The notes beneath the pieces were generated by a model that did no database searches, was not told the DNA's origin, and worked only from the letters and a program-made list of their open reading frames with translations. The position numbers and the translations under genes were made by a program. From a virus, in the IMG/VR virus record IMGVR_UViG_3300046787_000596, positions 1 to 39,866 of that record: DNA of 39,866 nucleotides, one strand, 5' to 3'. Numbering within the stretch: the first letter of the stretch is position 1; each line of letters begins with the position of its first letter. Below are positions 1 through 39,866 of this stretch, in pieces.

Positions 1-105
1 CCGGTGGACATGAGACTACCCGAGAACAAAAGGTTTATGGTTGGGACATATCATCTAACTGATGATATAACAATCCCCATTGAAGAAGACCAAGATACAT
101 TCTAA
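1..105 (+). CDS. 3' end of an unidentified gene (partial)
   Basis: Frame 1 is open from the first base and stops with TAA at 103-105, giving 34 residues that end in an acidic tail (IEEDQDTF). A good terminator follows directly, which supports a real gene end. The N-terminus lies outside the window and the fragment is too short to assign. Confidence 0.6.
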   Translation, partial: PVDMRLPENKRFMVGTYHLTDDITIPIEEDQDTF

Positions 106-107
106 TG

Positions 108-138
108 ACAACCCTCACATAACAGTGGGGGTTTTTTA
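108..138 (+). terminator. intrinsic terminator
   Basis: CCCTCAC (112-118) pairs with GTGGGGG (125-131), with one G-U pair and a six-base loop, followed by six T. It closes the partial gene. Confidence 0.85.
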
Positions 139-425
139 TTTATGAACAGGAGGGGAGGTGTCATGTTGATAACTATTAATAACTTATGGGTGGAGCCCTA
201 TCTCCCTCATGGGCGGGGTACACCCCCTCCCCCCTCCCGTATCCCCCTTTACTATACTGTCAAAACGTCATATAGGGGGGATAATCCCGTCTGTGAAATA
301 AAAATATTTTTGGAAATTTTTTCCTAAGTTTCCCCTCCGGTTAAATGGTCGGGGGAATAAATCCCCCACCCTTATAGTGGGTGGTAATCCGGGGAACTAA
401 TTTGGAAATGGTTGTATTTATCAAT
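139..425. other. non-coding leader region with G/C-rich hairpins
   Basis: There is no convincing gene here; the 61-codon frame at 142-327 has proline runs and no start signal. The stretch is unusually rich in C and G runs for this genome. Bases 328-397 can fold into a three-way shape: an outer stem TTCCCC (330-335) with GGGGAA (391-396), and two inner hairpins that share the CCACC segment, GGGGG (351-355) with CCCCC (363-367) and CCACCC with GGGTGG around 366-384. It ends at the TATTTAT motif of the next gene. Confidence 0.4.
414..421 (+). promoter_or_regulatory. TATTTAT start motif
   Basis: GTATTTAT lies four bases before the ATG at 426. It decides the start of the following gene in favour of 426 over the upstream in-frame codon at 381. 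Confidence 0.55.
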
Positions 426-695
426 ATGGAATATACTATAACTGAAAACAGATTACGAAAACTTTTCGTAACTTATATGGACTCTCAATATGATTTAACA
501 TATGATAGAGCACCTCGGGAGTTTGTGGATAAGAACGGGGAAGTGTTTGGACTTACCGTACAATATCAATTTTATTATGCTGATTATCCAACGGAGTATT
601 CTTTAAACGAAATGTTTGGGGAACTTACCAATGAGTTATTACTTCATTATCTTAGAGAAAGATTTCCGGGTATAAGTATTGACGGAATAGAATAG
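426..695 (+). CDS. small protein with MEYTITE leader
   Basis: 89 residues, function unknown. The ATG at 426 is chosen because GTATTTAT ends four bases before it and the resulting N-terminus, MEYTITENRLRKLF, matches the leader found on many proteins here (aromatic residue, two or three beta-branched residues, then I-T-E). The remainder is rich in Tyr and acidic residues and ends with a predicted helix. The I-T-E triplet fits a T4-type prohead protease site, which suggests an internal virion protein; that is inference. A terminator follows directly. Confidence 0.75.
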   Translation: MEYTITENRLRKLFVTYMDSQYDLTYDRAPREFVDKNGEVFGLTVQYQFYYADYPTEYSLNEMFGELTNELLLHYLRERFPGISIDGIE

Positions 696-723
696 ACCCC
701 TCCCTTCAAGGTGGGGTTTTTTG
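696..723 (+). terminator. intrinsic terminator
   Basis: ACCCC (696-700) pairs with GGGGT (713-717), followed by a T run. Confidence 0.75.
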
Positions 724-813
724 TTTTCTGTAAACACGACCCCCTATTTTATTTTACCCCTTCAATGACAAAAAAAATTTTTGGAAAAATTTGTGAGAAA
801 TGGGAATATGTTA

Positions 814-821
814 TATCTTTG
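814..821 (+). promoter_or_regulatory. Bacteroidota-type promoter, -7 TATCTTTG
   Basis: TATCTTTG ends six bases before the ATG at 828, with TTTG at 790-793 (20-base spacer) as the -33 element. The expected transcription start falls at or next to the start codon. Confidence 0.7.
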
Positions 822-827
822 TTCCCT

Positions 828-1298
828 ATGAAAAAGACACCAAGAATTAGTGATTTAAAAATGAGGATGATTGTGGAAACCCTTAAGGACTTCAAGTGTC
901 TATTACCAAGATACCGAGAGGTTAAGGGAGATGAATTATTACTTAAGGAATTCTGTTCAAGAAATAGGAATCCATTATGGGATATTACTCAAATTAAGTA
1001 TTTTTATACGGGATTATCTTCTAAGGGCTTAATTGAGAATGGGGGAAAACCTGTTAAGGAACATTATATTCCGAGGGTTAAGGCTACTGAAATTATATTT
1101 AGTGAATTGGATATGAATCTTGAAATGGATGTTGAAACCTTTATATCTTTGATTAAGAAATATGCATCCACCATTTCTATAACAAAGGATGAACATAAGA
1201 GGATTACGGGATTGACTAAGGGTAAGGATGTTATGAATTATGTTATGTATGAACAGGCGGGGATTGAGGTTCCTGGTTTAGAGGAATATATTTTGTAG
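828..1298 (+). CDS. unknown protein, 156 aa
   Basis: Basic, largely helical protein with no recognised domain. An in-frame extension to 711 would run through the upstream terminator and promoter, so the ATG at 828 is preferred. The segment around residues 25-75 (ordered charged helices, LLLKEFCSRNRNPLW) and the later DEHKRITGLTKG segment could be nucleic-acid binding, but nothing is diagnostic. The next gene starts three bases after its stop. Confidence 0.7.
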   Translation: MKKTPRISDLKMRMIVETLKDFKCLLPRYREVKGDELLLKEFCSRNRNPLWDITQIKYFYTGLSSKGLIENGGKPVKEHYIPRVKATEIIFSELDMNLEMDVETFISLIKKYASTISITKDEHKRITGLTKGKDVMNYVMYEQAGIEVPGLEEYIL

Positions 1299-1301
1299 TA
1301 T

Positions 1302-1577
1302 ATGGAGAAATTGGTTAATGAATATCTTAATTCTATTGTTGGGGATAACCCCACCTTAGTGGTATGGAAAGAGCCTACCTATCTTATGAGGGGGTTAAAG
1401 ATGTTTACTTATTATTATATTGTGAATGGGGTTAATGTTGGTTCGAGACCACATGGTGTTAATAAAGTATCTATGAGGTTTGGGTTATCTCATAGTATAA
1501 GAAAATTATTTGGATTAAATCAGGTGGATACATCCCGATATTTTAATCAGTGGTTAAGTAATATCCCTGATAAGTAA
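1302..1577 (+). CDS. small family protein, 91 aa
   Basis: Begins MEKLVNEYLNSIVGDN, the helix-only version of the leader (V-N-E followed by a YLNSI helix). Near the end it has a Trp-centred helix (RYFNQWLSNI) that recurs as W(F/L)xx(K/Q)F in other small proteins of this window. The last codon and stop lie inside the first copy of the 58-bp repeated element, so its C-terminal Lys is element-encoded. Confidence 0.7.
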   Translation: MEKLVNEYLNSIVGDNPTLVVWKEPTYLMRGLKMFTYYYIVNGVNVGSRPHGVNKVSMRFGLSHSIRKLFGLNQVDTSRYFNQWLSNIPDK

Positions 1578-1638
1578 TTCGTATACCGCGTCGTCCGGAC
1601 TCACTTCGTTCGAGGTAATCCCCAGCCCCTTTTTTTTT
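1572..1638 (+). repeat. 58-bp 3' element, copy 1
   Basis: Positions 1572-1629 are identical to 2121-2178. The element starts with AAG-TAA, the last codon and stop of the gene before it. It contains the palindrome GTCCGGAC and a bulged hairpin CTCAC-TTC-GTTCGAG, then AATCCCCAGCCCC and a T run. The hairpin lies about 14 bases from the T run, which is unlike an ordinary terminator. Confidence 0.85.
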
Positions 1639-1670
1639 CATTATATGTTTGGTGGTTAAATAAAAAATAG

Positions 1671-1678
1671 TATCTTTG
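1671..1678 (+). promoter_or_regulatory. Bacteroidota-type promoter, -7 TATCTTTG
   Basis: TATCTTTG ends six bases before the ATG at 1685. TTTG at 1648-1651 gives a 19-base spacer. Confidence 0.7.
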
Positions 1679-1684
1679 TCCCCT

Positions 1685-1993
1685 ATGGAAAAAACGATGT
1701 ATAAATTCTTGAATGAGTATTTGGGTAATGAGGTAATTTGTGTTAGACAAAAACCGACTCTACATTACAACTACTATCATCTTTATTCGAAAAACAATAA
1801 AACCCTTATACTACATTTTCAGGTTAGACGTAAGGATGGGAATATCGTTTTGTTTAGAAGTTCTTATTTAACTGAAATGGTGTGTGACTTTTTTTCTATG
1901 GCTCCGAACGATGTGTCAGGAATTATTAGAGATTGGTTTGCCGATAAACACGATATAAAGAAAGTGAAAGACTTAATGAAATTTATTAAATAA
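1685..1993 (+). CDS. small family protein, 102 aa
   Basis: Starts MEKTMYKFLNEYLGNE, a leader of the L-x-E type (L-N-E), then a beta-rich middle (YYHLYSKNNKTLILHFQV) and a C-terminal helix IIRDWFADKHDIKKV. It therefore has the same leader, beta region and W-F helix order as the genes at 1302, 7882, 8580 and 11831. Function unknown. The start follows the promoter at 1671-1678. Confidence 0.75.
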   Translation: MEKTMYKFLNEYLGNEVICVRQKPTLHYNYYHLYSKNNKTLILHFQVRRKDGNIVLFRSSYLTEMVCDFFSMAPNDVSGIIRDWFADKHDIKKVKDLMKFIK

Positions 1994-2000
1994 ATAAACT

Positions 2001-2126
2001 ATGACAGAACAAGCATTAATGGAACAACACGCATTGGGAGAAGGGATTGCGTTAATTTTAGTTTTTTTCGTTATCCCCATTTTATCATGGGTATTGGGTA
2101 AATTATTTTTTAGAGATAAGAAGTAA
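2001..2126 (+). CDS. 41-aa single-pass membrane peptide
   Basis: Starts seven bases after the previous stop. It has an acidic N-terminus, a hydrophobic segment at residues 16-35 (IALILVFFVIPILSW...) and a basic end (FFRDKK). This is a typical small phage inner-membrane protein with a cytoplasmic basic tail. Its last codon and stop lie in copy 2 of the repeated element. Confidence 0.6.
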   Translation: MTEQALMEQHALGEGIALILVFFVIPILSWVLGKLFFRDKK

Positions 2127-2186
2127 TTCGTATACCGCGTCGTCCGGACTCACTTCGTTCGAGGTAATCCCCAGCCCCTTTTTTTT
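2121..2186 (+). repeat. 58-bp 3' element, copy 2
   Basis: Identical to copy 1 over 58 bases, including the AAG-TAA that ends the preceding gene, and followed by eight T. Confidence 0.85.
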
Positions 2187-2234
2187 CATAAATCTATTGT
2201 ATAAGTCTTAATGATTTATTATAATTGATTTATT

Positions 2235-3353
2235 ATGGGAAGTAGAAAGTCAACAAAACATACGGAAGAGGAAATTACTAAAATTAGAGAGGAATATTTG
2301 AATACTTCGATTAACTTAAAAGATTTGGTAATTAAATATAATCTTAGTAATCCGGTTATGAAAACCTTCAGATTCTTAAAGACCAAGTTTCCAAAAACAG
2401 ACCTTCCCCAAGAAAGAGTGGATGAGATTGTTAATTATTATCTGAACAATGATGTCACCTATAAGGATATGATGGAATTATTTGATTTGACAGTTCATCA
2501 ATGTAATACTTTTTTGTCACATAAAAAAAATGTTGTTATTCCAAGAGTGTATACCAAGTATGATGACATATATTGGGAAGAAGTAATCATTCCTGAATAT
2601 ATGAAAGAAGGTGTATCCTTTGCTAAGATTAAAGAAATGTTTAATGTTTCGGATACTGACAACAATAAACGATTGAATGGATTGAAGATGGTTCATCCTA
2701 ATGTTGGAGATACAAATAATAGGTTGACAATCATTGATGTTAATATCCCATCCGTTTTATCGGGTAAAACGTGGAGAAGACAAGTTCGTGTTAGGTGTGA
2801 ATGTGGAAATGAATTTAATGTTGCTTATTATCCATTCAAAAATGGTGTAACAAAATCTTGTGGGTGTTTAGTTAAAAATTCTTTGGGTCATACATTTTAT
2901 TCAAAGGATAACACACCTGAAGGTAAGAGGACATATAAATCATATACCGCAATGAAGGCGAGATGTTTTAATACTAATCGTCATAATTACGAAGATTATG
3001 GTGGTAGGGGTATAAAGGTATGTGATAGATGGTTAGAAGTGGAGAATGGTTATAAGAATTTTTTGGAGGATATGGGTTACAGACCTGAAAATATGACATT
3101 GGATAGGATTGATGTTGATGGAAATTATGAACCGGGTAATTGTAGATGGGCTAATAATAGTATACAGATAATTAATCAACGTAGGTTTTCCCATATTAAA
3201 CAATATAGTGATGAAGAGTGGGAGGACATTAAGAAAGATTATCTTGAGAATAATTTAACATATGATGAGATTGCTAAAAAGTATTCGGTTTCTTCGGGGA
3301 ACGTTTCTAAAAGGTTCGTTGGATTAAAAAAACAAAAGTCATCTGTCATATAG
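2235..3353 (+). CDS. HNH/AP2-type homing endonuclease-like protein
   Basis: 372 residues. Two or three helix-turn-helix-like segments come first (about 10-100 and 115-150), then a zinc-ribbon-like CxC...CGC pair (C188, C190, C209, C211). The phage/plasmid endonuclease core at about 233-310 shows YGGRGIKVCDRW (255-266), LDRID (289-293) and GNCRW (301-305). A final HTH (TYDEIAKKYSVS) closes the protein. This layout is known from free-standing homing endonucleases and AP2-associated HNH proteins, which cut DNA to spread their own gene. It sits between two copies of the repeated element. Confidence 0.75.
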   Translation: MGSRKSTKHTEEEITKIREEYLNTSINLKDLVIKYNLSNPVMKTFRFLKTKFPKTDLPQERVDEIVNYYLNNDVTYKDMMELFDLTVHQCNTFLSHKKNVVIPRVYTKYDDIYWEEVIIPEYMKEGVSFAKIKEMFNVSDTDNNKRLNGLKMVHPNVGDTNNRLTIIDVNIPSVLSGKTWRRQVRVRCECGNEFNVAYYPFKNGVTKSCGCLVKNSLGHTFYSKDNTPEGKRTYKSYTAMKARCFNTNRHNYEDYGGRGIKVCDRWLEVENGYKNFLEDMGYRPENMTLDRIDVDGNYEPGNCRWANNSIQIINQRRFSHIKQYSDEEWEDIKKDYLENNLTYDEIAKKYSVSSGNVSKRFVGLKKQKSSVI

Positions 3354-3361
3354 ATTTCCAT

Positions 3362-3408
3362 TCGTCCGGTCTCACTTCGTTCGAGGTAATCTCCAGCCCC
3401 TTTTATTT
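3362..3408 (+). repeat. 3' element, copy 3 (diverged)
   Basis: Keeps TCGTCCGG, the CTCAC-TTC-GTTCGAG hairpin, GGTAATC and CAGCCCCTTTT, but not the first 20 bases of copies 1 and 2. It lies just after the endonuclease gene. Confidence 0.75.
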
Positions 3409-3459
3409 GACAAAACCAAAAATTAGAATTATACTTTAATCCCATAAGGTATATTCATT

Positions 3460-3867
3460 ATGGTAAAAACAAAAACAATCTCATTTCTAAAATACAACAA
3501 GTTTACTTTTGGTGAACAGGTTGTTAGTCAGTTCGTGGTCTTCGAATGTAAGTGGCTATTTTCTATAATCTTTTTTTATTTTCATAAATCTCTTGGTAGT
3601 CAGGACCGGTTTCATACCCACGCGTTTAATGCTTGGTCGGTGAAACTATTTGGTCAGTATGACGAACACATCTTGGATGATGAGGTTAGTGGCGAATATC
3701 ATATTGTTCGTAGGGAAAAGGTTCTTGTTTATTTTCCCCGGGATTCTTATCACCGGATATCTAAAAGTAATGGATGCCTGACCGTATTATTTTCCGGACC
3801 TTGGAATAAAACTTGGAAGGAATATATTGATGGGGAAATTATTCATTATGGTTGGGGACGAGAATAA
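3460..3867 (+). CDS. cupin-like phage protein
   Basis: 135 residues. Two regions fit the cupin fold: RFHTHAFNAWSVKLFGQYDEH near residues 47-67 (an HxH pair) and YFPRDSYHRI near 88-97, followed by a CLTVLFSGPW strand. Small cupin-like proteins of this kind occur in many large phages without a known substrate. The HxH and later His could hold a metal ion. A copy of the repeated element follows. Confidence 0.6.
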   Translation: MVKTKTISFLKYNKFTFGEQVVSQFVVFECKWLFSIIFFYFHKSLGSQDRFHTHAFNAWSVKLFGQYDEHILDDEVSGEYHIVRREKVLVYFPRDSYHRISKSNGCLTVLFSGPWNKTWKEYIDGEIIHYGWGRE

Positions 3868-3870
3868 TAT

Positions 3871-3920
3871 CTCGTCGTCCGGTCACTCACTTCGTTCGAG
3901 GGAATCCCAGCCCTTTTTTT
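3871..3920 (+). repeat. 3' element, copy 4 (diverged)
   Basis: CTCGTCGTCCGG, a CACTCAC-TTC-GTTCGAG hairpin, GAATCCCAGCCC and a T run. It begins within bases of the cupin gene's stop. Confidence 0.75.
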
Positions 3921-3951
3921 GGTATATTATTGTTTTTCATATTTTTATCAA

Positions 3952-3959
3952 TATCTTTA
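3952..3959 (+). promoter_or_regulatory. Bacteroidota-type promoter, -7 TATCTTTA
   Basis: TTG at 3930-3932 and TATCTTTA at 3952-3959 are 19 bases apart. The ATG follows at 3979. Confidence 0.55.
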
Positions 3960-3978
3960 GTAAAAATAACTAAATAAT

Positions 3979-4836
3979 ATGAATTTGGAGGAAGAAAGAC
4001 AAAAGATACTTGACCTGTTTGAAAAGTATCCGAATAGGATGGGTTCTCGAACTGACTTGAGTGATGGACAAGGTCCGTATAAACGATGGAAACTAATCTC
4101 CGAGGAATTAGGAGGTCGTTGGTCGACTAGCGGTCATTTACCTTTAATACAAGAAATGTTGGAGAATGATACTGAGACATTGTTTTTTACAAAAGGTCTT
4201 GTAAAACACAATTGGTCTGTAGTTAGTGCGTATAGGATTTTTAAAGAAAGACTTTATCAATATGATAAAGAAAATTCGAATGTAATTGTCGGTAAGATTG
4301 ATAATGACGAAAAATCGATAAGTACATTAGAATTACTTAGTTCAATTGAAAAACATTATAAAATTAGTAAAGGTAATTTTTTGTATTATTTGGAAATAAA
4401 AGATGGTAATGAAATTTTCCCATATAAAAAGATTGGTATAACAAGTAATTTAGACGCTCGAATTAGTTCATTTAATACCGGAGTCCCATTTGAGATTTAC
4501 CCTATTGGGTTATGGAATGTGGAGTATGGTAAATCAAATGAGTTGGAGGCTTACATACATAGACAACTAAAAGATGTTCATAAAAAAGGTGAATGGTTCA
4601 TTGATGTTGATAATAATTTAATAAAACGATTGAGAAGTATTATTAAAGAAGTTGAACATATACGAGTAATGGAGGTTTTTAATGATGATAGATTAAAAAA
4701 TGTTGATAAATTTTCGAAGATTATGAAATTTATTCATGAAGAAGTTGGTGTTGATGGGGATATAAAAATCTCTGATAATTTAATTGAAGTTAAAGTTAAT
4801 GAAACTGAAGGTTTTGGTTTTTTTGGTGGTATGTAG
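3979..4836 (+). CDS. T5orf172 / GIY-YIG-like protein
   Basis: 285 residues. The domain covers about 134-215: FLYYLEIK, then YKKIGIT (149-155), an Arg at 161 in LDARISSF, and EAYIHRQL...GEWF (about 190-207). This is the pattern of the T5orf172/Mug113 branch of GIY-YIG nucleases. The N-terminal 100 residues carry a separate region with RWSTSGHLP. It is probably a selfish or DNA-processing nuclease, like its neighbour at 2235; the target is unknown. Confidence 0.65.
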   Translation: MNLEEERQKILDLFEKYPNRMGSRTDLSDGQGPYKRWKLISEELGGRWSTSGHLPLIQEMLENDTETLFFTKGLVKHNWSVVSAYRIFKERLYQYDKENSNVIVGKIDNDEKSISTLELLSSIEKHYKISKGNFLYYLEIKDGNEIFPYKKIGITSNLDARISSFNTGVPFEIYPIGLWNVEYGKSNELEAYIHRQLKDVHKKGEWFIDVDNNLIKRLRSIIKEVEHIRVMEVFNDDRLKNVDKFSKIMKFIHEEVGVDGDIKISDNLIEVKVNETEGFGFFGGM

Positions 4837-4843
4837 TTTAAAC

Positions 4844-4870
4844 AACCTCATCATTATGGTGGGGTTTTTT
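4844..4870 (+). terminator. intrinsic terminator
   Basis: AACCTCATCA pairs with TGGTGGGGTT (two G-U pairs) around a three-base loop, followed by a T run. Confidence 0.85.
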
Positions 4871-4902
4871 TACGCACCCTTTTTTCTAATAAAATAATTT
4901 TC

Positions 4903-4910
4903 TATCTTTA
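4903..4910 (+). promoter_or_regulatory. promoter -7 TATCTTTA next to the start codon
   Basis: TATCTTTA ends four bases before the ATG at 4915, so the expected transcript is leaderless. No clear -33 element was found. Confidence 0.5.
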
Positions 4911-4914
4911 TGGT

Positions 4915-5268
4915 ATGGAAGAAGAAAAAATGAGTGGTATTGAATTACCCGACAATTTTAAAACGGTTATAATGAAATTACATCCCGAGATTGAGGATGT
5001 GGTTATCGTTAATTATGACGTTCAAAAAAAATATAACCCCATCGATTTTAATCCCATAAGTTATTTCATGATTAACCTTAAGGTTAATTTTAATCAGGAT
5101 AATATACCCAAAGGGCCCAAGGAATTTTATAATGAGTCATTTACCGATTTATTCAAAATGACATATGGTAGTGAAATGGATTTTATCTCATTTAAAGTTG
5201 AATCGTTAATTGTTCCACCTGAGAAAACAAATGAAGATAAGTTTTATGAATTGTTTAAAAGAAGATAA
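4915..5268 (+). CDS. unknown protein, 117 aa
   Basis: Mixed alpha/beta protein with a strand-rich middle (SYFMINLKVNF) and a basic C-terminus. A second in-frame ATG at 4930 is possible; 4915 is chosen from the promoter spacing. Its stop is followed at once by the ATG of the next gene, so the three genes 4915-7054 form one operon. No family recognised. Confidence 0.7.
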   Translation: MEEEKMSGIELPDNFKTVIMKLHPEIEDVVIVNYDVQKKYNPIDFNPISYFMINLKVNFNQDNIPKGPKEFYNESFTDLFKMTYGSEMDFISFKVESLIVPPEKTNEDKFYELFKRR

Positions 5269-6699
5269 ATGAAAAAAATAATTGATAGGTTAATCAATGA
5301 ATCTGTTAAAGGTGCTGACACCTATATCCATAATGGTTCCACTTGGTTAATTTTTACTGAATCAAAACAATGGGTGATTGAATTAACCGGAGAAAAAACT
5401 TTATGGTATAACTATAACTTTTTTAAGGGGATATTCGCCTATGCTTCAATGGATGTGGTTGATAATCAACATTACATTACCCAATGGGTGGAAGATAATG
5501 TTATAAATAAGGTTGAACACACATCTCAATCTCTTCCAAGACAATGTTCTTCCGTTGATGATATTATCGAAAATGGAGTTAAAGAAACCCATAGAGTATC
5601 AAAAAATTTATTTTGGGAAATTGGTGATACCCTACAAAATGGTGTGAAAGAAACTCGTTTGGAACAAAACATCACAGAGGGTGAAGTTGAAGAGATTATT
5701 GACAATGGTGTTAAGGAAACTATGTTTAATCAAGGACATAGACAACCTGTAGTTAAAAATATAATTGAGAATGGTGTTAAAGAAACTCATAGATGTTCTC
5801 AGATTAGTGATAGATTACTTGAAGACACCATTCAAAATGGTGTGAAGGAAACCAATAAATCATTACGAATAGATGGTTCTTTAGTTATTGAAGACACCAT
5901 TCAAAATGGGGTGAGAGATATTTCCCCAATGACACAATATACTGATTGGCAAGTTAAAGAAATAATTGAAAATGGTGTGAAAGACACCCAATTACATAAA
6001 GGAATTAGACCATCAGCAGTTGAACATACCATTGAAAATGGTGTGAAAGACACCCGTTATGGTTACGGTACCAGGCAAACCGAAATTGAAGACAGTATCG
6101 AAAAAGGAGTTTTAAAAACTTGTTCAAGAAATTTAGAACAATTTGGTATAGGATATACTTTATGGAAAACCGAAACAATAACAAAAGAAGGTGTAAAAGA
6201 AACAAAATCAATTGGTAAGAATGCACCCAACTATCCAAAACCCATAATAAATCACATTATTAAAAATGGTGTTAAAGAAACAAAGACACCCGGTAATGGT
6301 GATATTGAGTCAACCGATGAATGGATGAAAGAAAATAACTCAACTAGTTACCCAAAAATGATTGAAGATGTTATTGAGAATGGTGTTAAGGAAATTAGGA
6401 CAGTGGGATGTGTAGACCCAAAAATGATTGAAGATGTTATTGACAATGGTGTTAAGGAAATTAGACCAGCTGGGTGCCCTGACCCAAAGACCGGCATTCA
6501 CCATTTTAGGATTCAAGCACAAGTTGATAATGTCGTTGACAATGGCATTAAAAAAGTCCAACCATTACCTGAACAAAGTGGAGAACTAAGAGGTTATGGT
6601 GATTATTATAACTTAAAAGAAAATAGAACCAAACCATTTGTTGAATATGTTGAAGATGTTATTAAGTTAGGTATTAAAGAAAATGAAAAAATTAATTAA
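5269..6699 (+). CDS. repeat protein with about 15 ENGVKET units
   Basis: 476 residues. Residues 1-85 match the N-terminal part of the next gene (QWV(I)E/K, a YNYNFF/FNYSFF segment, DVV...YI..W). Beyond this the protein is a string of units of about 20-45 residues, each built on (I/V)(E/D)xxI(E/Q/D)NGVK(E/D)T. I count 15, the last four weaker. The units look like short helices joined by variable linkers. It starts MKKIIDRLINE, a leader-like helix ending in I-N-E. Function unknown; it could be a multivalent binding scaffold (inference). Confidence 0.8.
   Translation: MKKIIDRLINESVKGADTYIHNGSTWLIFTESKQWVIELTGEKTLWYNYNFFKGIFAYASMDVVDNQHYITQWVEDNVINKVEHTSQSLPRQCSSVDDIIENGVKETHRVSKNLFWEIGDTLQNGVKETRLEQNITEGEVEEIIDNGVKETMFNQGHRQPVVKNIIENGVKETHRCSQISDRLLEDTIQNGVKETNKSLRIDGSLVIEDTIQNGVRDISPMTQYTDWQVKEIIENGVKDTQLHKGIRPSAVEHTIENGVKDTRYGYGTRQTEIEDSIEKGVLKTCSRNLEQFGIGYTLWKTETITKEGVKETKSIGKNAPNYPKPIINHIIKNGVKETKTPGNGDIESTDEWMKENNSTSYPKMIEDVIENGVKEIRTVGCVDPKMIEDVIDNGVKEIRPAGCPDPKTGIHHFRIQAQVDNVVDNGIKKVQPLPEQSGELRGYGDYYNLKENRTKPFVEYVEDVIKLGIKENEKIN
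5566..6690 (+). repeat. coding tandem repeat (ENGVKET units)
   Basis: Recurrent DNA close to GAAAATGGTGTTAAAGAAAC, spaced roughly 60-130 bases. Units encoding KMIEDVIENGVKEI are nearly identical at 6355 and 6420, which points to recent duplication inside the gene. Confidence 0.8.
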
Positions 6700-7054
6700 T
6701 AAAGTTCTTAATAATTCAATCGAGGGATTTGTATGTTATGAGTACAAGGAATCTTATTGGATTGTTAACCCGACTAGTAGTCAGTGGGTGATTAAGGTTG
6801 CCTATTCGGGATACACTTTTTTTAACTACTCTTTTTTTAATAACTTATTTTTTTATTTATCGTTGGATGTAGTTAAAGATAAAAAATACATTTCCGATTG
6901 GATTATTAATGAGTTGGGATTTTCGGTTCATGAACATTGTTACCCCGACTATCTTCCGGGGGAGTACGATTGGGTAAAGGACTTTGAAGTGGATAAGGTT
7001 ATTGAACGTGGTAAAATTATTGCTCGTCGTCCGACCAAACTTTGTTTGGTATAA
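6683..7054 (+). CDS. single-unit paralogue of the repeat protein
   Basis: 123 residues, starting 17 bases before the previous stop. Residues 1-85 align with the first 85 residues of the 476-residue protein. It then has only one degenerate unit (DKVIERGKI). The last nine residues (RRPTKLCLV) are encoded by copy 5 of the repeated element, so the element has been captured into the reading frame or the gene has extended into it. Confidence 0.75.
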   Translation: MKKLINKVLNNSIEGFVCYEYKESYWIVNPTSSQWVIKVAYSGYTFFNYSFFNNLFFYLSLDVVKDKKYISDWIINELGFSVHEHCYPDYLPGEYDWVKDFEVDKVIERGKIIARRPTKLCLV

Positions 7055-7070
7055 TCCCCAACCCCTTTTT
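7022..7070 (+). repeat. 3' element, copy 5 (covaried hairpin)
   Basis: Shares CTCGTCGTCCG and ATAATCCCCAACCCC plus a T run with the other copies. Its hairpin is different in sequence but perfect: ACCAAAC-TTT-GTTTGGT. Keeping the stem while changing the bases suggests the folded form matters. Confidence 0.75.
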
Positions 7071-7081
7071 CTCATAGTCGA

Positions 7082-7089
7082 GTATTTAT
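7082..7089 (+). promoter_or_regulatory. TATTTAT start motif
   Basis: GTATTTAT ends four bases before the ATG at 7094. Confidence 0.55.
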
Positions 7090-7093
7090 CATT

Positions 7094-7543
7094 ATGGAAT
7101 ATGTTATCAGTGAAAATAAATTATCAAATGTCCTTCTAAAATATTTGAACCTATCTTTTGATGGGTTTGATAATTTGGATTATAATTGGGCTGACTTTGA
7201 TTGTGGATGGGGTGTATGTTGTGATATCTATGCCGTTGGATTTGTCCTTCCGGGAAAAGAACATGATGATTATTTCTTTAAATTGGTTGATGGTAAAAAC
7301 TATGATAGTGGTGGTGATTACCCTGAAGAACTTATGGGAGAATTACCGGAACCTTGTCATGATGTACCTAATCTTGAGGAATCTCGATTTGACACCATTG
7401 TTTTAAGTGAAGAACTTTTTGACCGAATTGAAGATATGTTTGGTAATATGAAGATTTGGGAAGAATCGTTTTTGAATATTATAAACCAAAGGTATGGTAC
7501 AAACGCCACTAAAATAGATATGGAGGATTATGGACAATTTTAA
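7094..7543 (+). CDS. acidic protein with MEYVISE leader
   Basis: 149 residues, strongly acidic. The leader MEYVISENKLSNVLLKYLNL ends its short strand with I-S-E and continues as an amphipathic helix. The body has a Trp/Cys/Asp-rich region (WADFDCGWGVCCD) and a helical C-terminal part. It overlaps the next gene by 14 bases and heads an operon of six genes to 9218. No known family. Confidence 0.75.
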   Translation: MEYVISENKLSNVLLKYLNLSFDGFDNLDYNWADFDCGWGVCCDIYAVGFVLPGKEHDDYFFKLVDGKNYDSGGDYPEELMGELPEPCHDVPNLEESRFDTIVLSEELFDRIEDMFGNMKIWEESFLNIINQRYGTNATKIDMEDYGQF

Positions 7544-7880
7544 ATTCAATAAAGACCAAATGGAAAATTTGGAAAAGTTTAGTAATATAATGACCTCATT
7601 TATGTTTAAAGGGGTTGGTTGGTTTACTAAAGCCATGACGTTTTTCTCTAAAAACACAAAATTAATTTTTGGTATTGTATTACTTGTCATCTTTTTTAAA
7701 GTTGGTACTTATGTGGTTGCAATTGAACCAAGTGGTGTCTATGAAATAACAACATCTACCGGAGTAGTTTATAATGCAAATGAAATTAAAATTGTGGACG
7801 GTTGTGTTCATTTTAAAAAAATGAATACTCAAGAAGAGACCATTATCTGTGGAGGTTGTACTATTGTTAAAAATAATTAA
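7530..7880 (+). CDS. membrane protein, 116 aa
   Basis: An amphipathic N-terminal half (about 1-45) is followed by one transmembrane segment at about 48-66 (LIFGIVLLVIFFKVGTYVV). The C-terminal domain of about 50 residues holds three Cys (DGCVHF, ICGGC) and is strand-rich. It probably faces the periplasm if the positive-inside rule holds. It lies between leader-tagged genes in the same operon. Function unknown. Confidence 0.7.
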   Translation: MDNFKFNKDQMENLEKFSNIMTSFMFKGVGWFTKAMTFFSKNTKLIFGIVLLVIFFKVGTYVVAIEPSGVYEITTSTGVVYNANEIKIVDGCVHFKKMNTQEETIICGGCTIVKNN

Positions 7881-7881
7881 G

Positions 7882-8253
7882 ATGAAATACATTATAACTG
7901 AAAGTAAACTCGATGAAACAATTACCAATTACTTAGACAATATTTTTGATATAGATGATATTAATTGGACACATCCATTAGATTATGATTTAGATACAGG
8001 TGAAGAATGGGATGATGTAAATCGGGTTGTGTTTTACATAGGAGATTATGAGGGGGAAGATGAAGGGTGCTTTTATTGGTATGGGTGTGAATATTTTAAC
8101 CCAAATAGTTATGCTAGTGAAATATGCCCAACGGTTAATTTAGAATATAAATACGAGGATAAATTAAATGGATATTTTGGAGATATGTGGAAAGAACCAT
8201 TCAAAAAATGGTTTACCAAATATTTTGATTTACCCGTTAAAACAATTGACTAA
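7882..8253 (+). CDS. small family protein with MKYIITE leader
   Basis: 123 residues, acidic. The ATG at 7882 follows the previous stop by one base and gives MKYIITESKLDETITNYLDNIF, the clearest form of the shared leader. The middle is Asp/Tyr/Cys-rich and the end is a FKKWFTKYFDLPVKTI helix typical of the family. The start region AAGATGAAATACATTATAAC is repeated exactly at 8252. Confidence 0.75.
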   Translation: MKYIITESKLDETITNYLDNIFDIDDINWTHPLDYDLDTGEEWDDVNRVVFYIGDYEGEDEGCFYWYGCEYFNPNSYASEICPTVNLEYKYEDKLNGYFGDMWKEPFKKWFTKYFDLPVKTID

Positions 8254-8254
8254 G

Positions 8255-8578
8255 ATGAAATACATTATAACTGAATCCCAATACGTTTTATTAACAGAAT
8301 CATTACCGGTTGAGGTCCGAAGAAGATTACCATTTAAACATTTGATGAATGATTTGGAGTGGGGAATTCTTGATGAGATGACCGACCTATGTGAGTATGA
8401 AGATATTGGTGAATTTGTTGGCAATGCCTGTGATTCTTTGGTTGAGATGTATCACGATTACTTTGTTAATGATTTTGATTATGTTTTAAAACCCGAAGAT
8501 AAAGATTCTCTCTACAATTATTTTGTGGACAAGTTTGGTGATTACTTGGTTAAATATCATAAGAAAATGTGTGCTTAG
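8255..8578 (+). CDS. small family protein with MKYIITE leader
   Basis: 107 residues. The MKYIITESQY leader is followed by a helical, acidic body (DLCEYEDIGEFVGNACDSLVEMY) unlike its neighbours. The same leader on a different body is what makes the leader look like an address tag and not part of a domain. The start is fixed by the one-base gap after the previous stop. Confidence 0.75.
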   Translation: MKYIITESQYVLLTESLPVEVRRRLPFKHLMNDLEWGILDEMTDLCEYEDIGEFVGNACDSLVEMYHDYFVNDFDYVLKPEDKDSLYNYFVDKFGDYLVKYHKKMCA

Positions 8579-8579
8579 T

Positions 8580-8888
8580 ATGAAATACGTTATAACCGAA
8601 AATCAGTTAGATAACTTCATTTCCAAATATATTGGTGGGTTTTTTGGCGGATTAAAAGAAATAGACTCTCCAAGAATTAATGCCAAACATTTTGTTAATC
8701 AAAATAATGAAGTAATTTTTTATTATGGTACAGACTCAGGTAATTTGTATATTAAGATGCCGGAACTTAAAGAACATATTGTAAATCATCTTGAAAATGT
8801 CTTTGATTTGGGATGGGTTAGAGCCAAAAAAATCTTAGAGGATTGGTTTTTAGATAATTATGGGATTAAAGTTCACAAAATTTATTAA
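8580..8888 (+). CDS. small family protein with MKYVITE leader
   Basis: 102 residues. It starts one base after the previous TAG with MKYVITENQLDNFISKYIGGFF, has a short strand region (NEVIFYYGTDSGNLYIKM), and ends with AKKILEDWFLDNYGIKVHKIY. This is the best example of the three-part layout of leader, strands and W-F helix followed by GIKV. Function unknown. Confidence 0.75.
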   Translation: MKYVITENQLDNFISKYIGGFFGGLKEIDSPRINAKHFVNQNNEVIFYYGTDSGNLYIKMPELKEHIVNHLENVFDLGWVRAKKILEDWFLDNYGIKVHKIY

Positions 8889-8894
8889 AATATT

Positions 8895-9218
8895 ATGAAA
8901 TATATTATTACTGAGGAACAATTCTCAACAATTCAGACTAATAACCCCAATTCCGTACTCAAAATGATAGAAAAAATCTATAATTCTATGGATATGGAAG
9001 GTATTTGTGAGGTGGATTTAGGATATGATGAGGAAGATAACAATTTCAATTGTTACTTAATCATTGATAGGGATTGGTATTTGGAAAATCCACTTGAAAA
9101 AGATTTAAAAAACGTTAAAATTCGTGGATATGCGAAGGAACTTAAAGAAAAAATAAATAATTATCTCGGAATTACTATGTTTGTTGGACATTATGTGAAC
9201 CCTTTACCTTGTGAATAG
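8895..9218 (+). CDS. small family protein with MKYIITE leader
   Basis: 107 residues, MKYIITEEQF leader. The body has two acidic strands (EVDLGYDEEDNNFNCYLIID) and a Lys-rich helix before an LGITMFVGHYV strand. It is the last of four consecutive MKY-leader genes. No known family. Confidence 0.7.
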   Translation: MKYIITEEQFSTIQTNNPNSVLKMIEKIYNSMDMEGICEVDLGYDEEDNNFNCYLIIDRDWYLENPLEKDLKNVKIRGYAKELKEKINNYLGITMFVGHYVNPLPCE

Positions 9219-9336
9219 GTAAAATTTTCCATTAAAAAATGATAAATAAAGGTGATTATCCCTTATTTTCCACTATGAGATGGTATTTGGAGATTATTTT
9301 CCATTAAAATAAACTATTTATAATAAAACAAAACAA
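9219..9336. other. intergenic with direct repeat
   Basis: TTTTCCATTAAAA occurs at about 9225-9237 and again at 9296-9308, with a partial third copy (TTATTTTCCACTA) between. A TATTTAT motif (9315-9321) precedes the next gene by 15 bases. The repeats could be binding sites. Confidence 0.35.
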
Positions 9337-9507
9337 ATGAAACACATATTGAACAATTTATCGGAAGAAGAGAAAAATGCTATCCGTGAACAACATACAG
9401 GAGGAATGAAAGTTATGACTGAGAATTTCTCAAAATTAATTAATTCAAAACTTGGGGATTCTAAACCATTGGTTAATGAACAAGAAGAACAAAGCGAAGA
9501 AAAATAA
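9337..9507 (+). CDS. 56-aa conserved-looking small protein
   Basis: Begins MKHILNNLSEEEKNAIREQH and ends with an acidic tail (NEQEEQSEEK). The N-terminal helix ILNNLSEEEKNAIREQH followed by GGMKV and ENFSKLI reads like a compact helical phage protein; I recall similar short proteins in Bacteroidota phages but cannot verify this. It has its own TATTTAT motif and terminator. Confidence 0.65.
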   Translation: MKHILNNLSEEEKNAIREQHTGGMKVMTENFSKLINSKLGDSKPLVNEQEEQSEEK

Positions 9508-9512
9508 AATTT

Positions 9513-9539
9513 AAACCCATCCTACGGTTGGGTTTTTTT
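9513..9539 (+). terminator. intrinsic terminator
   Basis: AAACCCA (9513-9519) pairs with TGGGTTT (9529-9535), followed by T. The opposite-strand small gene ends inside it. Confidence 0.75.
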
Positions 9540-9668
9540 ATTTTCTTCTTCTTCGAGAAATTTAATATGGATTGCAACTTCAACTAATTCTTGATTACCT
9601 CCATAACTACAAGGACATGAAGAGAGTCCTCTGTTCCTTAAAAAATTTTTCGATTCTTCTAATGTCAT
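9522..9668 (-). CDS. 48-aa protein with CPC motif
   Basis: ATG at 9668-9666, stop inside the terminator at 9522-9524. The sequence has a helical start (MTLEESKNFLRNRGL), a SSCPCSYGG turn and an acidic helix EVAIHIKFLEEEENKK. Codon use and the position just downstream of another minus-strand gene support it. Function unknown. Confidence 0.5.
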   Translation of the reverse strand: MTLEESKNFLRNRGLSSCPCSYGGNQELVEVAIHIKFLEEEENKKTQP

Positions 9669-9716
9669 CTTGATTGAATGTTTTTATATTTAAATGGTTT
9701 GAATGAAAATACGGTG

Positions 9717-10112
9717 TTAATGTTTAAGTAAATAAATGGATTTTACTGAATTAGAATTTTCACCCCAAGTAAAATCAAATCCATTATGACAACCCCAAAA
9801 TTCTATATTGTAAGTAACCCCTTTATACGATTCAAGAAAATAACACACACCATTTTCTACGGTGATTCCTTTATAGTTTGGTTTATCTAAAATTTTAATT
9901 TCGGTACCATTTAAAATTAGTGAATCCGATACGGTCATCCAAAAATTATCGCTACCTTCGGAAATTATTTCTAATGGAGTGTCCCACCCACCAACTAAGT
10001 GCATAAGATGTTGTTGGTTAACTCCGTTAATATTTGGTGTTAATTCGGTTTCCTTGAAATCAACAAACCAATTATTATTACTTTTTATGAAATTTACTTT
10101 GTGTGTTCCCAT
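9717..10112 (-). CDS. unknown protein, 131 aa
   Basis: Strand-rich protein with a repeated beta-hairpin look (NFIKSNNNWFVDF, EIKILDKPNYKGITVENGVCYFLESY). It is probably a small beta-barrel or sandwich. It begins four bases after a reverse TATTTAT motif. No family recognised. Confidence 0.7.
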   Translation of the reverse strand: MGTHKVNFIKSNNNWFVDFKETELTPNINGVNQQHLMHLVGGWDTPLEIISEGSDNFWMTVSDSLILNGTEIKILDKPNYKGITVENGVCYFLESYKGVTYNIEFWGCHNGFDFTWGENSNSVKSIYLLKH

Positions 10113-10116
10113 TACT

Positions 10117-10123
10117 ATAAATA
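10117..10123 (-). promoter_or_regulatory. TATTTAT start motif (minus strand)
   Basis: TATTTAT on the minus strand ends four bases before the ATG of the gene ending at 9717. Confidence 0.55.
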
Positions 10124-10173
10124 TAAATCTCTTTTTTTATAGTTGAAGTTTTTTTTATGTAAAAACTTTTTTA

Positions 10174-10181
10174 TATCTTTG
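10174..10181 (+). promoter_or_regulatory. Bacteroidota-type promoter, -7 TATCTTTG
   Basis: TATCTTTG lies 32 bases before the ATG at 10214, leaving a leader of about 25 bases that is A-rich (ACCTAAAAGAAAAATAAA). Confidence 0.6.
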
Positions 10182-10213
10182 TGGAATAATTTATAACCTA
10201 AAAGAAAAATAAA

Positions 10214-10381
10214 ATGACACAAGAAGTTCAGAACAAAGTTAGAGAGTACGTATTATCAAAATACAAACAAACATTCACTCCGGATTCCACAATGATTATC
10301 AAAGAATACGATTCTCATTTCACAGTTGCTAATCATAAAACCTCGTCTCCTCTTATCTTAGGAAAAGGGATTGTTGAGTAA
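10214..10381 (+). CDS. 55-aa unknown protein
   Basis: MTQEVQNKVREYVLSKYKQ forms a helix, followed by strands (STMIIKEYDSHFTVAN) and a GLY-containing end. It is compact and cytoplasmic-looking. The start is set by the A-rich leader after the promoter at 10174. Function unknown. Confidence 0.65.
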   Translation: MTQEVQNKVREYVLSKYKQTFTPDSTMIIKEYDSHFTVANHKTSSPLILGKGIVE

Positions 10382-10386
10382 TTCCG

Positions 10387-10737
10387 GTGAGGGTGAATAG
10401 TCAGTTTAGATTACAAAGACTTATTAACTTATTAATGGGGCATCTAAAACCTGAATGGGTTTGTGAATGGCGTATTGATATTGATAGTTTTTCTACATGG
10501 TCTAAAAGTTATTCATTAATTATTCGTATTACCATTAATCATGAGGATTATGAGTACGTTACATCTCAAGGGTCGTGGAAATACGGAATAATTAAAAGAG
10601 ATATTAGTGACTATGTTCGAACATATGTTTCGAACTATTTTGAAGAATGTAATATTAAGTCTTGTGACTTTTATATTGAATCCCCGTCGGCGAATATGTA
10701 CAGTGAGAGTTACTTTAGAGAAATGGTTTATGTCTGA
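10387..10737 (+). CDS. unknown protein, 116 aa
   Basis: No ATG fits the full length, so a GTG at 10387, six bases after the previous stop, is proposed; a shorter start at the ATG at 10435 would lose the first helix. The body is strand-rich (SLIIRITINHEDYEYV) with a helical end (DISDYVRTYVSNYF). It resembles the small family proteins in fold order but lacks the MKY leader. Confidence 0.6.
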   Translation: MRVNSQFRLQRLINLLMGHLKPEWVCEWRIDIDSFSTWSKSYSLIIRITINHEDYEYVTSQGSWKYGIIKRDISDYVRTYVSNYFEECNIKSCDFYIESPSANMYSESYFREMVYV

Positions 10738-10744
10738 TATTTAT
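10738..10744 (+). promoter_or_regulatory. TATTTAT motif, 16 bases before ATG
   Basis: TATTTAT overlaps the area just after the previous stop. The ATG follows at 10761. Confidence 0.45.
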
Positions 10745-10760
10745 TAGTAAAACACTAATT

Positions 10761-11057
10761 ATGTCAACAATAAGTTTTGTGGTTTCATCTGCCAGTACTG
10801 AAGAAGATGCATTTAATACATTAGAACCAACTTTCACGATATATGCCGAGGATTTGGGATTATGTGATTCTTGTAATCAAATTGCTGGTAATTGTTACCC
10901 ATGTTTACAAACAAATCAAGTAATATACTCAGACCCTGAATTAACTGTTGAAGTCGGAGATGGGTATTACCATTACATCGACCCAGCTAATACTAATTAT
11001 AGCGCTGTTTGGCACATATTTGTAGGTTTACCGGTTGAAGACGGATTTTACAATTAA
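10761..11057 (+). CDS. Cys-rich protein, 98 aa
   Basis: A Ser/Thr-rich start, then CDSCNQIAGNCYPC (four Cys in a possible zinc knuckle), then strands with DPELTVEVGDGYYHY and a WHIFVGLP end. The DxxLT...DGYY text resembles repeat motifs in phage tail or surface proteins, but this is a weak impression. Single gene with its own terminator. Confidence 0.65.
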   Translation: MSTISFVVSSASTEEDAFNTLEPTFTIYAEDLGLCDSCNQIAGNCYPCLQTNQVIYSDPELTVEVGDGYYHYIDPANTNYSAVWHIFVGLPVEDGFYN

Positions 11058-11062
11058 AAATT

Positions 11063-11087
11063 AACCCTCATTTATTGAGGGTTTTTT
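11063..11087 (+). terminator. intrinsic terminator
   Basis: AACCCTCA (11063-11070) with TGAGGGTT (11076-11083), then T. Confidence 0.85.
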
Positions 11088-11105
11088 TATTTCAAAACTT
11101 TTTTA

Positions 11106-11113
11106 TATCTTTG
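11106..11113 (+). promoter_or_regulatory. Bacteroidota-type promoter, -7 TATCTTTG
   Basis: TATCTTTG followed 14 bases later by the ATG at 11128. Confidence 0.6.
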
Positions 11114-11127
11114 TAAAAAAATAATTT

Positions 11128-11484
11128 ATGGCAACTTATAAAAAGGGATGGACACCTGAAGAAAAAAAGGTTATTGATACCACCAAAAACACTTTTAAAA
11201 CTGTGTTTGAATCTGTGAAGACATCATTATTCCCATTTACTAATATTTCATTCGAGGACTTCGAGGAAAGTTTTATTTACAGATATGTTCGTAATTTTGT
11301 GGGAGGATTATTAGTGATTGGATTTATAATTTTAATATTAGTCTTATTTGGTATGTTTGTTACTTGGGGATTACCTAAGACAGACCACGAACCTATTAGT
11401 GAAGGTGGTAAAATGGTATTAAGGTTATTATTATTGGGTTATTCATTATTTGTTTTGTTTTTGACCGGTAGTGAAGGTGATTAA
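11128..11484 (+). CDS. two-helix membrane protein, 118 aa
   Basis: A cytoplasmic-looking N-terminal half (about 1-55, Lys-rich and then acidic) is followed by two hydrophobic segments at about 56-80 (FVGGLLVIGFIILILVLFGM) and 95-113 (VLRLLLLGYSLFVLFL), with an acidic end. It could be a holin-type or membrane-remodelling protein, but no motif decides this. Confidence 0.65.
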   Translation: MATYKKGWTPEEKKVIDTTKNTFKTVFESVKTSLFPFTNISFEDFEESFIYRYVRNFVGGLLVIGFIILILVLFGMFVTWGLPKTDHEPISEGGKMVLRLLLLGYSLFVLFLTGSEGD

Positions 11485-11495
11485 AATTATTACAA

Positions 11496-11503
11496 GTATT
11501 TAT
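11496..11503 (+). promoter_or_regulatory. TATTTAT start motif
   Basis: GTATTTAT ends four bases before the ATG at 11508. Confidence 0.55.
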
Positions 11504-11507
11504 ATGT

Positions 11508-11774
11508 ATGACCGAAAAATCGTTAAAAAAATTATTACTTACAATGTTGAAGGATGAATATCCTCAGATTAAAGGTATTGTGGTAGAAACATCAGACCTT
11601 GGTGACTTAATCGTATATCGAGTAGGGATTGGTATGAAATATGATGATTTATTAGAACTTGATAAAAGTGATGAGAATATATTAAAAGTTAAGATTAAAG
11701 ATTTATCAAAATATGTTTTAGGAAAAAATGAGTTTTTAGAAACTACTTTTTTCTACGACCCACAACAATATTAA
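11508..11774 (+). CDS. small family protein, 88 aa
   Basis: MTEKSLKKLLLTMLKDEYPQIKG starts with an amphipathic helix in the place of the MKY strand. Alternating strands follow (IVVETSDLGDLIVYRVGIGM), then a Lys-rich helix and an aromatic tail. A DEYP(Q/Y)I phrase at the end of the first helix recurs as KDYPYI in the gene at 14265, suggesting a second subfamily. Function unknown. Confidence 0.7.
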   Translation: MTEKSLKKLLLTMLKDEYPQIKGIVVETSDLGDLIVYRVGIGMKYDDLLELDKSDENILKVKIKDLSKYVLGKNEFLETTFFYDPQQY

Positions 11775-11787
11775 TAAAAAAAAATAC

Positions 11788-11817
11788 ATCTCACCATTGC
11801 CGGTGGGATTTTTTTTT
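11788..11817 (+). terminator. intrinsic terminator
   Basis: ATCTCACC (11788-11795) with GGTGGGAT (11802-11809), one G-U pair, then eight T. The T run merges into the next promoter. Confidence 0.85.
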
Positions 11818-11818
11818 A

Positions 11819-11826
11819 TATCTTTG
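11819..11826 (+). promoter_or_regulatory. Bacteroidota-type promoter overlapping terminator end
   Basis: TATCTTTG begins two bases after the terminator's T run and ends four bases before the ATG at 11831. Terminator, promoter and start codon occupy 46 bases in total. Confidence 0.65.
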
Positions 11827-11830
11827 TCAC

Positions 11831-12073
11831 ATGAATGTAGAACTAATAGAAAAATATTTGGGAGACAAATACGGTGATATGTCTCTTGTTAAAAAACAAG
11901 ATGATTATAAACTTGATGACTTATTTATTTACATAAGTAAAAATAAGGAATTAAAGTGGTACATTAATGTGGAATCGGAATTACTTACTTGGTTCGGTCC
12001 GGGTAATTACTATGACATTATTCGTAATTGGTTTTTCAAACAATTTGGTAAAGAAATTGGGTATGACGAATAA
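11831..12073 (+). CDS. small family protein, 80 aa
   Basis: Starts MNVELIEKYLGDKYGDM (L-I-E then a YLGDKYG helix). It has the strand pair LFIYISKNKELKWYINVESE and the helix DIIRNWFFKQFGKEIGYDE, so leader, strands and W-F helix are all present in a minimal form. It overlaps the next gene by 11 bases. Confidence 0.75.
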   Translation: MNVELIEKYLGDKYGDMSLVKKQDDYKLDDLFIYISKNKELKWYINVESELLTWFGPGNYYDIIRNWFFKQFGKEIGYDE

Positions 12074-12365
12074 AGAATTATTTTTAACTTTTTTTGAAGT
12101 GGAAAGCTCAACCAATCTTAGTATTAAGTATCGGACTGATAATAGAATTCAATTAATATTGAATCCCACGGAGAAGAATAAATTTATTGATAATCTACCG
12201 ATTCGATTATTAATCGATGATGATGAATATCATTGTCGTGTTAGTAGTACTTCTGATGAAATGTTTAACCTATTTAACTATTTGGGTTTTAATACAAATG
12301 AAGTTATTGGTATTTGTCACGAAATTCACAAAGATATGGGTTATAAAAGTTTAATTGTTCCATAA
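12063..12365 (+). CDS. unknown protein, 100 aa
   Basis: The start ATG at 12063 lies inside the end of the previous gene (ATGACGAATAA); a longer in-frame start at 11967 would overlap that gene by over 100 bases and is rejected. The protein is alpha/beta, with ELFLTFFEVESS first, RTDNRIQLILNPTEKNKF strands and a helical end GFNTNEVIGICHEIHKDMGY. No family recognised. Confidence 0.7.
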   Translation: MTNKELFLTFFEVESSTNLSIKYRTDNRIQLILNPTEKNKFIDNLPIRLLIDDDEYHCRVSSTSDEMFNLFNYLGFNTNEVIGICHEIHKDMGYKSLIVP

Positions 12366-12368
12366 AGA

Positions 12369-12375
12369 TATTTAT
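12369..12375 (+). promoter_or_regulatory. TATTTAT start motif
   Basis: TATTTAT ends four bases before the ATG at 12380, which favours that start over the ATG at 12374 that overlaps the motif. Confidence 0.5.
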
Positions 12376-12379
12376 GAAT

Positions 12380-12742
12380 ATGAAATATATGGTTAACGAA
12401 GAGAGATTAGAGGGGGTTATGAAAAAATACTTGGACGAAGTCTACGGTGATTTAACCTGCGAGGTGACACCTGACGAGGTTACTTGGTATAAAGAAGGGT
12501 CTCCAATTGCAAAGGTTGATAATGATGATAAAAATAGATTAAGATTATCCGAATCGGAATTTAAGACGTTTATGAATGTTTTTGGGTTACCGTGGGAAAA
12601 GAATGGAGATGATGATTTACCATTAAAGTTAATAATCCCTTATTTAAAATTTGATGGAGGAAGTGAGGCAATACCTATTTTACAAAAATTAGAGTTTATT
12701 AATCACTTAACCCATATTGCAGTACCTAGTAATTGGGGTTAG
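12380..12742 (+). CDS. small family protein with MKYMVNE leader
   Basis: 120 residues. Leader MKYMVNEERLEGVMKKYLDEVYG (V-N-E site). The body contains PDEVTWYKEGSPIAKVDNDDKNRLRLSES-like strands and a helical end with no W-F helix. Function unknown. A 38-residue basic gene follows with its own motif. Confidence 0.7.
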   Translation: MKYMVNEERLEGVMKKYLDEVYGDLTCEVTPDEVTWYKEGSPIAKVDNDDKNRLRLSESEFKTFMNVFGLPWEKNGDDDLPLKLIIPYLKFDGGSEAIPILQKLEFINHLTHIAVPSNWG

Positions 12743-12743
12743 A

Positions 12744-12751
12744 GTATTTAT
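12744..12751 (+). promoter_or_regulatory. TATTTAT motif, 15 bases before ATG
   Basis: GTATTTAT directly follows the previous stop. The ATG is at 12767. Confidence 0.45.
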
Positions 12752-12766
12752 TGTAAAATACTAATC

Positions 12767-12883
12767 ATGTCAAAATCAAAAAAACCTGGGAAACCAAAAA
12801 AGAACAGAGCAAACACTCTAAAAGATTTGAAAAGAATGGATAAGAATAATGAAATTCTTAGTCGTTTAAAAAAGGAACTTTAA
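12767..12883 (+). CDS. 38-aa basic peptide
   Basis: Starts MSKSKKPGKPKKNRANTLKD and is strongly Lys/Arg-rich, then a charged helix (LKRMDKNNEILSRLKKEL). It may bind nucleic acid. A promoter motif upstream and a terminator directly downstream support a real gene. Confidence 0.6.
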   Translation: MSKSKKPGKPKKNRANTLKDLKRMDKNNEILSRLKKEL

Positions 12884-12890
12884 AAATATT

Positions 12891-12916
12891 AACCTCGTCA
12901 ATTGACGGGGTTTTTT
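12891..12916. terminator. terminator between convergent genes
   Basis: AACCTCGTCA pairs with TGACGGGGTT around two bases. T runs lie on the plus side and a weaker one on the minus side, so it may serve both converging genes. Confidence 0.8.
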
Positions 12917-12920
12917 ATTA

Positions 12921-13187
12921 TTACGTATATTCGTAATAATTTTCTCCACCGGTTGTAAATTTATACCAAATATAGATGTTTGATAATCCATAATACTTCA
13001 ATAGGTTCTTACACTCATCAACAATTTCTTCCTCAAGTTCTTGTTCGGTACCGTCCATCCAAAATTCTATAGTAACAGCATCTGTTCGATGACCACGAGG
13101 GGTTATCTTATAGTCATAAATTTCTTCAAACTTCGGTATTATAAAATTATCTAATAATTTATGTAAAATTTTCAACGATTGTTCCAT
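12921..13187 (-). CDS. unknown protein, 88 aa
   Basis: Helix at residues 1-25 (LKILHKLLDNFIIPKFEEIYDY), strand pair (KITPRGHRTDAVTIEFWMDG), acidic helix (EQELEEEIVDECKNLLKYY) and final strand (IYIWYKFTTGGENYYEY). This is the same helix-strand-helix-strand order as many plus-strand small proteins, so it is probably a distant relative. TATTTAT lies four bases upstream. Confidence 0.7.
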   Translation of the reverse strand: MEQSLKILHKLLDNFIIPKFEEIYDYKITPRGHRTDAVTIEFWMDGTEQELEEEIVDECKNLLKYYGLSNIYIWYKFTTGGENYYEYT

Positions 13188-13191
13188 AATA

Positions 13192-13199
13192 ATAAATAC
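13192..13199 (-). promoter_or_regulatory. TATTTAT start motif (minus strand)
   Basis: GTATTTAT on the minus strand ends four bases before the ATG at 13187. Confidence 0.55.
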
Positions 13200-13229
13200 C
13201 TCTTTATTGTAAATGACAAAACAATTTCA

Positions 13230-13237
13230 TATCTTTG
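13230..13237 (+). promoter_or_regulatory. Bacteroidota-type promoter, -7 TATCTTTG
   Basis: TTG at 13207-13209 and TATCTTTG are separated by 20 bases. The ATG at 13260 follows an A-rich leader. It drives the nine-gene plus-strand run to 16657. Confidence 0.65.
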
Positions 13238-13259
13238 TTGAAAATAATCAATTGATAAA

Positions 13260-13454
13260 ATGACACAAGACCAATTTAATAGAGCGGGACTTATCTTAGA
13301 ACAAATATCTAAAACTAAACAATTACGAAAAGAACTTTTTGATGCATATGATAAACATAAAGAGGATAAGGAATTAAAATCTTTATTAAATAAATGTGTG
13401 GATGTTGTTGATGTGTTAATAGAGATTGATGAACAAAAATTTAAACAACTTTAA
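13260..13454 (+). CDS. 64-aa helical protein
   Basis: Almost entirely helical with heptad-like Leu/Ile spacing (ILEQISKTKQLRKELF, LLNKCVDVVDVLIEIDEQKF). Probably a small coiled-coil or helical-hairpin protein. First gene of a tightly packed operon. Function unknown. Confidence 0.65.
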   Translation: MTQDQFNRAGLILEQISKTKQLRKELFDAYDKHKEDKELKSLLNKCVDVVDVLIEIDEQKFKQL

Positions 13455-13456
13455 TT

Positions 13457-13780
13457 ATGGAAAAACATACGGTGGAATATTACAACTGGTTTGACATCCA
13501 AAAAGAAATCTGTAAAGAGATGGGTATTGATGAACAATACTTTAGAGATTACCATAAAATAGTTGGTGGGGAGTATAAAGATTGTTGGCATATATGGTTA
13601 GAATATTTCCAATCAGACGTTACCAACGATACCATTGTTTTTAATAACTGTGATGAAATGATGGAGTCAAAAATAGAATGGGTCACTGAGGAAGGTGATG
13701 AATGGGCTATCCCATTTGTTGAAGCGGTCTATAATGTTTGGGATAAGTTTGAAATAGAACACATAAAATATAGTTGGTAG
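13457..13780 (+). CDS. acidic Trp-rich protein, 107 aa
   Basis: Eight Trp in 107 residues. The segment YYNWFDIQKEICKEMGIDEQYFRDYH followed by GGEYKDCWHIWLEYF looks like a conserved fold, and I have the impression of seeing close relatives in other large phages, without a known role. It starts two bases after the previous stop. Confidence 0.7.
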   Translation: MEKHTVEYYNWFDIQKEICKEMGIDEQYFRDYHKIVGGEYKDCWHIWLEYFQSDVTNDTIVFNNCDEMMESKIEWVTEEGDEWAIPFVEAVYNVWDKFEIEHIKYSW

Positions 13781-13782
13781 AT

Positions 13783-14268
13783 ATGGCAAGACAAAATATT
13801 ATTGATAGATATCTGAACTTAGGGAGACTACAACAGGCAGAGTTGATACGAGCACAAGACCAACAAAGACCGTATTACCATCAACCTTGTAATATTAGCC
13901 CAGTTTTATCTACTGTTGGATTGACAAATAATCATCGACAAATTGAATTAGACATAACACCTTTAAATAAATTTGTTAAGAATATGTTTCCATTTGTTAT
14001 TGATGTCTCATTCTTAAAAGTTAATGAATCGACATATACGGATGGAAGAAGAACACTTGAGAACCCTCAAATAAAATTAATAGTATCTCCCGCACATAGG
14101 GCAGAACTTTATAGTGAGGATATTGAAGATAAAGTTAAAAACCATATTCGTAAGAAATTAATTCCCTTACTAAAAACTATGTATGAAATTAGTACGGGGT
14201 TTGGATTGGAAATATATTTTGGAAGTGAACGTTCGGAGACAATATTAGAACACTTGAAAGACGAATGA
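13783..14268 (+). CDS. unknown protein, 161 aa
   Basis: The ATG at 13783 is preferred to a TTG at 13774. The N-terminal 40 residues are Gln/Arg-rich and disordered-looking (RLQQAELIRAQDQQRPYYHQP). The rest is alpha/beta with strands FPFVIDVSFLKV and NPQIKLIVSP. The phrase PFVIDV followed by KLIVS parallels PYIIGT and KLIIS of the next gene, so the two are likely related. Confidence 0.7.
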   Translation: MARQNIIDRYLNLGRLQQAELIRAQDQQRPYYHQPCNISPVLSTVGLTNNHRQIELDITPLNKFVKNMFPFVIDVSFLKVNESTYTDGRRTLENPQIKLIVSPAHRAELYSEDIEDKVKNHIRKKLIPLLKTMYEISTGFGLEIYFGSERSETILEHLKDE

Positions 14269-14669
14269 TGGAATTAACTGAAGACCAACAAAAAGGGTTG
14301 GACATGATGGCGAAAGTTTTAAGTAAAGATTACCCATATATTATTGGGACGTTACCTAATATGACAGATTTTGAAGACTACTCAACATTAATTACCGTTA
14401 AATTGATTATTAGTAAATCAAAACTTGAAAACCATCTTAATCAAAAAATTGATACCAGGTGGGGTTGGGGTAATGAGTTTTTTAGGTTTAGTAATATATT
14501 ATATCCAAACCCTGACCCCGAAAGTGCAATTACCGAAGAAATAAAAAGATTAGGGGGTATGTTTTATAATTCATTAGGTGATGAATATCAATTTGAAAAA
14601 AGTTTGAGCTTTGCAACAGATTTTAGAACAGTAAAAATTAATTCATTCATATTAGATGACAAAAATTGA
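14265..14669 (+). CDS. unknown protein, 134 aa
   Basis: Overlaps the previous gene by four bases (ATGA). Helix LTEDQQKGLDMMAKVLSKDYPYIIGT, strand LITVKLIISKSKLENHL, a Trp/Gly loop (TRWGWGNEFFRF), then a helix and a last strand. It shares the DYPYI...KLIISK pattern with 13783 and the KDEYPQI pattern with 11508, which suggests a second small-protein subfamily. Function unknown. Confidence 0.7.
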   Translation: MMELTEDQQKGLDMMAKVLSKDYPYIIGTLPNMTDFEDYSTLITVKLIISKSKLENHLNQKIDTRWGWGNEFFRFSNILYPNPDPESAITEEIKRLGGMFYNSLGDEYQFEKSLSFATDFRTVKINSFILDDKN

Positions 14670-14919
14670 AAAAGAAATTGTAAAAATTATTGAGGAAAAA
14701 TTTGGTTATCCTTATATGACTTACGATAAAGCGGAACAGACTTGGACTAACAATTATTTCTTATATGACATTAAGACTGAGACGATTTATAGTTCGGATA
14801 ATGTTAAACTTTATTTATCAAAACGATTTGGAACCAAGTATATTGAGAATAATTATTTCGATTTAATATCGAAATGGTTTAAGATGAGTAACAAATATGA
14901 TGTAAAGCACGTCGAGTAG
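14656..14919 (+). CDS. small family protein, 87 aa
   Basis: Overlaps the previous gene by 14 bases. It starts with the helix MTKIEKEIVKIIEEKFGYP, has strands (NYFLYDIKTETIYSSDNVKLYL) and the closing helix DLISKWFKMSNKYDVKHVE, placing it in the W-F helix family. Confidence 0.7.
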   Translation: MTKIEKEIVKIIEEKFGYPYMTYDKAEQTWTNNYFLYDIKTETIYSSDNVKLYLSKRFGTKYIENNYFDLISKWFKMSNKYDVKHVE

Positions 14920-14926
14920 TATTTAT
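14919..14926 (+). promoter_or_regulatory. TATTTAT start motif inside an operon
   Basis: GTATTTAT starts at the last base of the previous stop and ends five bases before the ATG at 14932. This would allow internal re-initiation of transcription. Confidence 0.55.
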
Positions 14927-14931
14927 TGTAT

Positions 14932-15255
14932 ATGGAAAATGAAGATATTAAACGGACATTAGAAAAATTGTCAAATACCATTGCAAAACCAAATGGTGTT
15001 GACTACGTTTATATTCATCAAATAAAATCACCTTCAGACTATGATTATATTAGTTATATTTTTGTTGTCCCGGATGACAGTGAATTTTTAACTGATAGAA
15101 AAAATAGTTCAAAATTAATGAGAAGATGGCAAGAAAATATTTTAAAATATTTTAACTTGTTGATAGGTGAACATTTAAACGTGATTCAAAGTACGATTAT
15201 GAAAAAGAGTGATTTTGAACAATTACAAAAAACAAAAAAACGTGGAATTAAATAA
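14932..15255 (+). CDS. unknown protein, 107 aa
   Basis: Helix DIKRTLEKLSNTIAK, strands VDYVYIHQIKSP and YISYIFVVPDDSEFL, helix RRWQENILKYFNLLIG, strand HLNVIQSTIM. It has a plausible ferredoxin-like alpha/beta order. The start is decided by the TATTTAT motif. It overlaps the next gene by 14 bases. Confidence 0.7.
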   Translation: MENEDIKRTLEKLSNTIAKPNGVDYVYIHQIKSPSDYDYISYIFVVPDDSEFLTDRKNSSKLMRRWQENILKYFNLLIGEHLNVIQSTIMKKSDFEQLQKTKKRGIK

Positions 15256-16657
15256 AATTATAAAAAGAGTTTTACGGGAGGCCGTTGGTGTACCTGAAGG
15301 TGTTGTTGAAACTGCCGAGTTAGTTTATAACCAACTAATGAGTAAAATTGAAACTATTGATTCAATTGGGGAAGGTGACGAAGAACTTCATTTTCGATTG
15401 AATGGTGATTATGTGATTTCTGATTATAAGTTTAAAAAAATCGACTTAACTGTGGAAATAATTCGAACGGGTCAAGTTGATAAAGGAACAATTGCCGGAA
15501 TGTCTTTTATGTTTAAATCTCATTTAGATAATGATACTTTAAAAATAATTCACGAACCAACTAAGAATAAAATTGAATTGTCAATAACTATTGGTATTCC
15601 TGAAGATGGTGAGATAAGTGATGCAATTCAAGAACTTAAAGACGAGAAACAATTAACAATCAGTTCTCTTTCTCACGAATTGATGCATTCTTACGATAAA
15701 TTTAAAAGACCTGTAACGAATACAACCCAAAGAACGGATTACGACGCATACAAAAATATCAGATTTGGTATTGAACCAATTGACGATTTTTTACACAATC
15801 TATATTTTATTCATTCAATTGAAAATGTTGTTAGACCAAGTGAAATAGCCTCGGATTTAAAATCAGGTAGTATTGAGAAAGAAGGGTTCTTAGAGTTTTT
15901 AAAAAATAACCGAGTTTACAAAAAATTAAAAGAAATTCATAGTTTTACGTATGAAGGACTTAAAAGTGATTTGTTAGGTCATGTTGATATTATTAGAAAA
16001 AGATTAAAAGATAGTGGTATTAATGACATTCCTGATAATGATGAAGAATTGATTAACCTTGTTTTAAATTTATTGAGAATTAATTTAGTTAACGGTAAGG
16101 CCGAGTCATTAAAACGAGATTTAACTACTAATTTTTTTGAGGAGATAATGGGGTTTTCAGGTAAAAAGGAAAGAGTTTTCCAAAATTACATCAAAAGAAT
16201 TCAAAAATATGGGAACACTGACGATTTCTTTAGAAATGAGGAAAAAATGTTTAAAAGAATTTCGTATGATTTAATTAAAAAAATCCATAAATTATACTCA
16301 TTATTAGGTAAAGGTGAACAAACTAATGAGTCGATTATTGATTGGGATTTGTATCATAAAGTCAAAGGAACTCCAGTGGTGATTGAAACTGAACTTAGTT
16401 TTGAAGAAGACGGGAGAAAAACAAAATTGATTCAAAAATATTTGGACAATGTTGTGGTTCCTCAAAACAAACTCATTTGTAAGGCAACGGTTGTAAGGTT
16501 TGAAAAGAACGGAGATTATCTTATTCGACTTTGGGTTAATCAAAATGAGCCTCATACTCAAGATGATTCTGATGACCTTGTCGATGAAACTTGGGATGCT
16601 CTTTATAATATGTTTGAGATACCAACAGCAATTCATAGAGTAAAATCAGAATGTTAA
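15242..16657 (+). CDS. HELMH zincin-like metallopeptidase with family C-terminal domain
   Basis: 471 residues if the GTG at 15242 is the start, which gives a leader-like MELNKIIKRVLREAVG (L-R-E). A GTG at 15209 would add 11 residues. SSLSHELMHSYD (142-152) is a zinc-peptidase HExxH motif; a downstream ENVVRPSEIASDL segment could hold the third ligand. Residues about 160-390 are helical. The last 80 residues (KLIQKYLDNVV... ending WDALYNMFEIPTAIHRVK) copy the layout of the free-standing small family, so this is probably a fusion. It may act on host or virion proteins. Substrate unknown. Confidence 0.65.
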   Translation: MELNKIIKRVLREAVGVPEGVVETAELVYNQLMSKIETIDSIGEGDEELHFRLNGDYVISDYKFKKIDLTVEIIRTGQVDKGTIAGMSFMFKSHLDNDTLKIIHEPTKNKIELSITIGIPEDGEISDAIQELKDEKQLTISSLSHELMHSYDKFKRPVTNTTQRTDYDAYKNIRFGIEPIDDFLHNLYFIHSIENVVRPSEIASDLKSGSIEKEGFLEFLKNNRVYKKLKEIHSFTYEGLKSDLLGHVDIIRKRLKDSGINDIPDNDEELINLVLNLLRINLVNGKAESLKRDLTTNFFEEIMGFSGKKERVFQNYIKRIQKYGNTDDFFRNEEKMFKRISYDLIKKIHKLYSLLGKGEQTNESIIDWDLYHKVKGTPVVIETELSFEEDGRKTKLIQKYLDNVVVPQNKLICKATVVRFEKNGDYLIRLWVNQNEPHTQDDSDDLVDETWDALYNMFEIPTAIHRVKSEC

Positions 16658-16665
16658 AAAAATAT

Positions 16666-16691
16666 AACCCTTCTTAGTCGAAGGGTTTTTT
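16666..16691 (+). terminator. intrinsic terminator
   Basis: AACCCTTC (16666-16673) with GAAGGGTT (16680-16687) and a T run. Confidence 0.9.
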
Positions 16692-16708
16692 ATTTGGAAA
16701 ATATTTTA

Positions 16709-16716
16709 TATCTTTG
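16709..16716 (+). promoter_or_regulatory. Bacteroidota-type promoter, -7 TATCTTTG
   Basis: TATCTTTG, then 15 A/T-rich bases, then the ATG at 16732. Confidence 0.6.
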
Positions 16717-16731
16717 TTCAAAAGATAATTT

Positions 16732-17175
16732 ATGAAAAATTCACATATTGAAGAATGGGATTTACGTGGATGGATGGGAGTTGAAGAACCAACACCTCAC
16801 GCCCAACGAGAGTGGAATAAAACTCTTATCAACAAAATAATGGTGGTATCAAATAAGATACACCAATCATCAAAACGAGGAGGTGCGGATACTATAATAA
16901 TGCACCCGGAACTTGAAATATTATTACATCCTGACCTATATGATGATTTTAGAAAAAAATTGTCAAATGGGATTGATGTCATCTTGGACCCGACCATGGA
17001 GAAAGACCGAGTTGAAATCAATTGTAGAAAGGTGTTGGATGATTTACAATTCATCCCATTCTCGAGTGAGGATGAAAATAGACTTGAATTTAAACCCCTT
17101 ATTTCTTGTTCAAAAGATGAAGTTATAAAATACATTGAAGGTCTTGTTGGATTTGTTTTAATTGATAACATCTAG
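16732..17175 (+). CDS. unknown protein with capsid-like RGGA motif, 147 aa
   Basis: The middle (VVSNKIHQSSKRGGADTIIMHPELEILL, about residues 43-70) resembles the stretch of T4-like major capsid proteins where a helix is followed by RG(G)xxxIxxxPxxxxxL. The protein is far too short to be a capsid subunit. It could be a remnant, a decoy, or chance. The C-terminal part is a strand-helix domain (FKPLISCSKDEVIKYIEG). It starts a three-gene operon. Confidence 0.65.
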   Translation: MKNSHIEEWDLRGWMGVEEPTPHAQREWNKTLINKIMVVSNKIHQSSKRGGADTIIMHPELEILLHPDLYDDFRKKLSNGIDVILDPTMEKDRVEINCRKVLDDLQFIPFSSEDENRLEFKPLISCSKDEVIKYIEGLVGFVLIDNI

Positions 17176-17177
17176 TT

Positions 17178-17471
17178 ATGAACAAGTGGGAACAATTTGA
17201 GTATATCCTAAAATGTACATTACCATCATATAAACGTTTTACAAATTTATCTTTAGAGTGTACCCGACCTCACCATCATTACGAATATTACAATTATGTT
17301 TGGAAATTAAAGATTATGTATGGTAGTGGATTATACCCCGAATTAGTTAACCTATCAAAATTTTGTGGGATAGAGTGGGAACACCAAACTTACACTGACA
17401 TTGATGGTGGATATACGATTATAGAAATGAGTGAAAACCATAGAGAACCGATTAAACCGGTTTATTGGTAA
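17178..17471 (+). CDS. His/Tyr-rich unknown protein, 97 aa
   Basis: Contains RPHHHYEYYNYVWKLKIMYG and a strand-rich end (YTDIDGGYTIIEM). The triple His could hold a metal, but no family fits. It starts two bases after the previous stop. Confidence 0.65.
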   Translation: MNKWEQFEYILKCTLPSYKRFTNLSLECTRPHHHYEYYNYVWKLKIMYGSGLYPELVNLSKFCGIEWEHQTYTDIDGGYTIIEMSENHREPIKPVYW

Positions 17472-17489
17472 ATTAAAAAAGAAATAAAA

Positions 17490-17675
17490 ATGGAAAACGA
17501 AAACGCATATAACGACTTAGTATCATATTACAATAATTTGTATGGAAGTCTTCTAGGTGATTCATTACTTAGAGAAATTAATTCATTCACGGGAAGTAGT
17601 AACCCTTGTTCAGAAATAGAATTACCTAAAGAAAAGAAATCAGAAAAACCGAATTTTAATCAAACCAAAAAATAA
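17490..17675 (+). CDS. 61-aa protein with NPCSEIELP motif
   Basis: Helix NAYNDLVSYYNNLYGSLLGDSLLREI, then SFTGSSNPCSEIELP, then a Lys-rich disordered tail. NPCxEIxLP matches the active-site loop of class I/II ribonucleotide reductase large subunits, where the Cys forms the thiyl radical. Everything else needed for that enzyme is missing. It is either a fragment, a mimic or coincidence. Confidence 0.6.
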   Translation: MENENAYNDLVSYYNNLYGSLLGDSLLREINSFTGSSNPCSEIELPKEKKSEKPNFNQTKK

Positions 17676-17698
17676 CCCTTATAATTGAGGGTTTTTTA
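17674..17698 (+). terminator. intrinsic terminator
   Basis: AACCCT (17674-17679) with AGGGTT (17688-17693), then T. Confidence 0.8.
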
Positions 17699-17708
17699 AT
17701 TATAAATC

Positions 17709-17715
17709 TATTTAT
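17709..17715 (+). promoter_or_regulatory. TATTTAT start motif
   Basis: TATTTAT ends five bases before the ATG at 17721. Confidence 0.5.
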
Positions 17716-17720
17716 AGGTA

Positions 17721-18581
17721 ATGAAAAAAATACACACACTTACCGAATCCGACCTTGAAAAAATTGTGAAAACCGTTTTGGAAAGTTTTAATCCAAATGA
17801 ATATGAGGATGAAGACTTTGTTGAAGTTTTTCTTAATTATTTTAGGCCGTGGGTTAAGAAAACACACGGCGATGAAATTGGTCAATATCCTCTTTCTTTA
17901 TTGATTAAAAATCATCTTGCTGAATTTGCAAAAGATTATGGTATTAGAGATGAAAATTCTCGTTATCATGGAACTTATCGTAATATGGTCAACATCGGAA
18001 AAGAATTGGCACAAAAAGGTGTTCACAAAATGCCAAACCTTAAAAAGGATGAGCTTTTCACCACAAGATTTAAAAAGGCAATTACCTTTTTTATTGATAG
18101 ATTAAACTTACCTGAATGGGTAACCCTTAATTTAACCGAAGATTCACCATATCTTGTTCGTGGTTATTTTAATGTTGATTGGGATAAGGCAATTCATGAT
18201 AAATCTTCTAAAGGATTTGAAGCTTATTCGTTATCTAATGAATTTACTAACACATTAAGTGAATTTACCGGTATTGAAATCGGTAGTGTTACACATGGGA
18301 ATTTAGATTTAGATGTAAGTGGTTCATTTAAATATGATGGGGTTGATGAATGGATTAAAAATACATTAAACAAAGAGATTAAAAAGAAAATCAGAGCACT
18401 TCCTAACTCTCACATATTACACACTGTGAGATTCTCAACATCACATAACAGAATTGGTGGTACTATTTACCTAACCTTTAAAAGTAATGGATGGAGTTAT
18501 GCTAATGAATTCACAGATGACGTTAGGAACTTAATAAGTGAACTGGGTTATAATACTGAAATTTTAAGAGTTACTCGTTAA
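17721..18581 (+). CDS. 286-aa protein with LTESDL leader
   Basis: Starts MKKIHTLTESDLEKIVKTVLES, the L-T-E form of the leader. I recognise RLTESDL-type N-termini as common in uncultured Bacteroidota phages, from memory. Residues about 25-120 are helical; about 135-286 alternate strands and helices (YLVRGYFNVDW, HTVRFSTSHNRIGGTIYLTFKSNGWSY). It has no catalytic motif I can see. It leads a short operon with 18583 and 18773. Confidence 0.75.
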   Translation: MKKIHTLTESDLEKIVKTVLESFNPNEYEDEDFVEVFLNYFRPWVKKTHGDEIGQYPLSLLIKNHLAEFAKDYGIRDENSRYHGTYRNMVNIGKELAQKGVHKMPNLKKDELFTTRFKKAITFFIDRLNLPEWVTLNLTEDSPYLVRGYFNVDWDKAIHDKSSKGFEAYSLSNEFTNTLSEFTGIEIGSVTHGNLDLDVSGSFKYDGVDEWIKNTLNKEIKKKIRALPNSHILHTVRFSTSHNRIGGTIYLTFKSNGWSYANEFTDDVRNLISELGYNTEILRVTR

Positions 18582-18582
18582 T

Positions 18583-18771
18583 ATGGAATATACTATCAAC
18601 AGTAATAACAAAACAATAACCATTTTTAGTGAAGGTGGTAATGTTGAAGAAATTAAAGCAATTATGGAAACGTTTAAGGGATATACACTTTTAACCGGAC
18701 CTCAGAAAGAAAAAAAAGAATGCGTTTGTAACCCTAAAAAAGGTGGAGACGGAATTTGTAAATGTGAATAA
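18583..18771 (+). CDS. 62-aa protein with Cys-rich tail
   Basis: MEYTINSNNKTITIFSEGG forms strands, then a helix (VEEIKAIMETFKGY) and a tail with four Cys (CVCNPKKGGDGICKC) that could bind a metal ion. The first five residues imitate the MEYTI leader but no Glu follows at the usual place. It starts one base after the previous stop. Confidence 0.7.
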   Translation: MEYTINSNNKTITIFSEGGNVEEIKAIMETFKGYTLLTGPQKEKKECVCNPKKGGDGICKCE

Positions 18772-18772
18772 G

Positions 18773-19162
18773 ATGAAATATATTATAACCGAATCTCAAT
18801 ATAATAAACTAACAGAAAAAAAAGAAGATTTTGATTCTTACCTAAAACGCAAATTTCCAAACATTGATAATTTAGAAATGCGTAGATTTAACACAATGGG
18901 TCAAGGGATTGGTCGTAAATATTATGACCCGGAAATTGATGAATGGTTGTTTCGAGTTACGTCAACTTCCCCACCTAGTTGGGAGTCGGGAAAAGGAGTT
19001 GTGCCATCAAATCCATTTATTCGTTTGAGCGTTACCCAACCAATTTACACATACATAAAAAAATATGGAATAGATTTCGAGTACGAGATGATGAATTGGT
19101 TTAATAAAACTTATAACGAAAATGTTGATTCAGTTCTTAGAGGTGGTAAAGTGGATAAATAA
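18773..19162 (+). CDS. small family protein with MKYIITE leader
   Basis: 129 residues. The start is fixed by the AAGATGAAATA junction shared with 7882 and 8255. Leader MKYIITESQYNKLTEKKEDF, strand region (DEWLFRVTSTSPPSW), and closing helix FEYEMMNWFNKTYNENVDSVL of the W-F type. Confidence 0.75.
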   Translation: MKYIITESQYNKLTEKKEDFDSYLKRKFPNIDNLEMRRFNTMGQGIGRKYYDPEIDEWLFRVTSTSPPSWESGKGVVPSNPFIRLSVTQPIYTYIKKYGIDFEYEMMNWFNKTYNENVDSVLRGGKVDK

Positions 19163-19189
19163 AATTATACTCGGAATTCAATAAATTAC

Positions 19190-19211
19190 CATTCCTTATT
19201 TGTAAGGAATG
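19190..19211 (+). other. hairpin without T run
   Basis: ATTCCTTA-TTTG-TAAGGAAT, an eight-base-pair stem before the 53-residue gene. It has no T run, so it is more likely an mRNA-processing or stability element than a terminator. Confidence 0.5.
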
Positions 19212-19224
19212 ATTATAATTAAGT

Positions 19225-19386
19225 ATGAGTGATACGATAGGTACAATTGAAGTAGAAGAAAATGAAATTATCTTAAAACCTTTTGAAGGGGAAGAAGAAA
19301 CTTGGGAATCATCCAAGGCGTTAATAAACACCGTTGGGACAAAATTTATCTTATTTGAAGGTAAGAAGTATTATCAGAAAAAATAA
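19225..19386 (+). CDS. 53-aa acidic protein
   Basis: MSDTIGTIEVEENEIILKPFEGEEETW, then a helix (ESSKALINTVGT) and a strand (KFILFEGKKYYQ). Compact, very acidic in the first half. It ends at a strong terminator. Function unknown. Confidence 0.6.
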   Translation: MSDTIGTIEVEENEIILKPFEGEEETWESSKALINTVGTKFILFEGKKYYQKK

Positions 19387-19389
19387 TAG

Positions 19390-19413
19390 AACCCACCAAT
19401 AGGTGGGTTTTTT
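19390..19413 (+). terminator. intrinsic terminator
   Basis: AACCCACC with GGTGGGTT, four-base loop, then T. Confidence 0.9.
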
Positions 19414-19423
19414 ATTTATCATC

Positions 19424-19431
19424 GTATTTAT
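19424..19431 (+). promoter_or_regulatory. TATTTAT start motif
   Basis: GTATTTAT ends five bases before the ATG at 19437. Confidence 0.55.
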
Positions 19432-19436
19432 AACAT

Positions 19437-19754
19437 ATGACAAGAGAAGAAGTAAAACAGTCCCTGAATATGTTTGAGAAATTTTTAGAATCTGAAAAAG
19501 GTCTTGAAATTGCTCATCGATATTCTGACGATATTTGGTTTCAGTTAGACGATATTCAAACAATTACCGGTGCTGGTGATACTCTATATCCTGGGGCTAA
19601 ATTTAATATCTTTATTAAAATTGGTCACCCATTTAATAATATTAGAATGGTGGGATGGAATAATCAACCCAAGAAACAAGACATAGAAAAAGATTTAGAA
19701 CAATATCTTCCTTATTTTGGGTTTAGTTCTCAAGTGGGAATTGCAATAATGTAA
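19437..19754 (+). CDS. unknown protein, 105 aa
   Basis: Helix REEVKQSLNMFEKFLESEKG, strand DIWFQLDDIQTITG, strand AKFNIFIKIGHPF, helix DIEKDLEQYLPYFG, final strand SQVGIAIM. The PYFGFSSQVGI end resembles PYLGIDNNKTSIRFSI in the gene at 23507, so the two may be paralogues. It shares one base with the next start. Confidence 0.7.
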   Translation: MTREEVKQSLNMFEKFLESEKGLEIAHRYSDDIWFQLDDIQTITGAGDTLYPGAKFNIFIKIGHPFNNIRMVGWNNQPKKQDIEKDLEQYLPYFGFSSQVGIAIM

Positions 19755-20341
19755 TGATGAAAGAACAAATTAGACACATATTAAAAGAATACTTGAATGA
19801 AATTGTAACTTCAATACCAATTTCAGGGTCAAATACGTTCCAATGTAAAAAATTTTATGACACACTTAAGAAAGAATTCAGTGAAACACCTGAATATATC
19901 TTAAAAGAATTTACAAGTAATGTTTTATGTGGTGATAAAGAGTCATATAGAACTGTTATGGGTCAATACCATGGTAATCCAATACCTTTTCTTAGTAAAA
20001 TGACATATAATTACCTAAAAGGACCGTGGAAATTGAAGATTATCCAAGTTAATCCTGAAGATTTTACTGAAAATACAATAAATGCGTTTATTGAAAGAGA
20101 ATTTGGTGATGTAGATGCCTATTTGGTTCAAAATGATAAGAAAAGAATGGACATTCAACGAGAATTAGCTACTCCAATCGGTAAAAATGAACCAATTATC
20201 GTTATTAAACACGAAAATGGTAGATATGAACTAATTGAGGGGTGGCATAGAACAATGTCAGCACTAAAACTTGGTGATAATGGTGAAGACCTTAAAAATT
20301 GGGACAAAATTAAGCTCAGAGCCTTCGTTTTAGAGAAATAA
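19754..20341 (+). CDS. ParB-like nuclease-fold protein
   Basis: 195 residues. The first 15, MMKEQIRHILKEYLNE, are a leader-type helix with L-K-E and L-N-E sites; the second Met (19757) may be the true start. The C-terminal third reads QRELATPIGKNEPIIVIKHENGRYELIEGWHRTMSALKLG, the pattern of the ParB N-terminal/sulfiredoxin fold (a partner strand, then G-x-Y-x-L-I-x-G-x-H-R). Such phage proteins may bind nucleotides or nick DNA; which applies here is open. It overlaps the converging cREC gene by 12 bases. Confidence 0.6.
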   Translation: MMKEQIRHILKEYLNEIVTSIPISGSNTFQCKKFYDTLKKEFSETPEYILKEFTSNVLCGDKESYRTVMGQYHGNPIPFLSKMTYNYLKGPWKLKIIQVNPEDFTENTINAFIEREFGDVDAYLVQNDKKRMDIQRELATPIGKNEPIIVIKHENGRYELIEGWHRTMSALKLGDNGEDLKNWDKIKLRAFVLEK

Positions 20342-20689
20342 TCCCTCAATATTACGTTTTCCCTCTAAATTTGAGGAATGAACCCTAATTTCAGGTAATT
20401 TTACCTCTTTATTTTCACAATAATCAATTAACCATTGAGCCGCATCATATCCGGTGTTACCTTTTAATGATTCATAGTTAATATTTGACTGATTTTCGGT
20501 TAAATAGTGGTCTTGAGTCAAGTCATGGTCAAAAGAAACCAATTTTGGTACCCCAAATCGTTGAATAAAACTAATAAATTGGTGATAATTCCTTACAATG
20601 ACCCAAGTTTCATTTTCCTCATAAATGGGGTCAATTGTGTTCTTAAATACATCGTAAGGATTCCTATTGTCGTCTAAAAATAATTTCAT
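20330..20689 (-). CDS. cyclic-phosphate-processing receiver (cREC) domain protein
   Basis: 119 residues, a single domain. LFLDDNRNP (3-11) supplies the acidic pair, TWVIVRNYHQFI the second strand and helix, and VSFDHDL (51-57) the core Asp-His-Asp. TGYDAAQWLIDYC and HSSNLEGKRNI (104-114) complete the pattern. This receiver variant has been predicted from comparative genomics to act on cyclic phosphate RNA ends in RNA repair. It lies 17 bases downstream of a P-loop kinase gene but has its own promoter. Confidence 0.8.
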   Translation of the reverse strand: MKLFLDDNRNPYDVFKNTIDPIYEENETWVIVRNYHQFISFIQRFGVPKLVSFDHDLTQDHYLTENQSNINYESLKGNTGYDAAQWLIDYCENKEVKLPEIRVHSSNLEGKRNIEGLFL

Positions 20690-20693
20690 ACCG

Positions 20694-20701
20694 CAAAAGT
20701 A
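20694..20701 (-). promoter_or_regulatory. promoter -7 TACTTTTG for the cREC gene
   Basis: TACTTTTG on the minus strand ends four bases before the ATG at 20689, again implying a leaderless mRNA. Confidence 0.6.
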
Positions 20702-20706
20702 CGGAA

Positions 20707-21150
20707 TTAAAGTGAAACCTCAAAACGATTTTTCATTATTTCCAATTTATCTTCAGGAACTCCGTGTTCGTTGATACCACCGTGTCTATTTTCCACAATC
20801 AAAGAATAAACTTTGTAATCAAAATCACCGGCCCAATCGTAATAATCTTTCATTTCCCATTCTTGAGTAAATGTATTGGATACAACAATTCTTTCTTCAC
20901 CATCTGACATCCAACTACCAACCATTGTTTGACACCATCTATGTGCGTCTTTCAGTTTGGTAAAATCAAATTTATATTCACCATGTTTCATGAAAAACAT
21001 ATCGGCCTCGATGTGTTTCCCACCCAAAGATTTGGCTAATGTTGATTTACCACTTCCGGGTAGTCCTCTTAATAAGAATAACTCTTTAATTGGTTCTTTT
21101 GTTAATTTAATTTCCGATATCGCTTCTGATACGTGTCCTGTTAAGTTCAT
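20707..21150 (-). CDS. P-loop kinase, NEDD4-binding-protein-2-like
   Basis: 147 residues from the ATG at 21150. A longer frame begins at 21186, but that lies upstream of the expected transcription start. Walker A GLPGSGKST at 29-37; then HIEADMFF, a Lys/Phe segment GEYKFDFTKLKDAHRWCQ, RIVVSNTFTQEWEM and a lid-like RHGGINEHGVPEDKL. This is the AAA_33/N4BP2-like branch related to polynucleotide kinases. Next to a cREC gene it suggests RNA end repair. Confidence 0.75.
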   Translation of the reverse strand: MNLTGHVSEAISEIKLTKEPIKELFLLRGLPGSGKSTLAKSLGGKHIEADMFFMKHGEYKFDFTKLKDAHRWCQTMVGSWMSDGEERIVVSNTFTQEWEMKDYYDWAGDFDYKVYSLIVENRHGGINEHGVPEDKLEIMKNRFEVSL

Positions 21151-21173
21151 TTCCGTAATGTTTAATTTTGATG

Positions 21174-21181
21174 CAAATATA
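21174..21181 (-). promoter_or_regulatory. promoter -7 TATATTTG for the kinase gene
   Basis: TATATTTG on the minus strand is 23 bases before the ATG at 21150. It decides the start against the in-frame ATG at 21186. Confidence 0.6.
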
Positions 21182-21258
21182 AACAAAAAAATTTAATCAA
21201 TCATTAGGTATTTATAAAATAAAAACACAATTAAGTCTTCCATATAATATTTTTTACG

Positions 21259-21266
21259 TACCTTTG
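21259..21266 (+). promoter_or_regulatory. Bacteroidota-type promoter, -7 TACCTTTG
   Basis: TACCTTTG, then 19 A/T-rich bases to the ATG at 21286. Confidence 0.6.
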
Positions 21267-21285
21267 TCCTATAATTAATTTTTTT

Positions 21286-21720
21286 ATGATAAATAGAACT
21301 CAATTAGAATACGTAAGTGAATTTTTGGAAGGTGTTACAGTGGTAATCGTATTTGAAGATGACCCATTATATCAACAAGCCAAACAATATTTTAATGAAT
21401 ATGGGTTTGGATTTATGGTTCCGGGTAGTAATTTGATAATCATCGATGGTGAAGTATTAGTTGGTCAACCAAACTCTAAAGATATTTTAAAGTTTATTGA
21501 AGCTCATGAAATTACTCACGTATTACTAGGACATGACGGTCCGAGAAATGAACAAGATGAGATAGAAGCCGACTTAGGGGCTTATATTTTATTACAAAAT
21601 AAAGGGTATGACGAATCAATTAAATTATTAGTTAATAATTTCATGGAAAGACATGGGGTTGAATTTAACAAAAAAATGGTTGAGGGTATTAAAGACAAAT
21701 TAAATGGATGTAATCATTAG
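21286..21720 (+). CDS. gluzincin-like peptidase
   Basis: 144 residues. HEITHVLLGH (74-83) followed by EIEADLGAY (92-100) gives the HExxH and the downstream E-A-D helix seen in M78/IrrE-like and related gluzincins. The length is that of a bare catalytic domain. Proteins of this type often cleave repressors, but no repressor is visible nearby. It overlaps the next gene by 17 bases. Confidence 0.7.
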   Translation: MINRTQLEYVSEFLEGVTVVIVFEDDPLYQQAKQYFNEYGFGFMVPGSNLIIIDGEVLVGQPNSKDILKFIEAHEITHVLLGHDGPRNEQDEIEADLGAYILLQNKGYDESIKLLVNNFMERHGVEFNKKMVEGIKDKLNGCNH

Positions 21721-21970
21721 TGAAAAACAAAAAGAAAGAATAAAATCCGCGATTAAAGAAATTGTTGAGGATATTAAAGTTCCGTTAGCAATAAAAGTTG
21801 GTGTTGAAATAATGGAGGATGGTACCATATATGTTTTAATTCCTTTGAAAAATTATTTAGGGGTTACTTCAAGAACAAACTATGAATCATTAATTCGTAA
21901 TAAAGTACGTGATTTAATTGGATTAAAAGTTGAGGTCATAATGATGGAGAAATTAACGGAAAATTCTTAA
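21704..21970 (+). CDS. small protein with MDVIISE leader
   Basis: 88 residues. MDVIISEKQKERIKSAIKEIVEDI has the strand and I-S-E of the leader and a following helix. Then come two strands (AIKVGVEIMEDGTIYVLIPL) and a last helix-strand (NKVRDLIGLKVEVIMM). It is translationally coupled to the peptidase gene. Confidence 0.7.
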   Translation: MDVIISEKQKERIKSAIKEIVEDIKVPLAIKVGVEIMEDGTIYVLIPLKNYLGVTSRTNYESLIRNKVRDLIGLKVEVIMMEKLTENS

Positions 21971-22015
21971 TTGACATACTTAAATACTTTTCATATATTT
22001 CTCAAAAGATAAAAT

Positions 22016-22450
22016 ATGACTAAAGTAAAAATTTCTACAGACAAGGGAGACATGATTGCCGAACTATACGACAATGAAACTCCAATCACAGTAAACAACT
22101 TCAAAGATTTAATAGGTAAAAAATTCTATGATGGATTGAACTTCCATAGAGTTATACCTAATTTCGTAATTCAAGGAGGATGTCCAAACGGGACGGGTGC
22201 CGGTGGTCCAGGGTATAACATTCCTTGTGAAGTTACCGCACCGAAACAATTTCATGACAGAGGAGTATTATCAATGGCCCATGCAGGTAGAAATACTGGA
22301 GGGTCTCAATTCTTTATTTGTCATGGTAGACAGGGAACTGCGCATTTAGATGGAAATCATACTTGTTTTGGTAAAGTGAATGAAGGGTTAGAAGTAATTG
22401 ATGCAATCAAACCCGGAGATAAAATAAATTCAATTACAATCTTAGACTAA
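22016..22450 (+). CDS. cyclophilin-type peptidyl-prolyl isomerase
   Basis: 144 residues, full-length single domain without signal peptide, so cytoplasmic. FHRVIPNFVIQGG (43-55) carries the catalytic Arg and the Phe/Gln pocket; MAHAGRNTGGSQFFI (87-101) and HLDGNHTCFGKV (110-121) complete the signature. It catalyses proline cis-trans isomerisation and may assist folding of phage or host proteins. It is set between a TATATTTC-type promoter and a terminator as a single gene, like an acquired host gene. Confidence 0.9.
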   Translation: MTKVKISTDKGDMIAELYDNETPITVNNFKDLIGKKFYDGLNFHRVIPNFVIQGGCPNGTGAGGPGYNIPCEVTAPKQFHDRGVLSMAHAGRNTGGSQFFICHGRQGTAHLDGNHTCFGKVNEGLEVIDAIKPGDKINSITILD

Positions 22451-22472
22451 TAAAATTGTGTTGACGATAATA

Positions 22473-22497
22473 AAACCCCCACTTATGGGGGTTTTTT
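22473..22497 (+). terminator. intrinsic terminator
   Basis: AAACCCCC (22473-22480) with GGGGGTTT around a six-base loop, followed by T. Confidence 0.9.
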
Positions 22498-22517
22498 GTT
22501 GTATTTATCGAATACAA

Positions 22518-22525
22518 GTATTTAT
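22518..22525 (+). promoter_or_regulatory. TATTTAT start motif
   Basis: GTATTTAT ends four bases before the ATG at 22530; another copy lies at 22501-22508. It fixes the start against an upstream in-frame codon at 22458 inside the terminator region. Confidence 0.55.
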
Positions 22526-22529
22526 CAAT

Positions 22530-23228
22530 ATGGGAAAGAAATTTACAGTTCGATTAACCGAACAAGAACTAATAGACTTAATTACAAAACAAGTTACCGG
22601 AAAAGATAGTATGGACATATTGAAAGATATATTATCCGGTGCGTCTGAGCCAAAAACGCCAGAAGATTCATCATCAGATTCCCCAATAATTAAAAACTCG
22701 GGAGATTTTACTAAATTAAATTTAAATACGACTGAAGGGTTTAAAGCTTATGAAGATATTTCTAATAAATTTATTAATGGTAGGTCATCTAATTTATTAG
22801 GGATTAATGGTAGAATGTTGGCAAATGCTGCAAAAAACTCTTTTAATAAATTTAAATCATATGTCCCACCTGAATTGGCGTTGGCACAATTAACTGCGGA
22901 AGGTGGTTTTTCTAACAATCCAAAGGCAAGACCAATTAGAACTAAAAATCCGTTTAATGTTGGTAATGTTGATAGCGGGTCTAATGTAAAACATGGGTCG
23001 GTTGAAGGAGGGATTCAATCATACTATGATTTAATGGCGAAAAATTATCTATCGGGTGGTAAAAGTGCTTCGGACTTAATTAGTAATTTTGTAAATACCA
23101 AAGGACAAAGATATGCGTCAAGTAAAGATTATGAAAATATGGTTAAGAAAGTATCTTCTCAGGTGAATCAAATGTCACAACCAATTTATGCATCATTGGG
23201 TGATAAAGGTCAAACAGGTTTAGCCTAA
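22530..23228 (+). CDS. glucosaminidase-like lysin with VRLTE leader
   Basis: 232 residues. The leader MGKKFTVRLTEQELIDLITKQV (L-T-E) is followed by a Ser/Pro-rich linker (about 35-60) and a lysozyme-fold domain at about 75-225. PPELALAQLTAEGGF, TKNPFNVGN and YASSKDYENMVKKV fit bacterial-type glucosaminidase/FlgJ-like (GH73) enzymes that cut the peptidoglycan glycan strand; the Glu in LTAEGGF would be catalytic. It lacks a signal peptide. With the leader it may be a virion-carried lysin used at entry (inference). Confidence 0.7.
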   Translation: MGKKFTVRLTEQELIDLITKQVTGKDSMDILKDILSGASEPKTPEDSSSDSPIIKNSGDFTKLNLNTTEGFKAYEDISNKFINGRSSNLLGINGRMLANAAKNSFNKFKSYVPPELALAQLTAEGGFSNNPKARPIRTKNPFNVGNVDSGSNVKHGSVEGGIQSYYDLMAKNYLSGGKSASDLISNFVNTKGQRYASSKDYENMVKKVSSQVNQMSQPIYASLGDKGQTGLA

Positions 23229-23229
23229 T

Positions 23230-23499
23230 ATGAGAAAGGATTGTAAAAAAGTTGAGAAACTATTAGACGCTTTTTTCGGACATAATACTGTTCATCCTTA
23301 TCCTGTGATTAGAATTGTAAAAGAAATGAGGTCAACCTATGATGGTGATTATCCTTATTTTGAATTAGTTTATGAGGCGAACAATTATAACCATCCATTT
23401 GATATGGAAAATATAATTGAGTCGGTTACCGGATATACCGGATTAAGAGAAGGTCGTGACTATTGGTTAGGGGTGACTTGGGAATTATTAGAAGATTAA
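23230..23499 (+). CDS. unknown protein, 89 aa
   Basis: Helix CKKVEKLLDAFFG, strands (PVIRIVKEMR, PYFELVYEAN), helix MENIIESVTGYTGL and final strand YWLGVTWELLED. This is the helix-strand-strand-helix-strand order seen in many small proteins here, without the MKY leader. It starts one base after the previous stop. Confidence 0.7.
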   Translation: MRKDCKKVEKLLDAFFGHNTVHPYPVIRIVKEMRSTYDGDYPYFELVYEANNYNHPFDMENIIESVTGYTGLREGRDYWLGVTWELLED

Positions 23500-23506
23500 A
23501 ATACAT

Positions 23507-23839
23507 ATGATAAACGACTCTCAAATTAAAGGTCTTGAAAAATTAGTTAATAGCGATGTTATTAAGAACATCTATCCAGTTATTGGTGAGATTGAAGTTC
23601 ATAATAGCGAAAACCCTTTTGATGTTCTTGAAGATACTTTGCACTTAAATATTTATCTAAACAACCCTGACGCAAATGAAGAAAATTTGTGGGACAGGTT
23701 TAATTTTGACGAACATTATTTAGTTGACCATCACATTCGAAAATTATTACCTTATCTTGGTATTGATAATAATAAAACATCAATAAGATTTAGTATCTAC
23801 GATACGAATTTTGACATGATTAAAACTAACGATTTATAA
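23507..23839 (+). CDS. unknown protein, 110 aa
   Basis: Helix SQIKGLEKLVNSDVI, strands YPVIGEIEV and LHLNIYLNNPD, helix YLVDHHIRKLLPYLG, strand TSIRFSIYD. It has possible paralogy with 19437 in the last 30 residues. Part of the 22530-24430 operon. Confidence 0.7.
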   Translation: MINDSQIKGLEKLVNSDVIKNIYPVIGEIEVHNSENPFDVLEDTLHLNIYLNNPDANEENLWDRFNFDEHYLVDHHIRKLLPYLGIDNNKTSIRFSIYDTNFDMIKTNDL

Positions 23840-23840
23840 T

Positions 23841-24041
23841 ATGGATTTTATTAAATATTTTATCGTATGGATGGGTTCCAATTTGGCGGTTCCGTTTTGG
23901 GTTGTTGGTCATGTTCATTTAACAATGAATGTTTATGAGGACATTTATGAGATAATAGCATCTTTTGGTATGAATATTTTAGTTATCATGGCATTTTGGT
24001 TAGAATGGAGGAAACATAAAAGAGAAGAGGAAGAAAAATGA
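23841..24041 (+). CDS. two-helix membrane protein, 66 aa
   Basis: Hydrophobic segments at about 6-28 (YFIVWMGSNLAVPFWVVGHV) and 36-54 (IIASFGMNILVIMAFWLEW) with a charged tail RKHKREEEEK. The size and layout would suit a holin-like or accessory membrane protein. It overlaps the next gene by four bases. Confidence 0.65.
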   Translation: MDFIKYFIVWMGSNLAVPFWVVGHVHLTMNVYEDIYEIIASFGMNILVIMAFWLEWRKHKREEEEK

Positions 24042-24430
24042 ACGTAAAAATAAATCAAAATCAATTAAGTAGGTTCTTAAGTAAGTTTTTAAATCAAGAA
24101 GAAACAGACCCAAGTTTTTTTATTAAGATGTTAAAATTTCTTAGAATAAATGGTCAAGATGAGGAAATAGGGAAATACATTCTTAATCAAATAGAAGAAG
24201 AAAATATTGAGAATTATAATTTTGATGGTGACAAAGTACTTGGAATGACTATTCAATTTTCAATTAATACATTCCCCTTGGTATTGACCGCTCAACGAAT
24301 TTTTTTTAATAAAGGTGGTGCTGATTATGAATTTGAATTAACGTCCCCTGTTTTTGGTGATGATGTTAAATTAGATTTAAGTTACTCGTTGTTAAATAAG
24401 ATTTATAAAAAATTAATTAATTATCGATAA
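24038..24430 (+). CDS. unknown protein, 130 aa
   Basis: Helix-rich first half (QNQLSRFLSKFLNQEE, FFIKMLKFLRI), strands in the second (VLGMTIQFSINTFPLVL) and an amphipathic last helix. The opening NVKINQNQLSRFLSKFL has the strand-helix order of the leader but no (I/L)xE. Last gene of the operon; about 50 A/T-rich bases follow. Confidence 0.7.
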   Translation: MNVKINQNQLSRFLSKFLNQEETDPSFFIKMLKFLRINGQDEEIGKYILNQIEEENIENYNFDGDKVLGMTIQFSINTFPLVLTAQRIFFNKGGADYEFELTSPVFGDDVKLDLSYSLLNKIYKKLINYR

Positions 24431-24481
24431 CTAATTACAATCCGATAAAAAATAATACATTTAATAAAAACACAAGATATT

Positions 24482-24670
24482 ATGAATTTAACTCAAGACG
24501 AAAAGGCAAGATTGTATAATGATATGATGATTAGATATCAAAGAATGCAAGAAGAGGTAAGACAAATTAAAGCTGAAAATTTTGAGGTTTCAGATGCCGA
24601 CCAACAAAAAATCAATTTGATTGAGTCTAATATGAAAAGACTCTTTAATGATTCACAAAAACTATATTAA
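24482..24670 (+). CDS. 62-aa coiled-coil-like protein
   Basis: MNLTQDEKARLYNDMMIRYQ followed by RMQEEVRQIKAENF and NLIESNMKRLF: two helices with heptad spacing and a short turn at FEVSDADQQ. Probably a helical hairpin. Ends at a strong bidirectional terminator. Confidence 0.7.
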   Translation: MNLTQDEKARLYNDMMIRYQRMQEEVRQIKAENFEVSDADQQKINLIESNMKRLFNDSQKLY

Positions 24671-24702
24671 TAAAATAACCCCTCTTAAGAGGGGTTATTT
24701 TA
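24671..24702. terminator. bidirectional terminator (perfect 32-base palindrome)
   Basis: TAAAATAACCCCTCTT pairs perfectly with AAGAGGGGTTATTTTA. It has T runs on both strands and separates converging genes; the nuclease gene's stop lies at its edge. Confidence 0.95.
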
Positions 24703-25341
24703 TTTTACTTTAAATCTAAATCCGGTTAATTTTTCAATAACTTCTATTTTGACTAAATTATTTTCAAGTCCGTCAGGTTTGTTTGTGGTGTTGTCAAAAA
24801 GATATGAGTAGTATATGTTACTTTTTTTAATATAAATGACTTTCCAACATTGTTTAGGGACTGCAACTCTACCAATTCTCTTAATCTCACCGATATTCCC
24901 GCACCAAACTTTAATACTGTCATGTTCGGTAGCCAACTGACGAGTTAACGTTTCTAACGACTTCCAATCACCAGCGTTTAACGAATGATATTGTGCAGAC
25001 ATATTTGAAAAGTAGAAACATTCATCTTGAACTTGTGGTGTTTGACAAAGATTGTCAGCGGCTGGCATCATATGACCACGGTCAGTCCCGCTACCTACAT
25101 AATCTTTCGCAATGTCAGTTTCTTTAACCAATTGAGGGTCCGGTTTGAAATTGTCTTTTCGTTTAAGAGGTGTTTTACAGGTGACCATAGACTTTGTTGT
25201 CCACCATTCGACTAATACCGGATAATGTTTAGTTTTACTAAATACTGTTGTATAATTAGTGTGTTTAATTCTAATAGTATCTTGGCTAAATAATAGTGAA
25301 GACATTAGAATAAATCCTAAAGTTAAAATAATGTTTTTCAT
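24700..25341 (-). CDS. secreted DNA/RNA non-specific endonuclease (NUC1 family)
   Basis: 213 residues. A Sec signal peptide (1-19, hydrophobic, ending LLFSQ) is followed by the NUC1 fold. DRGHMMPA (87-94) holds the catalytic His, SNMSAQYHSLNAGDW (112-126) the metal-binding Asn, and WKVIYIKK is a late core strand. Enzymes of this type cut DNA and RNA with Mg. Export to the periplasm suggests host DNA or competitor phage DNA outside the cytoplasm as target. It is divergent from a sulfotransferase-like gene with 17 bases between starts. Confidence 0.85.
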   Translation of the reverse strand: MKNIILTLGFILMSSLLFSQDTIRIKHTNYTTVFSKTKHYPVLVEWWTTKSMVTCKTPLKRKDNFKPDPQLVKETDIAKDYVGSGTDRGHMMPAADNLCQTPQVQDECFYFSNMSAQYHSLNAGDWKSLETLTRQLATEHDSIKVWCGNIGEIKRIGRVAVPKQCWKVIYIKKSNIYYSYLFDNTTNKPDGLENNLVKIEVIEKLTGFRFKVK

Positions 25342-25345
25342 ACAA

Positions 25346-25353
25346 ATAAATAC
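25346..25353 (-). promoter_or_regulatory. TATTTAT start motif (minus strand)
   Basis: GTATTTAT ends four bases before the ATG at 25341. Confidence 0.55.
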
Positions 25354-25358
25354 TTAAT

Positions 25359-26084
25359 ATGAATATTTCTCACAAACATAAAACAATTTGGTGGGCACCT
25401 GAAAGATGCGGCACCAAAGCCACTGCTCACATATTCAATCATTTTGACTTTGACTATAAAGGGGTGTGTGGAAATGAGACTATACCAAAAAGTGAGCAGT
25501 ACCAATCACACGACCTTTCATTACCACCAAGTCAATATAGTGATTATAAAGTTATTTGTAGTATTAGAAATCCATACGATAGAGTAATGGGTATTTTTTT
25601 AAATTTTGTTAGTTCGGGTAAATCTGCACTTTATTTTAAAGATAATCATAAATTAACCATTGAAAATTTTTCAATATTCATTAATGAATTATTCTCCCAT
25701 AAAGAAATTAGACCAAAATTTGGAATTAAGTCTAAAAGAGATAAAATTATATTTAACACCTACATATCCAAATATAATATTGATGTTGAGGTACCAAGTA
25801 ATTTTATTAGAATGGAGAACATTAAAGAAGATATTCGTAAGATAGATTTCATTAAAGATAGTCCTTTATTATCTTCAGGATATATTGACAATTATCTAAC
25901 AAAAAATGAACATATTATTGTAAGACCATATAAATTTAATTCGATTTATACTATGGAGTGTGCAAAAAAAGTTTACGAATTTCATAAACAATATTTTCTA
26001 GTTTTAGGGTATGACCCATTTTCATTTACAACAGAAGAACTAACTAATGAAGAAAAAATGAGATTTCTTCATGAAACAATATAG
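25359..26084 (+). CDS. sulfotransferase-like protein
   Basis: 241 residues. WWAPERCGTKAT (11-22) fits the 5'-phosphosulfate loop of the sulfotransferase fold, and ICSIRNPYDRVMGIF (66-80) the 3'-phosphate-binding Arg/Ser region (RNPxDR). The length fits the family. It would move sulfate from PAPS to a sugar or protein acceptor; no acceptor is evident. Cell-surface glycan modification is possible (inference). No signal peptide. Confidence 0.75.
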   Translation: MNISHKHKTIWWAPERCGTKATAHIFNHFDFDYKGVCGNETIPKSEQYQSHDLSLPPSQYSDYKVICSIRNPYDRVMGIFLNFVSSGKSALYFKDNHKLTIENFSIFINELFSHKEIRPKFGIKSKRDKIIFNTYISKYNIDVEVPSNFIRMENIKEDIRKIDFIKDSPLLSSGYIDNYLTKNEHIIVRPYKFNSIYTMECAKKVYEFHKQYFLVLGYDPFSFTTEELTNEEKMRFLHETI

Positions 26085-26093
26085 TTATTGGTA

Positions 26094-26100
26094 TATTTAT
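26094..26100 (+). promoter_or_regulatory. TATTTAT start motif
   Basis: TATTTAT ends four bases before the ATG at 26105. Confidence 0.5.
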
Positions 26101-26104
26101 AGAC

Positions 26105-26605
26105 ATGGGAACTAAAAGATTTACAATTACGGAATCAGAAATTGATTCAATCAAAAAACTTTATATGATTGAACAATCTGAAGAAAAAGAAGATAGAAAT
26201 TTCTGCCACGGTGGGAATGTTAAAACATTAGATGATATAATGGGTGATGATGAGTCAGAAGATTATATTGATGGTGTGACAATTAGAAGAAATGGGGTTA
26301 ACGGACTGGTTGATAAATTAGAATTATTAAAAACACTTAGATTACATCCAAAGGTTTCTGATGGTGGAGAACATTTAGCATCGGAAATTATGAATCATCT
26401 TAAGTCGTTCAAACCTTACAACTATTTTGATGAAACAAAAAAAGAGTGTAATAAAGCCATGGATAAAATCATTGAGCTTTACAAAGAAAATGAACATGGT
26501 GAAGAGTTGGTTAAAGACATCGAAAAAGTTTATATGATGAATCACGTATCTCCAAGGGCTAAAGAATTCCTAAAACACGGAATCTCAATGATTAAAGGTC
26601 AATAA
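26105..26605 (+). CDS. 166-aa protein with FTITE leader
   Basis: MGTKRFTITESEIDSIKKLYMIEQ has the I-T-E site and a following helix. The rest is helical and acidic, with a LRLHPKVSDGGEHLASEIM segment and a Lys-rich end. Function unknown. Confidence 0.75.
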   Translation: MGTKRFTITESEIDSIKKLYMIEQSEEKEDRNFCHGGNVKTLDDIMGDDESEDYIDGVTIRRNGVNGLVDKLELLKTLRLHPKVSDGGEHLASEIMNHLKSFKPYNYFDETKKECNKAMDKIIELYKENEHGEELVKDIEKVYMMNHVSPRAKEFLKHGISMIKGQ

Positions 26606-26625
26606 GTTGAACTTTTAAGAAATAT

Positions 26626-26632
26626 TATTTAT
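26626..26632 (+). promoter_or_regulatory. TATTTAT motif before an attenuator-like hairpin
   Basis: TATTTAT is followed five bases later by a terminator-like hairpin and then the ATG at 26666. Confidence 0.45.
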
Positions 26633-26637
26633 AATTA

Positions 26638-26665
26638 GTGTTCCAATTAGGGACACTTTTTTTTT
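26638..26665 (+). terminator. terminator-like hairpin ending at a start codon
   Basis: GTGTTCC (26638-26644) pairs with GGGACAC (26650-26656) with one G-U, and nine T follow. The ATG at 26666 is the very next base. It either ends transcription of the gene before or acts as a leader attenuator for the DUF2452 gene. Confidence 0.75.
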
Positions 26666-27049
26666 ATGTCAACACAGTCACACATCGATAAGGTAGAGTT
26701 AAAGGCGAATTTACTTTCGTACCCATCTCATGTGGGTGCACCAAAAATAGAACCAACGGATTTAACGTCATTTAAGAAAAACGGTACCGACCGGGTGAAC
26801 AAAATTTATGACACAAAATATAAAGAACTTATGCGAGACGCAGAGAACCTCTATAATTCGTTTATTATTAACCAAGAGGTGTATGAGTCGTCTTATCGTT
26901 TTGAACCCGTTATTGGTCAAATTTACCACCTATATGAGGATGTTAAAGGTGTGAAGTTCTTATCTTTAATAGAACCTAACTCATGGAGACAGAAACACGT
27001 TTATTCTGTCATTCTAAATTCGGATATGACATGGACAAAGATAGAGTAA
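26666..27049 (+). CDS. DUF2452 family protein
   Basis: 127 residues. VELKANLLSYPSHVGAPKIEPTDLTSFK (11-38) and FEPVIGQIYHLYEDVKGVKFLSLIEPNSW (about 81-109) match the conserved parts of DUF2452, a family shared by bacteria and eukaryotes whose role is unknown. It overlaps the next gene by 19 bases. Confidence 0.75.
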   Translation: MSTQSHIDKVELKANLLSYPSHVGAPKIEPTDLTSFKKNGTDRVNKIYDTKYKELMRDAENLYNSFIINQEVYESSYRFEPVIGQIYHLYEDVKGVKFLSLIEPNSWRQKHVYSVILNSDMTWTKIE

Positions 27050-27282
27050 AACGATTATGTGAAACAATCTTAGAGACATCATATAGTGGGACTACAATAT
27101 GTGATTTTGATATGACACCGACGTTTAAATATGATGAAAATTTGAGTAAATGGGTTCCTGATTCATATGCAATGTTTGTTCAAATTAAATCACCATTACC
27201 GAGAGAATCTCATAGACCAACAAACGTCCAAGAAACTTTGGAGAGTTTGTTAGGTTTTGAATGTTGTGTGGATTTTGCATAA
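27031..27282 (+). CDS. unknown protein, 83 aa
   Basis: The ATG at 27031 is preferred to 26983 because the longer frame would overlap the previous gene by 67 bases. MDKDRVKRLCETILETSYSG, strands (TICDFDMTPTFKYD, SYAMFVQIKSPLP), helix VQETLESLLG and strand CCVDFA: the small-protein fold order again. Confidence 0.65.
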   Translation: MDKDRVKRLCETILETSYSGTTICDFDMTPTFKYDENLSKWVPDSYAMFVQIKSPLPRESHRPTNVQETLESLLGFECCVDFA

Positions 27283-27436
27283 CTAGTTCTAGTACTAGTG
27301 CTTATTTTTTTTTTAGTTTTTTATTATATTTTATTATTATATTATTATTCTTTTAAGAATAATAATTATTCGCATCCCGACCAAACACCAATATTTTTAT
27401 TAACAATCGTATATTTATTATGAAATAGTTAATAAT
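27283..27436. other. A/T-rich intergenic with palindrome and hairpin
   Basis: It starts with overlapping ACTAGT words (CTAGTACTAG palindrome) and a ten-T run, then TTATTA repeats. A 12-base-pair hairpin follows, ATTATTATTCTT with AAGAATAATAAT (27341-27366), and a TATTTAT motif at 27412-27418. No gene seen. Confidence 0.5.
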
Positions 27437-27748
27437 ATGCCACAGGAATCAGTTTGGACAGTTTTAATCACCGCATTAACCGTATTAGGTTCTGCAAGTG
27501 CTTGGAGATTTTACGAAAAAAGAGCTTTAAGAAAAGAAAAAGATGAAGATTTTATCCGTCATGATTGTAGAGATAGAATTGGTAAATTAGAAGTGTTATT
27601 AGAACAAAGTAGTAAAGAAAAGGATAGTATGAGAGACACAATCTTAAAATTAACCGAGTCTGTTGCTCAATTAGCTATTAAAGTTGAATTTTTACAAAAA
27701 GAGAATAGTGAACTTCATGAGTCTTTGAAAAAGGCTCAAATGAATTAA
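27437..27748 (+). CDS. membrane-anchored coiled-coil protein, 103 aa
   Basis: One N-terminal transmembrane segment (about 6-24, VWTVLITALTVLGSASAW), a basic stretch (YEKRALRKEK), then a long coiled coil (GKLEVLLEQSS to ENSELHESLKK). The shape matches phage inner-membrane spanin or holin-accessory proteins, and lysis genes lie nearby. No sequence signature proves it. Confidence 0.65.
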   Translation: MPQESVWTVLITALTVLGSASAWRFYEKRALRKEKDEDFIRHDCRDRIGKLEVLLEQSSKEKDSMRDTILKLTESVAQLAIKVEFLQKENSELHESLKKAQMN

Positions 27749-28032
27749 ACATCAAATCTAACATAAGTTCTAATTTTAGAATCCGGAAAAAAATATATCA
27801 TAGAATCTTGAATTAAAACATGGGTGAGAGCATCATTCATAACATCTTCGTTGATGACATCCCCTAAATAGACGACAACCTCCAACATAATAGAATTATC
27901 AGTTACACCGGTCTTCATTGAGTGAACTTTAATTCGTGCCTTATCTCCATAGAATTCCCGTACCGCGTCTCCACGGAAATCGTTAATATAACTTTCGATT
28001 AGGCGAAAGAATCTTCTTTTCTTATCTAACAT
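27745..28032 (-). CDS. unknown protein, 95 aa
   Basis: A basic helix first (LDKKRRFFRLIESYINDF), strands (KARIKVHSMK, SIMLEVVVYLGD), helix NEDVMNDALTHVLI, strand KIRTYVRFDV: an alpha/beta protein with the fold order of the small family. It converges on the plus-strand gene with a four-base overlap. Confidence 0.7.
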   Translation of the reverse strand: MLDKKRRFFRLIESYINDFRGDAVREFYGDKARIKVHSMKTGVTDNSIMLEVVVYLGDVINEDVMNDALTHVLIQDSMIYFFPDSKIRTYVRFDV

Positions 28033-28071
28033 AATAAGAAATATAATAAAATTTTTTGATTAAAAAACAGA

Positions 28072-28218
28072 CTATCTACCTTGTCCTTTATATGACTTCT
28101 TGTAGTTTTTAGATTGTTTTAATTTAGATGTCTTAGTTTTTGAATGAACTCCCGGACGACTAACCTTTGAAGTCTCCAATTTAACTGATGAGTTTGAACC
28201 TGTATTAACTTTTGCCAT
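28072..28218 (-). CDS. 48-aa basic protein
   Basis: MAKVNTGSNSSVKLETSKVS then RPGVHSKTKTSKLKQSKNYK, ending KSYKGQGR. Low-complexity, Lys/Ser-rich, no acidic cluster. It probably binds nucleic acid or a surface. I have seen similar RPGVHSKTKTS-type phage proteins, from memory only. Confidence 0.65.
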   Translation of the reverse strand: MAKVNTGSNSSVKLETSKVSRPGVHSKTKTSKLKQSKNYKKSYKGQGR

Positions 28219-28253
28219 GTTATAAGTTTTTTAAATAAATAGTGTTTTTTTGA

Positions 28254-28260
28254 TATTTAT
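28254..28260 (+). promoter_or_regulatory. TATTTAT motif before holin gene
   Basis: TATTTAT, 23 bases before the ATG at 28284. Confidence 0.4.
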
Positions 28261-28283
28261 TATTAAGTAAATTACCAAATACT

Positions 28284-28535
28284 ATGAAAAAATTTTTTAG
28301 CGAGTTATTCAATGATGATAACTCAATCAATGAAAAGAGTGTTGTGGGCTTTTTAGCTTTCATCATGATGGTGGCATTCGCAGTTGCGGACATTATCACA
28401 GGTTATTTAGGTCAAGACCTAGTAATAAACGAGTTTATCTTTAATGCCTTTATGTGGTTAGTTTTAGGTTCATTTGGTATCGGTTCGGTAGACAAATGGA
28501 TTAACAAAAGTAAAGGTGAAGAAACTGAAGAGTAA
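28284..28535 (+). CDS. holin-like two-helix membrane protein
   Basis: 83 residues: an N-terminal amphipathic MKKFFSELFNDDNSINEKS, then two hydrophobic segments (about 20-40, VVGFLAFIMMVAFAVADIITG; and 48-70, INEFIFNAFMWLVLGSFGIG), then a charged tail. This is the layout of phage holins and is like SINEKSVVGFLAF-type proteins that I associate with Bacteroidota phages. It would release the endolysin encoded at 31914. Confidence 0.65.
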   Translation: MKKFFSELFNDDNSINEKSVVGFLAFIMMVAFAVADIITGYLGQDLVINEFIFNAFMWLVLGSFGIGSVDKWINKSKGEETEE

Positions 28536-28542
28536 ATTAACT

Positions 28543-28568
28543 AACCCCTCCTAATCGAGGGGTTTTTT
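28543..28568 (+). terminator. intrinsic terminator
   Basis: AACCCCTC (28543-28550) with GAGGGGTT (28557-28564), then T. Confidence 0.9.
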
Positions 28569-28584
28569 ATTTAATAAAATTTTG

Positions 28585-28592
28585 TATATTTG
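28585..28592 (+). promoter_or_regulatory. promoter -7 TATATTTG next to start codon
   Basis: TATATTTG ends five bases before the ATG at 28598. Confidence 0.65.
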
Positions 28593-28597
28593 CACCT

Positions 28598-28825
28598 ATG
28601 GCAATACAAGTAGAAAAAAACACAAAAAGACAAGTAGTTTACGAGGATGAACAAACAACAACCATTTGGAAGTATGACTCATCTGTAACAACTTTCGGGC
28701 CTGTAGAGGTCGAAATTAGGTATAAAAAGGGGTATGAATGGTCTGACCCATCTAAAAAGAAAACTTTAGGTGAATTAGCTAAGGAAGCTAAGAAAAAAAC
28801 CACAAGAAAATCAAAGATTTCTTAA
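28598..28825 (+). CDS. 75-aa protein with basic tail
   Basis: Strand-rich first 50 residues (QVEKNTKRQVVYEDEQTTTIWKYD-like, EVEIRYKKGYEW) and a Lys-rich helix at the end (LGELAKEAKKKTTRKSK). Probably nucleic-acid binding. It overlaps the converging gene by 15 bases. Confidence 0.7.
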   Translation: MAIQVEKNTKRQVVYEDEQTTTIWKYDSSVTTFGPVEVEIRYKKGYEWSDPSKKKTLGELAKEAKKKTTRKSKIS

Positions 28826-29449
28826 TTGTTTGTCTATAAGAAATTTTAGACTAACCAGAGTGTTTTTGTCTAAGTTAGGGATAAGTTTTTCCGTATTCTC
28901 TAATAATTTTCTTGGGTTACGAGATTCTTGAACATTGTTTGAAACATCTTTTATTCTATCAATTTCAAAATCATTTGTCTCCCAATTATCGTATTCGGTA
29001 TTTTTTAGGGTACCGGAGTAAGTGTCCCAATTACCGTTATTTCTTTGTAAATACAGAGAATCTATTACCCAATCTTTATCGTAACATGAGAAACGAGTTT
29101 CATAATATTCGGTGAAGCTACAAGTACCCATAGTTGTATATTCAACCAAATAATCCTTGGATTGTGGGATTATAAGTTGCTCTATCATCGACTTATCATT
29201 ATTTTTGATAATAAGGTCAATTAATCTATGGTTAATTTCCAAAAACTTAATAAAGAATTGTACATCGTCTTCAACTACGGATTCGTTAAAATATGTTGAT
29301 ACTTGATTAAGAATATTTTCATTAGAGTCGTATATGTCCTCATAACTATGAGTAATATCATCCCATTCAAATCCATCTTCGATAAGTTTATTCGCAATAA
29401 AAACTAATTGTTTTTTAGGGAATCTTGAAAAGTTACTTTGGTCTGCCAT
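28811..29449 (-). CDS. unknown acidic protein, 212 aa
   Basis: The first 90 residues are helical and acidic (FPKKQLVFIANKLIEDGF, a DIIDLIIKNND-like stretch); the middle holds CSFTEYYETRFSCYDKDW strands; the end is a pair of helices (ENTEKLIPNLDKNTLVSLKFLIDKQL). Leu/Ile-rich but without membrane segments. No family recognised. TATTTAT lies four bases upstream. Confidence 0.7.
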   Translation of the reverse strand: MADQSNFSRFPKKQLVFIANKLIEDGFEWDDITHSYEDIYDSNENILNQVSTYFNESVVEDDVQFFIKFLEINHRLIDLIIKNNDKSMIEQLIIPQSKDYLVEYTTMGTCSFTEYYETRFSCYDKDWVIDSLYLQRNNGNWDTYSGTLKNTEYDNWETNDFEIDRIKDVSNNVQESRNPRKLLENTEKLIPNLDKNTLVSLKFLIDKQLRNL

Positions 29450-29453
29450 ACTA

Positions 29454-29461
29454 ATAAATAC
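29454..29461 (-). promoter_or_regulatory. TATTTAT start motif (minus strand)
   Basis: GTATTTAT ends four bases before the ATG at 29449. Confidence 0.55.
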
Positions 29462-29464
29462 GAC

Positions 29465-29490
29465 AAAAGGTGATTATACACCACCTTTAT
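29465..29490 (-). terminator. hairpin between minus-strand genes
   Basis: AAAGGTG pairs with CACCTTT; read on the minus strand it follows the gene at 29493 and has a short T run (TTTTG). Confidence 0.5.
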
Positions 29491-29492
29491 AT

Positions 29493-29783
29493 CTATTTTT
29501 TTTGACTTTTCAAATAGTCAACCAATTCTTGTAGTTTATCGGCATCTTCCGGATTAAAGATAAATTCATCAAAAGCACCATAATTAGATTGTCGTCCAAA
29601 GATATATCTCAAACCATAACCAACTCGTTCCCAAAAAGGTCGTTTTTTTAAGTGAATATGAAAATAACACATTGGGTATGTTTGTCCATTATCTAATTCA
29701 TCTTCCTCATACAATATAATTAATTGATGGTCAGTTGAATGGCAACTACAAATTAAGAGGTCTTTTTTATTTTTCATTTTCAA
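29493..29783 (-). CDS. unknown protein, 96 aa
   Basis: LLICSCHSTDHQLIILYEEDE opens with a Cys/His cluster, then MCYFHIHLKKRPFW, an aromatic loop and an acidic C-terminal helix (DADKLQELVDYLKS). The CSCHSxxHQ pattern could be a metal site. It overlaps the phosphoesterase gene upstream by 17 bases, so the two are cotranscribed. Confidence 0.7.
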   Translation of the reverse strand: MKMKNKKDLLICSCHSTDHQLIILYEEDELDNGQTYPMCYFHIHLKKRPFWERVGYGLRYIFGRQSNYGAFDEFIFNPEDADKLQELVDYLKSQKK

Positions 29784-30471
29784 TAAAGATTACTTCGTTA
29801 GTATCCGGATTCCAATCAATAGTCATTGGTTTTTGTGAGTAATTATATCTTTCATCTAATACCGCCGAATTGAAATGATGGGTATTATTTTTCATAACAT
29901 AACCATGTCCTGTGTGGATATGACCAACATTGTGAAGTTTAACATTCAATCTTTCTAATCTTTCCGCCAATAGTTCACAACCTAAATTATCGTGTCTTCT
30001 ACCTTCAACAGTATCTAATATACCAAACGCAGGTCCGTGAGTTAATAAGATATCAGTATCGTCAGGAATTCCTTCCCATTTACCCGCCAACCCAAATCCA
30101 TTTTTAGGTAAATTAAACGCCCAATCGTAGAACCAAGGTTGCCAAGGAGAACCATAAATCTTAACTTCTCTTTCATCACCAACTTTGATAATCAATTCAC
30201 TATCTTGAAGATATGTGATTCCGGTGTAAAAATCTAAAATTTCTTTCACCTTTTCTACATTGTCTTGAAATCCCCAATCATGGTTTCCTGCGATGAATAC
30301 CTTGTGAGTATATCCTTCAATACTATTGAACCATTTACAGAACTCTCTGATTTCGTGTTCATAACCCATAGAGGAGATATCACCACTATGTACCAATAAG
30401 TCACCTCCCGGTAAATCTCCGGTGATTTGTTTATGTTTGTTGTGTGTGTCTGAAATAAGCGTTACTCTCAT
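29767..30471 (-). CDS. calcineurin-like metallophosphoesterase
   Basis: 234 residues. All the metal-site blocks are present: SDTHN (7-11), SGDIS (29-33), AGNHDW (61-66), LTHGP and GHIHTGHG. The size and the NLPKNGFGLAGKWEGIP insert fit the MPPED/239AB-like branch, which hydrolyses phosphodiesters or phosphomonoesters. Cytoplasmic. A role in nucleotide turnover or RNA repair is possible. Confidence 0.85.
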   Translation of the reverse strand: MRVTLISDTHNKHKQITGDLPGGDLLVHSGDISSMGYEHEIREFCKWFNSIEGYTHKVFIAGNHDWGFQDNVEKVKEILDFYTGITYLQDSELIIKVGDEREVKIYGSPWQPWFYDWAFNLPKNGFGLAGKWEGIPDDTDILLTHGPAFGILDTVEGRRHDNLGCELLAERLERLNVKLHNVGHIHTGHGYVMKNNTHHFNSAVLDERYNYSQKPMTIDWNPDTNEVIFIENEK

Positions 30472-30487
30472 TAGTTCTATTTTTTTA

Positions 30488-30495
30488 CAAAGATA
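30488..30495 (-). promoter_or_regulatory. Bacteroidota-type promoter, -7 TATCTTTG
   Basis: TATCTTTG on the minus strand is 16 bases before the ATG at 30471. Confidence 0.6.
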
Positions 30496-30507
30496 GTGAA
30501 AAGATTT

Positions 30508-30705
30508 TTAATCTTCATCATAATCTTTTCTATTTTCATCTTTATCCCAAAGATTAATATCTAATTCATTACCGTCTTCATCCCAGTTTAGCCAATCATC
30601 CCCCTTATAATTTGGGTGATTTTTATGCATATTTGTGATACCATTAACCATTAGGATGGACACTACCAAAACCACAATAAACATTAATAAATAAACTCTC
30701 CACAT
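30508..30705 (-). CDS. membrane protein with acidic tail, 65 aa
   Basis: Transmembrane segment at about 3-22 (RVYLLMFIVVLVVSILMVNG), then a long very acidic tail (KGDDWLNWDEDGNELDINL...). It starts two bases after the small membrane gene upstream. Function unknown. Confidence 0.65.
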   Translation of the reverse strand: MWRVYLLMFIVVLVVSILMVNGITNMHKNHPNYKGDDWLNWDEDGNELDINLWDKDENRKDYDED

Positions 30706-30707
30706 AT

Positions 30708-30803
30708 CTATTTCTCTTTAAATTCGTCAATAATTACTCTAATAATCATGGCCACTATTAATGACCCCATAATGATTAAACCAATATTAGATTCTGATTC
30801 CAT
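30708..30803 (-). CDS. 31-aa membrane peptide
   Basis: MESESNIGLIIMGSLIVAMIIR and a short charged end VIIDEFKEK: one hydrophobic helix. Tight coupling (two bases) to the next membrane gene supports it. Confidence 0.5.
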   Translation of the reverse strand: MESESNIGLIIMGSLIVAMIIRVIIDEFKEK

Positions 30804-30837
30804 ATTTACAATTTTAATGATAAATATGGGTATCAGA

Positions 30838-31464
30838 CTAATCCCACCATCCTTCGATGTTTTCTTCCATTATTTTGAATAATAATTTTCTTGCTCTGTT
30901 GTGATTTATGTATCCAATATTCATTGCGATACTTTGTTTATCCCTCTCTTCTTTACCAAAAACACCCTCACCATTCATTACTCTTTTGTAAATTAATGGA
31001 TATTTTTTGAAGTAATCGTCAAAATTTTCTTCTAATAATCGTGATTCCCAAGATGATAATGTTGTATCCGGTACCGGTTCGAACCAATGTTTTGTTTTAT
31101 GATAATCTGAATATTCTGATGAATAAAATTCATCCTGAACTAATTTCATTAATTTCACACACAACCTCATTCTACGTGCATCTTGTTGTGCTCGGGTATG
31201 CAAATCTCTACGACCAATATAATCGGATTGAGAGGATAATTTATGTTTCATTATCTCAAAAATGTAATGACTATCCCAATTTCGGTCTTTCCATATGATT
31301 GGAAACCAATAAATAAGGTTTTTCACACCTGTTCTAAACATTTTGTGGTAGTACTTACCTTCGTGATTCCACCATAACGGAATAAATTTTAATTTCCTAA
31401 CAATCCACAATTTTTTTTCTCGTTCTTCTGCCCATTGGTCGAATATATCTTTTTCTGGTTCCAT
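30838..31464 (-). CDS. unknown protein, 208 aa
   Basis: Basic, aromatic-rich protein. Features are KLKFIPLWWNHEGKYYH, GVKNLIYWFPIIWKDRNWD and a central RRDLHTRAQQDARRMRLCVKLMKLV helix with five Arg. I recall related proteins in many large phages without a function; this cannot be checked here. It has its own promoter (31480-31487). Confidence 0.75.
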   Translation of the reverse strand: MEPEKDIFDQWAEEREKKLWIVRKLKFIPLWWNHEGKYYHKMFRTGVKNLIYWFPIIWKDRNWDSHYIFEIMKHKLSSQSDYIGRRDLHTRAQQDARRMRLCVKLMKLVQDEFYSSEYSDYHKTKHWFEPVPDTTLSSWESRLLEENFDDYFKKYPLIYKRVMNGEGVFGKEERDKQSIAMNIGYINHNRARKLLFKIMEENIEGWWD

Positions 31465-31479
31465 TTCTAATATTTTTTA

Positions 31480-31487
31480 CAAAGGTA
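31480..31487 (-). promoter_or_regulatory. Bacteroidota-type promoter, -7 TACCTTTG
   Basis: TACCTTTG on the minus strand is 15 bases before the ATG at 31464. Confidence 0.6.
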
Positions 31488-31488
31488 G

Positions 31489-31529
31489 TAAAAAAATAAG
31501 ACCCGTCAAAATAAATTTGCGGGTCTTTT
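31489..31529 (-). terminator. intrinsic terminator (minus strand)
   Basis: AAGACCCG (31498-31505) with CGGGTCTT (31520-31527); the T run on the minus strand lies at 31489-31496, next to the promoter of the following gene. Confidence 0.8.
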
Positions 31530-31600
31530 GGAAAAAGATATATGAGAACACTCTCAAAGGAGTGGTGTGTATAAATAAATACACTAATAATTAAAAAAAT

Positions 31601-31864
31601 TCATTTAACTGTGTTGTGAACGAACTTTTTTTTGAATGTTATAGAAATTCTTTTTTGGTGAAAACTACTCCAAAAATTATTTCTCAATCTTCTTAAGAAT
31701 TTTTCTTCAACTCTATTAACTCCGGTGTCTAAATGATTGGTAACCCAAAGATTAAAACATTTTTCAGCACAGTCTAAGTGTTCTCTTGTTTGAGAAGATT
31801 CTAAAACTCTCACTGCCCATTTGTAGTTAGTAAGTGCTGTCTGTAAGTTAGTAGATATTGCCAT
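31601..31864 (-). CDS. unknown basic protein, 87 aa
   Basis: MAISTNLQTALTNYKWAVRVL, a helical body with CAEKCFNLWVTNHL, and a basic C-terminus (RRLRNNFWSSFHQKRISITFKKKF). The start at 31864 is taken over an upstream in-frame ATG at 31909 because the promoter lies between them. Confidence 0.65.
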   Translation of the reverse strand: MAISTNLQTALTNYKWAVRVLESSQTREHLDCAEKCFNLWVTNHLDTGVNRVEEKFLRRLRNNFWSSFHQKRISITFKKKFVHNTVK

Positions 31865-31880
31865 CGATTTATTTTTATTA

Positions 31881-31888
31881 CAAAGGTA
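31881..31888 (-). promoter_or_regulatory. Bacteroidota-type promoter, -7 TACCTTTG
   Basis: TACCTTTG on the minus strand, 16 bases before the ATG at 31864. Confidence 0.6.
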
Positions 31889-31913
31889 ATGAAAAAAATA
31901 AAATATCAAAAAA

Positions 31914-32735
31914 TTATTTTAATAAATTATAATATTCTTTAAAGTGTTTAATTCTATCAGGTAATCCAATAGTTCCACCATTTACTCTTTTAGTCACTGA
32001 AGTAACAGTTGCGTCATCCGCCCCTTTATCACAAATTGACCAAAGTTTATTTGAATCAAAGAAGAATGCTGCTGACGCTAATGGATATTTTGTTGCAACT
32101 AAATCAGGATTTGATACGGTATCTTCACCGATAAATTTTGCGAAATTTGTGTAGTTTTGTTTTCCTGTTAATTGGATGTAACCTCTACCTCTAAATTTAA
32201 ATCCGTCTTTTGTTGATTCGTCACCATTACCCATTCTTCCTCCATAAACTTTTGATGCTATTTTTTCAGGGTTTCTTGCGTAAGATTCTGCTAAGTTACC
32301 GGGAAAGTATTTTGGAAATATCTTTTTAAGACCGTCAGCGGAATAATTTACATTTTCAGAAACAGCTTTGAAACCACCTGATTCATGACCACATTGTGCC
32401 AAGAAGTGGGCCAACCTTAATGGGTTAGTTATGTTGAATTTTTTTGCGGTATCAGGTATTTGAGCAATTACTGATTCCGGGATATGACCTTTTAATTTTT
32501 CTAATTTGAATAACCCTCCCGATGGAATAACAACATCTTCTTTAATAACTTCACCGGGAAACATTTTTTTCCAAGTTCCATCACCAACAATTCCGTCAGA
32601 TGTTAATCCATTTTTGGTTTGCCATTCTTTAACTAATTTCTCAGTTCCGGGACCAAAAACACCATCGGGTGTTGTCCCTAATTTTGATTGAAGTTTTTTA
32701 ACTTCTTCGCCTTTTGAGCCGTTTTTTAGTATCAT
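31914..32735 (-). CDS. endolysin: PG-binding domain + GH19 chitinase-like domain
   Basis: 273 residues. Residues 1-60 form a PG_binding_1 repeat (GSKGEEVKKLQSKLG...DGVFGPGTEKLV...DGIVGDGTW). Residues about 80-270 match GH19 enzymes: LRLAHFLAQCGHESGGF with the catalytic Glu, FRGRGYIQLTGKQNY and RVNGGTIGLPDR. It cuts the peptidoglycan sugar backbone at the end of infection. It lacks a signal peptide, so it needs the holin. It is transcribed from its own TATTTAT motif. Confidence 0.9.
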   Translation of the reverse strand: MILKNGSKGEEVKKLQSKLGTTPDGVFGPGTEKLVKEWQTKNGLTSDGIVGDGTWKKMFPGEVIKEDVVIPSGGLFKLEKLKGHIPESVIAQIPDTAKKFNITNPLRLAHFLAQCGHESGGFKAVSENVNYSADGLKKIFPKYFPGNLAESYARNPEKIASKVYGGRMGNGDESTKDGFKFRGRGYIQLTGKQNYTNFAKFIGEDTVSNPDLVATKYPLASAAFFFDSNKLWSICDKGADDATVTSVTKRVNGGTIGLPDRIKHFKEYYNLLK

Positions 32736-32757
32736 AGTAATTTACGTTTTTATTACT

Positions 32758-32765
32758 ATAAATAC
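32758..32765 (-). promoter_or_regulatory. TATTTAT motif upstream of the endolysin
   Basis: GTATTTAT on the minus strand, 22 bases before the ATG at 32735. Confidence 0.45.
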
Positions 32766-32770
32766 TTTAC

Positions 32771-33742
32771 TTAATCCTTCTTTCCTGTAGTGATTAAATA
32801 AAAGTTGGAATTACCCCCATTTATTGGTGAGTTTATTGTAACGGTTTGAACACCCGGATAAGAATTTCTTAAATCCGAAGTTGAGGAGTTTAAAATCGAA
32901 TATTGTGACGGTGTGAAGATTCTTGAGTTTGGTAATGAAACACCCCAAGAAGAGAACCTACCTGATTTTTTCATGAAAATGTAATAGGAATCTGAGATGT
33001 TAATTCTACCGTCATTATTAACATCGTATCTATAATAATCTAATGACGTAAATGTTCTTGAAATTGATTTCGTATTTGATTGTTGTGCGTCAATATTTTC
33101 TAATACAGATGGTGTTGGTGTATCAATTTGTAAATACCATTCAACTGAAGGATTTGATATTTCATTTATTAAATACCGACCATTTGAATTGGTATACACC
33201 GATTTGACATAAGTCCATTCGGTGTAAGTAACAATATAATCGAATTCCAAAACATATGGTAATGATGCGTTTGGTAAATCATTCCATTTACCACCTCCAA
33301 CAAATTGGATATAATCTTCATTTCCTGCATTGTTAGGTTCACCCCCGTTCCAATTCGACCAAGAAAAAGGTTCATTAGTAACCCATTTCCAAACACCTTC
33401 AGTTTCTTCATCGGTTAATCCAATCCACCCATTAGGCCATAATCCAAATAAGAAATTATTTTCAGCCAATGTTGTTGAAGTAACTAAATGCCCTCCCATA
33501 TTTAAACAAGCTTGTCTAGCATCGGTCCAAGTCATTGAACCCGTTGAACGATAATAAGAATGTCCGTTAAAATTATTTTGAGAAGTGAAACCATTTAAAG
33601 TTGGTGTTGTTCTCTTATACAACTTTACTTCTACATTTTGCGCACCACCACCTACCGAGTTATAGATATAACCCGAATAAGTGAAATTCTGGCCCCAAGA
33701 AATGGTGGTTAGTAAAAATACTATGTAGAATAATTTATTCAT
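32771..33742 (-). CDS. exported C-type lectin / dockerin-like protein
   Basis: 323 residues. The signal peptide is 1-18. A beta-sandwich-like segment (19-55) is followed by a C-type lectin-like domain at about 58-167: ARQACLNMGGHL, WIGLTDEETEGVWKW, EPN at 135-137 and WND at 153-155, the calcium and mannose-type sugar site. The final lectin Cys is replaced (YVLEFD), so the usual disulfide is absent. The sandwich resumes at 174-205, then comes a dockerin-like calcium loop DVNNDGRINISD (240-251) and a GRFSSW module. Probably a surface sugar-binding protein. Last gene of the operon. Confidence 0.8.
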   Translation of the reverse strand: MNKLFYIVFLLTTISWGQNFTYSGYIYNSVGGGAQNVEVKLYKRTTPTLNGFTSQNNFNGHSYYRSTGSMTWTDARQACLNMGGHLVTSTTLAENNFLFGLWPNGWIGLTDEETEGVWKWVTNEPFSWSNWNGGEPNNAGNEDYIQFVGGGKWNDLPNASLPYVLEFDYIVTYTEWTYVKSVYTNSNGRYLINEISNPSVEWYLQIDTPTPSVLENIDAQQSNTKSISRTFTSLDYYRYDVNNDGRINISDSYYIFMKKSGRFSSWGVSLPNSRIFTPSQYSILNSSTSDLRNSYPGVQTVTINSPINGGNSNFYLITTGKKD

Positions 33743-34189
33743 TTATTGTTCTAACGCGTTTTGTAATGCTTTCTTTAACGACGATGAGAATGATGATTTT
33801 TCAAAAGGAAGATTTTCATCCTGTAATTCTATGAATGTTGATTTAACATCAGTATTTGATTCTCCAATTCCTTTAAATTCTTTACCGTCCATAGTAATAA
33901 TTAATGTTACTATTGTTTTTTTTCTTTTTCTTTCAAACGGACCTAATGAGAAACCTGTTGACGGAGCCTCAATACTTTCAATTAGAACTGAAACGGGTTT
34001 ACCATCTTCACATATTGTTTTATTAACCGATAGTATCTCTTCGGTAATTTGCTTAACACCTAAAGTGAATCTTTTTGGATTAACCCCTTCAATTTCTCCG
34101 TTGTTTTTAACGTCTTTAACGGTATAACAATCTTGAGAAAATGATGTTAGTGAACTTAACACCATTAATGTAATTAATAATTTTTTCAT
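33743..34189 (-). CDS. exported small protein, 148 aa
   Basis: Signal peptide 1-19 (ending SFSQ). The mature part is strand-rich (FTLGVKQITEEIL, VSVLIESIEAP, KKTIVTLIITMDGKEFKGIGES) with a helical end. GIGESNTDVKST resembles GLGESNTVKTSS in the CsgG-like protein two genes upstream, so it may be a partner or a distant relative. Periplasmic or outer-membrane-associated. Function unknown. Confidence 0.7.
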   Translation of the reverse strand: MKKLLITLMVLSSLTSFSQDCYTVKDVKNNGEIEGVNPKRFTLGVKQITEEILSVNKTICEDGKPVSVLIESIEAPSTGFSLGPFERKRKKTIVTLIITMDGKEFKGIGESNTDVKSTFIELQDENLPFEKSSFSSSLKKALQNALEQ

Positions 34190-34191
34190 AG

Positions 34192-35457
34192 TTATAAAAA
34201 TGCTTTGGCACCAATTAATATTTGGTAATTTAGTGGTTGTTCTTTTATTTGTTGTACTCCACTGAAACTTAGGTTTAGTTTAAATTTTTTCGTTAATTTA
34301 TAATCAACAGCAATGAATGGAACGGCCAAAAATCCGGATTTATTCCACATACCTTCATAATAAAATACATATGGTGAATAAACCATTACAAACATCGTAG
34401 TCATCCCAATTTTTTTATTCAAATTAAAACTACCGTATACACCACCTAAGGTTGAAAAACTTTGGAATTTAGAATCCCCTAAATTACCGATGGTGTAATT
34501 TACACCAATAGTTGTGGTTACTTTTTTTATTTGATATGATTCCATTATTGATAATGTGTTAAAAAAATCTTTATCAAAATTCATCATTGAAGAATTTGCG
34601 ACAATTGTTGTTGATTTTTTATAACGATATGATGCGAATAATGTGATATTTGTATTGTTAATTTGACTTGTATAATTAACTAATGCACCTTTTGCGAATG
34701 TGTTTTTAGTATTTGAAGATATTATACTTGTATTAACTTTTATTTGTGATGGGTCAGAACCTGCAGCACTTCCTATTACAACAATATCTCCGGTCATCAT
34801 TAGACTACCTTTTTTAACCGCAGCCACCTTACTTTTAGTGGACGAAGAACTACTTGCCGATGATGATTCGGCCTCTCCGAGTTCCTCTTTATCCGATTTT
34901 TCAGTGTTATCTAATTTTACCGAATTAATACCCCCTGTTACATCACTTACACCACCCTCAGAAGTGTTTTGATTACTTCCTGTGGAGTTATTAGTATTTG
35001 GTGTTGTGGTATTATTAGTATTTGATGTTGTTGAGTTATTTTCGTTATTATTTGAGTTAACTTTTTCATCCGCTTGGATAACTCCTTGAACCGTATTACC
35101 CCCCATTGAAGATAACGAAGACAACGCAGACAAAACAGATGTTACCACTTGTATATTGTTTGCGGCTATTGTTGCGTTTACGGATGTGCTTTGTTGTAAT
35201 CCAATTCCACTACAAGGGCCCGATGGATTTTGTGAATCTATCTGATTTATCCATTGTTCCATCGCTCCGGATTGAAGTTGGTCATATGTAAAACTTTGAA
35301 CAGAACCGTTATATGATAATAAAACACTTTGGCTTGGGTTTGGTATGTAAATTTCCTTGGTTTTAGAAGTACAAGGGTCCGCATAAGAATATGTGAACCC
35401 TTGACCTAATACCATGGTTGAAAACATAAAAAATAAAATTGAAAGTAATTTTTTCAT
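34192..35457 (-). CDS. outer-membrane-barrel-like exported protein
   Basis: 421 residues. Signal peptide 1-18, a Cys-containing N-terminal domain (about 20-125), and a Ser/Asn/Thr-rich linker (about 135-215, with long Asn/Thr and Ser runs). The C-terminal 180 residues show alternating aromatic and polar strands (LVNYTSQINNTNITLFASYRYKKS, TTTIGVNYTIG, KFKLNLSFSGVQQ) ending in LIGAKAFL, the terminal hydrophobic residue expected for outer-membrane barrels. It starts in the stop of the CsgG-like gene (one-base overlap). Confidence 0.65.
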   Translation of the reverse strand: MKKLLSILFFMFSTMVLGQGFTYSYADPCTSKTKEIYIPNPSQSVLLSYNGSVQSFTYDQLQSGAMEQWINQIDSQNPSGPCSGIGLQQSTSVNATIAANNIQVVTSVLSALSSLSSMGGNTVQGVIQADEKVNSNNNENNSTTSNTNNTTTPNTNNSTGSNQNTSEGGVSDVTGGINSVKLDNTEKSDKEELGEAESSSASSSSSTKSKVAAVKKGSLMMTGDIVVIGSAAGSDPSQIKVNTSIISSNTKNTFAKGALVNYTSQINNTNITLFASYRYKKSTTIVANSSMMNFDKDFFNTLSIMESYQIKKVTTTIGVNYTIGNLGDSKFQSFSTLGGVYGSFNLNKKIGMTTMFVMVYSPYVFYYEGMWNKSGFLAVPFIAVDYKLTKKFKLNLSFSGVQQIKEQPLNYQILIGAKAFL

Positions 35458-36173
35458 TATTCTTTAAAAACCCCTTTTTTAATTAATTTAGAAACAACTC
35501 TTGAAGATGCGGTTTCTAAAGATTTTTTTGTTGATATACCAATTGTTGATTGGTTAAATTTAATTTCATCTACGTCATCTAAAAGAGATGATGTTTTTAC
35601 TGTGTTAGATTCACCTAACCCACTACCGGTTATAACTTCACCTGTTTGGGCATCGACAAATCTAATTTGTAATCCTAATCGAGTTGTTTGAGTTATTTTC
35701 GCACCTTCACTTCCCTTAATCACTTCGTCTTCTGATACACTGAAATCATAAACTTCTATGTAAACGAAATAGTTTGCTAAAATAACATTACCTTTAACTT
35801 CTATCTTATTACTTGAAATTCCTTTATCAGATGCCTTATCTTGGGCAATCATTTTGTTTTTGATTTCAGCCTTATCCTCAGTGAATTTAAACCTATCAGT
35901 TGATTCCAAATACTCTAATACAATATTCGCAACCCCAAGACCTACTCGTTTATCTTTTAGCTCAGGATACATCTCATATACCTCATCATTAATACCAATT
36001 TTTAATATTTGGATTGGTATTACGATATCCCCATTATAATCACTAACAACATCTAAAGATTGTTTTTTTTCAAAATCTGCTTTATAGTCCTCAGTCTTTA
36101 TGGTTCCAATAGTTTGAGATAATCCAAAACATGAAAAAAGTAAAAAAGGTAATAGTAATATTAACTTCTTCAT
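35457..36173 (-). CDS. CsgG-like curli-secretion-channel family lipoprotein
   Basis: 238 residues. The signal peptide has a lipobox-like LFSC at 12-15, so it may be a lipoprotein. GLGVANIVLEYLESTDRFKF (about 80-99), NVILANYFVYIEVYDFSV, RLGLQIRFVDAQTGEVITGSGLGES and a last helix ASSRVVSKLIKKG follow the CsgG order (bait helix with S-x-R-F, strand with Y-x(V/I), R-x-VD-x-x-T-G-E-V). CsgG forms an outer-membrane export pore for curli. It probably makes a similar ring here. Confidence 0.7.
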   Translation of the reverse strand: MKKLILLLPFLLFSCFGLSQTIGTIKTEDYKADFEKKQSLDVVSDYNGDIVIPIQILKIGINDEVYEMYPELKDKRVGLGVANIVLEYLESTDRFKFTEDKAEIKNKMIAQDKASDKGISSNKIEVKGNVILANYFVYIEVYDFSVSEDEVIKGSEGAKITQTTRLGLQIRFVDAQTGEVITGSGLGESNTVKTSSLLDDVDEIKFNQSTIGISTKKSLETASSRVVSKLIKKGVFKE

Positions 36174-36174
36174 C

Positions 36175-36516
36175 CTACCAAGGGTCTTCCTCTTCTTTTG
36201 GTTTAGCAGGTGCTGGTTGTGCTGCTGGTTTTTCTACAACTTTTTCTTTGATAATGGTCGTTCCACCATTATTGTTAGATTGTTGTTTTTGTTGGTTTGT
36301 ATTATTGTTTTGTAGGTTGATAACTACAGGGGCCGCCGCAGGTTGTACAACTTGTTCTGTTTTTGTTTCTTCTTTGTCATCACCATGACCTCCAAATAAT
36401 TGTGTTGATATCCATATACCTCCACCACCAATAATTGTAGTTAAAGTACCTATTAATGTTTTCTTTAATCCCGACCAAGTACCATCATTTTGTGTTTCTT
36501 GTGTTTCTTCTGACAT
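36175..36516 (-). CDS. single-pass protein with disordered periplasmic tail
   Basis: 113 residues. Acidic N-terminus, one Gly/Ile-rich membrane segment at about 22-43 (IGTLTTIIGGGGIWISTQLFGG), then Gln/Asn/Pro-rich low-complexity and an EKPAAQPAPAKPKEEEDPW end. It could span the periplasm like a TonB or linker protein, or anchor the complex made by its neighbours. It starts 69 bases after the T9SS gene and is followed one base later by the CsgG-like gene. Confidence 0.65.
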   Translation of the reverse strand: MSEETQETQNDGTWSGLKKTLIGTLTTIIGGGGIWISTQLFGGHGDDKEETKTEQVVQPAAAPVVINLQNNNTNQQKQQSNNNGGTTIIKEKVVEKPAAQPAPAKPKEEEDPW

Positions 36517-36558
36517 TTTAATTTAATTTTAATTGTTTATTTCCTTCTTATAGGCTTT

Positions 36559-36580
36559 GGTGTCACAATATTGTGACACC
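36559..36580. promoter_or_regulatory. 22-base perfect palindrome
   Basis: GGTGTCACAAT followed by its exact complement ATTGTGACACC, with no loop and no T run after it. It lies between the T9SS gene and the linker gene, 43 bases before the linker's ATG. A dimeric regulator site is more likely than a terminator. Confidence 0.5.
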
Positions 36581-36585
36581 ATAAA

Positions 36586-38469
36586 TTAGTTACGGATTAT
36601 CTTATTAGATTCTGTTCTCGTACCTTTTTTAAGAGTAACTATGTAAGTTCCTGAAGGAAGGTAACCAACATTTGTACTATATCTGTGTTCACCTGAGTTT
36701 AAATCAGTGTTAACAATTGTTTTAACTTCTCTACCACCTAAATCGTAAAGAGATAATGAAATATTTCCCGATTTCTCTACAGTAAATGTAACCGTGATGT
36801 TATCATCAGTTGGGTTAGGATATGTTATCATAGATTGGATATCAATTGGTCTAATTACTCTCATAATTTGGATAACACCATTAGTTGGTATTATTTTCAA
36901 ATCTCGAGCGTTTGAGTTTCCTGAGAATTTTTTAGTAACATACAATGGACTTACATTCCATTGAGATTGAATCTCTTTCGCAGTGAATTGTAAGGTAAAT
37001 GCTAATTCATTATCATTTAATAATTTTGAATTAGCGGTTGGGTCATAACCACCCCACTCAACAATATTATCGTTAGTATTAACATAAGTTATCCATCCAC
37101 TAACTTTATTCTCAGCTCTAACTCCTTTAAAATCTAATAGATTACTGTTGTAGTTCAGTGCCAATTGTAAAGAACCTAATTGAATACCGTTTGTTTTCAC
37201 AAGAACGGGAACATCAACTTGACTATTTTCATTTACACTTAAATTTGGATAGTTTAATTCGATTGTCTGTAATGTTGGGTCATCATAAGTTGTTGTCACA
37301 TCAATTATATGTGATGGTGCATTTAACGGGTTCACAATAGTAATTGGTGACATACGTGCCATACCAAATCCTGTGTTATTTGCATCACCTTTAACTAACA
37401 CATAAAAAGTAACCGTAGTTGTACCTGGTGTGATTTCGTAAATAAGGTTGGTGACACCCGGTATTGATGTTTGTAAACTTGATGATGAACCGTTGATTGA
37501 TGAATATTCTGATGATGTAAAGAATTTAATATCTTTAACTGAATTCGGCCAAGAACTGAATCTTCCTGAAACTCTACCGAATACTGAATAAACATCAGAT
37601 ACTGTTATGTTATTATCACCGTTAACATCTGAAGTATAAAAATCAAATCCACTTGGTGTGTCTTGACCTAACACGAATCTGTTAATTTTTTGTGAATCAG
37701 ACGTTGAGATAACATTTCCAATGTCTAATCCATCTCCTTGAACTCTGATTCTCACATTATAACTAGTGACATCAATTGGTACGTTAGTGAAAGTGAATAC
37801 CCCATCTAAATTTGTTTGTACTGTCGATGCTTGAACCCAAGTTGATGAAGTCATTAATTTTTTCTCTAAAATAACCGGAATTTGTTTTGAACCGGAACCA
37901 GTTACGTTAGTGAAAACACCTGAGAATGAAAAGGTTTGTGGTAAAAATGCTCCACCAAAGTTTTGTAAATTTAATGCGTAATCAGAACCATTTTGTTTTG
38001 TTGATGTTTGAGGGAATGTTTGAACACCACTAAATGTCATGGGCTGAACAGACGACAAACTCGCAAAATTTGCTGTGTGTACTAAATTTAATTTTACAAA
38101 TGACCCATCTGATAATTCAAAATTGGAATCATTACCGGTATAAGTTAGAGTAATCGTAACATATCCATTTGCAGGACTATCCTGAAATTGAATATATTGG
38201 GGGAACGATGTATTTGACGATACAACAGAAGACACTGATGTGAATGCTGCGGTGTCATAAAATACTCGAAACTGAACAGCCGTAACTAACTCGGTAGTAT
38301 TGTTAAAAAAACATAACCCTACTTCTGTACTACCTGCGGATGCGGGAGCCAATTGATAAGTTGCGTCTAAAGTAACAAAAACTCCGGTGGTTGTCGGCGT
38401 TGGACAAATTTGGGAATAACCCAATGAAGTCATCATAAGAAATGACAACACCATAAAAAGTTTTTTCAT
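36586..38469 (-). CDS. exported cohesin/dockerin-like protein with T9SS type A sorting domain
   Basis: 627 residues. Signal peptide 1-20; cohesin-like sandwich at about 22-160 (VTAVQFRVFYDTAAF); beta-sandwich at about 178-255. Then a dockerin-like loop DVNGDNNITVSD near 280 with GRFSSW, and a second cohesin-like domain at about 400-520 (LGSLQLALNYNSNLLDFKGV). The T9SS C-terminal domain at 550-627 shows YPNPTDDN, ISLSLYDLGGREV, LPSGTYIVTLK and NKIIRN. The sorting domain targets cargo through the type IX machinery and is normally removed as the protein is attached to the surface. First gene of the operon. Confidence 0.85.
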   Translation of the reverse strand: MKKLFMVLSFLMMTSLGYSQICPTPTTTGVFVTLDATYQLAPASAGSTEVGLCFFNNTTELVTAVQFRVFYDTAAFTSVSSVVSSNTSFPQYIQFQDSPANGYVTITLTYTGNDSNFELSDGSFVKLNLVHTANFASLSSVQPMTFSGVQTFPQTSTKQNGSDYALNLQNFGGAFLPQTFSFSGVFTNVTGSGSKQIPVILEKKLMTSSTWVQASTVQTNLDGVFTFTNVPIDVTSYNVRIRVQGDGLDIGNVISTSDSQKINRFVLGQDTPSGFDFYTSDVNGDNNITVSDVYSVFGRVSGRFSSWPNSVKDIKFFTSSEYSSINGSSSSLQTSIPGVTNLIYEITPGTTTVTFYVLVKGDANNTGFGMARMSPITIVNPLNAPSHIIDVTTTYDDPTLQTIELNYPNLSVNENSQVDVPVLVKTNGIQLGSLQLALNYNSNLLDFKGVRAENKVSGWITYVNTNDNIVEWGGYDPTANSKLLNDNELAFTLQFTAKEIQSQWNVSPLYVTKKFSGNSNARDLKIIPTNGVIQIMRVIRPIDIQSMITYPNPTDDNITVTFTVEKSGNISLSLYDLGGREVKTIVNTDLNSGEHRYSTNVGYLPSGTYIVTLKKGTRTESNKIIRN

Positions 38470-38500
38470 AGTTTAATAATATCTTGGTAATTTATTACCT

Positions 38501-38508
38501 ATAAATAT
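38501..38508 (-). promoter_or_regulatory. TATTTAT motif upstream of the surface operon
   Basis: ATATTTAT on the minus strand, 31 bases before the ATG at 38469. Confidence 0.4.
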
Positions 38509-38537
38509 TCTTAATAAAGTTCAGCACCTTGGTTATG

Positions 38538-38545
38538 GTATTTAT
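38538..38545 (+). promoter_or_regulatory. TATTTAT motif
   Basis: GTATTTAT, 11 bases before the ATG at 38557. Confidence 0.5.
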
Positions 38546-38556
38546 TTATAAAAAAC

Positions 38557-39015
38557 ATGAGATTCACCATATTATTAATGTTACTCCTCACCATTCAAAC
38601 GTTTTCGCAAATAAATGTTGACGATGTTGGCGAAGGGTGGAAAAAAAAGGTTGAAGAAAGTTTAGAAGTAATTCAAAAAACAGACTCATCAAAGTATGAT
38701 ATAGTAGTTACTCAATGTAAGAGAATTGGGTTTTGGAATGGTGATTTTTCAACAACAGAAGGTGGTGATGTTATACTAATATCAAAAAAAGATATTCAAT
38801 CAGGTAATATTAATAATTTGTCGGCAATAATAATTCATGAATCGAAACATTTATATTATAAGAACAATAGTATATTTTTAGACGAAAGGGTTGAGGAGAT
38901 TTTATGTTATCAATATGAATTGGATTTCCTCAAAAAAATACCTTTAGTTGAAGATTGGTTAATCGAACATTGTGAAAATATGATTAACTACTATCGTAAT
39001 TTAAAACAACAATAA
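38557..39015 (+). CDS. exported HESKH zincin-like protein
   Basis: 152 residues. Signal peptide 1-17. AIIIHESKHLYY (90-101) is an HExxH zinc site; FLDERVEEILCYQYE (about 108-122) offers a downstream Glu. The size is that of a minimal peptidase domain. Exported, so it may trim cell-wall or outer-membrane proteins. It faces away from the surface operon (divergent starts 88 bases apart). Confidence 0.65.
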   Translation: MRFTILLMLLLTIQTFSQINVDDVGEGWKKKVEESLEVIQKTDSSKYDIVVTQCKRIGFWNGDFSTTEGGDVILISKKDIQSGNINNLSAIIIHESKHLYYKNNSIFLDERVEEILCYQYELDFLKKIPLVEDWLIEHCENMINYYRNLKQQ

Positions 39016-39020
39016 TTGAA

Positions 39021-39028
39021 GTATTTAT
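39021..39028 (+). promoter_or_regulatory. TATTTAT motif
   Basis: GTATTTAT, 15 bases before the ATG at 39044. Confidence 0.5.
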
Positions 39029-39043
39029 TATAAAATAGAACGT

Positions 39044-39670
39044 ATGAGTAATTTAAGACAAATAATTAAAGAGACATTAGAGTCTCATTTAGATAAGTCA
39101 CTTATTTTAAAAGAAGATGTTGAAGTTTCACCTTCGTTGTCTTACCACATAAATGAGGGGTTATCATTAACAAACAATGTTTTTAGGGTATATTCAGAAT
39201 CGTATTTTGAATTGGTAAATGAAGTTAGACGTTTGTGGAATGAAGGTAAAATTGACCTTAATGAAGAAGATAAATTAATGGTTGAATCTGATTTAGGTGT
39301 TAGGGTTAAAAAGGGTGATGAGATAATTTATTTGGATGCTCCTTATATCTATGAAACCGAAACGGAAGATGATATTTTACAAGAAGCCATACACAGAGGA
39401 AAAAAGGTTGAATTAAATAAACCTAAAAGAACTCCCGGAGGACCTAAAAAATTCGCGGTTTATGTTAAAACACCTGGTGGTGGGGTTAAAAAAGTGACTT
39501 TCGGTGACCCAAAATTGAAGATAAAGAATTCAAATAAGGGTGCTGCCAAATCATTTAGGGCTCGTCATAAATGTGACCAAAAGAAAGATAGAACAACTGC
39601 GGGGTATTGGTCATGTAATGTTGGTAGATATGCAAAACAATTAGGTCTTTCTTCTTCAAACTCTTGGTAA
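39044..39670 (+). CDS. DUF5872-like phage protein with IIKE leader
   Basis: 208 residues. The first 25, MSNLRQIIKETLESHLDKSL, are a leader helix with I-K-E. Residues about 140-208 carry KFAVYVKTPGGGVKKVTFGDP, a basic AAKSFRARHKCDQKKDRTTAGYWSCNVGRYAK stretch and a Ser-rich end, resembling the DUF5872 module of other large phages (from memory). The basic, Cys-containing end could bind DNA or be structural. It shares one base with the next start. Confidence 0.75.
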   Translation: MSNLRQIIKETLESHLDKSLILKEDVEVSPSLSYHINEGLSLTNNVFRVYSESYFELVNEVRRLWNEGKIDLNEEDKLMVESDLGVRVKKGDEIIYLDAPYIYETETEDDILQEAIHRGKKVELNKPKRTPGGPKKFAVYVKTPGGGVKKVTFGDPKLKIKNSNKGAAKSFRARHKCDQKKDRTTAGYWSCNVGRYAKQLGLSSSNSW

Positions 39671-39866
39671 TGGATTTCCCATTTGAACAAATAATTGAAA
39701 ATGGTAAATTAGTGAGAACTTTTTATCCGGATGTTGAAGATGAAGAATTAAAATGGCATCAGGACTTGAACGATAGACGAGTTACCATAATTGAAGATGG
39801 CGGATGGCAATTTCAAATGGAAGATGAATTGCCGAATAAGTTGTCAATTGCCGATAAACTTATTAT
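39670..39866 (+). CDS. cupin-like protein (5' part, runs off the window)
   Basis: 65 residues are visible, starting MDFPFEQIIENGKLVRTF. WHQDLNDRRVTIIEDGGWQFQMEDELP followed by SIADKL fits the first half of a small cupin (a WH(R/Q)DxxDR strand, then QFQ and a turn before the second motif). The metal-site half is missing because the sequence ends at 39866. Confidence 0.55.
   Translation, partial: MDFPFEQIIENGKLVRTFYPDVEDEELKWHQDLNDRRVTIIEDGGWQFQMEDELPNKLSIADKLI

Follow-up and report, generated by a model that had tools for sequence, protein, structure and literature searches.

Phage-borne clusters of curli-related genes (csgGF) have been described in pelagimyophages (gp14-gp16 of HTVC008M) and in the methylophage Melnitz, and links with lysis or with a change of the cell surface have been proposed for them (PMC7029224, PMC9004378). 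Phages devoid of spanins include Bacteroides and Croceibacter phages (PMC6139136), and T9SS tails can be found in Cryophage proteins, namely an endoglucanase, a GH39 protein and a PA14 protein (PMC7468147). Regarding the question of how Bacteroidota phages open the outer membrane, a conserved unit of five genes found beside endolysin and holin-like genes is of direct relevance. The example considered here lies in a phage contig, a virus record of 39,866 bases referred to below as the window. No description of this module was found in the open-access literature, and its combination of genes was likewise unfamiliar to the author of a preliminary description of the window.

The preliminary description had assigned six genes to one operon, and all six open reading frames are found on the minus strand exactly where it located them. 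In transcription order they encode a scaffold, a linker, a CsgG-fold protein, a barrel protein, a small protein and a lectin, separated by 69, 1, -1, 2, and 0 bases. As had also been claimed, five of the six products start, by inspection, with a signal peptide, which the linker alone lacks. An endolysin gene (31914-32735, minus strand), with PG_binding_1 and GH19 domains in Pfam and a match to phrog_181 endolysin (6.4e-68), follows the lectin gene in the same direction after a gap of 35 bases, so that the run comprises at least seven members; the proposed genes, direction and spacing are therefore retained, but not the end of the operon. Profile searches of Pfam, PHROGs and NCBIfam matched no curated family for the CsgG-fold, small, barrel and linker proteins.

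The scaffold (36586-38469, minus strand; 627 aa), initially termed an adhesin, begins with a signal peptide followed by a cohesin-like sandwich. An Ig-like and dockerin-like module comes next at residues ~197-365, with a Ca loop DVNGDNNITVSD at 281, then a second cohesin (408-534) and a T9SS type A tail (550-625). The tail matches PF18962 with 45.5 bits (cut-off 27; 9e-12) and also TIGR04183, and a cohesin matches PF00963 with 36.5 bits (cut-off 24.1; 7e-9). Signal peptide and C-terminal sorting domain, the two marks of a T9SS type A cargo, are both present. Among 21 orthologues, the T9SS tail is found in all 21 and the cohesin in 16. The dockerin family PF00404 stays below its Pfam cut-off (13.7 and 11.5 vs 22.9), and one canonical Ca loop is seen, the first being degenerate, instead of the two of a type I dockerin. 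In the isolate Flavobacterium phage vB_FspM_immuto, the scaffold is encoded as two proteins, gp14 for the N-terminal half and gp15 for the C-terminal half, a split which implies a functional tie between the two halves.

The linker (36175-36516, minus strand; 113 aa) displays, in an alignment of orthologues, a short cytosolic N-terminus, a single Gly-rich membrane segment (residues ~18-38) and a Pro/Asn/Gln-rich tail of periplasmic type that ends with an invariant Trp. The membrane segment is weak, with a best 19-residue hydropathy of 1.2. The linker is predicted to reside in the inner membrane with its tail in the periplasm, whereas the two CsgG-fold proteins and the barrel would be located at the outer membrane. 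The barrel protein (34192-35457, minus strand; 421 aa) has no profile match, yet the barrel-like character ascribed to it is backed by an AlphaFold2 model of moderate confidence (pLDDT 62), in which an N-terminal domain (21-118) and a disordered stretch (~119-215) precede a 12-strand beta-barrel (218-419), and by Foldseek matches to the NanC/KdgM porins and to FapF.

Regarding the CsgG-fold protein (35457-36173, minus strand; 238 aa), an AlphaFold2 model built from 21 orthologues, also of moderate confidence (pLDDT 65), has the CsgG pre-pore 4uv2 as its best Foldseek match (E 4.5e-8, prob 1.0, TM 0.41-0.49); other lipoproteins with a related fold rank next. The Pfam CsgG family (PF03783) is matched at E<=1 neither by this protein nor anywhere across the immuto genome, whereas in the same test the CsgG of HTVC008M scores 180 bits (1.8e-54), and the profile of the CsgG-fold protein retrieved nothing useful from the PDB sequences. 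In the alignment, the hairpin signature GGVGARYFGIG of HTVC008M is not evident, the corresponding stretches being highly charged, and lipobox-like sequences are present in 9 of the 21 orthologues (LFSC in the window copy), which falls short of a lipidated N-terminal Cys. Considering the missing Pfam match, the missing hairpin signature and the uneven lipobox, a pore function is at most putative: of the CsgG-like pore first proposed, the fold is retained but the family is not. The small protein (33743-34189, minus strand; 148 aa), previously described as periplasmic, is indeed small and exported, but its similarity to the CsgG-fold protein in blastp (E 0.004) and hhalign (probability 94%, E 1.5e-7) identifies it as a second, diverged CsgG-fold relative.

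The same gene set can be found well beyond the window. In immuto, tblastn detected a CsgG-fold relative of 78% identity, and gp13-gp19 encode, in order, the lectin, the two scaffold halves, the linker, the CsgG-fold protein, the barrel and the small protein. This phage infects Flavobacterium sp. LMO8. A scan of viral contigs gave 165 relatives, nearly all of the best 80 of which had the same gene set, and a further scan, for which the query was a diverged CsgG-fold protein, added at least 79 new loci. Since the module recurs in an isolate as well as in at least about 160 viral loci, chance is excluded; all links and counts given here rest on loci retrieved with CsgG-type queries. Gene order varies somewhat among these loci. 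In all 70 complete loci (distinct, and flanked on both sides by at least 5 kb), the scaffold, linker, barrel and small protein occur together, the CsgG-fold protein being present by construction. The neighbours differ, being replication genes in immuto and virion structural genes in other phages (L206-L226), which indicates that the core moves as one unit. The five core genes are thus inherited together, in strong support of the view of the preliminary description that the set forms one machine.

In bacterial genomes, a peptide-pattern scan of 84,980 species genomes, which was not exhaustive, yielded two matching contigs. A chromosomal origin was rejected for both, since genes known as neighbours of the module are found on them and they appear to be phage contigs that were binned into MAGs. 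When 397 genomes from the same bacterial family were searched with a profile, such a MAG-binned contig and one marginal short match (E 0.006) were the only hits, and in 299 genomes of this family the linker was absent elsewhere. Chromosomal homologues, which the preliminary description had regarded as an argument against its own reading, were found in neither set, and the module appears to be phage-specific.

Lysis genes are frequent neighbours of the module. A GH19 endolysin lies near it in 44/70 complete loci (5 kb) or 48/64 (6.5 kb), and two-segment membrane genes, called holin-like by topology only, in 48/70 and 53/64, respectively; in 64 of the 70, at least one gene of the endolysin, holin-like or coiled-coil type lies no farther than 5 kb away. 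At several loci (L084 and L179-L189) the endolysin is found inside the module, in the arrangement csgG-lysin-barrel. The window itself encodes a protein with two membrane segments (28284-28535, plus strand), which is holin-like by topology only and lacks support from holin profiles; it is related to holB, which adjoins the lysin or the module at other loci. A membrane and coiled-coil protein with a weak Rz-like match (0.024) is encoded at 27437-27748, and in some of these phages such proteins could be ordinary spanins or holins. Divergent from the scaffold gene, an exported metallopeptidase-like HExxH protein (38557-39015, plus strand) has H94, E95, H98, E113, E114, and E121 invariant in an alignment of 15 orthologues, and its relatives are co-oriented within the module in other phages. 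An exported Endonuclease_NS nuclease (24700-25341, minus strand; PF01223, 1.1e-36) has a relative, gp12, which directly adjoins the module in immuto.

The neighbouring endolysin and holin-like genes support the link with lysis that had been considered at the outset. The reading preferred here, albeit tentatively, is that of a late, lysis-linked complex that spans the envelope and serves exit from the host, expressed probably together with the virion genes. The endolysin would first cut the peptidoglycan, after which the complex, organized by the cohesin scaffold and acting with endolysin and holin, would join or destabilize the inner and outer membranes, as spanins do. In Bacteroidota phages, the module could thus possibly take the place of spanins, in line with the Bacteroides and Croceibacter phages listed as spanin-less (PMC6139136). 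Against this reading, and unlike in known spanin pairs, no coiled coil is evident in the linker and the lipobox is found in 9/21 CsgG-fold orthologues. The membrane and coiled-coil proteins mentioned above, as candidates for ordinary spanins or holins, and the calling of the holins by topology only also count against it.

The timing of expression can be approached through promoter-like motifs. The divergent intergenic region (38470-38556) contains TATTTATA / TATAAATA motifs, with TATAAATA at 38500-38507 on the plus strand and at 38543-38550 on the minus strand. The orientation in this region is ambiguous because TATTTATA is the reverse complement of TATAAATA. At first look, a late promoter of the T4 type, TATAAATA, seemed enriched; it was rejected, with 14 occurrences vs 10 expected window-wide and few before the structural genes of immuto. 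The coding-strand TATTTATA appears to fit better: in immuto, it is found before 16/68 structural-region genes vs 3/50 early-region genes, the random level being 1.2%. Across loci, [AC]TATTTAT can be found upstream of first genes (scaffold 21/32, gp14-type 16/16, lysin 11/35) and never upstream of the inner genes csgG (0/56), barrel (0/42) and small (0/46), i.e., 0/144 in total. This distribution is consistent with late transcription of the module as an operon, although the motif could serve in RNA processing instead of as a promoter. A literature search found no proteomics or transcriptomics papers on immuto.

The lectin (32771-33742, minus strand; 323 aa, signal peptide) has a C-type lectin head (69-157; Pfam, 2e-14) and an Ig-like and dockerin-like tail with a Ca loop DVNNDGRINISD at 240. 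This conserved tail is homologous to residues 197-361 of the scaffold, and no T9SS tail is present. Pfam confirms both the T9SS-tailed cohesin protein and the lectin of the preliminary description. The heads found in the lectin slot vary, with Lectin_C in 25/32, Laminin_G_3 in 9, GEVED in 3 and PA14 in 2. Between one pair of loci (L040/L068), the CsgG-fold protein is 98% and the linker 100% identical, against only 43% for the lectin; in another pair of near-identical cassettes (L071/L072) the values are 100% vs 41% for the lectin. Distances between heads barely follow the core phylogeny (rho 0.20-0.28), whereas those between tails do (rho 0.61-0.64), and the head is swapped between close relatives. 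Among 86 distinct loci, 57 have both a T9SS tail on the scaffold and a separate lectin gene, 29 have neither and none is mixed. The state switches two or three times on the CsgG tree, so that a Fisher test on these counts overstates independence. Such a strict co-occurrence suggests that the T9SS tail serves for lectin display. Tail and lectin, both present in the window as first described, are nevertheless a lineage-specific addition to the core.

The variable lectins are not explained by a lysis role alone. In the flavophage variant represented by the window, the host T9SS would bring the cohesin/dockerin scaffold onto the cell surface, and the scaffold would there hold a lectin that is interchangeable, has a dockerin tail and binds glycans of the host; the surface layer would be loosened or masked, and progeny would leave cleanly without re-adsorption. 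The combined proposal, a spanin-independent exit complex of five proteins whose scaffold is exported by the host T9SS in T9SS-bearing hosts and displays swappable phage lectins, is possible but less likely than not. A test for covariation between cohesin and dockerin gave a partial rho of 0.10-0.16, i.e., no specific co-variation, which also counts against the exit complex.

The swapping of glycan-binding heads among near-identical cassettes and the strict pairing of tail and lectin can be read in another way, which makes receptor masking or superinfection exclusion the main rival to the exit complex. The T9SS-secreted scaffold would then show a lectin chosen by the phage that covers surface glycans, thereby blocking rival phages and keeping progeny off the infected cell or its debris, with the barrel, CsgG-fold and linker proteins as export or anchoring gear; the nearby exported nuclease could cut incoming DNA. 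However, 29 of the 86 loci keep the core without lectin or T9SS tail, lysis genes are constantly adjacent, and a probable late timing would be less useful for exclusion, so that this rival is judged rather unlikely. Adhesion is clearly less probable. Infected cells would become sticky and hold neighbouring hosts near at lysis, or would make a curli- or Fap-type fibre through the CsgG-fold and barrel proteins, as the CsgG-like fold, FapF among the barrel matches and an earlier proposal for the pelagimyophage curli genes (PMC7029224) might suggest. Yet no CsgA/B/E/F or Fap subunit was recognized, including among recurrent neighbours, phmmer found no match between the module proteins and the curli region of HTVC008M, and neither the pore-hairpin signature nor a Pfam CsgG match is found.

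A place for some products on the phage particle, as an adsorption apparatus, would agree with the frequency of lectin and Ig/cohesin domains in tail fibres and with the structural genes that the module abuts in some phages. It is very unlikely because of the Sec signal peptides on all proteins except the linker, the cytoplasm being the assembly site of tailed virions; in immuto, moreover, a long distance separates the module from the genes for tail fibre and spike. Least probable of all are independent morons sharing one late operon, as the variable presence and position of the nuclease, HExxH and holin-like genes might indicate, since the core of five genes stays together in all 70 complete loci, whose neighbours differ, the scaffold undergoes gp14/gp15 fission-fusion, and T9SS tail and lectin are coupled.

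The module probably remodels the outer surface of the host late in infection. Since it is present in a phage isolate whose host can be cultured, the question of how Bacteroidota phages open the outer membrane becomes directly testable. The pairing of T9SS tail and lectin suggests that these phages borrow the host T9SS and thereby coat infected cells with sugar-binding proteins of phage origin. If the exit complex with lectin display is true, it would be a previously undescribed way for Bacteroidota phages to breach and re-coat the outer membrane.

As in the pelagimyophage and Melnitz clusters, an exported CsgG-fold protein is encoded by the phage, but the module has no CsgF or CsgB homologue and no Pfam CsgG match, and it adds a second CsgG-fold protein, a barrel, a linker and a cohesin scaffold. 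With two-component spanins (Rz/Rz1, T4 PseT.3/PseT.2; PMC6139136) it would share an inner-membrane protein with a periplasmic tail and a partner on the outer-membrane side, encoded beside endolysin and holin-like genes (the holins by topology only); it is larger, with a 12-strand barrel and a cohesin scaffold, and has no evident coiled coil and no conserved lipobox. Like FapF and KdgM-NanC, the barrel has 12 strands, and FapF too has an N-terminal region before it, whereas identity is ~11%, the Asn/Ser/Gly linker is long and no Fap genes are recognized around it. T9SS sorting domains are shared with Cryophage genes, although the tail is here borne by a scaffold within a conserved multigene module. 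Finally, as in cellulosome scaffoldin and cohesin-dockerin systems, cohesin and dockerin-like modules are found on partner proteins, with interchangeable sugar-binding partners; unlike the cellulosome, the module is phage-encoded, carries a T9SS tail and one canonical Ca loop, and has no enzymes, the pairing of its partners being predicted.

From its sequence, an exported 152-aa protein encoded on the plus strand of the window (38557-39015), in which an HExxH motif and downstream Glu residues are invariant, can be described as metallopeptidase-like. Its gene is divergent from the module in the window and is found within the module in other viral loci (the module relatives L035, L052, L055, L060, and others). 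The gene at 39044-39670 (plus strand) encodes a 208-aa protein with the C-terminal domain of phrog_7595 (5e-15), and the protein is encoded close to the module in several loci, including L244 (11479-12105). A metallophosphoesterase-like gene (29767-30471, minus strand in the window) is found near the module in 21 of 59 distinct loci. Candidate lysis-type membrane proteins, namely a membrane and coiled-coil protein with weak Rz-like and "hol-like" matches (27437-27748) and a two-segment holin-like protein (28284-28535), are both encoded on the plus strand, opposite to the module and 4-5 kb away from it.

The module itself can harbor additional genes. In some phages, an additional barrel-like exported protein of 261-273 aa is inserted (L014, 10666-11451; L083, 13513-14334; also L054 and L066), and in seven loci a gene for an Ala-rich repetitive protein, e.g., of 327 aa with SAEAHA-type repeats in L044 (9015-9998), is placed between the linker and CsgG-fold genes. 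L072 (5485-7761) carries two tandem genes for lectins of 422 and 334 aa with different heads, as if an exchange had been captured midway.

The module is also present on two contigs of public Bacteroidota MAGs, L083 (CAIWBA010000291.1) and L084 (NZ_JAHEBT010000009.1), which look like phage DNA. An exported DNA/RNA non-specific endonuclease (PF01223, 1.1e-36) is encoded at 24700-25341 (minus strand) in the window, and its gene is located within the module in L010, L019, and L060; in the isolate Flavobacterium phage vB_FspM_immuto, its counterpart, gp12, directly precedes the lectin gene.
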